Origin: Lodderomyces elongisporus
Taxonomy: Eukaryota > Ascomycota > Pichiomycetes > Serinales > Debaryomycetaceae
DNA length: 64,000 bases
Direction of reading: 5' to 3'
Assembly (NCBI RefSeq): GCF_030384665.1
Contig: NC_083673.1
Coordinates: 877,501 to 941,500, forward strand
The notes below the pieces were generated by a model. That model was not told the origin of the DNA and ran no database searches. It was given only the letters and a program-made list of their open reading frames with translations. Of the stretch, positions 1 through 64,000 are shown one piece after another; the stretch's first letter is position 1, and the number at the start of each line of letters is the position of its first letter. The position numbers and the translations under genes are program-made.

Positions 1-579
1 TTGCAACCCCATATCGATTACGCCAAGTCGATCACTGTGGATGAAATTGTTAATGATTTCAAGAATTTAAGAGTCAATCCACTTACTGTTTCGTTGACTT
101 TATTTTCAGTAGCTACCATTATTGTGCTCAACAAGCTAGTTTATGGTGCATCCAAGGCCGCTGGTGGTGGTAGAAAGAATGGTAGAAACAGCAACCACAA
201 TGGATCCAGCACTGGAACCAATGATGGATCAAAGCACAAGAAAAAGTCTGGAAAAAAGAAGTTGAGCAAAGCCCAGCGTGCAAACCGAGAGATTCAAGAG
301 ATTTTGGATTTTGTCGAGCTGGAATATGTGCCCGAAATTGACAAGTACATCGAGGACTACAAGACCTTATCTGCAGACGATGCAGAGTTCAAATTCAACT
401 ACTTTGAAGAGATGTTGTTGAAAGAGACAATGAGATTAGACGGTATTGATGTCAATGGTAATGAGATATTGAGGGAAAACAGGAAAAAAGTCATCAAGTT
501 CATCCAGGACCATCAAAAGAGATTAGACAAGTTTAAGAAGGACATTGCAAACACATCAAACGTAACCCAAACTCCCTGA
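1..579 (+). CDS. SNL1: Snl1-like membrane-anchored BAG-domain Hsp70 co-chaperone (5' end outside window)
   Basis: The frame is open at the left edge and its first in-window codon is TTG, so the true ATG lies just upstream. The fragment has 192 codons; S. cerevisiae Snl1 has about 159 residues, so little is missing. Seen: a hydrophobic segment at fragment residues 28-49, a Gly/Asn/Lys-rich linker at about 53-95, then a helical C-terminal region at 95-180 that includes NYFEEMLLKE, the LDGID stretch and ENRKKVIKFIQ. These resemble the conserved end of the Snl1 BAG domain. Snl1 is an ER/nuclear-envelope protein whose cytosolic BAG domain binds Hsp70 and stimulates nucleotide exchange, with links to ribosomes and nuclear pores. 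The family call is from remembered similarity. Confidence 0.8.
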   Translation: MQPHIDYAKSITVDEIVNDFKNLRVNPLTVSLTLFSVATIIVLNKLVYGASKAAGGGRKNGRNSNHNGSSTGTNDGSKHKKKSGKKKLSKAQRANREIQEILDFVELEYVPEIDKYIEDYKTLSADDAEFKFNYFEEMLLKETMRLDGIDVNGNEILRENRKKVIKFIQDHQKRLDKFKKDIANTSNVTQTP

Positions 580-623
580 AAAACATACTAATACTAATAA
601 TCGTTGATTTTCTATACATCAAT

Positions 624-628
624 CTATA

Positions 629-661
<33 letters not shown>
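624..661. repeat. TA dinucleotide microsatellite
   Basis: An almost pure TA run lies in the short space between the SNL1 stop and the LAP2 stop. The two genes converge here, so the run lies in 3' flanking DNA and may serve as an AT-rich efficiency element for 3'-end formation on both strands. Confidence 0.8.
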
Positions 662-854
662 TTCATTGTAATTTTTAATTAAAGAGAGCATTAACGCATC
701 AAAGTAACATACCAGTTTGTTTCCATTTCTATTTTTTATTTTTCCTCAAAAAATGTTCTTTCGAAGCAATCCACGAAACAACCACTAAACTATATGAATA
801 GCTTCATTATATATATATACATATATATACTTATATAAACACAAATGTGCCTCC

Positions 855-2804
855 TTATGCCAAGTCTAAATCTTTTTCTATCATGGTTCTGCAAATAGGA
901 TGATAGAATTGCTTGTACTTGGTGAAAACTTCAATTGCAAAATCTCGACTGATACCATTCTTGAGTAATTTGTAGCCTGGACGTGCATACTTCATTCTAC
1001 CAGTGTGGCCAAGCCACTCAGCATACTCTTGAACGACTGCATCTTCAGATTTATATTGTCCATAACTCAAGAGCAAATTGTTCCAGGCGGAAACAATTTC
1101 ACCATTCTTGCTATTAGCAAATTTAGGGTAAACTTTTGGAAACTGTTTTATAATCTCTGGCGATACAGAAGCATCACCAGCAATAGCTTTGAATTTATCT
1201 GCAAGGTACTCAAGCAATAACATGTTTTGCTCACCTTCAAAACTATCAATATCTGTTTCATTGAACGGCACGCTTTGGAAATCTCCGGCTTCGAAATATT
1301 CAGCCCATTTGTCACCATATGCATAAACTTCATCTGCCAATGTGGTATCAAGTTCGGGCTTATCAGGTAAACCTGACTCGAAAAGTTCTCTTTCCCAATT
1401 TATAGAGTCCAATATTTCCTTTTTACCACGTGGCTCATAAAATTCGTACAAAGTCTCAACAAACTCGGCAGAGTTCAAGGACTTGTACCTAAACTTTGAG
1501 AAATAGAATTTCACAAATGGATCAAACTCCTTTTTTCCACCCAATTTGTTTTCCAATTTGAACAAGAAAAATGAACCTTTTTCGTATGGAATTCTTGAGA
1601 ATGCATCATCAGGATCCCCATTTTCCAAATCCCAAACCAATTTGGTAAACTTTGGATCAAACGTTTCACAAGTTTCAACAAGAGCGTTCCATCCACCAAT
1701 CAAGTTGAAATGTCTCATTTGTTCACCATATTTTTCAGCTTCTTCTGCGCTCTTACCACTAGCGCTAGCTTCACGCTGAGCAATAGCGCCAACAATACGC
1801 CTTTCAAGGTATACAGTCCATCCTTCATTTAACCAAAAGTGTTCCCATGAACAATTTGTCACCAAGTTCCCAGACCATGAATGCGCCAACTCATGAGCCA
1901 TTACTTTTGTCTGTGTTCTGTCTCCACAAATCAATGTAGGTGTCAATTGCGTCATATTCGGTATCTCCATACCACCATAGGGGAAACTCGATGGCAAGAC
2001 TAATGAGTCAAATCTTTCCCATTCGTAATCAAAAACGAGTGATTCAGCAATTTGCAAGTAGTTTTCCATATCTTTTTCAAATTCCCATTGACAAGCAGCA
2101 AGATTTGGCTCCTCGCTATAAACATCCGATCTGGGACCAATTGCAGCTTTGGCCAAATTTCCCGAGGTGATGGAGACGAGGTAAGATGGTATTGGAATAG
2201 GCTGGCTAAAAACATATTTATCCGTGGTGCCATTATCTGGTTGAGGAAGACCAGACATGGTGACTTTTGAGGAAGATATGCCAATGAATTTATAAGGTGA
2301 CTTCACTGCCGGGGTGTCGAAGCAAGGAAAAAGTGAACGAGCATGAATGGCTTGACATTGCGAAAACACATAGGGACCGGTATCACCTTCGATGAATTGG
2401 ATTGCGGTGCATTTTTCCGTTGTTTCAAATTCAATCTCCACATCAAGTTTCTTTGTAGTATTGACTTTTGCGTCGTTGACTGCAAGGGGGATATGTAATG
2501 CCGAGCCGTAAATAGGTACAGCCAGGGACAATTCGTATGAGTTGACTTCAGCACCATTAACTTTTACGGACTTGATAGTCAAATCCCTTGTGTCGAGTAC
2601 AACTTCGTCTGTTGCTGAGGCGGTGCTCTTATTAGTTAAGTCGTATTTAACAACTCCATCGATTTTCTTTTTGCTGAAATCGACTGACAATTTCAACTCT
2701 GTGTGATTAACATTGAATGAGGAATAGTTTGATCTCGTACATGGATCCAATTCGTGTGATTTTCGAGCAATGTTTTTGACTAATTCAGTTGCAGTCATTG
2801 TCAT
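855..2804 (-). CDS. LAP2: Leukotriene A4 hydrolase-type aminopeptidase / epoxide hydrolase (M1 family)
   Basis: 649 codons with an ATG start (MTMTATELV), close to the usual length of the family (S. cerevisiae Lap2, YNL045W). The zinc site is plain: HELAH at residues 304-308 and a downstream glutamate at 327 in WLNEGW, giving HEXXH-18-E. The exopeptidase motif appears as GGMEIPN (about residue 277) rather than GAMEN; GGMEN-type motifs are typical of the LTA4H branch. The N-terminal half is the beta-rich saddle domain and the C-terminal part the helical armadillo-like domain. The family cleaves N-terminal residues from small peptides and can hydrolyse LTA4 epoxide. There is no signal peptide, so a cytosolic or nuclear enzyme is expected. 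Confidence 0.93.
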   Translation of the reverse strand: MTMTATELVKNIARKSHELDPCTRSNYSSFNVNHTELKLSVDFSKKKIDGVVKYDLTNKSTASATDEVVLDTRDLTIKSVKVNGAEVNSYELSLAVPIYGSALHIPLAVNDAKVNTTKKLDVEIEFETTEKCTAIQFIEGDTGPYVFSQCQAIHARSLFPCFDTPAVKSPYKFIGISSSKVTMSGLPQPDNGTTDKYVFSQPIPIPSYLVSITSGNLAKAAIGPRSDVYSEEPNLAACQWEFEKDMENYLQIAESLVFDYEWERFDSLVLPSSFPYGGMEIPNMTQLTPTLICGDRTQTKVMAHELAHSWSGNLVTNCSWEHFWLNEGWTVYLERRIVGAIAQREASASGKSAEEAEKYGEQMRHFNLIGGWNALVETCETFDPKFTKLVWDLENGDPDDAFSRIPYEKGSFFLFKLENKLGGKKEFDPFVKFYFSKFRYKSLNSAEFVETLYEFYEPRGKKEILDSINWERELFESGLPDKPELDTTLADEVYAYGDKWAEYFEAGDFQSVPFNETDIDSFEGEQNMLLLEYLADKFKAIAGDASVSPEIIKQFPKVYPKFANSKNGEIVSAWNNLLLSYGQYKSEDAVVQEYAEWLGHTGRMKYARPGYKLLKNGISRDFAIEVFTKYKQFYHPICRTMIEKDLDLA

Positions 2805-3592
2805 TCTCAGTCCTTCCCTGGTTGTCTTTTGATTATATTATTCGTCTTCACAAGATACTAAAAGAAAGCTCACAGTAGTGCAATATTTGTTTCCGCAATG
2901 CAAAAGAGAAGCGAGGTGGCAGAAGATAGTTGAGAGAAAATAAAATGTATATTCTTGAATAGAAAAGAAGAAATGAACAAAGAAGATGCTGGTAGTGGTG
3001 CTGGTAATGGTAATGGTAGTAATGATGGTGATGATATGGAGAGCAAAAGCAGTATTTGGAAACAAAGGCCGTTTGAACAAACGGCTCTTGTTGTATAAAA
3101 AGAGTTCCTAAGGCATTTTTTTTTTCTTCTTACCCAAGACCCATTCGGCGATCCGACTTTGTGCCATTACTTGTCTCTCGTGAGTTTTGGAGAAAAAGGT
3201 TGGGTTAGTGAGAGTTAAATATACACATATAGTGTGTAGGTATGTGTTTGTGCTTGTTTCTGTGTTTGCATGGTCTTTGACGGCAACACACACAGAAAAA
3301 CACAAAAACACAAAAAGAGGAAAAAAGGAAAAACATCGAAAAACAAAGAAAATGTCAAATACTGAAAAGGTTACGAACTGTTTGATATTGACCTTCCGAG
3401 CCGAACTTTTGATCTCCACACATTAGAAGGGACTAACCATTCTGGTTTACAAATTTTTTTTTTTCTTTTTTTCTTTTTTTCTGGTTTCTTTAAGGTACAT
3501 ACAAATCTACACTAGTGCTTTGTGGAGAAATTTACCGCTTCCCCTTCTGTTTTCCCTCTTTTTTTCCTCAAATTTACCTAAAAATGGTTTTC

Positions 3593-3613
3593 GGGGGGGG
3601 GGGGGGGGGGGGG
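3593..3613. repeat. Poly-G tract of 21 residues
   Basis: Twenty-one consecutive G on the + strand (C on the - strand) lie about 115 bp downstream of the J-protein stop codon. That gene is on the minus strand, so its 3' untranslated RNA would carry a C21 run. Such a tract is hypermutable and difficult to sequence, so its exact length is uncertain. Confidence 0.85.
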
Positions 3614-3660
3614 AGGGTTTCACCTTTCATTTACAAATTAATGTATTTGAAAGAGAAAAA

Positions 3661-3695
3661 ACACATACACACACACACACATACACATACACAAA
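3661..3695. repeat. CA dinucleotide microsatellite (interrupted)
   Basis: A run of ACAC units broken by ATAC steps, located between the poly-G tract and the J-protein stop codon. Confidence 0.8.
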
Positions 3696-3728
3696 CTCAA
3701 TCCTATCAAATGTTCCACTTTTTTACAT

Positions 3729-5294
3729 TTACTTAGCTTCGGCCTTTGGTTTCTTCTTTTTCTCTCTCTTTTTACTAGCCTCAGCAACTAATTCCTCAAA
3801 TACCCTTGCTTCTTCGTCCTCGGCCTCTGTCCTCGTTATACTGGAAAAGACTTCACCAATGTACTTCATCGCTTGAGCTCTCGCTACTCTTTTTTCCAAT
3901 GGTACTTCCTCATCATCTAAAACCAAATCGCAGACGGCACGCAAAGTTCCTTGGATCTCAAACTTGGATCCATTCCATGCAGCCGCTAACACTTTAGCAA
4001 GCAAAAACTTTTCCATCTCGGCCAAATCTTCGGCCGTGTGCTTTGTTGGTTCAGCTTGGGGTTTCAGACCTTTACTATCCTCACCTAAAGTTTCGTTTAC
4101 AGTATCCTTAGAAGTCTCCTTTGGAATCTCGCCTAACGTCTCCTTGGCTTGTGCTTCTTCTTGTTCGCGATGTACTTTATCTAGTTGCTCTTGTAATTTA
4201 GACTTTTCCGCATCGGCATTCTTCTTTTTCATCTCCTCCTCCTCTGCCTCTTTCTTTGCATGATATTCATTGTCCTGTTGCATCTGCGCATATTCTTCCA
4301 TTGTTCGTTGAGCATCAAGAGCCGCAGAAATCGTTCTAAAAGTATCTTTAACAACTCCACCCTTCTCTTTGACCGATGCCCATAAACCACCCCACCCAAA
4401 AAATGTTTGGTTTTTTAGTAAAATCTTGGATTTGCTTTTGTATACAAGTCCAATGGTGTGCAAAATCTCCAACCCAAAACTCTCCATTTTGAGTGACTCG
4501 GCCTCATATTTAATTTTCGCTTTAAATGATTCTACCACATCGTCTTTCATATCTGTTTCCGTCAATAGCGAAAGCTTCTCAATCAACTTCTTAGCCAATT
4601 CATTCCTTGTTTCAATCTTCTTTATCCTACACTCTTCTTCAAATTTTTCCAACTCCTCCTTCCTCCTCTTCTCCTCTTGTTCCTTGCGCGTTAGCTTGGT
4701 GTCATCATGCGCCGCATTTGAAAGTAGTTTTTGGTTACTTGAAGAACTAAATGGTCTTTCATCGGTATCCTGTGATTCTTGTGCTGCATGTTCGCTATAT
4801 GTAGGTGTATTTTTTGAATCCTTTGCACCTTTCTCGTTTCCTCCTGATCCCTCTTTCTTTTCGTTTTTCCCCTGAGTTTCGTTCTCCTCCTTCTTAGTCA
4901 CGTCATCTTTGCCATTATTATCATCATCATCATCGCCGTATCCAGAGAGTTCAGCAGACTTTGTCAATTCTTGAAGCAAACTCAACTCTCCGATCCAATC
5001 CTTGAATGCCTCTCCACCAAAGATCATGGAGAAAAACTCTGCTGGGTCTTCAAACCCTTCTGATGGTATTGATTCCTGTTTACCATACTTATCATACTTG
5101 GCTCGCAATGCGTCATCACTCAAGACCTGATATGCCTGACCAACTTCTTGGAATTTCGCAGCAGCGGTCGGATCATTGGGATTCTTGTCGGGGTGCAAAC
5201 GTATAGCCGCCTTTCTATAAGCTTTTTTGATTTCAAGTGAAGTAGCTGTGACTTCAATGCCAAGTAAGTCGTAGTATTCTGTATCAACAACCAT
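3729..5294 (-). CDS. Type C J-domain co-chaperone of the Caj1/Djp1 family
   Basis: 521 codons with an ATG start. The J domain occupies residues 5-70 with the HPD motif at 34-36. Next comes the segment EFFSMIFGGEAFKDWIGEL (about 86-105), which marks the DnaJ-X (Caj1/Djp1) branch. There is no Gly/Phe region or CXXCXGXG zinc repeat. A charged low-complexity insert (about 120-225) separates this from a conserved helical X domain and a Lys/Glu-rich tail. Caj1 and Djp1 are 391 and 432 residues, so this copy is enlarged by the insert. Family role: stimulation of Hsp70 ATPase; Djp1 helps peroxisomal and mitochondrial precursor import in the cytosol. I cannot decide between Caj1 and Djp1 orthology. 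Confidence 0.88.
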   Translation of the reverse strand: MVVDTEYYDLLGIEVTATSLEIKKAYRKAAIRLHPDKNPNDPTAAAKFQEVGQAYQVLSDDALRAKYDKYGKQESIPSEGFEDPAEFFSMIFGGEAFKDWIGELSLLQELTKSAELSGYGDDDDDNNGKDDVTKKEENETQGKNEKKEGSGGNEKGAKDSKNTPTYSEHAAQESQDTDERPFSSSSNQKLLSNAAHDDTKLTRKEQEEKRRKEELEKFEEECRIKKIETRNELAKKLIEKLSLLTETDMKDDVVESFKAKIKYEAESLKMESFGLEILHTIGLVYKSKSKILLKNQTFFGWGGLWASVKEKGGVVKDTFRTISAALDAQRTMEEYAQMQQDNEYHAKKEAEEEEMKKKNADAEKSKLQEQLDKVHREQEEAQAKETLGEIPKETSKDTVNETLGEDSKGLKPQAEPTKHTAEDLAEMEKFLLAKVLAAAWNGSKFEIQGTLRAVCDLVLDDEEVPLEKRVARAQAMKYIGEVFSSITRTEAEDEEARVFEELVAEASKKREKKKKPKAEAK

Positions 5295-5914
5295 CTTTTA
5301 TGACAAGTAATTTTGTTTCTTCAATTTTACAGTTTCAATTATGATTTTGATTTTGATTTATTTGATACTGTACCTGCAATAGTGTTTTTGGATATGCAGA
5401 TCAATAGTTCTTAGGCAACGAAAGGTTTGAGAAGACAAGTTGAAGTTGAAGTTGAAGGAAAATGTTTTATTAATCTAGTAGCAAAAAAAAAAAAAATTGG
5501 TTTCCTGGGAGGCTAAATCTTATCAAGAACTTTTTTTTTTGTTTATAAATAAAAAATCGAAAAAAAAAAAATAAATAAAAATAACTAAAAAACAAAATAG
5601 AGTGTCAAAAATTTCACACGACAAAACAAAGGAAGAATATTGAAGAGAAACGAGAGAGCCTCATAATGTAACAAAACGAGAAATATCATCACACATTGCA
5701 AAAACATGAATTCAAATTGTAAGAGAACAAAGTGAGCAAGCGTATTTTCTACTTCTAAGGACACCAACATCTTACTTTACGCTTACAATAACTTTCATCT
5801 CTAAAAACAAATAGGACCATATACTATACGTATATAAATATATATACATGCACATTCATATACACAGGTACACAAGTACACAGGTGCATCCACCAAGTAA
5901 ACTGGTTTCTCTCA
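5295..5914. other. Intergenic region between J-protein promoter and MRPS5 3' end
   Basis: No gene seen. AT-rich with several poly-A/T runs (about 5485, 5531, 5560) and a short 'TTGAAG' repeat near 5440-5456. Confidence 0.65.
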
Positions 5915-6916
5915 TTATTCTTGGTAATAGACTTTTCTCAATTCTACAATCTTCTTACCTCTATTCAATGACAACTCTTGGATAGTCTTTTGCTTGGTCA
6001 AGGCTTCAACGAATCCCTTTGCCACCATAAATGGATTTCTTGATTCAAAAATCTTACCTCTGATATCCTTTATACCTGCTGCTTGGCAGATTTCAAATGC
6101 AATATGATTACATCTCAAACCGAACCCGATAGGAGCAGGCTTGAAGTTCAATTTCACACCGTGGTATTTAGTTTCAAAAGATTGCAAAATAGTTCTATTA
6201 TCATATCTGTTGATTTTTTGCATATTCTTCACAGCTTGCCAATGTGCTTTTGAGGCCGCAGTTCTAATACCATCTCTCGATTTTCCTATTCCAAGTCCAA
6301 TCATACCATTCATATCTCCTGCAACTGACATGACCCAGAAACTGGGAACATTACCCTTAGATGTCTTTTGGGCAACACGCTTCATCACCAAGGCACGAAC
6401 GTAGAGATTCTTGATATATTGTTCATCTAACCCTGTCAATTGTGCCAATCCACGAGCAATCTCAGGATTGTTTTTCACCACAGAAACATTCTTGGCAATA
6501 TCATTGGGACCGTGTCTTGCTTCTGCAAACCTAATCTTCATATCATCACGATCTGGGGATGCCACTTGCGGAATTGGTGGATATGGAACACGACCTAAAC
6601 CTTGATTTGGATATAGTATTGGTTCTGTCCATTCGGGATCATCCCGCGAGTAATCAAAATTGAGGTTTGTGGGAGGAACACTGGAAAGACCGTCCCTGCC
6701 ATGTAACTTGAGATCGAGATAGTCTTTTGCTGGTACAACAGACTCAGCAATTTGAATACTTTGTAACAACTCTGGTTTGTAATATGATTTGAGGAGATTT
6801 AAGTGTTTGGTAATATCCCCCGTATTCTTACTAGTATTATCCCCCTTTTGCTTTTGCAAGAGCCTCGTTGTCGTGTGAAGACACCTTCGAAGCATACTGG
6901 ACGCCAGTTGAGACAT
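5915..6916 (-). CDS. MRPS5: Mitochondrial small ribosomal subunit protein uS5m
   Basis: The open frame runs back to 6988, but its first codon there is TTG. The first ATG is at 6916 and gives a 333-residue protein starting MSQLASSMLRRCLHTTTRLL, a good mitochondrial presequence (Arg, Ser, Thr, no acidic residues); a second in-frame ATG at 6895 is also possible. From about residue 185 the S5 N-terminal dsRBD-like fold is recognisable (VMSVAGDMNGMIGLGIGKS), followed by the S5 C-terminal domain (FKPAPIGFGLRCN, IKDIRGKIFESRN). Product: a structural protein of the mitoribosomal small subunit (S. cerevisiae MRPS5, YBR251W), imported into the matrix. Confidence 0.93.
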   Translation of the reverse strand: MSQLASSMLRRCLHTTTRLLQKQKGDNTSKNTGDITKHLNLLKSYYKPELLQSIQIAESVVPAKDYLDLKLHGRDGLSSVPPTNLNFDYSRDDPEWTEPILYPNQGLGRVPYPPIPQVASPDRDDMKIRFAEARHGPNDIAKNVSVVKNNPEIARGLAQLTGLDEQYIKNLYVRALVMKRVAQKTSKGNVPSFWVMSVAGDMNGMIGLGIGKSRDGIRTAASKAHWQAVKNMQKINRYDNRTILQSFETKYHGVKLNFKPAPIGFGLRCNHIAFEICQAAGIKDIRGKIFESRNPFMVAKGFVEALTKQKTIQELSLNRGKKIVELRKVYYQE

Positions 6917-7416
6917 TTGTTTAAGTATTTGTAAATGTACGGACTTGGCTATGTTCAAATACCAACTTGGATGTTCTTTCACTAACAAATTTTTCTTTTT
7001 TTCCTCTAAATGTTTTTAAATGATTTTTTTTGTAGGTTTTTTTTTTTTTCTCATTTTCCTCGCCTGGTTCTATGTTTTTTTGTAAGTTTTTTTTTTTTTT
7101 TCAAGAACCAATTGGTACATCAATAGGTCGTGCATGCTAAAAAGTTGGAGTAGGATGTTAAAGTTGAATTCAAAGAAGGGGTAGATCATTTGACTGAAGT
7201 ATAATTCTCACCACAGTCCAATTACAATGAATTTATCAGCCTGCTACTGAGATTGGAAAAAAATAAGAAGAAAACGAAAATAAAGAAGGGGAAGGGGGAA
7301 AATGCTACAACTTTTCATATATTGTCAATAAATAGTTTAAAAAATAACGAAATAACTAGACAAAGTAGAGAATAAAATGAATAATCAATTACAAGTATAC
7401 CACCGCATTTTTAACA
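6917..7416. other. Intergenic region upstream of MRPS5
   Basis: MRPS5 promoter side and GPC1 3' side. No gene seen; contains T-rich homopolymers (about 7022-7100) and an A/G-rich stretch (about 7255-7300). Confidence 0.65.
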
Positions 7417-8973
7417 TCAATGATTTTGTTCGGTGATTGTCTTGCCAGTAGCTGTAGTTGGATGAATAGGCTTAACTGTTTCTGGTTGCATCTTTGTATT
7501 TGCATTTGTATTTGCATTTGCTGTTGCCGTTGCCGTTGCCGTTGCCGTTGTTTTCGATTGACCCTGATCTCTTAATCCACCGTTTAAATCCTCAAATTTT
7601 ACATCCTCATTTTCATCAGTAGGATTCTGTGGTCTATTCACAGGCGAGAATTGCAATTTTTCATTCTCTTGTTGTAACTTTCCAACTTCAGTTTTCAACT
7701 TTGCAACCTCTTTCTCCAATCTTTTGCCAAACACATCAATATACCAAGTAGCACCGTTATAGCTGGCCCATATAAAAATGAAGCACACAAACAGGCCACA
7801 TGCATGTTTATACTTGAACCAAATGGGACAGGGTAACATGGTGAGCAATTGGTATCCAAACTGAATAAGCGTGAATGCCATAGTCTGCATCCACAAATAT
7901 GGTAAGCCATTGACAAATCTTCCTAGAGGCGTTGATCTGTTTTTCTTTTTCAAATAGCTAAATGAAGTCACCTTACCTTTCTCGATTTCGTCCTTCTTCT
8001 TTATGGTAATGAAATAGTGATAACTAACTTGCCAAATGGTATAATACATCGATGTTATCACCAAACTTGTTATGAAATTCCAACTATCTATCGCAGCAAT
8101 TCCCGGATAAACCTTCTCTATATATTCTGTTGGAAGTTCATGAACCATAACAAACATTGTAACAGGCGGCATTACGTGTATAAAAGACGATGTGGTCTTT
8201 TCCACTGAATGCAATACCAAAGAGTTTCTCCAGGTGATAACGGCCCACGATAATGTACCCATCGATAACGAAAACACTGAAACGAATAATGTAGGTGATT
8301 GAGGAAACACCCAAATAAAGAGCATAAGCAACAAGTTGACATAGTAGCACAAGTCCGCCAAATAAAACTGAAAGGACTGCTTAAAATAAGTGTAAAATCT
8401 AATCGGCATAAGGACAACAAAAATAGCGGTGTGGAAATGAGGGAAATACTCGGGGTACTTGCCAATCACAAACCCTGCACACGCTATAAGGAATACACTA
8501 ACGGCATAGAATAACTTCTCTGTTGATGAGCTAGTGAGGTTGCGGTGAATCCGCTCGTCAAATTTGAGTAATCTTTGGTTTAAGACATCTTGCAATTTAT
8601 CAAGTTCAATGTTGCCTCTTTTATTGTAGATGCTCAATCTCTCCTTGGTCTTATTTTTCAAGCTGTTGACTCTTTTCTTGGTCTTATCGCTGACGTCGTT
8701 CAAGTTGAATCCAAAATCAAAGTCATTGGCAAACATGAGTTTGGACATGTCCAAGAAAGGCACCGAAGCCGTAGAGTCGGACCTCGTTAATGTTGGCGTT
8801 GTAGGTATCAGTGATTGACTTGCATTTGACGATGAGTAAAGACTATTGCCCCCACTTCTGCTGACATTGTCGTTGATATCATCATACTCATCATCGATTA
8901 TTGCAGAATCGTGGTTCTCTTTGTTATTAGTTAGTCCTGAAAGAACCGGCTCGCTTGCAACTTTCTTGGCCAT
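7417..8973 (-). CDS. GPC1: Glycerophosphocholine acyltransferase (Gpc1/DUF2838 family)
   Basis: 518 codons with an ATG start. The core at residues 150-410 holds seven to eight hydrophobic spans and the family-typical segments MPIRFYTYFKQSFQFYLADL and WRNSLVLHSVEKTTSSFIH, which I recognise from the DUF2838/Gpc1 family (S. cerevisiae YGR149W, 432 residues). Gpc1 acylates glycerophosphocholine to lyso-PC with acyl-CoA, a step in phosphatidylcholine remodelling, in the ER membrane. The N-terminal 130 residues are hydrophilic. After the last span comes a short coiled coil (LEKEVAKLKTEVGKLQQENEKL, about 415-437, partly quoted from residues) and a low-complexity Ala/Thr/Asn tail encoded by tandem GCAACG-type hexamers (7495-7555). 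Only the tail length is unusual. Confidence 0.88.
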   Translation of the reverse strand: MAKKVASEPVLSGLTNNKENHDSAIIDDEYDDINDNVSRSGGNSLYSSSNASQSLIPTTPTLTRSDSTASVPFLDMSKLMFANDFDFGFNLNDVSDKTKKRVNSLKNKTKERLSIYNKRGNIELDKLQDVLNQRLLKFDERIHRNLTSSSTEKLFYAVSVFLIACAGFVIGKYPEYFPHFHTAIFVVLMPIRFYTYFKQSFQFYLADLCYYVNLLLMLFIWVFPQSPTLFVSVFSLSMGTLSWAVITWRNSLVLHSVEKTTSSFIHVMPPVTMFVMVHELPTEYIEKVYPGIAAIDSWNFITSLVITSMYYTIWQVSYHYFITIKKKDEIEKGKVTSFSYLKKKNRSTPLGRFVNGLPYLWMQTMAFTLIQFGYQLLTMLPCPIWFKYKHACGLFVCFIFIWASYNGATWYIDVFGKRLEKEVAKLKTEVGKLQQENEKLQFSPVNRPQNPTDENEDVKFEDLNGGLRDQGQSKTTATATATATANANTNANTKMQPETVKPIHPTTATGKTITEQNH

Positions 8974-8990
8974 AATGGTTTTATGTGGCA

Positions 8991-9048
8991 GTGTCAGTGT
9001 CAGTGTAGTGTGTCAGTGTCAGTGTAGTGTGTCAGTGTCAGTGTAAGT
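8991..9048. repeat. Three tandem copies of a 19-bp unit in the GPC1 leader
   Basis: Copies begin at 8991, 9010 and 9029 and read GTGTCAGTGTCAGTGTAGT with small changes; each contains sub-repeats of GTGTCA. The array starts 18 bp upstream of the GPC1 ATG, so it is probably in the 5' untranslated region or core promoter. Confidence 0.9.
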
Positions 9049-9645
9049 GTATGTGGGGTAAGGTAATTAACTGAAAACAGTTTAATTTAGGAGGCTTATC
9101 TGGTGAGTAAGAAAGCAAGGCAATTCAAAGCTACCTCGAAACTATTTTTGAAATTGAAACGTGCTACTTTGATTTGCTTTATAAATAGCTGTGACTGTGG
9201 TTGATAGAATAAACAATAAGCTGCCTGTGATAGATTGCTGAAAAGTATAAACATTATGCTCAAAAGACAAAAAAAAAAAAAGAATTATATATATGGAGAG
9301 AGTGAGCGAGAGAAAAAATAATAACAATAATAATTACAATAAAAGAATGTATTATCAACAACTCAAATTTTTTCAATTCAGTTAAAGGATATGAAGGATA
9401 GAAAAAGAAAGAGAGAGAATTGAGGGATTGGATTTAATTAGTAAAAGATTTAGAGCAGATCATATAAGCAAAGACTGTGGACAAAAGCAAAACAAAATTG
9501 GGCCAAAGGAGTCCAAAACTATTGGAAGCAAGTGACAAACAAATGCAATATTTGTATATAAATGGTCGTCACAGTCATCGAGAGACAGCTTGACAACAAT
9601 TAGTTTTCCAAAGGTTCTTGTTCTTTTGATTTGACAGCTGTTGTT

Positions 9646-9692
9646 AAGTTGCCAAGTTGCCAAGTTGCCAAGTTGCCAAGTTGCCAAGTTGC
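9646..9692. repeat. 8-bp tandem array, unit AAGTTGCC, about six copies
   Basis: Nearly perfect copies in the intergenic DNA upstream of GPC1. The unit is close to that of a second array at 28621-28660 (AAATCGCC/AAATTGCC); the two share the consensus AARTYGCC. Confidence 0.9.
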
Positions 9693-10258
9693 AAGGATTT
9701 GCGATTATAATTTTTCCTTTATGGCAACTGTAAATACTTTATGGAATGACACGAATCGTTGAGGGGCTTTTTTATTTTACCTCCTTGTTATTTTCATATA
9801 TTAAGTATTTCCCCCTTTTCTTTTTCTTTTTTTATCTTCATTCATTCTTCTTATTCATCTACCCCGACCACGTGCCATGCTAGAATTGCATTATGTATGT
9901 ATGTATATATATCAAGCTTGTTAGTTGTTGGTAGATAAATGGATTCAAAAACAAATTGATTAGAGAGGAGACTTTGAGCAGATAGAATAGAATTGAAAAG
10001 AAAAGAACGGAACAGGAAATAAAAGATTTCAAAAAAAACAACCCAAAAAAGCAAGCAGAAAAATCAAAATAAAATACAAAACAATTCATGCAAATGGCCA
10101 TTATATATAAGTACACTTTTGTCATTCAACATTAAACCTATTTTTAGTTTTCCTTTGTTTTCTTTTTTCTTTTTTCTTTCTTCTATTTGCTTGTTTTTTT
10201 GAAAATAGAAAAGAAGAATCAAACAATAATCTATAAAACCTGCTCATTACTCTTTGTT

Positions 10259-11386
10259 TTAAACAGTTGCAACTTTAATAGCATCAAAGTTGTACATTTT
10301 TTTATTATTCTTTCCATCGGGCACATGAGGACATTTCAAGCTATACTGCTGACACTCCAAAAGACAATTCTTTACATTTTCAACACTTTGAGGACTTAAT
10401 TGAAAGTGACATGCAATTCGACCACCCATGAGTTTGACATTGTGTTTTTTACCCAAATCAATTAGCACCTTGTCGTCCATCTTGTTTGCCTTGATATCTA
10501 TAAATACAAAGTTTGTATCCACTGGTGATTCCAACTTGATATTGTGTTCATTGCAAAAGTCGCCAATGCTTTTGGCAAATGCGTGCGATTTCTCAATCTT
10601 GGGCAAGTTGTACTTGATTGCATGTAGAGCCATTGCAGCCATGATACCTGATTGTCTAATTCCACCTCCATTTTGTTTCTTAAAGTGGTTTGCCTTGCGG
10701 ATTGCTTGTGATGGGCCAACCAATATCGATCCCATTGGTGCACCCAATGATTTGGACAAACACAAGGAAACAGTGTCGAAATATGAACAGTACTCCATAA
10801 TTGGAATTCCAGTGGCTACTGAGGCATTCCACAATCTAGCTCCGTCCAAATGTAATTTTATATCGTTTTGTTTGCAGAATCTGCTAATCTTGGCAATCTC
10901 CTCGATTGGCATAATGATTCCGTGCAAGGTATTTTCCAATGATATCACTTTAGTTGGTGCCGCGTGGATGTCACCATCGTCCAAGGTGACATTGGCAATG
11001 ACATCTTCAAAAGTCAAGTAGTTTCCGTTGGAAGGAATTACTGGGTGAACCATAGCCTGACTCAAGGTTGCGAGTCCTCCAGCCTCGTGTAAAAACACAT
11101 GTGCTCTATAGTCGCATAGGATACTATATGGGGGTTGCATCAAGTTGACACGAAGTCCGATTTGATTCGACATGGTTCCACTACTGCAGAAAAGGGCGGC
11201 TTCTTTGCCAGTAATTTGGCACATCCGCAGTTCCAATTCCAAGGTGCATTCATCCTCGCAGTATACGGAGTCACCATATGTCGCATTCATGAAGCCCGCT
11301 TCAATCATCGACTTTGTGGGCACTGTGAATGTGTCACTTCTGAATTCGTTGAATGTTTTGAATGTTTCTTCTTCGTCAACTGTCAT
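10259..11386 (-). CDS. GLY1: Low-specificity L-threonine aldolase
   Basis: The open frame reaches 11410 but begins there with TTG; the first ATG at 11386 gives 375 residues (MTVDEEETF). The fold-type I PLP signature is clear: FRSDTFTVPT near the N-terminus, CSSGTMSNQI at 68-77, HLDGARLWNA at 179-188 (Asp that contacts the pyridine nitrogen), and the Schiff-base lysine at about 212 in LSKSLGAPMGS. The enzyme cleaves threonine or allo-threonine to glycine and acetaldehyde. In S. cerevisiae Gly1 is the main glycine source on glucose and is cytosolic. The C-terminus (QCQQYSLKC...) is unremarkable. Confidence 0.95.
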   Translation of the reverse strand: MTVDEEETFKTFNEFRSDTFTVPTKSMIEAGFMNATYGDSVYCEDECTLELELRMCQITGKEAALFCSSGTMSNQIGLRVNLMQPPYSILCDYRAHVFLHEAGGLATLSQAMVHPVIPSNGNYLTFEDVIANVTLDDGDIHAAPTKVISLENTLHGIIMPIEEIAKISRFCKQNDIKLHLDGARLWNASVATGIPIMEYCSYFDTVSLCLSKSLGAPMGSILVGPSQAIRKANHFKKQNGGGIRQSGIMAAMALHAIKYNLPKIEKSHAFAKSIGDFCNEHNIKLESPVDTNFVFIDIKANKMDDKVLIDLGKKHNVKLMGGRIACHFQLSPQSVENVKNCLLECQQYSLKCPHVPDGKNNKKMYNFDAIKVATV

Positions 11387-11870
11387 TGTGGCGTGAGTTG
11401 ATTTGACCAAGTGAAGTACAAATTATACAAGGTGTATCTGTTGCGATGCAAAATAAACAAAGGTGTAGTATTTGGTTTAAGATATTATTGAAGAAAAAGA
11501 AAAAGTTCCTTAATAAATATATAAATATATAAATATATATATATATTTATAGGTATGTATAGAACTTATTCTAGATTGTAATGCAACAAGATCTTTTTTA
11601 TTTTCTTTTTTCTTTTTTCTTTTTTTTTGGTAAGAATGAGTCAGCGGTCAATAAAATATCTCAGACCGGATAAACCTCAAGATTTGAAAAAGCAAGAATC
11701 CAAATTTTAAAAAAAACAAGGAGTGAAAAGGAAAAGAAAAGAATACTAAAGAATCGTGTATATATATTTATATATATATGGTTACCTTTCTTTGATTATA
11801 AATATGAAAAAACGAGATGGTTTGTGAAGAACAATATTTTCTGTTTTTGTTACAGCATAACAATTTGTAA
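11387..11870. other. Intergenic region upstream of GLY1
   Basis: No gene seen. Contains an ATAAAT/TATA repeat (11510-11550) and several poly-T/poly-A runs. GLY1 promoter elements are expected here; I recognise no specific site. Confidence 0.6.
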
Positions 11871-12143
11871 TCAGACATCTGCTGCTCCAGCTCCAGCTCC
11901 AGCTCCAGCTCCAGCTCTAACCCTAGCTGCAGCTGCTACAGGAGTTTCTGCTTGTTCTTCTTCTTCTTCTTCTTCTTCTTTGTCCTTCATCTTCCTCCTC
12001 ATTCCAAGTCTGAGCTCGTTCTGGTATACCATTTCTGGAACAAGCATGTCCAAAATGCCCTTTGGCAGATTCTTCTGTTCCCCTCTCTGCTCTTTCTCCT
12101 CCTGCAAATATAATGCTTTCTGCTTTGTGTGACCCGTTGCTAT
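11871..12143 (-). CDS. Possible terminal exon of a small spliced gene (uncertain)
   Basis: A minus-strand frame with no ATG near its 5' end runs from a stop at 12144-12146 to a stop at 11871. It reads ATGHTKQKALYLQ..., then LPKGILDMLVPEMVYQNELR (well-mixed, amphipathic), an acidic run, and an Ala/Gly tail built from a GCTCCA repeat. Just 5' are a strong pyrimidine tract ending TTGCTCAG (CAG at about 12157) and an AAATAG acceptor at about 12142; a GTATGT donor occurs at 12398-12393. I found no good upstream exon with ATG in the required frame, and no perfect TACTAAC. It may be the second exon of a small protein gene, or only simple repeats on the antisense side. I do not recognise the peptide. 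Confidence 0.3.
   Translation of the reverse strand: MATGHTKQKALYLQEEKEQRGEQKNLPKGILDMLVPEMVYQNELRLGMRRKMKDKEEEEEEEEQAETPVAAAARVRAGAGAGAGAGAADV
11883..11986. repeat. Adjacent hexamer (GCTCCA) and trimer (TTC) microsatellites
   Basis: About five GCTCCA units (11883-11915) and about nine TTC units (11955-11980) flank a more complex stretch. On the minus strand in one frame they encode the Gly/Ala and poly-Glu runs of the uncertain exon. Confidence 0.8.
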
Positions 12144-13329
12144 TTATTTTTCCATCTGAGCAAAAAAAAAAAAAGAAAAAAAAAAGAAATTTTTGTTCTT
12201 CTTCTTCTTTTTTTTTTATTTTATTTTTTTGACAGCAAGGACCAAAGATCAAAAAAAAAAAAAGTGCAGCAGCACAAGTGGAGATGCTTGCCCAGAAGAA
12301 ACTACTCTGGCTATCAAGTTAACGCTTCTGTTATATATATATATGGTAAAAAATGGTTTACATTGACCTTTTCAGAGAGAAATCTTTATAAAACATACCT
12401 TGACAAAAAAATAAGCAGTCTTTTTTTTTATCTTCCTTGCAATTGGGTATAAAAGCAACTATGTAGAGAACTCCGAGCAACGCCACATATAATCAGTGTA
12501 AGAAATAATAGCAAAGAAAACCACAAAAAAAAATAAAATAAAAAAATAAAATAAAAAAATAAAAAAAAAAATAAAAAAAAAAAAAATGAGGAAACAAAAA
12601 GAAAAATAAAAATTTAGTTTTGTGTCACATCCCTCAAACGCCATCAGGTCAGAAATGCCGCAGAGGATTGGAACCCAAAGAAAAAAAAAAAAACGAGAAT
12701 AAAAAATACAACAAAAAAAAAACAAATTAGAGAGCACAAACTTTTACCCGCCAACACTTTGTCAAGTAAAATGCCTCGGAAATCGTTTCAATTATGCCGT
12801 CAAGTTGGTCGAGTAAGAAACACTAAATTGTACTAGAAAGGAAAACGAGAGTGGGAAATATATTGGTGGCTGTGAAGTGTACTCAAAGGTAGAAGGTACA
12901 ATCAATCGTATCAACTCAACAACAACACCAACAACAGCACCAATTACCCCCCCCCCCCCCCCAATTCTATATTGCTAATAACGTTTCACCCTCACAATAT
13001 TCCCTTTAACCTTGCCTCCCCATTTCCCTCATAATCTGCTACTTCCTGTGCCCCTTACTTGCTTAAATGCCTACAATAATCAACATTATTGCGTTTTTTT
13101 TTGTTTTCTTCCTTATACTCTCCTTCCTTCTATAGCCGAGATCTTCCTACTTATTTTTTTCTTCTGTTGCTGTATATACATATAAATATATATATAAATA
13201 TATATAAATATATATACACAATTATACACAGATGTATACACTCCACCCCACACGCCACACGCCCTAAACAACAAACAATAAATAACTAAATACTCAACAA
13301 AAATAAATATTATTCATATACAGTGTAGT
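12144..13329. other. Intergenic region, very AT-rich
   Basis: No supported gene. Poly-A/T blocks at 12160-12260 and 12525-12600, a C16 tract, CAACAACAACACC-type repeats (12915-12945), and TATAAATA repeats at 13175-13215. It is the 3' side of the FN3 protein gene. Confidence 0.65.
12947..12962. repeat. Poly-C tract of 16 residues
   Basis: Sixteen consecutive C on the + strand in AT-rich intergenic DNA, the second long G/C homopolymer of the window. Confidence 0.85.
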
Positions 13330-16300
13330 TCAATTTGTTGAGTGGTCATCAACATCGAGACTTGATGCCTCATGAGGCTCATGAACCGTATGCTCCAATT
13401 CATGCTGGTGCACTAAAGGCGAGGAAGCCCCATGGAAATCACCATACTCACCGTATTTACTATAAGCATTATAATCCACATAGTCACTGTACTTGGTATA
13501 ATCATTGTACTGTTGAAGATTCGAGTTCTGACTCTGACTCTGACTCTGGCTCTGACTCTGACTCTGACTCTGACTCTGTCCATGTTGTAAACCTGCACCC
13601 GTAGCACTTGTAGAATTTGTTGAACTTGTCAATTGGATGCTATCTCCAAACGGCTGAAACTCTCTCTTTGTAGATGGCGACGCACTTGATCCCACACCCA
13701 CACCCGCACCTGCTGCCGATAACCCACCAAAAGTGCTAAAGTTGCCATGTGGAGATGAGGAAGCCAACCCTAGCGAATTAGCAGCATTGACATCATTTCT
13801 CCATATTTGCGCATTACTAGAAACACTTCTCGTGTGACCAACATTGTTTACAGTACTTGGACTTATTGCATTCTGCACCCTTTCATCCTGCCAGATATTC
13901 CCTGAAGGAGTACCAAAGAAACTCTTACTACCACTACCAGACAAATTAGGATTCAAAAAATCATGAAATGAACTCACATTCATATTCATGTTCATGTTCA
14001 TATTCATATTTGTAGTTTGCGGGTTCCACAAGTCCGACTGTGCAAACGTTCCGGAATGATTATAATTGGTATTATACAAACCGGTATTCAAATCCGAGGC
14101 TGTTGTAGCCGTATTACCGGCACAAACTCCACCACTCATGGCATCACCATTGTAACCAATAGAATCCAGAGGTAACAGTATATGGATTGGTAGAGGTGAC
14201 GCCGTCATGTTCGAGCTTTGGTTTTGACTCTGACTCTGATTGTGATGCTCTTGTTGTTGCTGCTGTTGCAGTTGTTGAAATTGGTCATATGGGAAAGCTT
14301 GTACACCTTGGTTAAGACCAAGATTGGAAACAACATCATTGCTCATAGCATATGTCTGGTCAAGATTCAACATGTTGCTATTGTGCAACAATGGCGAACT
14401 CACATCAAGCGCTCTATTCTGTACAGATGTTGTAGCAGCATTAATCTGTTCCAAACTAATGTAAGGATGATTCGTTGCAAATGATCCAGATTGATTGTTC
14501 AAGGATGACATGTCACTGGAATTAAAATCCTGATAAATTTGCGAAGGTTGCATCGGCATCTGGGGTTGTACTTGCACTTGCATTTGTTGCTGCTGTTGTT
14601 GCTGTTGTTGCTGTTGCTGTTGCTGGTGGTTGGGGTTTTGATATGGAAAATGACTTGGTTGATATAGTTCAGGTGCATTGACACTTGTAGGTGAAGCATC
14701 AACAGATCCTTCATTTGCGTATACTTGACTATAGTAGTTGGCAAAATTGGTTCTCTCATTCTTCTTCGCATAATCTGATGACGACGATTGCAAAACATGA
14801 CTTCTATTTCCACTGTTGTGGCCACTGCCATTACTGTTTTGATTGAATTTTGGTTTAGGTAATGCATTGCTATACCCACCAAACTCAATCGAGGCTTGAT
14901 ACTCTGTCAATTTCACTGGTTGGTAGTTGCCATCATTATTGAGCTTGGCAATCTCAAGTGCCTGGTGTATAGACACAAATTTCCTGATCTCATTCTTAAA
15001 CGCTTCTCTCCAATGATTCTCAAACTCTTGATAATTGTTGATTTCATGCATGATTTCATCTTGCCACGAGGGAATAAGCTGAAATATCTTGAGCAATGCA
15101 TCAAAAGCATTCTTTGTGAGGGATCCATCTTTGTTGAAAACCACAGGAAAGTTGGCATTCAGTGTTGTGCTCGAAGTAGTAGCACCTACAGCGCCAGATC
15201 CATTTCCAGTCGCACTCTGAACAGGCGCAGGTGATGGTGAGCTTTCATGATGTCCACTATTTAAATTGCCAGTGTTTGTGTTATTTCCCCCATTTGTCAG
15301 ACTGGCTTGGTTAGTCAGGTTGAACAAGTCAATTAATGGTCTAAGTTGATTCAATATTGCAATAGACTCCTTCTTTTCAGCAATCAATGCTTTGATATTC
15401 TCCTCCACTTTCTCATACTCAACTCGTTCTCCCAAGGTCTTGTCTCCAACGTTTTTTAATTCTCTATCAACTTTCTCCTTTTCATGTTGCTCCATCTCTG
15501 CTAAGTGCGAGTTTCGATCCTTTAGTTTTTTAATCTTCAAATCGTTTTCACGAAATTTCGAATTATGCAATGCTATTGTATTTCTAATACTATTAAGTTG
15601 AGCTTGAAGTTTTGATTTTTGAAACGAGAGGTTGTTTTTCGATTTCTCCAAAGACTTGACGTTTTGATCTTTTTTAACCTTGCTATCCGTCTCTTCTTCC
15701 AATTCATGTTTGTAATATGCGAGATCCTTCTGTAACAAAATATGCTCATTCTGAATGTCCTTTTGAAAACTTTTAAACTCAGCGTTGGTTCTGACCAACT
15801 CATTTTGTGCTTTAACGAGATAATTACTGAGTAACTTTGGGTCATCGATACTGCGTATTCCGTCAATAGTGATGGAATCTAGTGGTGGTAATCGCTGTAA
15901 CAGCAACTGTAACAGCAGTTTTTGTTCTTGTTTTTGTTCTAGTTTTTGAGTTTTGGTCTGGTTCTGATCAGATTCTTGCTGCAGTTGTTGCAACCCACTG
16001 GACGAAGATTCATCTTCAGTAATTTCATCATCGTAGTACAAGTTTGACTCAATAATCTCCGCTTCCAAGGTCTCAACATTTGTCAATTTTTCAATCTCAC
16101 TTTTGTCACACGCCTCGACATATATCGCCTCTGACTTCGATTTGAAGTTTGTTATAGTGTTGCTTGCAACTATTTCGATCCTATACATTTGCTTGGGTAC
16201 CAAGTTTCTCAACTTGCATGAAGTCGACGTCAAAGTTGCCGCTTCCTGACCATTGATAATCACAATGTAGTACAAGTTCTCATCACCCCTAGTGTCCACA

Positions 16301-16476
16301 TCCCAATGGATCACTATAAAGGATTCCGAAATCGAATCAACACATATTATGGGGATGTGTGGAATTTCGATGTTGAGGTCCTCGATGATCTTGTCCACTG
16401 GCGTCCTCAACACAGTATAGAACCGATATAGAAGCCAACATATAGAAGGAATGACCGTGATCAATACCTCTATCAT
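13330..16476 (-). CDS. Membrane-anchored fibronectin type III / coiled-coil protein with long Gln-Asn-Ser-rich tail
   Basis: 1048 codons with an ATG start. Seen: an N-terminal hydrophobic anchor (residues 2-23), an FN3-like beta domain at about 42-125 (SFIVIHWDVDT, LYYIVIING, LVPKQMYRIEIVASN), an acidic/Gln-rich linker, a coiled coil at about 205-385 (LNSIRNTIALHNSKFRENDLK and neighbours), and a 600-residue low-complexity tail. The tail has poly-Gln (about 620-640), a Met-Asn repeat and a Gln-Ser repeat coded by hexamers at 13535-13580. The plan recalls S. cerevisiae Nnf2 (YGR089W), whose role is poorly known, but I am not sure of orthology. The anchor suggests ER or nuclear envelope with the body in the cytosol; this is inference. 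Confidence 0.85.
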   Translation of the reverse strand: MIEVLITVIPSICWLLYRFYTVLRTPVDKIIEDLNIEIPHIPIICVDSISESFIVIHWDVDTRGDENLYYIVIINGQEAATLTSTSCKLRNLVPKQMYRIEIVASNTITNFKSKSEAIYVEACDKSEIEKLTNVETLEAEIIESNLYYDDEITEDESSSSGLQQLQQESDQNQTKTQKLEQKQEQKLLLQLLLQRLPPLDSITIDGIRSIDDPKLLSNYLVKAQNELVRTNAEFKSFQKDIQNEHILLQKDLAYYKHELEEETDSKVKKDQNVKSLEKSKNNLSFQKSKLQAQLNSIRNTIALHNSKFRENDLKIKKLKDRNSHLAEMEQHEKEKVDRELKNVGDKTLGERVEYEKVEENIKALIAEKKESIAILNQLRPLIDLFNLTNQASLTNGGNNTNTGNLNSGHHESSPSPAPVQSATGNGSGAVGATTSSTTLNANFPVVFNKDGSLTKNAFDALLKIFQLIPSWQDEIMHEINNYQEFENHWREAFKNEIRKFVSIHQALEIAKLNNDGNYQPVKLTEYQASIEFGGYSNALPKPKFNQNSNGSGHNSGNRSHVLQSSSSDYAKKNERTNFANYYSQVYANEGSVDASPTSVNAPELYQPSHFPYQNPNHQQQQQQQQQQQQQQMQVQVQPQMPMQPSQIYQDFNSSDMSSLNNQSGSFATNHPYISLEQINAATTSVQNRALDVSSPLLHNSNMLNLDQTYAMSNDVVSNLGLNQGVQAFPYDQFQQLQQQQQQEHHNQSQSQNQSSNMTASPLPIHILLPLDSIGYNGDAMSGGVCAGNTATTASDLNTGLYNTNYNHSGTFAQSDLWNPQTTNMNMNMNMNMNVSSFHDFLNPNLSGSGSKSFFGTPSGNIWQDERVQNAISPSTVNNVGHTRSVSSNAQIWRNDVNAANSLGLASSSPHGNFSTFGGLSAAGAGVGVGSSASPSTKREFQPFGDSIQLTSSTNSTSATGAGLQHGQSQSQSQSQSQSQSQSQNSNLQQYNDYTKYSDYVDYNAYSKYGEYGDFHGASSPLVHQHELEHTVHEPHEASSLDVDDHSTN

Positions 16477-17160
16477 GGTTATTGATAGTTGCTAAGCCCT
16501 CCAAACAAACAAAAATAAAAAAACAATGAAATTTTTTTTTCTTTCTTTATTTGGGTCAAGAAAAAAGAAGTAAAACTTTTTGCAGATTTCGCTAGTGTTT
16601 GATTTTATGGTGATTTACTATGGAAAGAAAAAAAAAAAGAAAATGGATAATAATTCAATAATATTAATAGTAGTAGTAGTAGTAGTAATAGTAGTAGTAG
16701 TAGTGGGCCCGAAAAAAAAAATCTACAATGCTAGATGTTTGCGCGACTAAAACTTTATAGCACTGGAAGAGGCCGGAAACAGACTGACAAAATATGAGTC
16801 GCTATGAATTGTTTAATATTTTTCACTATTTTTCAATATTCTTCATTTCTTTTTAATGTTTTCAGTTCTTTTCATTTTGTTGGTTTTTCCCATTTTCTTT
16901 TTGTTCTTGCATTCTAGAGCAAACAAATACACTTTAGTCTTCATGTCTTAGATTCTTAAAATTTTCTATCCCTTAACTTCTGTATTTCTTACTTCTTTTA
17001 CTGCAAACTACATTTTTAGAGTTTGGTTGATGAAAAAAAAAGTAAACTTGGTTAACATTTAAGAAAGAACATGAAAAAAAGAATGAAATAAAAACCAAGC
17101 GGGACAATAAAACAAATCTACTATATTCTCTATCTAATCTCTAATTTCTACAATTTCAAT
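16477..17160. other. Intergenic region upstream of the FN3 protein gene
   Basis: No gene seen. Holds an AGT trinucleotide repeat (about 16669-16702), poly-A runs and T-rich stretches; it serves as promoter for the FN3 gene and 3' flank of the MFS gene. Confidence 0.65.
16669..16703. repeat. AGT trinucleotide microsatellite
   Basis: About eleven TAG/AGT units with one AAT interruption, located about 200 bp upstream of the FN3 gene start. Confidence 0.8.
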
Positions 17161-18681
17161 CTAAACATTAATGTTTTCACCTGGACTCTCTTCTTCCAAT
17201 TTTAATGTATCTTTACTGGAAACAAAGTAGATCACCAAAAGTGCCACGTTAAACATACCTAACAAAAAAAATGGGCCCAAGATCCACCTATCTGAGATAA
17301 AACCACCAAGTAAAGTAATCACCATAATACCCAAACCACCCGTGAAACTATAAAGACCACTGAGGGATCCCATGATCGAGTGCACATCCGAAATTCCACT
17401 CAATATACTCATACTGCTTATGATCAACCCAATTTGTGAAATGCCAATTATGCAAACAAATAAGAAACACCAGAATGTCTGTGGATTATAAGAGTCAAAG
17501 TTTGTATTAAACGATAATGCAATGTTACCCAAGGCACCGACCCCGGAGGCAATCGCAATGGATCTTCTACCAAGCTTGTTGACTAAGTAGCCCCACAATG
17601 GTGCAGTCAATAATGCAGCAGTTTGTGCTACACCATTCAAGATAGCTGCAAACTGATACCCTTCATAGCAACTATCTTTTTCAGACCAACTACTACTTTT
17701 GCATTTACCCTGGGAGTAGAAATAATTGTAGACTAGTAAAGGAATGAATGCTGCTGTGCCCACAGTAGTAGCACGCGCAACAAAAGCACCCGCACATGCC
17801 AACTGAGCGTTTTTGTTGCCCTTGGAGAACCTATATCCTTCACTCAAGATTTGTACAAATGCCTTTTCTTCTCTTCCGTCGTTTAAACCTTCTTCAGTTG
17901 AATTTCCGTATTTGGTATCGTAAAGGAAGTAGAATAGCACCACCAATGAGATCAAAGCAAAAAACATCACCACCAAGTAGGAAGATCTGATGCTTTGCTT
18001 TATGCTCCAGCCTTGCCAGTCTGAAAGTTTAAGAGGTAATGGGATAAACATTGACACTGAAGCTATAGCACCAAGACCAGTGCATATACCCATAACACCT
18101 GCATACCCACCAATTCTTTTCTTTTTTGGTGGTGCTGAAATTGTATCAACTTCTTCGCTTTGATTTGTTTGCTCATATCCACTAAATCTGGCGGGTCTCC
18201 AAAATATTAACTTTGAAAAGTCAAAATCCGAACTCGCCACTTCATTTAAAGTTACGGTTACTGTACTCATACATGCTGTGACCCCCAAAGCAAAAATACA
18301 TCGCAGTATAAACATATCGGGAACAAGGGACCCATTGAACACAGCATATCCAAACAACCCCAAGGCAATCACAATAAAGCTGCTGCTCTGAACAATCCGG
18401 GACCCACCATATCCCAAAGCATCAAATTTGTCTATCAATCCACCAAGAAGCGGGGCAGAAATCATTGATGTCAATTCATCAAAGAACCCAAGTGCACCAA
18501 CAATGTGGCCAATTTTCGTATCCTTTTCTGAGCCCGGTTTTGGTTCAATTCCAATAACCTCTTTAATATAAAATGGTTGGGTTGCTGTGAGGAAAACCAC
18601 AATGGCAATACATGCAAACCCAGCGTAGTTGAATGCAAAAAAGTTTGATGCGGTGTAATTACTATATTTGAAGTTGCTCAT
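17161..18681 (-). CDS. Major facilitator superfamily transporter
   Basis: 506 codons with an ATG start (MSNFKYSNYT). About twelve hydrophobic spans are visible: six before a hydrophilic loop around residues 170-190 (TNQSEEV...PPKKKR), then six more. MFS signs are LLGGLIDKFDALGYGGSRIV after span 2 and LWGYLVNKLGRRSIAIASG after span 8, both motif A-like. The loop between spans 7 and 8 has two cysteines (GKCKSS...DSCYEG). The substrate cannot be told from sequence. Expression may be controlled by the four-codon uORF whose stop overlaps this start codon. Confidence 0.82.
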   Translation of the reverse strand: MSNFKYSNYTASNFFAFNYAGFACIAIVVFLTATQPFYIKEVIGIEPKPGSEKDTKIGHIVGALGFFDELTSMISAPLLGGLIDKFDALGYGGSRIVQSSSFIVIALGLFGYAVFNGSLVPDMFILRCIFALGVTACMSTVTVTLNEVASSDFDFSKLIFWRPARFSGYEQTNQSEEVDTISAPPKKKRIGGYAGVMGICTGLGAIASVSMFIPLPLKLSDWQGWSIKQSIRSSYLVVMFFALISLVVLFYFLYDTKYGNSTEEGLNDGREEKAFVQILSEGYRFSKGNKNAQLACAGAFVARATTVGTAAFIPLLVYNYFYSQGKCKSSSWSEKDSCYEGYQFAAILNGVAQTAALLTAPLWGYLVNKLGRRSIAIASGVGALGNIALSFNTNFDSYNPQTFWCFLFVCIIGISQIGLIISSMSILSGISDVHSIMGSLSGLYSFTGGLGIMVITLLGGFISDRWILGPFFLLGMFNVALLVIYFVSSKDTLKLEEESPGENINV

Positions 18682-18692
18682 CTTGATGCCAT
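18678..18692 (-). promoter_or_regulatory. Minimal uORF (MASR-stop) overlapping the MFS start codon as ATGA
   Basis: Reading the minus strand, ATG GCA TCA AGA TGA lies directly ahead of the transporter gene. The uORF stop TGA shares two bases with the main ATG, giving the ATGA arrangement typical of coupled termination-reinitiation. The uORF ATG has a good context (ACC before, G after). Whether it lies in the transcript depends on the unmapped transcription start. Confidence 0.55.
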
Positions 18693-18812
18693 GGTAAAAG
18701 TGAAAAGTGAAAAGTGAAAAATGAAAAATGAAAAATAGAAAACTGAAAAATGAAAAATGGAAAACTGAGAAAATGAAAAATGAAAAATGAAAAAAATGAA
18801 AAAACTAGAAGC
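18693..18812. repeat. Tandem GTGAAAA / ATGAAAA heptamers in the MFS leader
   Basis: A long purine-rich run of 7-bp units (GTGAAAA, drifting to ATGAAAA and CTGAAAA) immediately upstream of the uORF. On the transcript strand it is a pyrimidine-rich CACTTTT/CATTTTT leader. A very similar array precedes HOS4 at 48383-48423. Confidence 0.8.
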
Positions 18813-18999
18813 AAAGGGGGAAGTATCGAGGGGGATATCTTTTGTCTTATATTAGTTAGTGTATAACTTATATAACTAATATATTTATTATCGTATACTA
18901 TTTTCTTCTTCTTCTTGACTTTACGGAGAAATCGGTCCGCACAAATCTGGGGATAAAAGACAAGTCTCCGACAAGGGAAAAGGTCACATGATTTAGTAG

Positions 19000-19007
19000 T
19001 CACGTGA
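19000..19007. promoter_or_regulatory. E-box TCACGTGA (Cbf1/Pho4-type site)
   Basis: A palindromic TCACGTGA lies 319 bp upstream of the MFS gene start. It matches the Cbf1 consensus RTCACRTG. The same octamer occurs in the YMC/SEC24 promoter (36892-36899). Function is inference. Confidence 0.4.
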
Positions 19008-19429
19008 AATCTTTTTTCAAAATTTTTATTAAAAAAAACATGGAAGACATAAAAATGGAATGGAATGATAAAAGAAAGAAAAAAGGTTGTGCGGCTCTGA
19101 CTTGACCCAGAACCCAAAACGTTTGTCGCTGGCGCAACCACTACCAAAACAAAGAAGAATTGAAAAGGTAAATGTGGATGAACAATGTGCGTAAGTTTTG
19201 CAGCCAAGAAGAAAACGTACAATAGAAAGCCAAGAAGTTTTAAACGCAATTTAAAGATTGGGTAAAGTAATAGCTAAAGGTTTGTTTACATGAGCGAGTG
19301 AGTTATTGATTGTATGGGAGGAGGAGGAGAAGATCGATAGGAAAAGAAATATTACTATGAAAGGTTTGTAAAGTTCACATTATGACGAAAATGAAGACAT
19401 ATGATCAGTTTATGTTCTGAAATATGTAG

Positions 19430-19438
19430 CACGTGTTT
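19430..19438 (+). promoter_or_regulatory. Possible Pho4 site CACGTGTTT upstream of secreted phosphatase
   Basis: CACGTG followed by TTT, a flank favoured by Pho4 over Cbf1. It is about 1.17 kb from the phosphatase ATG, far for a yeast site, so the assignment is weak. Phosphate-regulated control of a secreted phosphatase would be biologically sensible. Confidence 0.3.
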
Positions 19439-20610
19439 GCAAATGAATGGTTCTACTCTACTTTCAAAGTGAAACAATTGGACTTAGTATTGAGGCTGTG
19501 AACGATATCGACAAGGTATGTTTTTTCTTCTTTTCCTTTTTTCCTTTCCAACTTTCATCATTATGTTGCTCAGTCTTCAAGTTTGCAGCTTGTTAGATTC
19601 TGCTACCTGGACTTGAAATTTTCAATTATTATTCCTATTTGGGACAATTGCGCAGGAACATTTTATTAGAGGAGAGGTTAACAAAAAAAAAGTTCAATGT
19701 TCTAATCTGAAATTAGTATTGATACTTGTTTATCCTCCACGATATCTATACGACCATACTCATAAAATTAAGTCTAACATTGATCAAGTTTCAAGTTTTT
19801 CATTTTTGCAATTACAAATCTAATCCACATTGGAGTAATGAATAAACATTGCTTGCTCAACACGACACAATTAAGCACCTTCAAAAACAAAAATTAGAAA
19901 ACAACAACAGAAGACAAAAGAATAATAACATGAGTGGCCTCGTGGGACGCTAAAAGGACGAGAATGCCTTGCCAAGAAATCCTTTCAAAAACTTGTTTTC
20001 ATTTCCAACCCACCTTTTTTTTTTATTTTCTTTCGTTCCTTTTGGCTTCTATAGTTTTGGCCCTACTTCAAAAACAGTGGCTTCTATTTTCCTTATTTTA
20101 TTTTATTTTTTTCTCTTTGATTGAAGAAACCATTTTGCAAAACAAATAGAATAAAATGCATGTCACTTATAGACGGTTTGGATTGAGAGAAGACCCTCGT
20201 GGGCTCATTTTGTAATGAAGTTTACTTTGAAATCCTAGTAAACTTATTGGAAATTGACGACCATGTGGCTCTTCATCATGAATGAAAGTGTGTAAAGTTC
20301 ACATGTTGCAAACAAATGAATGAGATCTAATTATGCAAAGCTATTGTTTCTCATACAACCCTCCTCCCCCTTCCTCTCCCCAAACACTTATTTTACCCAC
20401 GTCTATTCTATTCTGTTCTATTCTATTCCTTGTCAAAGCAGAAAACAAGCAAACAAACAAACAAACAAACAATTATCACTTTAAGTTTGGGTATAAGTAT
20501 GGCCCAACTTTCCTCAAAAAATACATCCTAATGCTTTATTTAATATTCAGCAGATCGGGAATTACCAAAAAAAAAAACAAAAAATATAAGCAAACAAGTT
20601 GAATTCTAAG

Positions 20611-22143
20611 ATGGCCTTCTCATTTCCAAAACTCTCCAAGATCTCCATATTGGTAATTGCCCTCTACTTATCGTTTTTGGATGCTGTATCTGCTGCACCA
20701 GTTGACAATTCTGCTGAAACTAAGAAAAACATCATCTTCCTCGTTGGCGATGGATTGGGGCCAAGTGGTGTCAATTTAGCTCGTGCTTATAGACAATACG
20801 TTGATCAACTTCCATACAATGACTTGTTGGAATTGGATAAATATTACATTGGCACCCAGGGCACATCCTCAAACAGTTCCTTAATTACTGATTCAGCGGC
20901 CGCTGGTACCGCATTGGCAACGGGTCAAAAGACTTATAATGGTGCCATTTCGGTCGATGTTGATCAACATGCTCTCGGTGCAGTGGGCGAGGCATTGAAA
21001 TTGCAAGGCTATACCACTGGGTTAGTTGTAACAACTACTGTTACAGATGCTACTCCTGCAGTTTGGTATTCTCATGCCATTTCGAGATCATCGCAAGACC
21101 TCTTGGCCGAACAATTGGTTGGTGAGATCCACCCATTGGGATTCGTGCCATCTTTGATTCTTGGTGGTGGCAGAGGCTGGTTTTATGGTGTAAATGAAGG
21201 TGGATTGAGAAAAGATAACAGAAGTTTGATCGAGGAGGTGCAAAATAACGGAACTTGGACATATATTGGAGACCGTGCTGGTTTTGATAATTTGGACGAG
21301 GGAAAAAATGTTACCTTGCCATTATTAGGATTGTTTGATGACGAATCATACCCATACAGGATTGATAGAGATGATGAGCAGCATCCCAATTTGGTTGAGC
21401 AAACTAGAGTAGCTTTGAATGCATTATCAAATGCCACTAGGGATTCAGAACAAGGTTTTTTCTTACTCATTGAATCCTCAAGAATTGACCATGCTGGCCA
21501 TGCCAATGACTCTCCCGCACACGTTCATGAGACTTTAGAGTACGACGAGACAATTGCCGAGGTGTACAAGTTTGTTCAAAATTCTGACGTTGATACGATA
21601 GTCATCGCTACTGCGGACCATGAGACCGGGGGATTAACATTAAAGAATACCAAGGGAAGTGACTTTTCAGCCATTGTTAATGCCACTCATTCAACTGAGT
21701 ATTTGGCAGATTCGATTGTTGATTTTGATAACTTTACAGATACTGATGCATTACAAGAGTTTATCAGAACCACAATTATCCAGGATGGTTTGGGGTTGAC
21801 AAACTTTACTGAAGATGAAGTCAATAGAATTGCAGACTTGGTAAGAGATGATGGTGAGGTTGGCGAGAACACCGATAGAGGTACTATCTTGAGTGTAGCA
21901 CTCTCCAATTTAACTGCGTCAAGAGCCAAGACCAATTGGGCTTCAACTGACCATACATGGGTCGATGTTGGGTTATATGCATTCTCAAATGCACCTTATT
22001 TGCAGCAAAAAGTTTTGAACACTAAAGACGGTTTAGCAGGATTCCATCAAAACACCGACTTCAGTGTATTTATAAAGGCAATCACTGACATTGACTTGAA
22101 AGATACTACAGAAAAGATTGCAGATATTCCATTAAAGTATTAA
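20611..22143 (+). CDS. Secreted alkaline phosphatase
   Basis: The longest frame begins with TTG at 20599; the first ATG is at 20611, giving 510 residues (MAFSFPKLSK). Residues 1-28 form a signal peptide ending AVSA before APVDN. The alkaline phosphatase fold is clear: VGDGLGP with metal ligand Asp47, the nucleophile Ser95 in TDSAAAGTA, ESSRIDHAGHAND with metal-binding Asp/His, TADHETGG, and the last metal His in STDHTWVDVG. The order matches the E. coli PhoA/yeast Pho8 family. Many NxS/T sequons fit secretion. There is no second membrane span and no GPI signal, so it is likely periplasmic or extracellular. A Pho8-type paralogue with an N-terminal anchor lies 4 kb away at 25990-27687. Confidence 0.92.
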   Translation: MAFSFPKLSKISILVIALYLSFLDAVSAAPVDNSAETKKNIIFLVGDGLGPSGVNLARAYRQYVDQLPYNDLLELDKYYIGTQGTSSNSSLITDSAAAGTALATGQKTYNGAISVDVDQHALGAVGEALKLQGYTTGLVVTTTVTDATPAVWYSHAISRSSQDLLAEQLVGEIHPLGFVPSLILGGGRGWFYGVNEGGLRKDNRSLIEEVQNNGTWTYIGDRAGFDNLDEGKNVTLPLLGLFDDESYPYRIDRDDEQHPNLVEQTRVALNALSNATRDSEQGFFLLIESSRIDHAGHANDSPAHVHETLEYDETIAEVYKFVQNSDVDTIVIATADHETGGLTLKNTKGSDFSAIVNATHSTEYLADSIVDFDNFTDTDALQEFIRTTIIQDGLGLTNFTEDEVNRIADLVRDDGEVGENTDRGTILSVALSNLTASRAKTNWASTDHTWVDVGLYAFSNAPYLQQKVLNTKDGLAGFHQNTDFSVFIKAITDIDLKDTTEKIADIPLKY

Positions 22144-22379
22144 GCATAGAGCTCAACCGTTTAAACTTCAGGTGGCACCACCATCGTCATCATCATAATT
22201 TTTCTTCACCCCGTTTACCCTATTTTTTTTATATATATTTGCAAGCAAAACTTGTTTTCTACAGTCTGTTTTTTCTTTTTCTTTTTCTTTTAATTTTTAT
22301 TTTTATTTTATTTTTTCCTATTAAATAAAGTTTATTTTTCTCTATATTACTAGTCTATTTAAAGAAACAATTTTCAACT
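22144..22379. terminator. Convergent 3' region of phosphatase and drug transporter genes
   Basis: Only 236 bp separate two convergent stop codons. The T-rich tracts with TATATA (about 22228-22240) and TTTTCTTTTTCTTTTTC (22270-22290), and AATAAA at 22324, could give overlapping 3' ends. Inference from composition only. Confidence 0.35.
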
Positions 22380-24197
22380 TTAAAAGTTATCTTTATGCAC
22401 AGTGTAGTCTTCTTTACACCATTTAGCTCTTAAAACTTTACCATACTTGTAAAATGCAAATGGAATCAACACATTGGCCAAGGAGACAAAAGCAAGCAAC
22501 CAACTTGCCCATTGTAAACCGAGACCTTCGTACATGTATGTAACGAAAAGTGGAAATGCAGCACCTGCAGTACTTCTAAGAAACACTTTTGTTGCTAATG
22601 CAGAAGCGGCGTATTTAGCATATGTATCAATGATGTAGTTATTCAAGGAGTAGTAGATCAAAACCATTCCATAACCAAATGCGATACCGGATGATGCAGG
22701 GCCAACCCAAATGATATGTTTATACGAAGTGGCACCCAAAATAAACAATGCAATTGCTGGGAATGGTGCACCAATCATTGCACCCCAAAGACGCAACTCT
22801 GGGGGCACTGGCTTACCTTCCAGGTAAAGTTTTGTAGTTACTTTGATGTAGTGTTTCTCCAAAAATGGTGTTGTTGTTACTGCCAAACCAGCGCCAATCA
22901 AGATTGGGATAAGCATAAGACCAATTTTATTGTCCTTGTATCCGTATAATTGATTGAAAATGTATGGATAGGCAAAAAAGAAGGCGTAAAGCAATGCGTA
23001 GATCAATGCAACATAGCCACATACAAGGTCCAAGACCGGTTCTGTAACAACAAACTTTAATGGCAACAACAAGTTCAATTTCACCATTTCCTTAAATGAC
23101 AAGGGTGATGCTTCTTGTTCAGTCATTATATGTGGGTTTCCTGTTTCCTTTCTCAATTTCTTTGCCCTCTTTTTCAAGATAACAGGGGCATAAGTTTCTG
23201 GAATAAGAGCCAAAATGATCCACATAACCCCAGCAAAGGCCATGTTGACCCAAACCATCAAGTCAAATCTGTTTGTACCAACACTGATGAATCCATTAAC
23301 GACACCACCAAGAACCGGTCCACTATATGGACAGAAACTGAAAAAGGCAATTGCCAATCCACGCGTGTCACTATGAATATCCACCAAGCTTGCACCGGCA
23401 TTTGTTAATGCACTAGCAGCAAAGACACCACAAAGGAAACGGCATACTAACAAGCCACCGATATTTGGAGATAATGCACATGGGATATTGAAGATGGTGT
23501 ACAAGCCAAAACTGATTATATATACGGGTCTTCTTCCTATTTGTTCCGATAATGGAGCCCAAAGTAATGGACCAACACAGAAACCAAGCACCATCAAGGA
23601 GACTGTTAGTGTTGAAACTTCAGTTGAGACACCGTATTTATCGTTGATAGTAAACAAACCCCCTGATAAGCAAGATGATCCATATGCAGCACTGATGACA
23701 GAAAATGAAAACAATACGGTGTAGACCCACTTGATCCACATGGGCCAATTCAACGGGTTTTCAGGATCGTCGATTTTGAATGTGACAAACTCTGTCTTAT
23801 CGTTTATGCTATGTGTTCTTGTTCCTCTAGTGGGTTCTCTTCCTAAGCTTTCCAATGTCTTGGCCTTGACCAAACCAGTTTCCGTTTCCAAGACGTATTC
23901 CTCGGGGAAAATAGGGTCCAGCACAGGTGCTTGGTTCAAGTCTTGTTGTGGAACATCTTTTCGTATACCCAATTCACGTAACGATTTCTCGGTTTCAGTT
24001 TTATGCAATTTGAGGTTTGAGTCGCCCTCGTATCCTTGAGCTGTATCCAGAGACACAATTGACGACTGGTCGTTGTTTTCTCTATCTTCGTCTTCTTTTG
24101 GTTCCACCTCATTCAAACGGTAAGGTGTGACATGACCATATTCTAGGTCAGAATTGTTATTAGTTGATGACGATGATGACGTTATTGATGACGGCAT
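22380..24197 (-). CDS. TPO1/FLU1-type DHA1 drug:H+ antiporter (MFS)
   Basis: 605 codons with an ATG start. A hydrophilic N-terminal tail of about 120 residues (Ser-rich, acidic) leads to the family mark NPLNWPMWIKW just before span 1. Twelve spans follow. MFS motif A is LWAPLSEQIGRRPVYIIS after span 2, and the DHA1 motif C-like GPVLGGVVNGF sits in span 5. The central loop carries ILKKRAKKLRKETGN, as in Tpo1, Flu1 and Mdr-type polyamine/drug exporters of the plasma membrane. It probably exports drugs or polyamines; the exact orthologue cannot be named. It lies between two alkaline phosphatase genes, with no evident functional link. Confidence 0.9.
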   Translation of the reverse strand: MPSSITSSSSSTNNNSDLEYGHVTPYRLNEVEPKEDEDRENNDQSSIVSLDTAQGYEGDSNLKLHKTETEKSLRELGIRKDVPQQDLNQAPVLDPIFPEEYVLETETGLVKAKTLESLGREPTRGTRTHSINDKTEFVTFKIDDPENPLNWPMWIKWVYTVLFSFSVISAAYGSSCLSGGLFTINDKYGVSTEVSTLTVSLMVLGFCVGPLLWAPLSEQIGRRPVYIISFGLYTIFNIPCALSPNIGGLLVCRFLCGVFAASALTNAGASLVDIHSDTRGLAIAFFSFCPYSGPVLGGVVNGFISVGTNRFDLMVWVNMAFAGVMWIILALIPETYAPVILKKRAKKLRKETGNPHIMTEQEASPLSFKEMVKLNLLLPLKFVVTEPVLDLVCGYVALIYALLYAFFFAYPYIFNQLYGYKDNKIGLMLIPILIGAGLAVTTTPFLEKHYIKVTTKLYLEGKPVPPELRLWGAMIGAPFPAIALFILGATSYKHIIWVGPASSGIAFGYGMVLIYYSLNNYIIDTYAKYAASALATKVFLRSTAGAAFPLFVTYMYEGLGLQWASWLLAFVSLANVLIPFAFYKYGKVLRAKWCKEDYTVHKDNF

Positions 24198-25989
24198 AGT
24201 TAGTGGTGATTCTCAACAGTGTAGTTTGCAGATTCTAAAAAAAAAAAACAAAAACAAAACTAACTTAACTATGATTAGAATGTAAGAATATCAAATGTAA
24301 GAATATATGAATGCAAGAATAATGAATATTGGGACCAAAAAGCTTTGATGAATTGATTATGGAAATGCACTATAGAGACTTATACATATATATATATATA
24401 TATATCTATGTAGTTCCCTAATCATAGGGCAGCTCAATGGTCATTTATATACTTTCATCAACAATTGTGGATTCTCTATTACTATGTACTTACCCGTACC
24501 ACCTTGTACCGATAAGTTTGCTTTTTTCTACAAGGTTCCATTTGATTAGCCGTATCCGCTGCAATATTCCCATTTGCAATCGTTTCGTTTTTTTTTTTCC
24601 ATGTTTATTGTACGGATGTGCTAATGATGTTACTAACCATAGAGCAAAATAAAATAAATTAAAATAAAATAAAATAAAATAAAAATAAAAACAAAATGGA
24701 AGAATTACCGGCTTGTGCGCAAGGGGGGGAAAAGAATTAAGTGTGCATATATTTCGTAATACGTCCCGGCTAAAGCAAATGCACGGATTTAGAAATTGTG
24801 TTGGGAATGGAAGCAGGATTGCAAATTAGAAGTGGTAGCACAAGTGGATGTTGCTCAAGGGTAATTTAATAGAACTTTGCTGGGTTAATCAGCAATGATC
24901 AATAGGGAAAGGTTGCTGGGTATTCATCACTTCGTAAATCTTAATGTATGCAGTCTGCACTAGAATATAATTTAAATAACAACCGAATGGACTTCCCTTT
25001 GGTTGTTGAAAAAGACGAAGGAAAATAAATATAACAAGTAATAATATAACAAGTAATAATATAACAAATAACAAATAACAAATAATTATCTATTCCGGAT
25101 GAATACCACCATGGAAGAATTGCATTTGTCTACACATGAACCTTGTTTAAGGTTAAAACAGCAGACAAACTTTTGCAATCCCGTGTTCCGGACGTAATCG
25201 CTTTTGGTGAATGTGTATATTTTATTCAAATTGCAACAGCTCGTGTGGCGGCGCATAATAACTCTTTTTTGCCTTTTTATTATTACTTGTTTTTTTTTGG
25301 GGGGAGGGTAATTATCAATTTCTATTGGCTGTTTGCGCTCTGCCTAAGTCTTCCTCGCTCTCTCGTTCTCTCTCTCTCTCTCTATTTCTTTTTTTTTTCG
25401 CTTGGTATAATTCCGTGGACTGGCATCGGAAAAGAGAAAGCCAAAAAAATTAAATGAAATAAAAAATAAAAAATAAAAAATAAAAAGTAAAAAATAAAAA
25501 TTAAGAGAATGGAACTTTGATTAGCCGCGGATAGATAATTAATGAATAATTTATAGGGTGTATCATATTATCATACTACCGCACGCAGATCGTTACACAG
25601 ATACCCGAAGAGATCTCAACAGATTACCACGGGAACCAGTTATTTGATAAAAGTTTAAACTCGTTATTCAAGAATATGACTAAAAAAAAATATGTTTAAT
25701 AAATAAAAAAGAAAAATTTACAATTAGGCTCTAACGGTTGGGAATTAGATTTAGAAAGAGAACAATCAACTTATTTATCCGAATACGTACACGCACTCGA
25801 GAATAAATATATATATATGTATACATTTTCTTATCTCTTTGATTGTTTAATTTATATGTATTCTGCAAAAACAAACTTTTTATAAACTCCTCAATTTTGC
25901 GCTTTTGAGCACTTTTGTTGATTTCAAATTGTCTAAAATAATCACAATCTTTATTGGAAGCTTCTTCTTCTCCCTCTTCTTCGTGTACT
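24198..25989. other. Long intergenic region upstream of the drug transporter
   Basis: 1.8 kb without a supported gene. It has TA repeats (24386-24405), AAAAT/AAAAAT pentamer-hexamer arrays (24655-24690, 25459-25500), an ATAACAAGTAAT repeat (25032-25085), a CT repeat (25366-25384) and a few G-rich bits (24724). The length suits a stress-regulated transporter promoter. Confidence 0.65.
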
Positions 25990-27687
25990 TTACTGTGGCA
26001 CGATATGCCCATGATATTCATCGATAAACACATCAGATTTACCTGGAGCATGTGTGGTATCCTTTATCAACTTTGTCACATTCTTCAAATCAGAACCGGT
26101 CAATGACTCCATAAACGCCCCAATCTCAATGTTTTCATGGTTTCCAAAGAGACCATGCTTGTGTGACTTCAACCTGTGCAAGATTTGCTCAGAGTTTGTA
26201 TGTGCATAAATATTGACATCAACAGCAGAATGTCCATGTGTCGTCCATCCAATTTGTGCCTGGAACGAAATGATATTGTTCAACACATAGAGTAGTTCAT
26301 TGGGGTTGGATGCCTTGGAGACAATCTCATCAATGATGTCGTCATGCGCAGAGTCCGCTTCTACTCCCATATCTGATTTCAAAATCTCCTCTCTAATAAA
26401 CTTTTTCAATTCGTGGCTTTTTTGATTACGCTTTTCGTAAATTTTCTGGGCCAAGTACTCTCCCGAGTGAGAGCTGTTTAGTAACACTTCGGGGTACCAT
26501 AAGTAGTCAGGATAATTCTCAGTGACTTGTCTTGCAGTCACCATTCCGCCAGTCTCATGGTCACTAGTTGAAATTGCCACTGTTTCGACATCTGAAGTAT
26601 TAATAAACTCAATAACCTTGGCAAATGCCTTGTCGTATGCCAATACCTCCCTCACCTGTGCTGCAGGGTCATTATGATGTCCAGCATGGTCAATTCTCGA
26701 ACCTTCAATCAATAAGAAAAACCCTTGGTCTGAGTCCTTTGTAGCTTCTGATAATGCAATTAATGCAACTTCAACCTCTTCTGCCAAAGATGGGTATTCT
26801 TTAGGATCCCTATCAATATCATATGGTATGTCTGTATCAGCAAGTAATCCCAACAATGGCAAGGTTACATTCTTACCACCTTGCAATGCGTCAAACTCAC
26901 TTCTGTTGCCAACATAAGACCAACCCAGTTTGCGAGTCTCATCAATCAAGTTTCTTGCGTCAGCTCTGCATCCACCTGGAACGCTAGTAGGCAAGAAATG
27001 GCATCTTCCGCCACCCAAAATCAAGTCAACAACTCTGCCCAATGGATATTCCCCAATTTGGTGTTGAGCAATCAAATCTTCTTGGAATCGGTAATCTGCA
27101 TGCGATGAAAAAGCAGCTGGTGTTGCATCGGTAATCCGCGTTGTCACCACCAACCCAGTCATGTAACCTTGCAACTTCAATGCTTCGAGTATGGTGCCGC
27201 ATGGGTTTTTCTTGGGGTCTACACCAATTGCTCCATTATACGATTTCAAAGCACATGAAAAAGCGGTGGCACCAGCAGCAGAATCTGTCACCAACGAGCT
27301 CGATGACCGCGTCCTTGAAGTTCCAATAAAGTATTGGTCAATTGTTAATACGTCGTTGATGGGCAATTTGTCTCTAAATTGACGGAATGAGCGAGCAGCC
27401 GAGACACTGGCAGGGCCCATACCATCAGTAACCATCATAATAACATTTTTCTTAGAGCGAGGATGATGATGATGATGATGATGAAACTTGCCATGTCCAT
27501 GTTTGTGGCTGCCACTATGCTTGTCTGAATCTGTGTTTGTATTGTGGTAAAAGTAGAGATATGCTATAGTGATTATGGTGATGATGTTCAAAATGATAGA
27601 GAGTCGTTTCGCGATGCTTGCAGGTGACTTGTTTGTGCATCGAAGCGAGTCGCCTCCTAATAGAGGATAATTTTCAGATTTGACCAT
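25990..27687 (-). CDS. PHO8: Vacuolar-type (Pho8-like) alkaline phosphatase
   Basis: 565 codons with an ATG start. A short basic cytosolic tail (1-29) precedes a signal-anchor span at 30-47, as in S. cerevisiae Pho8, a type II protein sent to the vacuole. A luminal His-rich linker follows (residues 56-75, with seven consecutive His). Catalytic motifs: TDGMGPASV (metal Asp88), nucleophile Ser136 in TDSAAGATAF, EGSRIDHAGHHND, STSDHETGG and TTHGHSAVDV. The protein ends HVPQ; Sc Pho8 has a C-terminal propeptide removed in the vacuole. Function: repressible alkaline phosphatase releasing phosphate from vacuolar phosphoesters. It is the anchored paralogue of the secreted enzyme at 20611-22143. Confidence 0.9.
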   Translation of the reverse strand: MVKSENYPLLGGDSLRCTNKSPASIAKRLSIILNIITIITIAYLYFYHNTNTDSDKHSGSHKHGHGKFHHHHHHHPRSKKNVIMMVTDGMGPASVSAARSFRQFRDKLPINDVLTIDQYFIGTSRTRSSSSLVTDSAAGATAFSCALKSYNGAIGVDPKKNPCGTILEALKLQGYMTGLVVTTRITDATPAAFSSHADYRFQEDLIAQHQIGEYPLGRVVDLILGGGRCHFLPTSVPGGCRADARNLIDETRKLGWSYVGNRSEFDALQGGKNVTLPLLGLLADTDIPYDIDRDPKEYPSLAEEVEVALIALSEATKDSDQGFFLLIEGSRIDHAGHHNDPAAQVREVLAYDKAFAKVIEFINTSDVETVAISTSDHETGGMVTARQVTENYPDYLWYPEVLLNSSHSGEYLAQKIYEKRNQKSHELKKFIREEILKSDMGVEADSAHDDIIDEIVSKASNPNELLYVLNNIISFQAQIGWTTHGHSAVDVNIYAHTNSEQILHRLKSHKHGLFGNHENIEIGAFMESLTGSDLKNVTKLIKDTTHAPGKSDVFIDEYHGHIVPQ

Positions 27688-28937
27688 GGCTTCTTTTTTC
27701 TTATTCTTCTTGTCTTTTTGATGTTTTCGATAATTTTTAAACCACCTTGCCGAGTCAAAGAATCGTTAGGTGTGTTGACAGAGCAAAAAAAAAGAGTGCT
27801 GGAATTTAAATTTGGATTTTTAGCTTGGTTTTAGCTTGGTTTTGTTATCATGAAATGTTCCTCGTTTGTTGTTGTGTACTGAATTCCACTATATATTCTG
27901 ATATGGCACTCCTCCACTGATAAGACACGAGGTTGAAGGCTTATGAATTATTTATAGAACAGGAATCTTGTTTTTTCTCTTCTTCCTCTTCCTCTTTTTT
28001 TTTTTTTTTTTGTTTTTGTTTCTTTTTTTTTATTGTATTTATTGTATTTATTTTGTCATGCAAAGAAAACAATAGAGAGAACCCATTCTACAAGAAAATT
28101 GAGCACAAACACACAAAAACACAAAAACACAAAGGAGGCTGGAGGAGCTCTACACAAACAATAAATATTGTTGAATAGAGATAAGGCGTAATACCAAGAG
28201 AAGTAAAAGAAGAAGTAAAAGAAGAAGTAAAAGAAGAAGAAGGACAGATACACAAACAGAGGAAAAGCAAAAGGTAAAATGGGGAAAATTTACAAATTTT
28301 TACAATTCAACGACTTAGAGTCGAGGAATTTGTCAGAATCCCTAGAGTCTATTAAACACTGTTTTTAATTTTCCTATTACCAACAGTATTCTATTTCTTT
28401 TCCATTATGATTATTCTAGCAGGTATAACCTTTTTATTGAAATAGCTACTGATGTAGCGCTTACACTACGCCCACTTTACCAAACGTCCCTTGTTGTTCT
28501 TTTTGGTCATCGATCATTAAAGCTTAGAGGTTGAGTTTTCAATTATTACTTCTCTTGCTACTACTCAAGTGCTTGGCATACAATGTGGTACAAAAATGCA
28601 ACAAAGAAAAAAAAACTGCGAAATCGCCAAATCGCCAAATCGCCAAATTGCCAAATTGCCCAGGTATGAGCCCTACAATCCAAGTATTCAACCATTAACC
28701 AAACACTCAAAGTTATCTCCATTATCCGTCTCCAAATGTACATTAAAAGTTGGATTCCTTTATCACACATGGAGTCTATAGGGCCATTAGAGTTAAATGC
28801 AAATGGGAATAATAAAAGAAAAAAGTGAAAAACAAAAAGAGTAACAAAAAAAAACAACAACAAATGCTCATTTCTTTATTCTATTTTAATTTTAATTTTA
28901 ATTTTATTTTATTTATTGCTTGATATTATTTTCCACT
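27688..28937. other. Intergenic region upstream of the Pho8-like gene
   Basis: 1.25 kb without a credible gene. Includes a TTCCTC/T run (27980-28040), AAAACACA repeats (28110-28130), GAAGTAAAA repeats (28198-28240), the 8-bp array at 28621-28660, and TTTTAATTTTAATT (28880-28910). It is also the 3' flank of the cyclodeaminase-like gene. Confidence 0.65.
28621..28660. repeat. 8-bp tandem array, five copies of AAATCGCC/AAATTGCC
   Basis: Three AAATCGCC units followed by two AAATTGCC units, exactly 40 bp. It shares the consensus AARTYGCC with the array at 9646-9692, about 19 kb away. Confidence 0.9.
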
Positions 28938-29999
28938 TCAAAAGTCTTGCACAACCACCACATTTTCATCACTGATTTTGTTGCACACTAATTTCGCCAT
29001 TGCTAGATCCATAATTGACAATCCAACTATTTTCTGCACAGTGATGTTGGATGTAGTTTCAGTAACCTTTGGTATGTGCTCATTGTATAGTTCATGTATT
29101 TCAACCAAATCATCAGGAACATAATTTGCTTGTATCAATTCTCCTGCCTCGTGTAATGTATGCTCCTTGGAATCCACAATTATCTTGACACCTTTGTCTT
29201 TAAACAGCTTAACCAATCCCAAGTCTAGTTCAATCATATGCGGCTTATACGAGCCAATCAACGAAATAAACACGGGCCATTGTGGGTCTTGATTTATATA
29301 ACTTGTCTTAATGATGGGTGATGTCGCTGGCGTGCATCCAAATATAATTGAGCTGTTCCTTATATGATTAACAAAGTCGTCTTGTTTACTGCTTTGATAC
29401 AGAAATGCATTAAACACTACATTGTCAACCTCTTTCTCAAATTTTTCTTTTAGTTTCACTGCATTTTCCAAAGATCGGTTAAGGATATTGACAACCTTTA
29501 TCTTGTCCCCGTATAGCGAAAGCGCCAACTTGACATGCCAATAAGCTTGCAACCCCACGCCAAATACTGTCAATTCAGGCAATATTTCAGACTGTTCGTC
29601 AAGACTAATTATTTTGACCAAACCCAATATACTAGCCAATGCGGTTCTAAACGCAGTTAGTGTATTTGCATTTAACACGGCTCTAAGCTCACCAGTCACT
29701 TCATCCATTACCAATACACATCCAACAAAACCCAACCCTTTGGAGTTGTTTCCTTGACCACCACTAATAACTTTTATACCAACTTCCTCAGGTGATATAC
29801 ATGGCATGTAAACATGGGTAGTATCTGATTCAGTGTTGTTTGATTGTTGTGCAATTCGTGGTGGCACTATATGGTCTGGATCCTGTGAGTATGTCTTGAG
29901 ACCATTGAACAAAGTAGGCACAAACTCATTGAGTAATGTGGATTTAGTGAGTGACTTGTTTAAAAATTGGGTGACTGCTTTATCGCTAATAACTTTCAT
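28938..29999 (-). CDS. Ornithine cyclodeaminase / mu-crystallin family protein
   Basis: 353 codons with an ATG start (MKVISDKAVT). Family marks: the N-terminal PPRIA motif at about 47-51, GIKVISGGQGNN with a substrate-binding Lys, ANTLTAFRTALAS at about 110-122 with a conserved Arg, and the Rossmann glycine motif LTVFGVGLQAYWHVKLAL near 143-160. Members are NAD(P)H-dependent ornithine cyclodeaminases, ketimine reductases or alanine dehydrogenases. In yeasts the relatives (for example S. cerevisiae YGL159W) have no assigned reaction, so the substrate is unknown. No targeting peptide is evident; probably cytosolic. Confidence 0.85.
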   Translation of the reverse strand: MKVISDKAVTQFLNKSLTKSTLLNEFVPTLFNGLKTYSQDPDHIVPPRIAQQSNNTESDTTHVYMPCISPEEVGIKVISGGQGNNSKGLGFVGCVLVMDEVTGELRAVLNANTLTAFRTALASILGLVKIISLDEQSEILPELTVFGVGLQAYWHVKLALSLYGDKIKVVNILNRSLENAVKLKEKFEKEVDNVVFNAFLYQSSKQDDFVNHIRNSSIIFGCTPATSPIIKTSYINQDPQWPVFISLIGSYKPHMIELDLGLVKLFKDKGVKIIVDSKEHTLHEAGELIQANYVPDDLVEIHELYNEHIPKVTETTSNITVQKIVGLSIMDLAMAKLVCNKISDENVVVVQDF

Positions 30000-31209
30000 T
30001 GCAACACACCACTAGAATTGATAATAAACGGGAGCTTTACCGACGTGGATACCTTTTAATTTTTTTTTTGCAAAAAACGAAAAAAAAGTGAGTTAAAATA
30101 AAAGAATGTGAAAAATGAGATGATTTAGGGAATGTATGTGGTCTCGTAGATATATGTATATATGTATATATATATATCAACTTATATCGCAATTAGTTGA
30201 TACTGAAAAATTGAAATATTGAAAACACAGTTATGTTTGGTACATAATTTTGGTGATAGGTGGGGAGGGGGGAAGGAATTTCGCGGAGTACGAATTAATG
30301 CTGTGCTTGAGAGTGAGAAAGATAGCGCGCGCGCGTGTGTGTGTGTGCGTGTAGCGAAACGAAAATGGCAAATACTGGCGAGGTTGGGGGCGGGGGAGTG
30401 TAACAAAGACTATGAGGAGCACGAACCCAATAGTAAAAAATAAAACGTGGAGAGTAAATAGAGAAAGCAAAAGAAAGACTAATCCAATGTAAGTTTTCTT
30501 CCAATGTGTCTTTCCATATCATTCCAGATCAGACACTCTATATTTCAACAAGAGAATAGCTTTAGCTTAACATGTCTGCATTATTTCCACAATATTCAAA
30601 CTGCTTACACGTTTGTTCCCACTTCAGTCCCAAACCTACTTTTTTTCTTTTTTCCTCATTTTTTGGTTGAAAAATCAAATTTAATTTCTTTATATTTCTT
30701 CTCCCCAAATCATTTTATGAGTTGCAAATATTCCAAAAGTAAACTATATCTTATATCCCACCTCTTGCCAACCATTGAGTCGGACTCAACTAGTATATTA
30801 TCTCATTACACTAAGTTAATTTTAAGAAAAAGCTATTACATTCACACCGTTTGAAAAATTATGCTTGTTATATAACAAGGAGCTCTTTACCTTGATTGTA
30901 GTTACACACAGATATGTGTATATGAATATTATCATATACATATTTAAATATATATACATGTATGTAGTGTTCAGCACACGAGGGCAGACAAAAGTCGTGC
31001 AAACTTCACCAAATTGCATGACCTTCTTACAACAGCCCAAAACACCTCCTACACCTCCCACACCTCCTTCCTGCTCCTGCTCATGCTCATGCGCATGCTC
31101 CATCTTCGTCTTTTCCATATTTAATGATTAACAAGAGATAGGAGCCTTTTCTTTTTTTCTTCCATAGATAAGCATATATAACATCTACAATCTAAAGACA
31201 ACGACCAAG
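30000..31209. other. Divergent intergenic region
   Basis: 1.2 kb promoter space between the cyclodeaminase-like gene (-) and the 31210 gene (+). Holds TA repeats (30150-30178), a GCGCGC-GTGTGT run (30328-30352), G-rich patches (30262-30275, 30382-30395) and ACACCTCCT repeats (31041-31070). No credible gene seen. Confidence 0.65.
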
Positions 31210-32562
31210 ATGCTAACACGACAACCTACCAAGACCACTGTACCCATTTCGCTGTCTACTTTGAGATTCATAACTAGATATCTCTGGAGCGATGATAGAG
31301 CAAAAGTTACTCACCCACTGACACCGGGCAAGAACAAAAATAAAATCAAAAGCAAAAACACGAGACACGGTAGAGGTATACATCAACACGAGACTGAGTC
31401 ATTGGCAGCAGCTTTAAACTTACTTCACAGAAAAGATAACACAGATATGTCTATGACTACCTCCTCGGCCACAACCACAAGCACGACCATGGCCTTAGCC
31501 TCAAACTCAAACTCAATCAACCATGCTCAGTCTGTATACAAGCCATCGTTATTCAAAGCATTCACAAAAGGTTCTGCAGTTGAGCAATTTCAACAAAGAG
31601 CTACAAAGAAAGCACCATCAACACTAACAACATCACCAATAGCAGCCTTTGAAGGAAAGACGGACGTGCGACATCTTTTACGTGGCATCATTCTGACACT
31701 CGACTTTGTCTCTGGAGTCGGCGCAGAAATTGACGCAGCAAAATTGTTAAATGAGAAAGACCCCAAAAAATTGAGTTTATACATAAAGGAGATCCAGAGT
31801 GAAAAAGCATTGATTGACTTGCTTGAGTTGTTTATTCATCATGAACGTTTAAACTTGCGTGTACTTGGTGATATTGTATTAAACCCTCATTTGATAAATT
31901 TGTCAAAATTGCCCATTGATGTTACTCGTCCCGAGAATATCCCATTTTTAAAAGGGTTAAATGTGGTCAAGTTTAGGATTTTGATGCTTCGGAAATATCA
32001 ACTGCTAAAACAACCAGTTTCGATTTTGAATGATTTGAGGGTTCACATTGAAACATACTTGGCATTGATAAAGGAAAAGAAATTGCCTAGAAATTATGAA
32101 AGAACAGTTTGGAGATTTACATTACAGTACCTTAAACAATTTGACGAAACACATTACATTGAAAGTATAAACGATTGCAAGACAAGCTTTGCAATTTGGG
32201 AATCAACACCAATGCACCGACGTAAACTTGTCGCAGAGACTATTATGGGTAAACACAAAGATGAGTTGAACAAACTACAAACAGCGTTTTTGAGAATCGC
32301 TCGAGTATCAGATAGTCCACAACTATGCAAAATAGCTACGAAATACAAAATAGAATCATTGGAATTATCCGATAGAGGGTTGTGCTATGCATTTATCAAT
32401 GACCTTGAAAAGTTTTTGATCCAAGCAAAGGATGCAGATCTTGAATTCACAATGAAGGAGTTGAGCCAGGTAAGAGTTGATTATATAAACTCTGCAATAT
32501 CTTCCAAAACTGCACATGAAGAGTACTTAGTGCATCATTCTCCTGCATTGCATAAAGCATAG
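31210..32562 (+). CDS. Uncharacterised protein, probably mitochondrial
   Basis: 450 codons with an ATG start. I do not recognise the family. Residues 1-30 (MLTRQPTKTTVPISLSTLRF...) are rich in Arg, Thr and Ser and lack acidic residues, which suits a mitochondrial presequence. A Thr/Ser/Asn low-complexity stretch covers about 75-105. From about 150 to 440 the sequence is helical and well mixed (LLRGIILTLDFVSGVGAEID, LRVLGDIVLNPHLINLSKLP), like helical-repeat organelle RNA or translation factors of fungi, but no PPR motif is obvious. The gene is divergent from the cyclodeaminase-like gene. Rapidly evolving mitochondrial expression factors would look like this; that is inference. Confidence 0.7.
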   Translation: MLTRQPTKTTVPISLSTLRFITRYLWSDDRAKVTHPLTPGKNKNKIKSKNTRHGRGIHQHETESLAAALNLLHRKDNTDMSMTTSSATTTSTTMALASNSNSINHAQSVYKPSLFKAFTKGSAVEQFQQRATKKAPSTLTTSPIAAFEGKTDVRHLLRGIILTLDFVSGVGAEIDAAKLLNEKDPKKLSLYIKEIQSEKALIDLLELFIHHERLNLRVLGDIVLNPHLINLSKLPIDVTRPENIPFLKGLNVVKFRILMLRKYQLLKQPVSILNDLRVHIETYLALIKEKKLPRNYERTVWRFTLQYLKQFDETHYIESINDCKTSFAIWESTPMHRRKLVAETIMGKHKDELNKLQTAFLRIARVSDSPQLCKIATKYKIESLELSDRGLCYAFINDLEKFLIQAKDADLEFTMKELSQVRVDYINSAISSKTAHEEYLVHHSPALHKA

Positions 32563-33694
32563 TATATTATAGTAAGTTCGATAGATTAGAGTACCAAGGC
32601 AATGACATTATCAATACTAAAGCTCTTATTTTGAACAAAGTAAAAAGTTAAACGTAGGTTGGATCGAGAAGTAAAGAAATGAAATAAAAGTCGAGGGGGT
32701 GAGGGAGGGGGGGGGTAAAGGGCTGGAAGTTTGACTAATAAATTGAAACCAGGTAAACTTAGAATATTAAGTCGAGCTTAATTGGCTGTTATTCTTCACT
32801 TTCTTATCATCGAGCTATGCATAAGAACCATTGATTCAAAGTTGTACATTTCTTCCTTTTACCTCTACCTCGGGATATTTTAAATCCCTCTCGGATATTG
32901 ACTTACCCGATTTTTTTTTTTTTTTTGACGATACTCCTGAGAACCGTAGTAATGCAATTAAGAATTAAAATTTTGATCCTTCACTTTCTTTTTTCCCTTA
33001 GATTTCTGTCTTTGTTATAACACATATTCTAAATTAATGATTACTGTGGTGTTCAAAAGACTCCACCTCCTTTAGCCCCTTCCTCCCCTCCTCTTTTTTT
33101 TTTCTTCCTTAGCCTGTTTTTTATCCTTCAAAGAGTGGCTTTGTATTGTTCTGATAGTATACAAACGGCTCCAAAATTCCGTAACCACTGCCACTCCTTT
33201 TTGCTTCTTTTCTTTTTTTATTTCCTTTTTTTTTTCCTCTGTGTTTTTATTTGTGACACAAACAGCAAGCACATATACACAATAAGAGACACACAAAATC
33301 AGCAACTTATTTTATCAGTGATAGCAATGATGGAGAGTATTGAAATGTAAATATAAAGGAAGATGAGTGTGTAGTAGGGGGAAGAGAGAGAAAGAGAGAA
33401 AGAAATATATAGACACATACATAGTTACATACATACAGAATTACCACCGGTGTTTGCCATATCTTGAAACAATTTTACTTAGTGTTCCCCCATTCCATAT
33501 GGTTCTGTCCTCACAGAAAGCAGACTTGATCAATTTTTTTCTTTAAATAAATACAAAAGAAAGCCACATTCTTTTTATCCAACCTCATTACCAATTATTT
33601 TTTCGCTTTTCTTTCTTCTAACTATTCTTAATTTTTTGCATATATTCCTTTTTTTTTTCTCAAAGTCAAGCGCTTCAAATAGACGGTTTTGACA
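32563..33694. other. Intergenic region upstream of second MFS gene
   Basis: 1.1 kb without a gene. A G-rich run (GAGGGAGGGGGGGGG, 32701-32715), poly-T (32911-32927), and GA-rich GAGAGAAAGAGAG (33384-33400) are present. Confidence 0.65.
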
Positions 33695-35617
33695 ATGTCT
33701 TTGCAAGGCATTACAAATGAATCCACAGCAGAGATTGATCCATTGTTACCACTCAAACATTCGGACAATGATGAACAACAGCCATCCAGTCGCAATGACA
33801 GTTATAGATCTCGTGCCAATCAGCCACCCCTCAATGATTTAGAAGAAGCTGCTAATGATGTGTATGAAGCGATCGTTGAAAATGACGAAGAATATGATGA
33901 AGATGAGCACAATGAGGATGTCATATGGTTGCGGGAGCAACGACTTCTCAACAAGGCGACACATTGGTTCAAGAGACCTAGTGTGTTGATGATTGCATCA
34001 ATCACGTTTCTTTTGGCCTTTGCCTCTTCGAGTGCCGAGTCAACTAGACAACTAGTCACCTTGAAGCTTGCATGCAATGCCTTGGGCGCCGAGAGATGTA
34101 CTAGAGACTCCGCCCAAGTGCTCATGTCGGACTTGCAATTGGGATACAGCATTTCCGGAGCAATCATCACGCTTATCTCATCAGGAAAAATAGCTCCAAT
34201 GAGTGATATTTATGGAAGAAAAGTGTTTGTTGTTGCCTTGATTGCAAGTTTTCTCATTGGTAAAGCACTGAAGTTTTTGATTATGTACAATTTTGACAGC
34301 TTACAGTTTTACCCAATGATTGCGTGCGAAATAGCCACAAATTTGTGTGGTGGTATCATGTCCTTGATAGCGTTGAATAACTGCTATATTTCAGATGTGG
34401 TCGAACCACATCAAAGAATCTACTCATTGGGACTCAGTCTCGCTGCAATGTTTGTTGGATTGAGTGTTGGTCCTCTTGCCGGTAATGTTGTGATCTCGAT
34501 ATCTCAGAAATACTATGCAAACATTGATATTGCAAGTCAAGAGTTTATTCCTTTGAAGCTTGAGATTTTGTTGATTCTTGTAGATTTGTTGGTGGCGATT
34601 TTCATACTTCCCGAATCTAGATCGGAAAAGGCACGAAAGAAATCAAGATCGCTTTCGCAATCACTGAGCCGAGTCAGTTTGTCGAATATCAATACTGAGG
34701 CAGTTACTGTTGTTGAACCTAAATGGAACATGATGCTGGTTATGGATCAATTAAACTTTCTTAAGCCATTGAGGTTGCTCATTATTCCGAGAGAACTCGT
34801 TAATGCATCAAATATTAATACTATCAAACGCGATAGATTTGCCATTATTGTATTGGTCTCCATAGAATGTCTCATGTCCACGATGGCCATTTCGTTTGGC
34901 GAGATTATGATTCTATACGGTATTTACAGCTACAACTGGGATCAGAGTAACTTGGGCCAATTCCTCGCTGTTGCATGTGCAAGTAAAGCCGTGGTGTTGA
35001 TTGTACTATCACCGGTTATCAATCACAAAATCCTTCAACACGGTTTTGGATTCAGAGTCTTTAAAAAGAGAATCGATATGGTTGATTTTTCAATGCTATC
35101 GCTAGGATTAGTTTGCGAGATCTTGGGATTGATCGGTTATAGCTTGGCTCCCACTACAATGGTTTTTTTTGGATGTACCGTTATATGTGGATTTGGTTCC
35201 TTAATTGGACCTGCAATCAATTCGTCAATAGTCAAATTTTACCCAGAAGCAAAAATTGGCGAGCTATTTGGTGCAACTTCTTTACTTCGAAATTTGTTTG
35301 CATTAGTGACACCTATATTTTATCTTTCCGTATATAAATTCGCTTTGAGCAAATTGCATCGTCCAGGGATTGTCTTTATAGTTGCTGGTTCAATCTTGAC
35401 AATCGGGTTGATTATGCTCATCATAGTGAAACATATGCTTGGATTGAACTCAAAGACTGAGGCACCTCCATTGTCGCGAAGCAATTCAGTATCGAGTTTT
35501 GTGCTTGCGCCACCAAGCCCTCAGCAATTTCAAAATGCGCGTCAAAACAGTTTTGGAGATTTGCACAGAAAGAACAGTTTTGTTCAGAAAGAACGAACCG
35601 CATCAATAAAACAGTGA
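33695..35617 (+). CDS. Major facilitator superfamily protein with acidic N-terminal domain (possibly YCR023C-like)
   Basis: The open frame starts with TTG at 33689; the first ATG at 33695 gives 640 residues. The N-terminal 90 residues are hydrophilic and acidic (NDEEYDEDEHNEDV). About twelve spans follow. Motif A-like GKIAPMSDIYGRKVFVVAL lies after span 2. A long loop at about 300-375 contains a Ser/Arg tract (SRSLSQSLSRVSLS) that looks like a phosphorylation region. The extracytoplasmic loop after span 1 has paired Cys (LACNALGAERC). The layout recalls S. cerevisiae YCR023C, a vacuolar-membrane MFS protein of unknown substrate; this is a memory-based comparison. The Ser-rich C-terminal tail (from about residue 590) contains repeated SFxxxRKNSF-like sites. 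Confidence 0.8.
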   Translation: MSLQGITNESTAEIDPLLPLKHSDNDEQQPSSRNDSYRSRANQPPLNDLEEAANDVYEAIVENDEEYDEDEHNEDVIWLREQRLLNKATHWFKRPSVLMIASITFLLAFASSSAESTRQLVTLKLACNALGAERCTRDSAQVLMSDLQLGYSISGAIITLISSGKIAPMSDIYGRKVFVVALIASFLIGKALKFLIMYNFDSLQFYPMIACEIATNLCGGIMSLIALNNCYISDVVEPHQRIYSLGLSLAAMFVGLSVGPLAGNVVISISQKYYANIDIASQEFIPLKLEILLILVDLLVAIFILPESRSEKARKKSRSLSQSLSRVSLSNINTEAVTVVEPKWNMMLVMDQLNFLKPLRLLIIPRELVNASNINTIKRDRFAIIVLVSIECLMSTMAISFGEIMILYGIYSYNWDQSNLGQFLAVACASKAVVLIVLSPVINHKILQHGFGFRVFKKRIDMVDFSMLSLGLVCEILGLIGYSLAPTTMVFFGCTVICGFGSLIGPAINSSIVKFYPEAKIGELFGATSLLRNLFALVTPIFYLSVYKFALSKLHRPGIVFIVAGSILTIGLIMLIIVKHMLGLNSKTEAPPLSRSNSVSSFVLAPPSPQQFQNARQNSFGDLHRKNSFVQKERTASIKQ

Positions 35618-35756
35618 ATTGACTTCCTATCCAGCAACTTGTGAACCGAGTCAGCTAATTCACTGACCAAAAAAAAGGTAGTATATATAGACCACTACGT
35701 GTATTTATTTTGCTTCTTTCTCTTTTTTTTTTTTCCTTCGTTTTGTTTATTTAATT
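35618..35756. terminator. Convergent 3' region (MFS gene and mitochondrial carrier)
   Basis: 139 bp between convergent stop codons, with TAGTATATATAG (35680-35692), TATTTATTTTG and a poly-T run. Both transcripts must end within or across it. Confidence 0.35.
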
Positions 35757-36683
35757 TTAACCCATTAGACGCAAAGCCAATTCAACGCTTGCAAATGTAC
35801 CTGCACTACAAGGAACGGCTCTTAACAAACATGGCACAATACCACGCCAAAATCCAACGAAACCATGATTGGCCAAGATGTATTTTGCCGCCTTGATTGA
35901 GCTTCCACCAAATTTACTATTTACACCCCACCCATCACTTTGCACATTTGATTTTATCACATCAAGTGGGTATGAACTCAACCAAAGAGCATTACCTGCC
36001 AAAGCACCACTTGCCAATAGTTCGGGTGTGCTGATTTGATCTCTACTTTTGTAGCCATGGTAGTTGGTAATTTGTTTGATCAATGTCTCGTACGTCAAAA
36101 ACCAAACTCCATATGCTTGAAATTCACGAAGTAATGTAATGTCAAATCCACGATAAATACCTCTGAGGCCTTGCTTGGCAAATATGTCCTTGACAGTCGA
36201 GCTCATAGATATCAGCTTCCCACTCGACGATTGGCTAAGAATCCTCAATTGCTCTACCGGAGAAGTGACTGGAGAATTGACTACACCAGCCATTGCTCCT
36301 GCAATATATGTCTGTGGCCAAAGATCCAACTGTTTTTGACCAGTGTATTGCAAAATCTGTCTCTTTGTTTCGTGGAACCCGTAGAATTGTAGCGAAACGC
36401 ACACTCCAACACCAAATAATGGAGGTAACGTGCCCTTGTAAAACGCCAAAAGGCCCTCATTTTTCACGACATTTTTTATGACTTGAATTGAAGAGGTTGC
36501 CGACGTAGTTTGAAGTCGAATCTTGACGAGGTCTGCAGGTTGACCAATAAGTACCTGAGTTGCTCCACCGACAAATCCCGCAGCCACGTCTTTAAGCTTT
36601 CGGGAGAGGGAATTATCGACAATATTGGTGTTTTTGGACAAGTCAGATGTCTCGTATTCTGTAATCTCTGCTGGATCAGCCAT
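35757..36683 (-). CDS. Mitochondrial carrier of the YMC1/YMC2 group
   Basis: 308 codons with an ATG start, the normal carrier length. Three repeats with the carrier signature PX[DE]XX[KR] are visible: PADLVK in repeat 1, PVEQLR in repeat 2 and PLDVIK in repeat 3. Segments such as GLLAFYKGTLPPLFGVGVCVSLQFYGF and ALWLSSYPLDVIKSNVQSD align by eye with remembered Ymc1/Ymc2 (cut here into short quotes). Ymc1/Ymc2 are inner-membrane carriers linked to glutamate/glycine and oleate-dependent metabolism. Repeat 1 has Ala in place of the usual Phe (PADLVK versus PFDTTK) and repeat 2 lacks the usual basic RLQ end. A separate carrier subtype is therefore possible. Confidence 0.85.
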   Translation of the reverse strand: MADPAEITEYETSDLSKNTNIVDNSLSRKLKDVAAGFVGGATQVLIGQPADLVKIRLQTTSATSSIQVIKNVVKNEGLLAFYKGTLPPLFGVGVCVSLQFYGFHETKRQILQYTGQKQLDLWPQTYIAGAMAGVVNSPVTSPVEQLRILSQSSSGKLISMSSTVKDIFAKQGLRGIYRGFDITLLREFQAYGVWFLTYETLIKQITNYHGYKSRDQISTPELLASGALAGNALWLSSYPLDVIKSNVQSDGWGVNSKFGGSSIKAAKYILANHGFVGFWRGIVPCLLRAVPCSAGTFASVELALRLMG

Positions 36684-36929
36684 TGCTGTAGTACTGAATA
36701 GGTAAATGTTTCAATAAATCGAAAGGAAGGAAGTTAAAGACGAGCGTTTACAGAATGAAGAGAAAGAAAAGAAAAAACAAAAAACAAAAAACAAAAAACA
36801 AAAAACAAAATATTGGTACAAGCTGCAGTCTTCCCTGTTGGTAATGAATAATTTGCAATCACGTAGTGACTAAGCTAAGGATTAGCCATAGTCACGTGAA
36901 GATAGTTGCTGGCGTAATTTTATGTTCAC

Positions 36930-36965
<36 letters not shown>

Positions 36966-37330
36966 CTTTTATTGAAGAAGAATAATAAATATTAAAAAAA
37001 AAAGACAAAAATATAAAATGAAATGAAAGTGGATGGCATTGTTATTGTCGCGACATTATCGTTATATAAAGAAAGTTAATTTTTTTATGACACTGCCACG
37101 CTGCGTGTGGAGTAGAGTAGAGTAAAGTTAGGTGCCACGTAAAACAACTAAACAACAAAGCGAGAAAGTGCGAGAGAATGCGAGAGTGTGCGTCAATGTC
37201 TGAGAGAGAGAATTAGAAACACATACTGAAAAATTGATCAACAAATCAAGTAGTCGTCAACACTCTTTTAAATCTTATATTTACAATATCCAACTTTCTC
37301 CCTTCAATTAACATCAGAGCACAGTAGCAA
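36684..37330. other. Divergent promoter region, mitochondrial carrier / SEC24
   Basis: 647 bp. Contains ACAAAAA repeats (36775-36808), TCACGTGA at 36892-36899, a TA repeat (36937-36962), and AGAGTAGAGTA (37110-37125). No gene. Confidence 0.65.
36892..36899. promoter_or_regulatory. E-box TCACGTGA (Cbf1-type site)
   Basis: A perfect palindrome 209 bp upstream of the carrier start and 432 bp upstream of SEC24. Cbf1 consensus is RTCACRTG. A CACGTAGTGAC half-like site lies 30 bp away (36860-36870). Confidence 0.4.
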
Positions 37331-40225
37331 ATGTCTGGCAGAAGAAGGGCATACCCACAACCACAGTACTCGGCTGCTGCGCCAAGTGGTATTTCTAGTC
37401 CACCCGTGAGCCAATTCCAACAACAACAACAACAACCAGGTCAGCCAGGTCAACCTCAAGCGGGATTTCAAGGTGCATATGGAGCAGCAGCAGGAGTACC
37501 AGCTTACGGCGCAGATCAATTACTGGGCCAGTTTCAGCAAATGAGCGTTGGTAATGGTGCAGCTGTTGGCACGCCTCAGCAGCAGTTTCAACAGCCCCAA
37601 TACCCCCAGGCTCAATATCAGCAAACACAACAACAACAACAACAAGCACCTCAAGTTAACCCACAGCTTAGCTATGATCCATACCAACCTCAACCTCAAG
37701 CTGGTATCTACGGACAAGGCATGGGCGGTATTCCACCTGCTGTTGGAGTTGGTGCAGGTGCTCAGCCAGTTGCTTCTTACGGTGCATATGGACAAGCAAG
37801 TAATCTTGCAGGTGGTGTGCAATTGAATGCTTTATATACCACAGACTTGTCAAGAGACTTACCACCTCCTATTGCCGAATTGTCATATCAGCCGCCACCA
37901 ATTACTTTGGCCGACACCGCTACTATTATTCCAGGTTCCAAAACGGCTAATGCTTCATCTGACTATTTTAGGTCTACTTTGAATGTCGTGCCAAACAACT
38001 CTTCGCTATTGAAAAAATCAAAACTTCCTTTGGCATTGGTTGTGAAGCCATATAATGCTTTGAAAATCCCGGATGAAAATGTTCCAGTCACATGTGATAC
38101 TGTGATTAGTAGATGTCGTCGTTGTCGTGGTTACATCAATCCTTTCATTACTTTGGCTGAGAATGGAAGACGTTGGAGATGTAACTTTTGTAACTTGTTA
38201 AATGATATTCCTAGCGCATTCGAGTATGATGAAATCAGCGGACAAGTTAAGAACAAGTTTGACCGTGTTGAGCTCAACCACTCTGTTGTTGAATTTATTG
38301 CTCCAAAGGAGTATATGGCCAGGGCTCCTCAACCAATTGTTTATGTCTTTATCATTGATGTTTCAGTACATGCCGTTTCTAGTGGCTTAACAGGAACAAT
38401 CACTAGAACTATATTGGAGAGTTTGGACAGAATTCCAAATGAGAACAAGACAGCAAGGGTCGCATTTATTGGTGTTGACACGAACTTGCACTACTTTAGA
38501 TTTAATGAAGGCTTGGATGGTACCGAGATAATGGTTGTAGCTGATATTGATGAGCCATTCTTGCCATCTCCAGGAGGATTGTTGGTCAACTTGGACGAGA
38601 ACAGGGAAGCAATTGAGAAATTGCTCTATGATTTCCCTTCATTCTTTGAGTCCACCGCCAATCAAGGTTTTGCCTTGGGTCCAGCATTGAAGGCAGGCCA
38701 CAAGTTGATAAGCAACGTTGGTGGTAAGTTGGTATGTTTTGCTGCTACTTTGCCAAACATTGGTGAAGGCAAATTAAGTGTAAGAGACGAAGCAAGCGTT
38801 GCCGGTAAGCCCAAAGAGGCTAAGGCATTATTAACGCCTGCCGATAGTTTCTACAAGTCATTTGCTGTTAACTGTAATTCATCGCAAGTGACAGTAGACT
38901 TGTTCTTGACTTCAGCAGCTTACCAAGATGTTGCCACCTTGGCCAACTTGCCAAGATTCACTGCAGGCCAAACCCATTTTTACCCTGCTTGGACAAGCAA
39001 CAAGTACGAGGATGTCGCCAAATTGTCGAAGGAAGTGAGCGACCATTTATCTCAAGACATTGCCTTAGAAGCCGTGTTGAGAGTTAGAGGCTCAACTGGG
39101 TTCCGAATGTCATCATTCTATGGTAACTTTTTCAACAGATCCTCGGACTTGTGTTCATTCCCTACTTTCCCAAGAGATCAATCGTACCTCATTGAGATGT
39201 CAATCGAAGAAACGATCAATAAGCCAGTGGTATACTTCCAAGCAGCAGTCTTACACTCTACATCATTTGGTGAGAGAAGAATAAGAGTTATGAACTTGGC
39301 ATTGCCTACTTCGTCGAAGCTTGTCGATGTTTACGCATCTGCAGATCAATTAGCAATCACAAACTATTTCACACACAAGGCTATTGAAAAGGCATTATCT
39401 TCGTCACTTCCAGAGGCCAGAGAGTACCTTATTTCAAGAGTTGTTGATATTTTGAATATCTACAGGAAGGAGCTTGTTGCTGGCAATGTCTCTGGAGCCT
39501 CACCATTGCAAATCTCCACTAATTTGAGAATGTTGCCATTATTATTATTCTGTTTGACCAAGAACTTGGCATTCAGAAGCGATAGAGTTCCTTCAGACCA
39601 TAGAGCTGCAGCTTTAAACAATCTTGGATCATTGCCAATACCTCAATTGATAAAATCTATTTATCCGACCGTTTACTCCTTGCATAACATGCCTGATTCT
39701 TGTGGGTTGCCAGGTGTCAAGGAAGAAAGTGAAGAGGATGGAAACGATGATAATGACGAGCAAGGTGTAGAAGTCGACGTTGTGTTACCAGAGCCAATTA
39801 ATGACTCCAAGTCTTCGTGGGAGAACTACGGGTTGTACCTCATTGACAATGGTAGTGAATTGTTCCTCTGGGTATCGGGCAATGTTGTCCCTGGTTTAAT
39901 CCAAGACGTGTTTGGCACGGAGAACTTGTATGAGATCCCAACCGGTAAAACCGAATTGCCAGAATATTCAATCGAGGAAAGTGAATTTAACTACAGAGTG
40001 CGCCAAATTATCGGTAAAGTTAGGGAGCAGCCCGACTCTATTATTTGGAAGAACTTATATGTTGTTGTTGGCGCCTCTTCTAATGAACCTATTGAAATCT
40101 CGCAACAACGTGATCTTATGGCTTTGAGAATGTGGGCATCAAGCTGCTTGGTTGAGGACAAGACAGGTAGCGAGCCATCATATAGAGATTTCTTGACTTC
40201 GTTAAAGTCCAAGGTTTCACAGTAA
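37331..40225 (+). CDS. SEC24: COPII coat cargo-binding subunit Sec24
   Basis: 964 codons with an ATG start ([10 protein letters not shown]). Residues 1-170 are Pro/Gln/Gly-rich and disordered, as in Sec24. The zinc finger is [11 protein letters not shown]...WRCNFC at about 257-283. The trunk (Sec23/Sec24 vWA-like) follows with [15 protein letters not shown], then beta-sandwich, helical and C-terminal gelsolin-like domains ([20 protein letters not shown]). Sec24 with Sec23 forms the inner COPII coat at ER exit sites and selects cargo. An acidic insert ([15 protein letters not shown]) at about 800 is lineage-specific. S. cerevisiae has the ohnologues SEC24 (YIL109C) and SFB2 (YNL049C), so this is probably the single pre-duplication copy. 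Confidence 0.93.
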
Positions 40226-40481
40226 ATTTTAGCAAAACAGAAAGGTGTACAGTAATATAGTTATACAACAAATGATTCATATACACTATTTAAGATTTTA
40301 AAAGTTTGTCTGAAATTATCTGAGATTATTCTTTTGATTTTTGTGAATTTCTCTGTTCCAATTACTTTTCTTTATATGTTTTTCTTTATTTTTTATCTTT
40401 ATTTCCACTCTCAGCTTTTCAATTTACGCTGGTGTTGTATCATTCTACTTCCTCGTTAATTGAGCTTCTTTTGGTTATTCA
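40226..40481. terminator. Convergent 3' region of SEC24 and COG5
   Basis: 256 bp between convergent stop codons, T-rich on the + strand (TTTTCTTTATATG, TTTTTCTTTATTTTTTATC) with no gene. Confidence 0.35.
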
Positions 40482-41720
40482 TTATTGATAATCAATCATG
40501 GTCAAGGCATCTAAAAGCAAAGTCTTCTCCAACTCATTGGTAATCTTTTCTGCAACCGCGGTTTTCAAACCCTGACTATATACCTTCAAGTTCTTAGAAA
40601 TTGGCCCGCCTCTTGCCATTGTAGCTACTATATTTCTTTTAAATTGTTGAGCCAATCGCTGCCAGTAAATTTTAGAAAAAGCATCTACTTTGAATTCCAT
40701 TAGTATAATTTGGGTAATGGGCACTGTGTCATCATGAACATGAAACTTCCAGTTCCGCAACAAGTCTGTCAATTTATCAAAATAAGCCATTGCGCTTTCC
40801 CTGGTTTCCATCAAGATTGACGTAAAATTCCTAGGGGATTGCAATGCTTTGGATAGTTGACCAGTGCTAAGTGTCACTTGTTTTTGAATACTCGACTTGT
40901 CAAACACAATGAAAAACTCTTTTGAAGTTAAAATGTACAATGCTTGTAAAGAGTTGTATAACTTGGTATTCTTGATATGCAAACCAGTAACTTTACCCAA
41001 CTCTGTACCTATTGTGTTTGAACACTCCTGAATGAGTATTTGTCTCCTAGTGTCTGCTGTAGTTCGATAATCTCGTACGAGTTTTATACTCAAAGCGCTA
41101 GTGTCTTTCCCACTCTCCTTCGCCAGTTCTTCATATAAACTCTGCAATTGATTATGCAATCGACTTAGCTTTATGACATCTCCACTGTCACTCTGCACCC
41201 TACCCAGGCTCAGTAGCATTGATTGCACTTCTTCTAGTTGCTGTATTATTAAAATGAAAAAACCAACGCTCCGTAGCAACAGCACAGTAGTACACATTTT
41301 CTTCAATGCATTATTTAGCTTAACAGCTTTTTCATATGGCTCAATCACTTCATGTTTGATTTTCTCAAATGGTTTATTGATTTGCTTTAGAGCAGGGTTG
41401 ATCCGGTCCTGTGTGACTTTTCTATACTGTTCAATCTCAGAAAAATTCTTAATGAGAGAGTCGTAGTTTGACGATGAAATGGATTTCATTCGCTTCTCAA
41501 GTTCATTCAAATCATATTTAAGTTTCTTTAGAGGCGTAGCAAGATCAAGCTCTGGGTTTTCGGAACCGTTGGAGATGGAAAGAATGTCACCGGCGAATTT
41601 AACGGCGTTGAAATCAGACTCGAGGTAGGCTTCAAAATCTTCGAGTTCATTAGCAGTGGTAGTCAAATTAGCTGCATTGGCTGAGCTAGCACTAGTTGCA
41701 GAGTTGGTGGGGACAACCAT
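40482..41720 (-). CDS. COG5: Conserved oligomeric Golgi complex subunit 5
   Basis: The open frame reaches 41858 but starts there with TTG and has a Leu/Phe-rich stretch that looks untranslated. The first ATG at 41720 gives 412 residues (MVVPTNSATS); Sc Cog5 has 403. The N-terminal part DFEAYLESDFNAVKFAGDIL and the following coiled coil (LKKLKYDLNELEKRMKSI) are typical of COG5. The rest is helical. COG is an eight-subunit tether for retrograde intra-Golgi vesicles; Cog5 is in lobe B. In S. cerevisiae COG5 is YNL051W, next to YNL050C and close to SFB2 (YNL049C), matching its neighbours here. Confidence 0.9.
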   Translation of the reverse strand: MVVPTNSATSASSANAANLTTTANELEDFEAYLESDFNAVKFAGDILSISNGSENPELDLATPLKKLKYDLNELEKRMKSISSSNYDSLIKNFSEIEQYRKVTQDRINPALKQINKPFEKIKHEVIEPYEKAVKLNNALKKMCTTVLLLRSVGFFILIIQQLEEVQSMLLSLGRVQSDSGDVIKLSRLHNQLQSLYEELAKESGKDTSALSIKLVRDYRTTADTRRQILIQECSNTIGTELGKVTGLHIKNTKLYNSLQALYILTSKEFFIVFDKSSIQKQVTLSTGQLSKALQSPRNFTSILMETRESAMAYFDKLTDLLRNWKFHVHDDTVPITQIILMEFKVDAFSKIYWQRLAQQFKRNIVATMARGGPISKNLKVYSQGLKTAVAEKITNELEKTLLLDALTMIDYQ

Positions 41721-41938
41721 GATCAATTGTAAAAAGAGCAAAATAATAAGAAAAAAAAGGGAACAAAGGTAGATCTTACAAGAACAAAGGATTCTACACT
41801 TGTAAATGGAAAGTCTTGGTGTGCTCACTAAATCCGCAACCCTTACCACGAGAGACAAAAGAAGAAGAAGAAGAGGAAAAAAAAAATTATTGATTTCTTT
41901 ACATCAATCAAAGAAAGCCAAAAGTGCGGCTTTTGCAT

Positions 41939-42898
41939 TTATTCTGTTCTGTACTTTGGTTTACTTATTTTCCCATCCCGACCACCACCTGCGCTAGCAT
42001 TAGAGATTCCATTTCCGGCCCTCGATTTTTGGAATACTTTTCTGCCACCGCGTCCACCGCCTCGTCCACCAGCGTACCCACCTCGTCTTGCTTTGAACTT
42101 TTCATATTTCTCATATTTCTCCTTCTTTTTTCGTTCCTTCTCAGCTTGTTTGATCAACTTTGCTTTTTCTTCTCTACGTTCCCGACATCGTACCTTACTC
42201 TCTCTTTTTTTCTTTCCTGGTCTGTTTCTTCTTTTCGCTTTAGCCTTGGCTTTCTCTTCCTCTACTTTGGCATTGTATTCATTGAGGTTGAGGCATCGAA
42301 AGTTACTCTTGCGAATGAAGAATTGATCGTATATATCCTGCGCAGTTAAAGCACATGTAGCGAATTGGGCCTTTTCTTGTTCTGTATAGTTGGCAAAATA
42401 AAAAGACTCCGGTCTTTCATTGTTTATGCGCTCTTCAGAATGTTCACGTAATGAGATCTTTTGTACTATTGGCTTCTGTATAGTAGATCGTCCTCTATCT
42501 TCGACCACTAGCAGATGAGGACACGTAGTATTTGTTGTTGTTGTTGTAGTAGTAGTAGTAGTATTAGTGACACTAGTAGCAGCACTAGCAAATAATGGAA
42601 AATCAAACTCTTGATCTGCTTCCTCTGCCTCCCCTCCCTGGTCTTTTCCAGTCTCCTTTTGCTGTGATGGTTCTTGTTCGTCTTCCTGATCAACCTCAAT
42701 AAATTCAAACTCTATATTTGGCGCAATATATGGTTGATCTTCATTGTCTGAACTCATGAAGTTGTCATTGTCGTTAAATAGAGCAGACCGATGTACTCTA
42801 AAAAAAACACTTTAAGTTAGTCACTTTATTCGAAGTAAAATAATAAAAACAACAATAAAGTTTATGTAGACTATAACATACTTATGCTCATGACTCAT
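41939..42898 (-). CDS. YNL050C-like basic protein of unknown function, two exons (join 42882-42898, 41939-42797)
   Basis: An unspliced frame begins at an ATG at 42757, but a better model has a 17-nt first exon (ATG at 42898; MSHEHK) and an 84-bp intron at 42798-42881. Splicing joins AA to A in frame and adds 19 residues before MSSDNED, giving 291 residues. Signals: donor GTATGT, branch ACTAAC, acceptor TTTTTTTTAG. The protein has an acidic N-terminal half, a conserved-looking block RPESFYFANYTEQEK and TAQDIYDQFFIRKS at about 150-195, a Lys/Arg/Glu helix and a Gly/Arg-rich end (RGGYAGGRGGGRGG). S. cerevisiae YNL050C, of unknown function, also has an intron and lies next to COG5. The basic Gly/Arg tail suggests nuclear or RNA-related work; inference only. 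Confidence 0.8.
42798..42881 (-). other. Spliceosomal intron, 84 bp
   Basis: On the minus strand: GTATGT donor (42881-42876), ACTAAC branch sequence (42821-42816) and a T8AG acceptor (ending 42798). Branch-to-acceptor distance is about 20 nt. It follows a 17-nt coding exon. This is the only clear intron in the window. Confidence 0.88.
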
Positions 42899-43215
42899 GA
42901 TGTTGCGTATACGTCGTTATCATTTATTTCTTCTTCTCTACCTGTGTTATTTATATTTTTTTTTGAATCTTGAGATACTTTTGCAACTTTTCTGTATCGA
43001 TTTCCTTCCTATTTTTTTTTCCTTTGTGTGTATGCAGTTTCAGTCATCAAAGAAAAATCTTAATTTTTTTTTTCCTCATTTTTAGGATACAATTGTATAA
43101 CGTAGAGCCAGTCTCAATAAATACAAATATATTATAATACAACATTAATACATAAACAACACATAACATAGAATGAAAAGCCTCTCTGATCAACCCATTT
43201 GTTGGAGGTACCCGC
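42899..43215. other. Intergenic region between YNL050C-like gene and HOS4 3' end
   Basis: 317 bp, T-rich (poly-T at 42957 and 43011), promoter for the spliced gene and 3' flank of HOS4. No gene. Confidence 0.6.
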
Positions 43216-46200
43216 TTACCACAATCGGCTGCGACTCGAGCCAAGGGTTTTTATAATATCCTTACGATACATCAAGCTTGGTGGAACAAATTTTCCTAAA
43301 TTAGCTGGTTGTGACTCCTCCAGCTTACCAGTGCGCAAGTCTCTCACTATCGAATCATCACTATAATCAAAGCCAGTCATGAATTTCAAATCAACCTCTA
43401 TGCAAGTCAGAGTTTCAATTTTTTCAGCAACTAATGAAAACTTTTCCTTAATGCCAGGCATGATATCATCGTATTTGACAAACTTTAATGACAAATTTTG
43501 AAATAATTTTTCTCCTTCTTGTTTACTATCCAACGTTCCATTATACAGTTGCTTCTTAGTGTCTAATCCGATCAAAGGATAGTACAATTTCCACAACTTA
43601 GATTTGTCTGCTGATTCTATTTCATTTTGTAAAACCTTGGACTCAGAGCCTCTAGAACTTAAAAGATTTTCAAAGGGAGTGAGCGTGAGAAGTGAGATGT
43701 GGAGATCTAACACAAATTTATGCTCGTTGATAACAAAAATGTATAATGGCAAGTACTTTGCAATTGTAAACTCAGTTGGCTTGGAATTGAACCTCACACG
43801 CTTTAATCCAATAGGATAGTACTCTAATGCTTTGATTTTTCTCAACTCAGTTTTGCGTGCTTCAAGTTCCTTGCGCCTTGCCTCTTCTTCCAATGCCTGT
43901 CGAAGATCCTCTTGTTTCTTTAACTCGGCTTGAATTCTTTCTTCTTCGAGCCTTTTGTCTTCCTCTTCTTTTCTCTTCATTTCACGTTCTTTTTCATACT
44001 TTAAAAACATCTCTCTTCTTGCTCTCTTTTTAGCCTCGGCTTTTTCCTGCCAAATTCTTGCTTCCTCAGCATTTTTGGCCTTTTGCTCCTCCAGAATCTT
44101 GATAACAGGTACTGGCGACGGCGAGCGTTCTTTGGCGAGACCAACATCTTTTTCCGGTAAGATAGAGTTTGGAGATATAGAACGCTCGTTGGTATGCGTT
44201 TTCGGTTGATCTTTATTATCATCAAAAAGTTTGGCTACCGCATGATTGTGCAAAGGAAGGGGTGAGAGAACTGGTGCAGGTGATGATATTGAAGCTGAAG
44301 TCACAACTGGTGCCGTTCCTGATGTTGAGCCAGGTGCGGAACCCAGTAATGAAACCGCTTTCGATTCCGAGTTTTTAGAAGAATTCTCAGACTTGATTTT
44401 CTTGAAACTAAAAGACTCTTCAGCTGACAAGCCATGATTAGCTTTTCTTTTCCTTGATGATTCTTCATGTGTATCCTTAAATTCTGCTTGTAAATCTTCA
44501 TCCTGATCATTCTCATTCCCTTGTGCATCTTGAGTATATTGCTCATCAACTTCCATTGTATCGTAAGTTCTGCTGCCCTTTTCATTCTTAGTTTTGAGAT
44601 CTTGTTTATTTACATCAAGGTCTTTTTCACTAGCACTAGCGTTCTTCTTGCTCAAATCAACATTAATTACGTCATTTTTATCAACGCTTTGTACATCATC
44701 TTGTGAATCATTGTTTCCATCATGATTATTCTTTCTTTCTATTCTCTTGTTAAGCTTTTTCTGATCTTTTGACTTTGTGAATTCTTCCAACTCTAAAGAT
44801 TTCTCAGTTCTTAATGACCCTTGTAGAATGTCTACCTTTTGTTCGTTATTATCCTTCTTCTCCCTCTCCTTCGCTTCCTTTTCCTTCTCTTCCTCCTCTT
44901 CCTCGTCTTCTTCCTCATCATCCTCATCTTCAGAAACGGGTACGGAGGGTGCTTTTGACAGTGATCTGGACGTCACCCTGGAAACAATTCTTGATGGAAC
45001 AGTTGACAAAATTTTAGTACCGCTCTTTTTCTCCATGAAATTCTGAATCATTTCAATTTCCTCAACATCAAACCTAGGGGAGTGTTGAGCAATCTCCAAT
45101 GCATTTAAGCCATCTTTCTTTCTAGTCTTGAATGGGTCAGCACCTTTCGATAAAAGAGAATGGACAACCTCTGAATGGCCGCGACCAATAGATGCCAAAA
45201 GTGCTGTGATTCCACATGGGCTCTCGGTATCAATGTTGTACTGTGTTGGGTTCAATCCCAAAATGATATCAATCAATTCTGAATGCCCGTTCCTAGCAGC
45301 AATGATCAAAATGTCTGGTTTGTCTTCAAGACTGTTTCCTGAGACAAAATGATTAGCAACAAACTCCTTGTGATTCTCCGCGGCCCATTTATATATGCCT
45401 TTGCGTTTGATTAAATTGGCAAAATATGCTTCGTTAGGATCATCTTTGACTTCGACATTGGGTAAGGGAGACCCTATTCTTGACAAGTTTTTACCAACCT
45501 GGCGTGAAGTTAAAGAAATATTAGCCTTCTCCAACACTTTGATTATCTCATCGTAACCTTCTTCGCCATCGTGCTCGTTATAGATTTTCGTCAATGCAGT
45601 GAATCCATCAATATTGAAAATCGTTGGATCTGCGCCATGCTCTAATAAAATCTTTACAGTACCAAGGTGTTTATTCTCGGCTGCATCAATTAAAGGAGTT
45701 TCACAGTCACCTGCTTCATCGGCTTTAGCATTAACGTCGGCACCATTTTCGATAAGAAATTTCACAATTTCATCATGACCCTCGAGTGCTGCTTCGTGAA
45801 GACAAGTGAAGCCACAAAAATCTTTTTCATTCGCGCTTGCGCCTCGGTTGATAAATTCTTTGACATCATCGAAATTTCCCTTTTTGCATGCTCGCTGAAG
45901 TAAAGATCTTCCACTTGAGTCTCGTTTAATTTTGTAAGGTGCTTTCTTAATAGACTTGCCCGGTACAAGTTTCTTTTCAGATTTCATTTGTTGTGGTTGT
46001 TGTGGTTGTGGCAGTTGTTGCGGTTGTTGTTGAGGCAGTTGGGGTTGTTGTTGAGGAAGTTGCGGTTGTTGTTGAGGCAGTTGGGGTTGTTGTTGAGGAA
46101 ATTGCGGTTGGTTTTTTGGCAATGAGGATGGGTTTTCACTTGTGGCCAAATCCAATAAGGCATCTTCTTCGTCTGAGCTTATGGCAACAGCTCTCCTCTT

Positions 46201-48273
46201 CAATTTGGATCTTTCCTTATCGTGAGGTCGCTTTCGCATTAGTTTTCTCGAAACCTGGAATCGAGGCGGCGATCCTACAACAGTTTCAGCTTCAGACAGA
46301 TCCTCTTCTGCATTTACTTCATCGTCAAGACGACCATCATGATCATTTTCGGAATTTGCCTTTAGTAATGGTTTCATAGTGGATGTGCTGATAGTGTTGT
46401 TGTTGTTGTTGTTGTTGTTATGATGATTGACACTAACATCTTTTTCTTCGCTTTTCACTCCAAGTGTATGCTTTGCTAAAGGATCATTGGTGTTGTTTAA
46501 TTTCTTTTCTTTTTCTGATGATTTGTCACTATTTATTACTATGTCTTTTTCCTTTGGTTTCAGGTCCTCTGTTAATTCCAATGTATCATGTTTGTTAAGT
46601 TTGAGTGGTTCTTTAGCCAATAACTCATCATTCAGCTTCGTCTTTTCAGATACTTCATCAGCGATCTTTTCCAGAATAGACAGTTCATGATTCTCCTTCA
46701 TCAAAGTATCTTGGCCTATCGTGGATTGCTGTTTGTGCTTATCTTCGCTCAAACTCTTTTCATGATCAGCAGCTTTAACATGCACATGTTCAAATTTCTT
46801 TTCCATATTTCCAATTTTAATTTCTTCTGCGACTTTGTTGTCAATACAGCTTTTCTCAGGCGCTGGTTTTTCATCATCGAGTTTTTGTTCTTCCAAGATT
46901 GCCTTATTGCCTTCTTTGGATTCCTCTGTTAATCTCTTGGCTCTTTCTTTAGCCGATTTCATATATTCGGAAAAAGATGTTCTTTTCTTTACTGGAGCTG
47001 GTGGATCATTTGATTCATTGTCCTTCTTTTCAGAAGCTTTATCTTCAATATTATCTGGGCTGAAATTTAAATTTTCCTTCGTTTTAGTAGCAGTCGAAAC
47101 AACTACCGGTTCATTAATTTTGATGTCTGACAATGGTTGCTCCTTATGTTCCTTTTTAATAGTTTCTTGTCCAACCACGTAGTCTCTGCTATTGTTCATC
47201 TTTTTCTTAATTGATTCTTCTTCACAATCTTCAGACTTTGATATTCGTGATCTATCCATACTGCTCTTTTGCTCTGTATCGTCCCCACTCCAAGACTTTC
47301 TCTTTTTCGACAAAAGATTTTCTCCCTTTAAATCACTAACATTCAGTTTCTCTTTCTCCTCAATCTGCTTTCTCTCTTTCTCGCTTTCAATCTTTGGTTC
47401 CGACTTATAATCTTTGGAGTTGATCCTTATGCTTGATTCATATTTGCTTTTGCCATCGTACTCTGGTGTAGTCAGCCGCTTACTAAACATATCCCTACTA
47501 TTGTTATTGTTATTGCCATTGCCGCTTCCACTTCCACTACCATTATAGCTTCTTGATGTGTATTTTTCAGTACGTTCTATTCGTCCTGTTCCGCCACCCA
47601 TACCACTTATGCTGGTATTTGTATTGTTCTTACTAGCATTACTATTATTGTTTCCTCCAACAGCAGCCGAGCTAAAGCTGGACGCATACTTATCTACCCT
47701 GCGTCTATTTCCATAGTAAGTGTCTCCCTGGCTTCCGCCTCCAGCTCCACTACCTCCCCCACCTGCTCCTCCTGAACCACTAATTCTTCGATCCAGGGAA
47801 AATGAACTTCCACTAATCATTGCTTCTCTTTGACTTCCTCTTTGGCCTCCTCTATCTCCTCTATCTTTTCGTTCTCCGCCAGTATTCCCCTTGTAATAAG
47901 ATTTGGGTTTTGATTTTGAGTAGTGATCATACCGCGACTTGTACCCTGAGCCTAAATATAGGTCTCTTTCCCTGGGTGGTTTCGAAGAGGATTGAAATGC
48001 TGATGATGATGAAATCATGTCTCTATCTCTTTCGCGTACTCTATCGCGGTCTCTGTCTCTGTCTCTGTCTCTGTCTCTGTCTCTGTCTCTGTCTCTGTCT
48101 CTGTCTCTATCTCTATCTCTATCTCGAGAATCATACAGCCGCCCTCCATTACTGTTATTATTTCCTCCTCCACCTCCTTTGCGATCAGGGTCTTTTCGAA
48201 ATGAAGAGGACGACGATGATGCATTGAATCGTGGTGTGTAATGGCTTGAACCATTAGGTTTGTTGTATGACAT
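43216..48273 (-). CDS. HOS4: Ankyrin-repeat subunit of the Set3 histone deacetylase complex (Hos4-like)
   Basis: 1685 codons with an ATG start; Sc Hos4 (YIL112W) has 1083. A long disordered N-terminal half has an (Arg-Asp)n stretch (about 50-78) coded by a hexamer repeat, Gly/Ser/Asn-rich parts and a Lys/Glu-rich part with many Ser. A Pro-Gln repeat follows at about 715-765. Ankyrin repeats cover about 787-1100: RSLLQRACKKGNFDDVKEFI, CGFTCLHEAALEGHDEIVKF, ETPLIDAAENKHLGTVKILL, and later ITALLASIGRGHSEVVHSLL. An acidic run, a coiled coil (about 1395-1470) and a conserved C-terminal domain (LEYYPIGLKRVRFNS, IKTLGSSRS) follow. Set3C uses Hos2 and Hst1 deacetylases on coding chromatin; in Candida it influences morphogenesis and biofilms. 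A retroelement lies 512 bp upstream. Confidence 0.85.
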   Translation of the reverse strand: MSYNKPNGSSHYTPRFNASSSSSSFRKDPDRKGGGGGNNNSNGGRLYDSRDRDRDRDRDRDRDRDRDRDRDRDRDRDRVRERDRDMISSSSAFQSSSKPPRERDLYLGSGYKSRYDHYSKSKPKSYYKGNTGGERKDRGDRGGQRGSQREAMISGSSFSLDRRISGSGGAGGGGSGAGGGSQGDTYYGNRRRVDKYASSFSSAAVGGNNNSNASKNNTNTSISGMGGGTGRIERTEKYTSRSYNGSGSGSGNGNNNNNSRDMFSKRLTTPEYDGKSKYESSIRINSKDYKSEPKIESEKERKQIEEKEKLNVSDLKGENLLSKKRKSWSGDDTEQKSSMDRSRISKSEDCEEESIKKKMNNSRDYVVGQETIKKEHKEQPLSDIKINEPVVVSTATKTKENLNFSPDNIEDKASEKKDNESNDPPAPVKKRTSFSEYMKSAKERAKRLTEESKEGNKAILEEQKLDDEKPAPEKSCIDNKVAEEIKIGNMEKKFEHVHVKAADHEKSLSEDKHKQQSTIGQDTLMKENHELSILEKIADEVSEKTKLNDELLAKEPLKLNKHDTLELTEDLKPKEKDIVINSDKSSEKEKKLNNTNDPLAKHTLGVKSEEKDVSVNHHNNNNNNNNTISTSTMKPLLKANSENDHDGRLDDEVNAEEDLSEAETVVGSPPRFQVSRKLMRKRPHDKERSKLKRRAVAISSDEEDALLDLATSENPSSLPKNQPQFPQQQPQLPQQQPQLPQQQPQLPQQQPQQLPQPQQPQQMKSEKKLVPGKSIKKAPYKIKRDSSGRSLLQRACKKGNFDDVKEFINRGASANEKDFCGFTCLHEAALEGHDEIVKFLIENGADVNAKADEAGDCETPLIDAAENKHLGTVKILLEHGADPTIFNIDGFTALTKIYNEHDGEEGYDEIIKVLEKANISLTSRQVGKNLSRIGSPLPNVEVKDDPNEAYFANLIKRKGIYKWAAENHKEFVANHFVSGNSLEDKPDILIIAARNGHSELIDIILGLNPTQYNIDTESPCGITALLASIGRGHSEVVHSLLSKGADPFKTRKKDGLNALEIAQHSPRFDVEEIEMIQNFMEKKSGTKILSTVPSRIVSRVTSRSLSKAPSVPVSEDEDDEEEDEEEEEEKEKEAKEREKKDNNEQKVDILQGSLRTEKSLELEEFTKSKDQKKLNKRIERKNNHDGNNDSQDDVQSVDKNDVINVDLSKKNASASEKDLDVNKQDLKTKNEKGSRTYDTMEVDEQYTQDAQGNENDQDEDLQAEFKDTHEESSRKRKANHGLSAEESFSFKKIKSENSSKNSESKAVSLLGSAPGSTSGTAPVVTSASISSPAPVLSPLPLHNHAVAKLFDDNKDQPKTHTNERSISPNSILPEKDVGLAKERSPSPVPVIKILEEQKAKNAEEARIWQEKAEAKKRARREMFLKYEKEREMKRKEEEDKRLEEERIQAELKKQEDLRQALEEEARRKELEARKTELRKIKALEYYPIGLKRVRFNSKPTEFTIAKYLPLYIFVINEHKFVLDLHISLLTLTPFENLLSSRGSESKVLQNEIESADKSKLWKLYYPLIGLDTKKQLYNGTLDSKQEGEKLFQNLSLKFVKYDDIMPGIKEKFSLVAEKIETLTCIEVDLKFMTGFDYSDDSIVRDLRTGKLEESQPANLGKFVPPSLMYRKDIIKTLGSSRSRLW
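45990..46110. repeat. Imperfect 21-bp coding repeat for Pro-Gln in HOS4
   Basis: Units coding PQQQPQ(L/S/F) in tandem. The variable codon is CTG in three units, CTT in one and TTT in one, so under the CTG-serine code the units read S, L and F. Confidence 0.8.
48050..48126. repeat. Hexamer microsatellite TCTCTG/TCTCTA coding (Arg-Asp)n in HOS4
   Basis: About twelve tandem units, keeping the HOS4 frame since the period is six. Length variation would change the RD run without frameshift. The antisense and other frames give the spurious Leu/Ser-rich frames in this area. Confidence 0.88.
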
Positions 48274-48780
48274 TATTGCAAATGACTTGACACTTCTCTT
48301 TTGGTTCTGATTGATTTCAATGGTGCATTCACTGTTGGTTTATTCAAAGAAAACTCCAAACCAGAATTAAAAATGAAAGCAAAGAAGCGAAAAGTAAAAA
48401 GTGAAAAGTGAAAAGTGAAAAGTGCAAATAAGGAAATAAGGAAATAAGGAAATAAAAAACAATTTATATGGATAATCACAATCCTATAGTATAATTCTGT
48501 TGATCTTTCTTGTCAAATAAAATATGTTGATTTATGATTCAAACGATATATCCTTCTTAAACTATTCTGAATGGGGCTGGAAGGGAAGGACAATAAAGAT
48601 GAATGCAACACTCGCTTTTGTCTGTAGAATATTGTTGTTTAGAGCAAGTTTGTATACGAGTGTATCCTCAATACAGTGTTTTTCTAAATTTTTTTATGGT
48701 TCTCTGTTGGTTATTTCGTTTGGGACGTTTCAAACCTCTGAGTGTTGTCCTTTTTTTAAATCTTTTAACTTAAGGACACA
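48274..48780. other. HOS4 promoter-side region, interrupted by a retroelement
   Basis: 507 bp between the HOS4 ATG and the element's target duplication. It contains AAAAGTG heptamers (48383-48423) and an AAATAAGG repeat (48426-48450). No gene seen. The rest of the original promoter region lies beyond the insertion. Confidence 0.65.
48383..48423. repeat. AAAAGTG heptamer array in the HOS4 leader
   Basis: Tandem units AAAAGT(G/A) about 110-150 bp upstream of the HOS4 ATG, very similar to the array in front of the MFS gene at 18693-18812, in the same orientation relative to the gene. Confidence 0.8.
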
Positions 48781-48785
48781 ATCAG
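48781..48785 (+). repeat. Left target-site duplication ATCAG
   Basis: The five bases next to the left LTR are identical to those next to the right LTR (51637-51641), as made by staggered integrase cutting. Confidence 0.93.
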
Positions 48786-48993
48786 TGTTGGTAATATACC
48801 GCTACCACGTGAGCGATAAAAGGTATAAATATGCCAACCGAATAGGAAAAGTTTTCACCTCTCACGTACTTGTAGAAGGAGGGTTAGTAAGTCGTATAAT
48901 ATAGCATAATACATGAGAATTACGTTGTTCCACTCCTATATAAGACAAGGTAGCAACTGCTTGTGTATAACGAAAGGCGAAAACATGCGAACA
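48786..48993 (+). repeat. Left (5') LTR, 208 bp
   Basis: Begins TGTTGG and ends GAACA, with short terminal inverted repeats TGTT/AACA. It contains an E-box CACGTG (48806-48811), TATAAATA (48824-48831) and TATATAAG (48937-48944), either of which could serve as TATA box for the element RNA. Confidence 0.95.
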
Positions 48994-49003
48994 GATTAGA
49001 AGT
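48994..49003 (+). other. Primer-binding site for tRNA-Arg(UCU) anticodon arm
   Basis: GATTAGAAGT starts at the first base after the LTR. Its complement ACTTCTAATC equals the anticodon-loop region of tRNA-Arg(UCU) (C32-U33-UCU-A37-A38-U39-C40 with A31), as I remember the S. cerevisiae sequence. The primer would thus be a 5' tRNA fragment cut in the anticodon stem rather than the CCA end. Ty5 is known to use an anticodon-stem-loop primer (initiator Met). Confidence 0.75.
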
Positions 49004-49167
49004 ATATACTGAATGTTTTTGTCTGGATATGTTTTACTTCTGAAAACCCTCTTTTGGTCGGACAAGTTGATGTTGAAGGTACAAATGGCTTTAGAGTCAA
49101 GGGAGAGACAAGCTCACCACGGCAAAACGCCCCAAGAATGTCACCACTGAAAAAAGTGCCAGTAGAG

Positions 49168-49315
49168 CCAACAGTGCCAACAGTGACAGTATAGTCTACA
49201 GTGTCAATAGTGCCAACAGTGCCAACAGTGACAGTATAGTCTACAGTGTCAATAGCGCCAACAGTGCCAACAGTGTCAATAGCGCCAACAGTGCCAACAG
49301 TGTCGATAGTGCCAA
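49168..49315 (+). repeat. Internal minisatellite of CCAACAGTG / CAGTGTCAATAG units
   Basis: About 150 bp of nested units: two 45-bp periods that include GACAGTATAGTCTAC, then two 27-bp periods lacking that part. A minus-strand frame of 137 codons runs through it (Gly-Thr-Val, Asp-Thr-Val repeats), but the repeat alone explains it. Confidence 0.85.
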
Positions 49316-49680
49316 TATTGCTGTATATTAGACGGGAGTTGAGCAAACGCTTCTCAGTGATTACATCTTCCATTAAATTGACATAACCATACCTGCTCAA
49401 CCAACACAATCACCACCGAATACAAACTGCTCAAGCACAGTATGCTTGAAAACAGACATCGCTGGACATTCAAGGGAGTTTTTTCCTTCTACTATTATGA
49501 TAGTGATATTTGAATGAAGAATTAGCCATATTTGAAAACTCAGAATTTTAAATATTTGGTATTAACCCTCATCAGAATTCCGGCACATCAAATGTAGCTA
49601 AAAAGCTAAGCTACAACCAAAACCAAAATCCTCAATGCGAGGTAATGGGGTAACTTAAAACCTCCCCATTCTTACATATT

Positions 49681-49710
49681 ATTCCTGAGGCGATAATGCC
49701 AATGGAAACC
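49681..49710 (+). repeat. Diverged copy of the ATTCCTGGG repeat
   Basis: Begins ATTCCTGAGGCGATAATGCC; it aligns with the 79-bp repeat units at 50699-50889 at about three of four positions, showing that the interior grew by repeated duplication. Confidence 0.55.
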
Positions 49711-50698
49711 AATTAACGTTAGAACCAAGGAAAGTACAGAATGATACAAATCAACATGATGTTCTTCCTTTGGCTAACATCCATTTCTTATTGTTCGTGA
49801 AGTTAACGAGAGACCATGTTCTTACCGGTTTATCATTTACGTTACTTCGCCCAACAAAACCATCACATCTCAATTTGCACTCTTTTCTTAGGGATTAAAG
49901 TCAGCGCAAAGATAGTTTGACGATTTCGTTCCTTTGATAACGAAACACGCCACTATTTTAGTCGTCATTTTAATCAAGGGAGATACGCCATGAGATGCCC
50001 AAATGATCGAGATGCGGATAGGTTTTTACATTCTCGACAATGCTTTCCGTCCGAAGATAATGCTTATCAGATAGCCAATTACACTCGCTACTTTCAGCCT
50101 GTCACACTCCACTACCACTATAAGGGAGACTCTTGCCTCTAGCTAATCACTGCCAAGACAAGTGTCAAGGGAGACAGTAGTGGAAGAGTCGAGTTTGAGC
50201 TAAGCTGAATAGCTAAGGAGAAGAGATTATACCACGTGCGCACATCCCGGAAAACGTAATGATTGAGTGAAGAAGGAATGAATGCTTGAAAGTAAACATT
50301 TCAGCAATAAAGACATCCCTTACCCCTTTTCAATATCATGCGTTGTTCATCTTTAATAAGAACGCCTAAACCTTATTCACTTCTCCATGCAACCAAAGAA
50401 TTTCACCAGCAGCATAACAGCGATGTGATGAGATTCAAGGGAGAGTGTAGCTATATCGAAGCAGAGGTGTATGGTGTTAAAGTACTGGGCGTGTTAAAGA
50501 CTCATTACTGTACATGAGGATGATCTGAATTGGGAGCGTGTCTTAGAATCCATCTGATGCTAACTTAAAGTAAGAATCTATCAAACATGGGCAATGGATA
50601 GCGAAGAGAGCTAGAACCTACCGTCATCAAGTTCTTAAACAAACCGAGAACTCATTCATACTGAGTCTCATGAGGAAAGCAGCTTCCTCATAATAATC

Positions 50699-50889
50699 CC
50701 ATTCCTGGGCTGCGAGAAATACAGGAAGACCGCGACCTCTAGCGAGAGGCATTGAAGACTCATTATCTTCAATGCTATTCCTGGGACGAAGGTGCCCACG
50801 GAAGACCCCAACCTCTGTTTTGAGAGGCATTGCAGGCGAGCACCCTAGCAATGCTATTCCTGGGACGAAGGTGCCCACGGAAGACCCCA
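50699..50889 (+). repeat. 79-bp repeat units with conserved CCTCT...AGAGG hairpin
   Basis: Two exact 40-bp blocks start at 50771 and 50850 (period 79), both beginning AATGCTATTCCTGGGACGAA. A diverged unit precedes them at 50699. The first two units contain a short palindrome, CCTCT-AGCG-AGAGG (50736-50749) and CCTCT-GTTTTG-AGAGG (50812-50827): the stem is kept while the loop changes. Confidence 0.85.
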
Positions 50890-51420
50890 CGGCGTTGACA
50901 GGCCCTGATGTTACAGTGTCCAATACAAAAGACCAATACGTAACACAACCTCAATCTTCGCCCAACACCACACCTGAAGGAATCACCTTCATATTTTACA
51001 AGAACACATAAAATGTGTCGAGACACCTTAGTTTTAACTCCTTATCCGAGAGTACGTGATTAAACATCAAGGAAATTCCATACAGTTGAAGATTATCCTT
51101 CCCACTTGAACGATATTCCTATCGATTCCGTGTCAACATAACTTATCTTTTGACAATGACATCAATGTATCGTTTCGGGGCCTACTTTCTTCGGGAACAG
51201 AAAAGTAAACGAGGTTGTAATCCATATATTCAGTATTCCTGTTCAACGAATTAGGAGATGTTTTTTAATGATGACTAGCTCTGCAAGAAACAGAGATGGT
51301 TACCGCTTTTGACTTCTATCTTAAAAAGGAACTATTCGAATTCCATATTTATGTTTGCATGCATCAAAGACAATGAGGACGTAGTCCATTATGATAAGAA
51401 ACTTCTATAACAAACTACGC

Positions 51421-51428
51421 CAAGGGAG
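51421..51428 (+). other. Polypurine tract CAAGGGAG
   Basis: AAGGGAG abuts the right LTR, in the place of the plus-strand primer of LTR elements. Confidence 0.8.
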
Positions 51429-51636
51429 TGTTGGTAATATACCGCTACCACGTGAGCGATAAAAGGTATAAATATGCCAACCGAATAGGAAAAGTTTTCA
51501 CCTCTCACGTACTTGTAGAAGGAGGGTTAGTAAGTCGTATAATATAGCATAATACATGAGAATTACGTTGTTCCACTCCTATATAAGACAAGGTAGCAAC
51601 TGCTTGTGTATAACGAAAGGCGAAAACATGCGAACA
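51429..51636 (+). repeat. Right (3') LTR, 208 bp
   Basis: Same length as and apparently identical sequence to the left LTR, ending GAACA just before the second ATCAG. Confidence 0.95.
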
Positions 51637-51641
51637 ATCAG
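51637..51641 (+). repeat. Right target-site duplication ATCAG
   Basis: Matches 48781-48785. The pre-insertion site would read AAGGACACA-ATCAG-TTTCTAG. Confidence 0.93.
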
Positions 51642-52276
51642 TTTCTAGTCTTTCTTTCTTTGTTTCTTTGTTTCTCTCTTTTTCTCCTTCTCTCTTTCTC
51701 TCTCTCTCTTCCTCCCTCATTATATACATATATTTTTTCTGGCTATGACAACCAAAATCTCTGCTTTGCTTTTTTTTCCCTTCTTCCATCTTTAACTCCC
51801 AGCAAAATATTACACATTAAACATTTTGAAAAAAGTCGTGTCTGTGTCCAGATTACCAAATACCCTACTCTAAAGTATTCACAGGTAAGGGACCAAAGGT
51901 ATTTGCAGCCACGAGAACTAGGAATAAGGACAATTGTTGTTTCGCTTCCTCTCTTTGTCATATTTAGTGTGGTATTTCTTCGTTGTATTTTTTTGATAAT
52001 GGTTGCTTTTTCTGAAATTGTTCTTTTCATTTAAATCAATTTTTTTTTTTTCGTTTTTACTTAGGACTCACAAAGTGTAAAAAAAAGAGGTTGGAATTAC
52101 AGTAGACTGGTTACTTTTTCTTTTTCTTTTCCTTTTTTTCTTCCTCTTTACGTTCTTTGTTTATTTGTTCATTTATTCTGGGTATCATTATTGTTTATTA
52201 CTACTGTTTTATTTTTAATTTTCATTTTTCGTTTTGTTTTAAATTAGCTTGAATCTCGACTGATCGATGACATTTC
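51642..52276. other. 3' flank of MSG5, right of the retroelement
   Basis: 635 bp. Starts with a TTCTTTG/CTCTCTC pyrimidine run (51650-51716), later poly-T blocks. No gene; a 142-codon frame at 51606-52034 begins inside the LTR with TTG and is not credible. Confidence 0.65.
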
Positions 52277-53788
52277 TCACAAGTTGATCTGCAGCGGCGA
52301 CATAATCAATAATTGCGAAGTGCTAAACTCCAATTTATTAAGCTTATCTCCAAACTCCATCAATTCAAAAATGAGACTCATATTGGGACATATCCGATCG
52401 CACTTGTCCACCACCACCACCAACTCTTTTTGTTCAATATCCTTGCTAATGACTCTTTCGGTGTTGCCATTCTTCAACATTTCATAAGCTTCATTAACAC
52501 CCATTCCAAATTTCATCATGTAGAATGCAACAATGACGCAAGCGCTCCTCGAAACCCCGCATTGACAGTGCACAAGGACTTTTAACCCCTTGCTGTAGAA
52601 CTCGTCAATCTTTTCCGTGATTGAAGACAAATCCTTAGAAATATTTGAGGTGTGTGACCATGGGACGTGGATATATTCTCGTTCACCCAAATGTTGATTG
52701 TGGTAGGTACTCGATAAATTCTTGCATTCTTTAGCAACATTAATTACAAGGTTATAATCATTGAGATCAATCTTGTTGATGGGGTCTGAGTAGAGGAAAA
52801 TCAAATCGTTGAGTACGTTTCTCGGGCCCTTGGGATAAGCATTGATTGCAGACGATTCTTGCAACTCCTCGGGTATCATAGATTTAAATTTGTACGTTAT
52901 ATTTTGTGGCGTGTGCATCATCGGCATCGGCAGCAGAAACAGTTGTTGCAGATGCAGTTGCAGTTGCAGTTGCAGTGAATGCGTCGACTGTGTAATTTCT
53001 TTGCTAAAGTTTGTCTCCAATGGCGATTCAATTGACATTTTCTTGATATTCTGCAGTAACTTAGTTGGTGTTGCATTGTGATGTGCCTGAGTGGGACTTT
53101 GCAACATTGGAGGTGTTGAGAGTGGCGATGATTTGGAATGAAGGGCAAATGGCGGTGGTGGCGGCGGTTGAGGGAGTGTTTGCATGTGTGGGTGTTTGCT
53201 TGTATTTAGATTTGCATTTGCATTTGTATTTGTATTAAGATTTAGATTCGTGGGTGCTTGCATGTCTGGAAAAAAGTTAGATGGCAATGTATGCTCATTT
53301 GCAAACAAATTGGAACCGTCGCGTATACTGCTCGTGGATGAGATTTGATCATTCTCATTTTCTGTCGTAGGGGGCATGGGGAATTTGAATTTGCGTGTTC
53401 GAATACGCTCTTCGCTATTTGATAATGATTGGAATTGGGCAATTGCAGGTGGGTTAGGAGGTGTTTGTGTTACTGATGGTGTATGCAATGCGTCTTCAGT
53501 ATAGAGCATGTTTGTTCCGTTATTTTGGAAATGTGGTCTTTTGAGACTTGATGATATGGAAGCATCTAAAGAAGATCCTCGACTAGCATCGTGTGAATTT
53601 AGATTCAATGACAAGTTCTTTGTGTTTCTGTTTAAATGGAAAGAATTGAATTTTCTAGAGTGTTTTGGTGAATAGTTTAGTAGGCCGGGTGATGAGTGGC
53701 TGGATCCATTTGAGGATACTGATGAGATTGATGATTGGTAGCCGTGTGAAAGAATATTGGTTGGAGGTCGTGGAAATGAAGATGTAGG

Positions 53789-53823
<35 letters not shown>

Positions 53824-54463
53824 TTGCAGTTTGTGTATTGTTCATGTTGTTCATGTTGTTTATGTTGTTGCTGTTATTGTTTATGTTATAATGTTTATTA
53901 CTACCATCATTTATCTGGCCAAGTGAAGTTTGAAGATGGTAATCTGGTGTATTTACTTGCGAAGCTGGGAATGGTGGAGGAGATCTAGTCAAGCTGTCTG
54001 AAGCATTTTCTTTATTCTGCTCATCTTGATGTTGTTCGTTACTCTCATTCACCTTTTCTTCTTTTTCTTCTTTTTCTTCTTCCTCTTCTTCTTCTAGTGC
54101 ATCTCCAAATTCAGATTGGGAATCTTCAAAGCTGTATCGCCTTAGATTGTGTTGAGGGCGATGTGGACTGTGTAACCTAGGCAGGTTTAATGATTGCTTT
54201 TTTAAAGTTGGTGCTTTGCTTTGGCCTGGAGCTGTTGTTGCAGACTCGTGTACAAGGCCATCCACGCTCATCATTGAATGTTCACCGGTACTTTTGCAAA
54301 GAGGGTTCCTCTCTGTTTTTGTTGCTGCTGGCACACTCAAGTTTGGCTTCAATATTTGTTTCTGGTGTTGATTGTTTGACTTAAACTCTTCGCAGTATCT
54401 ATTTGAAATGGAGTTAAATGGACCTGTGATGGGCTGGAAACTTGAGACAAAGGGACTCGACAT
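52277..54463 (-). CDS. MSG5: Dual-specificity MAP kinase phosphatase (Msg5-like)
   Basis: The open frame starts with TTG at 54637; the first ATG at 54463 gives 728 residues (MSSPFVSSFQ). The catalytic domain is at the C-terminus: the P-loop HCQCGVSRSACVIVAFYM (HCX5R) with upstream Asp/His region EREYIHVPWSH, and the AYEMLKNGN helix after it. The N-terminal 500 residues are low-complexity (Ser, Asn, Gln, an Ala9 run from GCA repeats, acidic EEEEEEKEEKEEK). Sc Msg5 (YNL053W, 489 residues) dephosphorylates Fus3 and Slt2 in pheromone and wall-integrity signalling; its ohnologue is SDP1 (YIL113W). Eight CTG codons lie at 52930-52979; as Ser they give a Gln/Ser run. A 3.7-kb spacer lies upstream. 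Confidence 0.88.
53785..53830. repeat. GCT/GCA trinucleotide run coding poly-Ala in MSG5
   Basis: About nine tandem GCT units on the + strand (GCA/GCT on the coding strand). They encode nine alanines in the disordered N-terminal region. Confidence 0.85.
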
Positions 54464-55231
54464 GCAAGTAAATGGGGAATGTAAAAAAGTGGAGGGGGAG
54501 GGGGGAGAAGGCGAGTGCTTGAAGTAGGAACAATAGGAGTGAAGAAGGGTGGGTATATGGTCTTTTTTTTTATTTGTTTTGTCAGTAGGTTTGGATTGCA
54601 AGGGAGTTGGGCTAGGTTCAATTGAAATTGCAAACAAAAAAAAGTGCTAACTGGGTTGAACTGGTGTGGGAGACAAAAAAATTATAAAATAAAATAAGAA
54701 ACTGAGGACTTCACTTTGCTAGTAATTGTTTTGAATGTTAATGTGTATGGATTGGCGTTTTGTATGTGTCTTGATGCTTGACGAGTTTGTGGATGTGCCA
54801 AAGCAAAAAAGTAATACGAAATGAGGTAAATCCAAATAAATAACAAAAAAACAACAAAGAAAACAACAAGATATGGTTGGTTGGTTGGCTGGTTGGTATA
54901 TGTGGAAAACCCAGTGAAAATAGGTTGTATAGGATGTTGGATTCACTGGTTGTAGAAGATGATGGTGTCGTTATGTCTTCTTTTGCTTGTTACCCTTGCT
55001 GAACTTTCTAATGAAATGACAACTAAATTGAAAAGAAGTAATGTATAAATAAATAAATAAAAATAAAAATTAAAACAACCTAAGAAACAGATTGGGATTC
55101 AAAAAAAAAGGATATTTCTTTAGCAGCTGCTTTGAAGTTTAATGGTAAAGGTGTTGTACCGTTATAAAGCTGAAGGTGGTTTTTTAAAGCTTTTTGGAGC
55201 TTTTGAAGTTTCTAAGGGAGGTGGCTTTGAC

Positions 55232-55262
<31 letters not shown>

Positions 55263-58197
55263 ATTCTGTTCTTTTTTTTGGTTTTCAAAAACTTTCTAAA
55301 TATAAAACAAGAATTTGCCTGTGCTTATTCCTTCAGTAGGAGTGGGAGGGGGAAAGGGCAGGAAGTAGAAGGGAAAAAGGAGTAGTTTAATCTTCAGCAG
55401 TATGGCAAATTCGTTGCAGTCTGTGGTGTCTCACGTCCTTTTGCTCTGTCGCTAAATTTCTTTAGTGTTTTTTTTTTTTTTGGTTCTCATTCTCTCTCTC
55501 TGACTCTCTCTTTCATTTTGTAGTCTTTGTCTTTGTAGCGGCTTAGCTTTGAAGCGCCTGCATTGTAACGATCATTTTAAATTTTTAATTTTTTTATTTT
55601 TTTTTTCTTACAAAATAAAAAATAAAAAAAAATAAAAAATAAAAGTTTTGGTGTCTGTTCCAAATTTCTATTTATTTTTTATTTTTATATTTTTTTATAT
55701 TTTTTTATATTTTTTTATATTTTTTTATATTTTTTAATTTCCGTGTTTTACAGTCTTTACTATAGAGTTTTAGAAAAATAGAATAAATGGAAGGTATGTA
55801 GGAGTTCACCAGTATTCATTAGGGTGAGTGTAGTCCACAGATGTATGCTGGAAGATGAACCTTCTAAAGGGGACTACCAACTTCATCACTTGTATGCTGT
55901 TGCTGCTGTTACAGTTGTTACTGTTGTTGATGATGAAAAGAAAAAATTGTATACTCTGTTCTTCTAAAAATATCCCATACGTGATTATTTGCCCCAGATG
56001 TAGCACAGATGTGTTTAATTTAATTTTTATATTTTATTTTTATATTTTATTTTTATATTTCTCTATATATATATTTTACTCTTTGTGTAATTTTTTATTG
56101 TTGTCAAGTGATGATGGGACACTTGCTGTTCTTGTCTAATTGTCTATGTGGGACTTTGGAGTCTAGAACTTTTAAACCCCCCTTAAAAAAAAAATATAAA
56201 TTTCTGTTTTTTTTTTTCTTCTTCATTTCCTCTCTAAACTGTTATGAAGGACCTTTAACCAAAGTTACACAAACCAAAAAGTTATATACAAATTTTAATT
56301 TTAGCAGCTAACCTTGTGACAAGCAAACAAACTAAGGACCATCATTCGTTGTAAATCGTTAATATTTCAATACTTCAATACCTTTGCTGTTTGATAATGA
56401 CAAAGATAATGACGATGATGGTGATGGTGATGAAGAGTGGGATAAACAGTACTGTTGGTGCGAGAGAGAAAGGTTAAGTTGTTGGTTAATTGCTATTATA
56501 TCTTTAAATTACCTAGTTGAAAGTACTTTCCAGAGCTAGGGTATACCAGTATAGACGGAAAATGTATTATGATTATAAATGATGACAATGTAAGAGACCG
56601 CGGTTAAAGCTGAAACAAGAAACTTTCTCTGCAATTGTCACATTTCCCCTTCAAACAAACAAGAGAAAACAAGACAAAACAGGACAAAGCAAAATGAAAA
56701 AGAAAAAGAAAAAGAAATAGCAAAGAATGGGTTACATTTTATCAACTACTGGCACCTGTTTAACTTTTGCTGAAACCTTTGTGCCCCCATACTCATATAC
56801 TGGGGTTTCTGCCAGATGTCGCATCTCGTAGATCTCGCTCTTACTCACTCTCACTCTCTTTTATTAATTCCTTACTGTCATCATTAGCATTGTCACCTAT
56901 CGATCCACAATTAGTTTTGCATTTGACGGCAACTCAACCTGAAACATGATATATATATATATATATATATATGCGCACGCGCGTGTGTGTACAACACACA
57001 AAACAAGAGAAAAAGAAAATAAAATAATAAATTAGATTAAATTAAATTAAATTAAATTGAGTACCAGACGCGACCATTTCCGTCAGATGTGTCAAACATC
57101 AACTACATCTTTATGTATATTGTATATATATATATATAAACAGATTTGTAATTAAATATACAACGCCATCAGCACATGCCATTCAAATAGCGAAAGAACA
57201 AATGAGAGAAACAAGAGAGTGGAGTACCAATAAGCCAAATTATTTTGAAATACAGTATTCTACATGGAATACCAGCTGTAGGATTCAATTGCTTGAAAAA
57301 CAGACAGACAGACAGACACATACACACGCACACACGCCATATTTCGTACCCTAGCTTCCTCCCTCTTGCACACTCTCCAACTACCAAAAGACTTTGTGTT
57401 GAGCGTATCTCTTCAACACTTTTATTGTATTCTTGCTTACCTTTGTTTGTTTTTTCTTTTTTTTTTTTGTTTACTGTTGTTTTGTTTTGTTACATATTCC
57501 AATTCTATTTCCTTCAACCACCACCCGACAGTTTCAGAATAATTAATGCATCTTCATTCTTGATTTTAAAATCTAACGAGAACAAGGTGTGTGTGTGCGG
57601 GGGGGGAGGGGGGGAGTGGAAATTAAAAGAAGTCAAGGTCCAACAATTGTTATTTGCAACAACTCTTTGTTTCATCTTCTCTTTCCACGCCTCTTTTCTT
57701 CTCTTGTATCTTTGTAAGACCCAGAACACCACAAAGTACTCGAGCCAGCGTACCTTACTTTCAAAACTCCACATACTCAGCCTTGCTTTGTTTTTGCTTT
57801 GCTTCGCCTAAATTACTTTTGCTGTCAACATTAAGACACAAGGAAATAAGGTACACTTTAGAAATGCACCTACTACACAGTTGTTTTTTTTTTTTTTTTG
57901 TGTTACAAATAGCTGAAACTCAGAGCAGGATTGCTTCTGCAGCGTCGGCTTAATATTCTCAAACAACAATAAAATAGATGAATGAATCAATAGATAAATA
58001 AAACAAAAAGTAAGAAAGTAGAGAAAAGAGAACAACAAGAAGGGGAAAGAGCCAAATAGAAAAATAGAAAAATAGAAAAATACTCTTTGAATGTCATAAA
58101 TTCTATACCAGCTTTATTTAAATAGATTCGCTCATGTCGCGTGGTGCTTACAATTTCCAATAGAAAACCATTCGTGTTGATTAAACTAATGGTATAC
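54464..58197. other. Exceptionally long (3.7 kb) intergenic region between MSG5 and KU70 3' end
   Basis: No credible gene; the longest frame (188 codons at 57245-57811) is homopolymer-rich and begins far from any recognisable domain. Contents: TTG repeats (55231-55262), poly-T (55471-55481), tandem TTTTTTATAT units (55682-55735), ATTTTATTTTTAT repeats (56021-56060), TA repeats (56950-56972, 57124-57136), CAGA repeat (57301-57315), and a G-rich stretch (57598-57616). Since both neighbours are on the minus strand, most is probably MSG5 promoter and 5' untranslated leader. Confidence 0.7.
55682..55735. repeat. 10-bp tandem repeat TTTTTTATAT, five copies
   Basis: Perfect tandem units in the spacer upstream of MSG5, next to other A/T repeats. 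Confidence 0.85.
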
Positions 58198-60624
58198 CTA
58201 ATGTTTCATTCTATTCTCTTCCAAATATGCAGCAATATTATCAACCATATCTTGTTTCTTCACGGCAGTCATGATATCTGGGTATTTTTTCCTAAACATT
58301 TTCAACTGGTCCATTGTAAAGTTATTTAGTGTATTGCTCTTCCATGCTAAAAGAACATCTGCTTCACTCAACTCAACAACCGATTTCTTGCTCAACTTTT
58401 GTTTCTTAGCCCTCTCTTGTTCATTTATTGCATCCACCAACACATCCTCTTGCAACACCCGCTTCTTTACACAATCACCCAATTCCCCAATACGTGCATT
58501 TATCCGTTTAATTAGCAGCTTATCGCTCTCAGACATACGATTTTTCAATTCGGCAAGCTTCTGCACGGTAATATCATTCTTCGTCAATGTTCTCTCATTG
58601 GGAAAAAACTCGGTTTGAAGTACTTCATGTTTAAGCACTTTGTAAAAATAGTTCAATGATGGATTAGGCCAATCTCGTGGAGCATATGACGACATCTTGT
58701 TGGATTGGATCAATTGAGTCATTTGAGAAACCAAAACTGAATCAGTCTTTAGTGCAAGCTTCTCGCTAGAATTCAAAACACTCTTGATATATTCTGCCGG
58801 CAAAGCTCGCACATCTTCAAGCCACGGCATCTTGACAAGTACAAAGCCTTCAGGGAACTCTGTGCCGTCTCGATCATCTTGAATATCTTGATCATCTAGA
58901 ACATCTTGGTCATCTGCATTCTTATAATTTTTAGTTGACCGGGCACACCGGGTTGGGTACATTGAATACAAATACGGGCGCATATTCTTCCTTGTACACC
59001 CAAACACCACAGGGTATTTCTTAAGCCTAATACACGATCGATAAAGCGAAGCAAAAGTTTGTAATGAGTTGGTAAATACAACTTCGTTATTAGGTGTTGT
59101 TGTTTCTGCAACGTCCGCAGTAACAAACTCAGCAGTACCGCACCACAAAGAAGGATTAAAGTGTTTCAAATCACGGAATCCAATAAGCTGAAGATACGGT
59201 GGTTTCGAATACGCTTGTGAAAGTGCATAATCCTGCTCTTGTTTTCCCTCCCCTCTTTCATTCTCATCCTCATGATCATCGCCCTCGTCATCATCATCAT
59301 CATCATCATCACCGCCACTCTTCCCAGCCTGACTTCCCTCGACTTGTCTATGGTCAAATGTATAATTTTTAAAAAAGTCCATTTGTTCCTTATCAAGAAG
59401 CAAGATATCTTTATCGCCAACAAAAAAACCTTTTCTAATCCCAGCTTCATCTTTCTTTTCACTAAAACTCAACTTTGGCTCTTTTTTCAACTCAATCACT
59501 TTTGGTGGTGTAACACCACCTTCTTTAACCAACTTGGTTTCTGTAAACACTTTCATGATAGTTTCTTCTCTCGTATAAACATAGAAATCTCGTTTCCTTA
59601 CTTTTTCATGTGTATACAATTGATACCCTTTTACTGTGCATCCAAATCCACCACCCAAGGTTCCACCATCGCTCAAAATTAAATTGCATGTAAACAATAC
59701 GCGTTTCACCTCTTTAATACCCAATATACTTTTCCTAATTTGACTGCCCAATATAGATTTTCGCAACACCAAACTATTCTTGGAAAACCCCGTGTTTTCG
59801 TGATTAAACTTTTCATCACCTACGTTAGCATATGCCTCGTCTCCAACATCCTTTGCATCGTTACTACCTGGTAATTGACTCATTGTTGTTGTTTGCTTTT
59901 TTTTTAAAAAATCAGTATTCATAAATAGATCCTTAAATGGTTGGAAGTCAAACTCTCGCTTATCCAGCGGTTTGATGAAAAAAGGCTCGATATAAAATCC
60001 ATATGCATAATAATCATCAATGATCCTCCATAAAGCTTCCTTGGTTTTATTGTGTTTGTATGGCTGGTCGTTTGTAGTAATCCAAATCAACCTTTGTTTA
60101 TTAAACATTTTTTTGGCAATGAACTCATCGATCATCTTGTTCATTATTGTGGTTAATTGTATTTCATCCTCCATTGGCTGGTACTTGAACACGTCATGCA
60201 ACGAGCTTATGATCCCTCGTTGTAAATCATCGATTACGTCATTAAGTCTTTTCATATGATGGAGATTCACAGGGTCTAGTGAAAACAATCTATTAAAGCC
60301 CGGTGGGTTTTGCATCTTGCGTAGTGGTGATATGGTTTGGCAGTTGTAGAAATATAGGCCCACGCCTGTGTTTTTCGAAGTCTTTATCAAGTCCTGCATG
60401 AGCTCATTTATACTCGATAGTAGTTCAAATAATTTTGACGATTCATTGCTGGTGGAAAGTGTAGTTTCTGGTGATGTTGGATGGAGTAATAAATCTGGGG
60501 TAATCTCGATGAGAAACGCGATTGCCTCACGGACTTCAGTTTGCTTATATGATTCCGAGTGATTTTCTAGGGCCTCGTCCTCGTCCTCGTCTTCTTCCTT
60601 GATATAATCCCTGTAATCACTCAT
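58198..60624 (-). CDS. YKU70: Ku70 subunit of the DNA-end-binding Ku heterodimer
   Basis: 808 codons with an ATG start; Sc Yku70 has 602, human Ku70 609. The N-terminal vWA-like domain starts REAIAFLIEITPDLL (about 32-46) and includes RLIWITTNDQPY. The Ku core follows, with RKSILGSQIRKSILG and GGVTPPKVIELKK, then PPYLQLIGFRDLKHFNP. The C-terminal SAP-type DNA-binding helix pair is at about 755-805 (VLLAWKSNTLNNFTMDQLKM). Two acidic inserts, an Asp8 run at about 440 and DDQDVLDDQDIQDDRD at about 565, explain most of the extra length. Ku binds double-strand ends in non-homologous end joining and protects telomeres in the nucleus. Confidence 0.9.
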   Translation of the reverse strand: MSDYRDYIKEEDEDEDEALENHSESYKQTEVREAIAFLIEITPDLLLHPTSPETTLSTSNESSKLFELLSSINELMQDLIKTSKNTGVGLYFYNCQTISPLRKMQNPPGFNRLFSLDPVNLHHMKRLNDVIDDLQRGIISSLHDVFKYQPMEDEIQLTTIMNKMIDEFIAKKMFNKQRLIWITTNDQPYKHNKTKEALWRIIDDYYAYGFYIEPFFIKPLDKREFDFQPFKDLFMNTDFLKKKQTTTMSQLPGSNDAKDVGDEAYANVGDEKFNHENTGFSKNSLVLRKSILGSQIRKSILGIKEVKRVLFTCNLILSDGGTLGGGFGCTVKGYQLYTHEKVRKRDFYVYTREETIMKVFTETKLVKEGGVTPPKVIELKKEPKLSFSEKKDEAGIRKGFFVGDKDILLLDKEQMDFFKNYTFDHRQVEGSQAGKSGGDDDDDDDDEGDDHEDENERGEGKQEQDYALSQAYSKPPYLQLIGFRDLKHFNPSLWCGTAEFVTADVAETTTPNNEVVFTNSLQTFASLYRSCIRLKKYPVVFGCTRKNMRPYLYSMYPTRCARSTKNYKNADDQDVLDDQDIQDDRDGTEFPEGFVLVKMPWLEDVRALPAEYIKSVLNSSEKLALKTDSVLVSQMTQLIQSNKMSSYAPRDWPNPSLNYFYKVLKHEVLQTEFFPNERTLTKNDITVQKLAELKNRMSESDKLLIKRINARIGELGDCVKKRVLQEDVLVDAINEQERAKKQKLSKKSVVELSEADVLLAWKSNTLNNFTMDQLKMFRKKYPDIMTAVKKQDMVDNIAAYLEENRMKH

Positions 60625-61078
60625 TCTTTAACAAATCTTTTGCTAATCTTTTGAAAATGCAATCTCCTTCCTTATTTTTTTTTCTTTTTACTTTTGTTAG
60701 TTTGGGCACGAGTGCAAGGTATACAAACTTGTTACTCTATTTGTTTGCATATTCTCTTTTTGATTTTATTTTTCTTGATTTTATTCTTTTTTAAATATCG
60801 GTTAGTTTCTCAAAATTCTTACCGCCTATTTTCTTATTTTTGCGCTCTCACCTCCTTATTCTTTTCCCCCAAGAAAAGATTGAATGAATATTGAAATCGA
60901 AATTAAATAACAAGTAAAAACCAATACACAATTCCTGGATCAATTCATATACGTATCAGTGTATCATCAACGTACACTCACACAATCATACAAACAATAA
61001 AGAATCACCATTAATTGCTATATATATATACATAAATCAGATACAACGATTTTGATAGTAGCAACTTTTCTTCTTGCA
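60625..61078. other. Divergent promoter region, KU70 / APS2
   Basis: 454 bp, T-rich near KU70, TATATATATA at 61020-61030 about 50 bp before the APS2 ATG. No gene. Confidence 0.6.
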
Positions 61079-61531
61079 ATGGCGATCCAATTCATATTAG
61101 TACTTAATAGACAAGGCAAGTCTCGGTTGGTGAAATGGTTCAACAACGGCATCTACACTGCGTCGCAAAAGCAACAGCATATAACTGATATACATCGGCT
61201 TATACTGCTGAGGGATTCTTCTAAGCAATCCTCGAATTTTGTGCTATACCAGAATACAATGAAACTCTGTTATAGACGCTATGCTGGTTTGTACTTCATA
61301 ATACTGATTGACTTGGATGATTCGGAGCTTTCGTATTTGGAGAGTCTACACTTTTTCGTTGAGATATTGGATGTTTACTTTGATAGCGTTTGCGAAGTGG
61401 ACTTGGTGTTTAATTTTTACAAATTATATTACATACTAGATGAGATATATCTTGGTGGTGAGTTGCAGGATATATCAAAGGATAAAATATTGAGCAGGCT
61501 ACAGTATTTGGATACACTAGATCGAGATTAA
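61079..61531 (+). CDS. APS2: AP-2 clathrin adaptor small (sigma) subunit
   Basis: The open frame begins with TTG at 61052; the first ATG at 61079 gives 150 residues, the usual sigma length (Sc Aps2 has 147). The start MAIQFILVLNRQGKSRLVKW is the sigma-2 signature (longin fold strand 1), followed by KLCYRRYAGLYFIILIDLDD and DLVFNFYKLYYILDEIYLGG, all as in Aps2. AP-2 selects cargo at the plasma membrane for clathrin-mediated endocytosis. APS2 (YJR058C) and CDC8 (YJR057W) are adjacent and convergent in S. cerevisiae, as here. Confidence 0.95.
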   Translation: MAIQFILVLNRQGKSRLVKWFNNGIYTASQKQQHITDIHRLILLRDSSKQSSNFVLYQNTMKLCYRRYAGLYFIILIDLDDSELSYLESLHFFVEILDVYFDSVCEVDLVFNFYKLYYILDEIYLGGELQDISKDKILSRLQYLDTLDRD

Positions 61532-61789
61532 AAAGAAAAAAAAAAATTGAGAGAAGGGGGAGGGGGGAAGGTAGGTGAGGAAAGGATAAAGGTCTCTTCA
61601 TGTAAAAGAAACCGGACTAAAATGAAAGATTGCAAATGAACGAGAATGAAAATGAATGAATGCGAATGAAAGCTCGTGTATTCCATTTTGTGGGTTTAAT
61701 TTTAATCTCATAGCATTGTTATTTTTTATCGTTATTATTATTATTGACATTGTTATTATTAGTATTTACATTAAAAAAGCTTTCCAGCT
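61532..61789. terminator. Convergent 3' region of APS2 and CDC8
   Basis: 258 bp with a G-rich purine stretch (61551-61575), GAATGAAAATGAATGAATGCGAATGAA-type repeats (61635-61672, partial quote) and TTATTATTATTG (61732-61745). No gene. Confidence 0.4.
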
Positions 61790-62503
61790 TCAAATGTATT
61801 CTATAGGCTTCTCTGTCAAAGTATTTGCATTGTGGGAAACTATAACATCCCAAAGCTGATTAGTCACCTCTTCGATTGACTTTTCTCCAACGTCGAGGAT
61901 CTCGATGCTCTTGTCTTGGTTTGAATTTAAAATCTGCAAAAAGCATCGTTTGACTTTGGCTTGAAATTGTTGGAGTTCGTATCTTTCGTTTCCCCAGCCT
62001 TTTCTCTTGCTGATTTCTTCCAAGTCCAATGTGAGAAACATGGTCAAATCAGGTTTTGGCAAACCTTTATCTGGACCAAGCAACCAGTCAACACTGGCCA
62101 AGTTGCTGCTTTTCTTCCCTCGACTGATTGAGGTATTGGCTTCACTATCATCTAGATTGTTCTTAGCTAGAGTGTATGCAATCCCCGAGTAGATATATCG
62201 GTCCAACACAACAAAGCATCCTTGGTTCAACAAGTTGTGTATCTCCTGATTCAACTCCCATCTATTGGCCAGGAATAGTAAATGTGCAGCTTGGTCGTCG
62301 AGTTGAAACTCCTTATTGGTCAAGTATTCATTGATCAATTTGCCAATAGGTGTTGTTCTATCGGGGAACTTTAAGAGTTTCGAAGAACAAGGAGGAGATG
62401 ATGATGATGATGCATGACCAAGTTTCGAGACAAGTAGTGATGCCTGTGTTGATTTTCCTGAACGATCAAGTCCTTCGATGAGTATAAGCTGTCCTCGTGG
62501 CAT
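61790..62503 (-). CDS. CDC8: Thymidylate (dTMP) kinase
   Basis: 237 codons with an ATG start (Sc Cdc8 has 216). P-loop EGLDRSGKST at residues 10-19, with the Arg after Asp typical of eukaryotic TMP kinases. The dTMP-binding motif DRYIYSGIAYTLAK is at about 98-111 and KFPDRTTPIG at about 45-54. The extra length comes from a Ser-rich insert at 31-41 and a short insert near 115-130. The enzyme makes dTDP from dTMP with ATP and is essential for nuclear and mitochondrial DNA synthesis. Convergent with APS2. Confidence 0.95.
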   Translation of the reverse strand: MPRGQLILIEGLDRSGKSTQASLLVSKLGHASSSSSPPCSSKLLKFPDRTTPIGKLINEYLTNKEFQLDDQAAHLLFLANRWELNQEIHNLLNQGCFVVLDRYIYSGIAYTLAKNNLDDSEANTSISRGKKSSNLASVDWLLGPDKGLPKPDLTMFLTLDLEEISKRKGWGNERYELQQFQAKVKRCFLQILNSNQDKSIEILDVGEKSIEEVTNQLWDVIVSHNANTLTEKPIEYI

Positions 62504-62620
62504 AGTGCATTGAGTATACTTGTTAGGTTAGTAAGTGTTAGTGAATAAAATGCACACACACACTTGAGTAAATAGACTGGAAATTAAAACAATATACAAA
62601 ATAAAAAAAAATAAACGGTT

Positions 62621-62626
62621 ACGCGT
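62621..62626. promoter_or_regulatory. MCB element ACGCGT upstream of CDC8
   Basis: ACGCGT at 62621-62626 lies 118 bp upstream of the CDC8 ATG. MCB boxes bind MBF (Swi6-Mbp1) and drive G1/S expression; S. cerevisiae CDC8 is a known MBF target. A second CGCG (ACCACGCGCATG) lies at about 62640-62651. Confidence 0.6.
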
Positions 62627-63207
62627 GTATTAGCCATTACCACGCGCATGCCACCAAAAAAGTACAGTTCAACAGTTCATCCGTACTTTGATAAATTTGG
62701 AAAAAGAGGTTAAAAGAAAGATAAAAGACAGACCAAAAAAGCACAATAGAAGCTGTGCAAAAAGTTCATACTGGGAATTTGTGTATGTACGTGTATGCTT
62801 GTCTAAGTATGTGTATGTTTGTAATTTCAATGTTTGTAATATTTGTATAAGTAAGTGTGTATTCCCTAGTATATACATGAACATATTTAGCCTACAGTTG
62901 TTGTAATCAAATGTAAATGTGAAAGGGATTATGACCGAAAGAATCAAAGCTTAGCTCATCAACCGGAGATACACCCTTTCTTGATGATTTTCTCATTCAC
63001 TTTCCAATTCCATAACTACGATTCATGCCTAAAAGAACGCAATGTCTTTCGTCTTTAACCACCACAAAAATGAAGTGTAAGAAAAAGAAGCACGGCATGA
63101 ACACTTGCCAACAGCTATCAAGTTAATTGCATGGTGTATGGTATAAATATACTACGAATAGAATATTGCCAAAAAACGACGCCGTTGAGATGGATTGTTG
63201 GTGAAGA

Positions 63208-63262
63208 AGAAAGGAAAGGAAAGGAAAGGAAAGGAAAAGGAAAGGAAAAGGAAAGGAAAAGA
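63208..63262. repeat. AAGGA/GGAAA pentamer array
   Basis: Tandem GGAAA units, some as GGAAAA, in the right-hand intergenic region. They produce the Phe/Pro/Ser-rich spurious frames on the minus strand. Confidence 0.8.
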
Positions 63263-64000
63263 AGATAAAACTCAAAGATGAAGTAGGAGTAGCTTGAGGT
63301 GTGAAAAAAATATTTATATATATACAAAAGGGGATTTTTCTCTCACAAAACATAAAAAAAAAAAGAAAAGGAAAAAAGAAAACACATTTCATGAACAAAT
63401 TGGAATATGTACACTACTTCTGATACCGCTACCAATTGATTTGGTAAATCAGAGAAATAAAAGAAAAGCTAAAGGTAGGTCGTGTGTTTGTGTTAAGTTT
63501 TTCGTTTTGTTCTTCTTTTTTTTTTAAGCAGCAGCAGCAGCAAAAGTTGAATATTGATTTACTTCTTTCCATTTGACATATTGACTGGACTCAACTGTGC
63601 CACATTTTCAAATTGGATGTATAAGCCACTGAAGAATAGCAGAAACGTAATATACAAAGCATTTGCAAATAGAGAAAGGAAAAAAGAAATAAATAAATAA
63701 ATAAACAAACAAACAAACAAAAGAGTGAAAGGGTAAAAGGAGGCTATTGCTACTGAGCAAGCTTCAGGCATGATTTACCAAAATTTTGTATTTTCTTTCG
63801 TGTCTTTGTCCTAGTTGAGGTGTTGTTAGTCTACAAAATCAATCTCTTCTATCCCATCTATCCCATCTATCCCTTCTATTCTTTAGTACTTTTTTTCTTT
63901 AATTAGCTAAAAGATATGAACATATGTACTTGCAATTGACAAATAAAAAAAAGGAATTGATGTCTATTCATTTGGTCGTGGGGAAGGAAAGGAGGGGGAG

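Follow-up and report, generated by a model that had tools for sequence, protein, structure and literature searches.

The window analysed was a 64,000-nt stretch of contig NC_083673.1 of Lodderomyces elongisporus (positions 877,501 to 941,500 of assembly GCF_030384665.1). Positions 48786–51636 of this window were occupied by a complete LTR element of 2,851 bp, with boundaries exactly as in the original prediction, and the features predicted from the sequence (identical 208-bp LTRs, a 5-bp target-site duplication, a primer-binding site (PBS) and a polypurine tract (PPT)) were all confirmed at these borders (Table 1). Among named records, the closest relatives of a protein encoded in the window came from Candida oxycetoniae (81 %) and from C. 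albicans, Spathaspora sp. JA1 and Lodderomyces beijingensis (79 % each), making a CTG-Ser1 yeast of the Lodderomyces clade a likely source. The LTRs were in direct orientation, started with TG, ended with CA and matched at 208/208 positions. The 5′ LTR included the words CACGTG (at 48806), TATAAA (48824) and TATATAA (48937), from which a putative promoter can be proposed.

Table 1. Features of the LTR element (window positions) and solo copies of its LTR elsewhere in the assembly (contig positions)
Feature	Position	Strand	Remarks
5′ target-site duplication	48781..48785	.	ATCAG
5′ LTR	48786..48993	+	208 bp, TGTTGG...CGAACA
PBS	48994..49003	+	GATTAGAAGT, 10 nt, 0 nt from 5′ LTR
Internal PPT octamer 1	49098..49105	+	CAAGGGAG
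Tandem repeat	49155..49315	+	9-bp and 45-bp periods (AGTGCCAAC)
Interior segment with relative	49273..49428	+	86 % to C3:548586-548745
Internal PPT octamer 2	49471..49478	+	Outside part aligned with C3 relative
Interior segment with relative	49857..50966	+	87 % to C3:547509-548590 (1.1 kb)
Internal PPT octamer 3	49975..49982	+	Intact in C3 relative
Near-match octamer	50121..50128	+	One mismatch; different single mismatch in C3 relative
Internal PPT octamer 4	50166..50173	+	Intact in C3 relative
Internal PPT octamer 5	50436..50443	+	Intact in C3 relative
Repeat array with predicted hairpins	50690..50905	+	41-nt exact repeats at 50770-50810 and 50849-50889
Terminal PPT	51421..51428	+	CAAGGGAG, 0 nt from 3′ LTR
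3′ LTR	51429..51636	+	Same sequence as 5′ LTR
3′ target-site duplication	51637..51641	.	ATCAG
Solo LTR	C8:159456		4/208 differences; duplication GGTTT
Solo LTR	C6:53298		5/208 differences; duplication GAAGA
Solo LTR	C2:410121		8/207 differences; no duplication
Solo LTR	C6:954030		41/207 differences; no duplication

As had been predicted, the 2,435-bp interior coded for nothing recognisable. Its longest stop-to-stop frame was 137 aa, a length reached or exceeded in 3.5 % of 200 dinucleotide shuffles, and this ORF crossed the tandem repeat; the interior wholly contained four ORFs of ≥60 aa, each with 0 Pfam families. A six-frame comparison of the interior with 15 loci (E up to 0.1) recovered its own relative in L028 and matches in L030, L038 and L040 that covered the tandem-repeat part, and hidden or decayed gag-pol was rejected on this basis. 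Between the interior and its relative on contig C3 there were 110 mismatches in 1077 aligned columns, divided 42/38/30 among the codon phases, so that the shared segment did not have the appearance of a constrained gene. At the sensitivity used, the element lacks gag-pol and is non-coding.

Other known types of small element were also considered. No tRNA gene was found within the window or in L028–L032 by ARAGORN (bacterial settings, with which intron-bearing tRNAs were possibly missed), and targeting of tRNA genes was rejected for this reason. The three weak Rfam matches (E ≤ 5) between 48600 and 51800 all fell far under the gathering scores. They included no hammerhead, which led to rejection of a retrozyme, and no 5S rRNA- or tRNA-like match; together with the lack of a tRNA in the window according to ARAGORN, the latter led to rejection of an element of the Cassandra, Helenus or Ajax type. 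The majority of segments folded across the element resembled shuffles, and 150-nt segments of the hairpin array starting at 50686, 50786 and 50886 had z values of −2.7, −0.5 and −2.4, respectively, a mixed folding signal that is only suggestive of RNA structure.

The assembly (16.09 Mb in eight contigs) was searched with the LTR and with the interior separately, as the original prediction had proposed. The LTR gave at least six matches from six candidates, two being the element's own LTRs; the other four were partnerless, with no second LTR in their 9.9-kb loci. The C2 solo LTR had an RVT_1 remnant (C2:409867-410061) 60 bp away, in the opposite orientation to it. There was one full-length copy of the element in the genome, and movement of the interior as a unit therefore rests on one insertion. 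The insertion had been predicted to be recent from the identity of its LTRs; the identity was borne out, but zero differences in 208 bp only bound LTR divergence at 1.4 % or less (95 %), which is an upper bound on insertion age that yields no date. Gene conversion could also be a source of the identity.

The sole other copy of the interior found in the genome search was a diverged, LTR-less sequence (C3:547509-548745) matching element positions 488–643 and 1072–2181 with 86–87 % identity and lacking a segment of ~430 bp (element 643–1072); about half of the interior length was without a second copy. Part of the repeat array was also present, inverted, a short distance away (C3:549193-549406, 79 %). 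The site was a retroelement cluster, with the 454-bp LTR of another family just past the inverted piece and gypsy sequence and RVT_1 matches on the other side. Mismatches were unevenly distributed over the shared 1.1 kb, with 0 to 18 in each 60-bp bin (p = 1.8e-6), and the repeat array was more diverged than the centre; this may reflect constraint or sequence exchange, the two being inseparable with two copies. As far as can be judged from these alignments, the interior appears to be old element DNA.

All 10 nt of the PBS were complementary to the anticodon arm of a tRNA-Arg(UCU) of the same genome. A tRNA pattern search of the genome produced five matches, four of which were identified as tRNA-Arg(UCU) genes by ARAGORN, and all four had the same 10-nt complement starting at the LTR border and then breaking off. 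By complementarity alone, the element has a PBS of the half-tRNA type, in which pairing is with the anticodon arm, a trait of a subset of Ty1/copia elements (Pseudoviridae); this would imply that minus-strand DNA is primed by part of a tRNA with its end in that arm. The PBS word GATTAGAAG had two matches in the window and L028–L042, one in the element and the other in L038, away from an LTR end, so that no LTR end in L028–L042 was followed by it. A second genome match to the PBS junction pattern, at C2:1761790, was by eye ordinary gene sequence and was discarded. When loci L033–L042 were searched for GGTTATGAG, six copia junctions in four of the 10 loci had this word directly after a CAACA end, i.e. 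in the position of the PBS; we take it to represent half of the initiator tRNA-Met (tRNA-iMet). We therefore expect a helper distinct from the elements with these six junctions, or else one whose reverse transcriptase (RT) takes another primer.

A full-length gag-pol element with the same LTR and PBS, the partner to be looked for according to the original prediction, was not recognised. The 19 RVT_2 (copia) matches in the genome were all inside the ten loci L033–L042, away from such an LTR, and none of these loci matched the element at E ≤ 1e-3; for the 36 RVT_1 (gypsy-type) matches, the absence of a helper rests on the LTR genome search. With the LTR search and the RVT_2 loci taken together, no helper carrying the element's LTR was recognised in the assembly. 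In the pol gene of Ty1/copia elements the integrase precedes RT, an order for which the element, having no pol, offers nothing to compare. An element without genes must have moved in trans, as had been predicted, and we infer by exclusion that it probably did so with a helper that is absent from the assembly or unrecognised in it.

The element is an orphan in this assembly, unlike a second non-coding LTR family found in the same genome. This multicopy family has a 454-bp LTR and includes non-coding copies of 2.5–2.6 kb in L053 and L054. In the L053 copy (C6) the 454-bp LTRs were identical, the target duplication was AGGTG and the longest frame spanned 172 aa; the L054 copy (C7) had nearly identical LTRs and the duplication GAAGG. 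At least 80 genome matches were obtained with the L053 interior (40 of 67 candidates scored), and its first 878 bp (a leader of ~0.88 kb) matched the leaders of larger copies at 97 %. One of these, C1:17552-26209, holds an RVT_1 match (C1:23081-23584) in an open frame of 1529 aa, a frame length found for 18 of the 36 RVT_1 matches. The family resembles the element in size, 5-bp duplications and identical or near-identical LTRs, but differs in being multicopy, in having its own LTR, PPT and PBS candidate, and in that some of its copies combine this LTR with an RT frame. It is an ordinary non-coding derivative beside coding partners, the larger coding copies being known here from coordinates alone. 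Comprising non-coding copies and many others whose RT frame is open, all within a genome of 16 Mb, it could be a compact system for the study of autonomous/non-autonomous co-evolution.

The terminal PPT, CAAGGGAG, was present six times in the interior, all on the same strand, giving five copies in addition to the terminal one, compared with a mean of 0.033–0.034 (~0.03) expected from shuffles. The word had been chosen from the 3′ LTR border and not via scanning, and it was the commonest 8-mer once the tandem repeat and hairpin array were set aside. Successive copies were spaced by 373, 504, 191, 270 and 985 bp, the nearest internal copy starting 985 bp ahead of the terminal one. With both strands counted, the octamer had one occurrence in the remaining 61,159 bp of the window and two in L029–L042 (138,614 bp). 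All three of the internal copies that could be aligned with the C3 relative were intact there; across the 84 columns formed by these octamers and their 10-nt flanks there was no mismatch where 5.3 were expected (permutation p = 0.008), and flanks of 15, 20 and 25 nt gave p = 0.048, 0.034 and 0.010, respectively. The original prediction listed the PBS and the PPT, and mentioned neither the repetition of the octamer nor the match to tRNA-Arg(UCU).

The same rule (the 8 nt before the 3′ LTR) was applied to other elements as a control. The terminal octamer had no further exact copy in L053, L054 or L033, the 454-bp-LTR family having two copies with one mismatch, while the coding copia element in L036 had two exact extra copies against 0.12 expected. 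Extra PPT words are not general among the few elements compared, and the L036 result suggests that coding elements may carry one or two of them, as Ty1 does. An inverted repeat bordering the PPT of the element was no better than in shuffles (p = 0.52); the same was true of the copia element in L036 (p = 0.15), so this test says little.

The element is very probably a non-autonomous, non-coding LTR retrotransposon, probably of the Ty1/copia type, which integrated by a cycle of RNA, cDNA and integrase with proteins supplied in trans. RNA made from the LTR promoter would be packaged by the Gag of a helper, half of a tRNA-Arg(UCU) would prime minus-strand DNA, RNase H would spare CAAGGGAG at the 3′ end and possibly also its five internal copies, so that plus strands would start at several sites, and the integrase of the helper would insert the product. 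The interior itself may have arisen by deletion of gag-pol from a coding element, either at the site itself or through template switching, so that its untranslated regions plus fillers were left; this origin is compatible with mobilization in trans, and we regard it as possible though not probable. The deletion route seems active in this genome, given that in the second LTR family the leader of the RT-bearing copies is retained in the non-coding ones, and absence of the ~430-bp segment from the C3 relative is also in keeping with it; against it, no leader or 3′ region resembling the interior was seen in the coding elements examined, and the presence of a diverged non-coding interior (87 %) at C3 means that coding loss predates this insertion. 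That the interior is host DNA, either trapped between two independent LTR insertions, as the original prediction had considered, or captured by the element as host non-coding sequence, is highly improbable. Dissimilarity to the coding elements examined and the large single-copy portion would fit such an origin, but a single matching duplication was found on the outer flanks, the PBS and PPT lie exactly at the inner borders, the two LTRs are identical whereas the other copies have 4, 5, 8 and 41 substitutions, and the location of the only relative found, inside a retroelement cluster, makes trapped host DNA unlikely.

The interior might be a scaffold of plus-strand starts, in which an element freed of coding sequence multiplied its PPT and, with six starts, would complete double-stranded cDNA faster than its helper and outcompete it for the same particles; we hold this to be unlikely, as we do the underlying hypothesis, drawn from the repeated word, that the internal octamers prime plus-strand DNA at all. 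If true, it would represent a replication advantage for a retrotransposon parasite. The octamer may instead be a protein-binding or RNA-packaging motif that merely equals the PPT, which is quite conceivable without being probable. Three observations favour such a motif: T precedes the octamer in 5/5 internal copies and A follows it in 4/5, neither of which flanks the terminal PPT; the purine runs at the copies are short (7 to 10 nt); and conservation around the three alignable copies exceeds the need of a bare primer site. Against it, the end of the repeated word coincides with the LTR border, and each of the 8-mers beginning 1 to 7 nt upstream of this word was present a single time. Retrotransposon parasites are common and the role of their non-coding interiors is mostly obscure; here a word with a known job (plus-strand primer) recurs much more often than by chance and persists in an old relative, which makes the functional question testable.

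TRIM elements are under about 1–1.5 kb, and LARD elements have a total length of over about 4 kb with a large non-coding interior. At 2.85 kb the element falls outside both limits, and is typical of neither class. The Candida albicans element Tca1 is reportedly degenerate and inactive, to go by the title of a 1998 paper. The suggestion that such elements are rare or undescribed in CTG-clade yeasts did not stand, in view of the second family in this genome and of two published cases. The centromeres of Scheffersomyces stipitis contain noncoding, non-autonomous LARD elements (PMC8546629). Like the present element, these are noncoding derivatives of LTR retrotransposons in a CTG-Ser1 yeast, but they are centromeric and lie beside full-length Tps5 elements; the comparison is by description only, and the portion of that description available to us makes no mention of a repeated purine tract (PMC8546629). 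Tca1 is described as a 5.6-kb nonautonomous element without ORFs (PMC7175516), and is thus a second ORF-less LTR element of a CTG-clade yeast; it differs from the copy described here in its length and its reported degenerate, inactive state, the present copy having identical LTRs and intact borders. Non-coding LTR elements themselves are therefore already known, and what is new here is the fivefold internal repetition of the terminal PPT together with the tRNA-Arg(UCU) site.

Priming of the Copia/Ty5 type uses an internal fragment of the initiator tRNA-Met. The element would share with it a primer derived from an internal part of a tRNA, with its end in the anticodon arm, and differs in that the match is to tRNA-Arg(UCU). 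We know of no multi-PPT design of this kind outside plants. In plant Sireviruses, multiple identical 8-nt PPTs have been called a unique feature, with a mean of four per linker, 83 % of copies within 0.5 kb of the 3′ LTR and a role given as unknown, and among the literature matches listed such PPTs were described only for this group, as far as the parts of the source consulted go (PMC2829016). Multiple identical copies of the terminal PPT octamer are common to Sireviruses and the element, which has six including the terminal one, but Sireviruses code for gag-pol and have PPTs clustered near the 3′ LTR, whereas the element is non-coding and its copies are dispersed (PMC2829016). The Sirevirus octamer is AGGGGGAG with an AT/TG attachment site, while in the element CAAGGGAG abuts TG directly. 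Identity as a Sirevirus was rejected, the octamer, attachment site and clustering all being different, with the nearest internal copy 985 bp off. An inverted repeat bordering the PPT has been noted for almost half of classic copia elements, and one extra PPT each for Ty1, HIV-1 and the gypsy elements Athila4 and Calypso (cited in PMC2829016). The second PPT of Ty1 and HIV-1 likewise lies away from the 3′ LTR and is able to start plus-strand DNA there, but it is one extra copy in a coding domain, compared with five in non-coding sequence here (PMC2829016). If the internal octamers do prime, multiple identical PPTs would extend from plant Sireviruses to fungi.

The element is adjoined by two genes, one encoding an ankyrin-repeat protein, with its ATG 513 bp from the element, and the other a dual-specificity phosphatase, relatives of which are named CPP1. 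Within the element, an array of units has predicted hairpin stems (CCTCT..AGAGG, GCATTG..CAATGC and TTCC..GGAA), some pairs of which, judged by eye, look compensated across units; folding z-scores for the array were mixed.

Coordinates of the features described
Feature	Location	Remark
Ankyrin-repeat protein gene	window 43216-48273	adjoins element
Dual-specificity phosphatase gene	window 52277-54463	adjoins element
Hairpin array	window 50690-50905
Second-family copy L053	C6:133600-136400
Second-family copy L054	C7:931230-933870
Second-family copy in L050	1-2656
Six second-family interiors	G000 C5:1388341-1424910	regularly spaced
C3 relative of the interior	L028 4510-6871
Segment beside it	L028 4000-4520	521 bp
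Tandem repeats	L028 6870-9901; L051 (C3:552901-562800)	adjoin retroelement cluster
AGAGAGGG octamers in L036	4794, 4893, 6580	reverse-complement positions
Short copia element	L033 4548-7515	2.97 kb

Besides this element, the genome holds a second LTR family that is non-coding and multicopy, with LTRs of 454 bp (TGTCACAG...TATGCGACA). L053 and L054, its copies on C6 and C7, are 2.5-2.6 kb long, 5-bp duplications were found at the non-coding copies, and the leader matches at 97 % that of copies with RVT_1 (gypsy-type reverse transcriptase) in 1529-aa frames. Six non-coding interiors of this family on C5 recur with a period of 6,983 bp (final step 7,021), so a larger unit that contains them is repeated in tandem there.

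In the diverged C3 relative of the element interior (locus L028), part of the repeat array is present again in inverted orientation, and this inverted piece lies 10 bp from a 454-bp LTR at which no target duplication was found. The locus therefore appears rearranged. The segment beside the relative had no further match in the genome search. Long stretches of near-identical tandem repeats adjoin the C3 retroelement cluster, and a frame scan of L028 gave open frames of up to 529 aa within them.

The copia element in L033 has a short interior, LTRs of ~200 bp that are identical to each other and an inverted 79-bp internal repeat. At six sites, in the copia loci L034, L036, L040 and L042, GGTTATGAG immediately follows CAACA ends, which we take to suggest half-tRNA-iMet priming; at some of these sites a long frame reads through. 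The coding copia element L036 carries the terminal PPT octamer AGAGAGGG and two further internal copies, compared with 0.12 expected, and these extra copies are possible candidates for sites like the PPT2 of Ty1.
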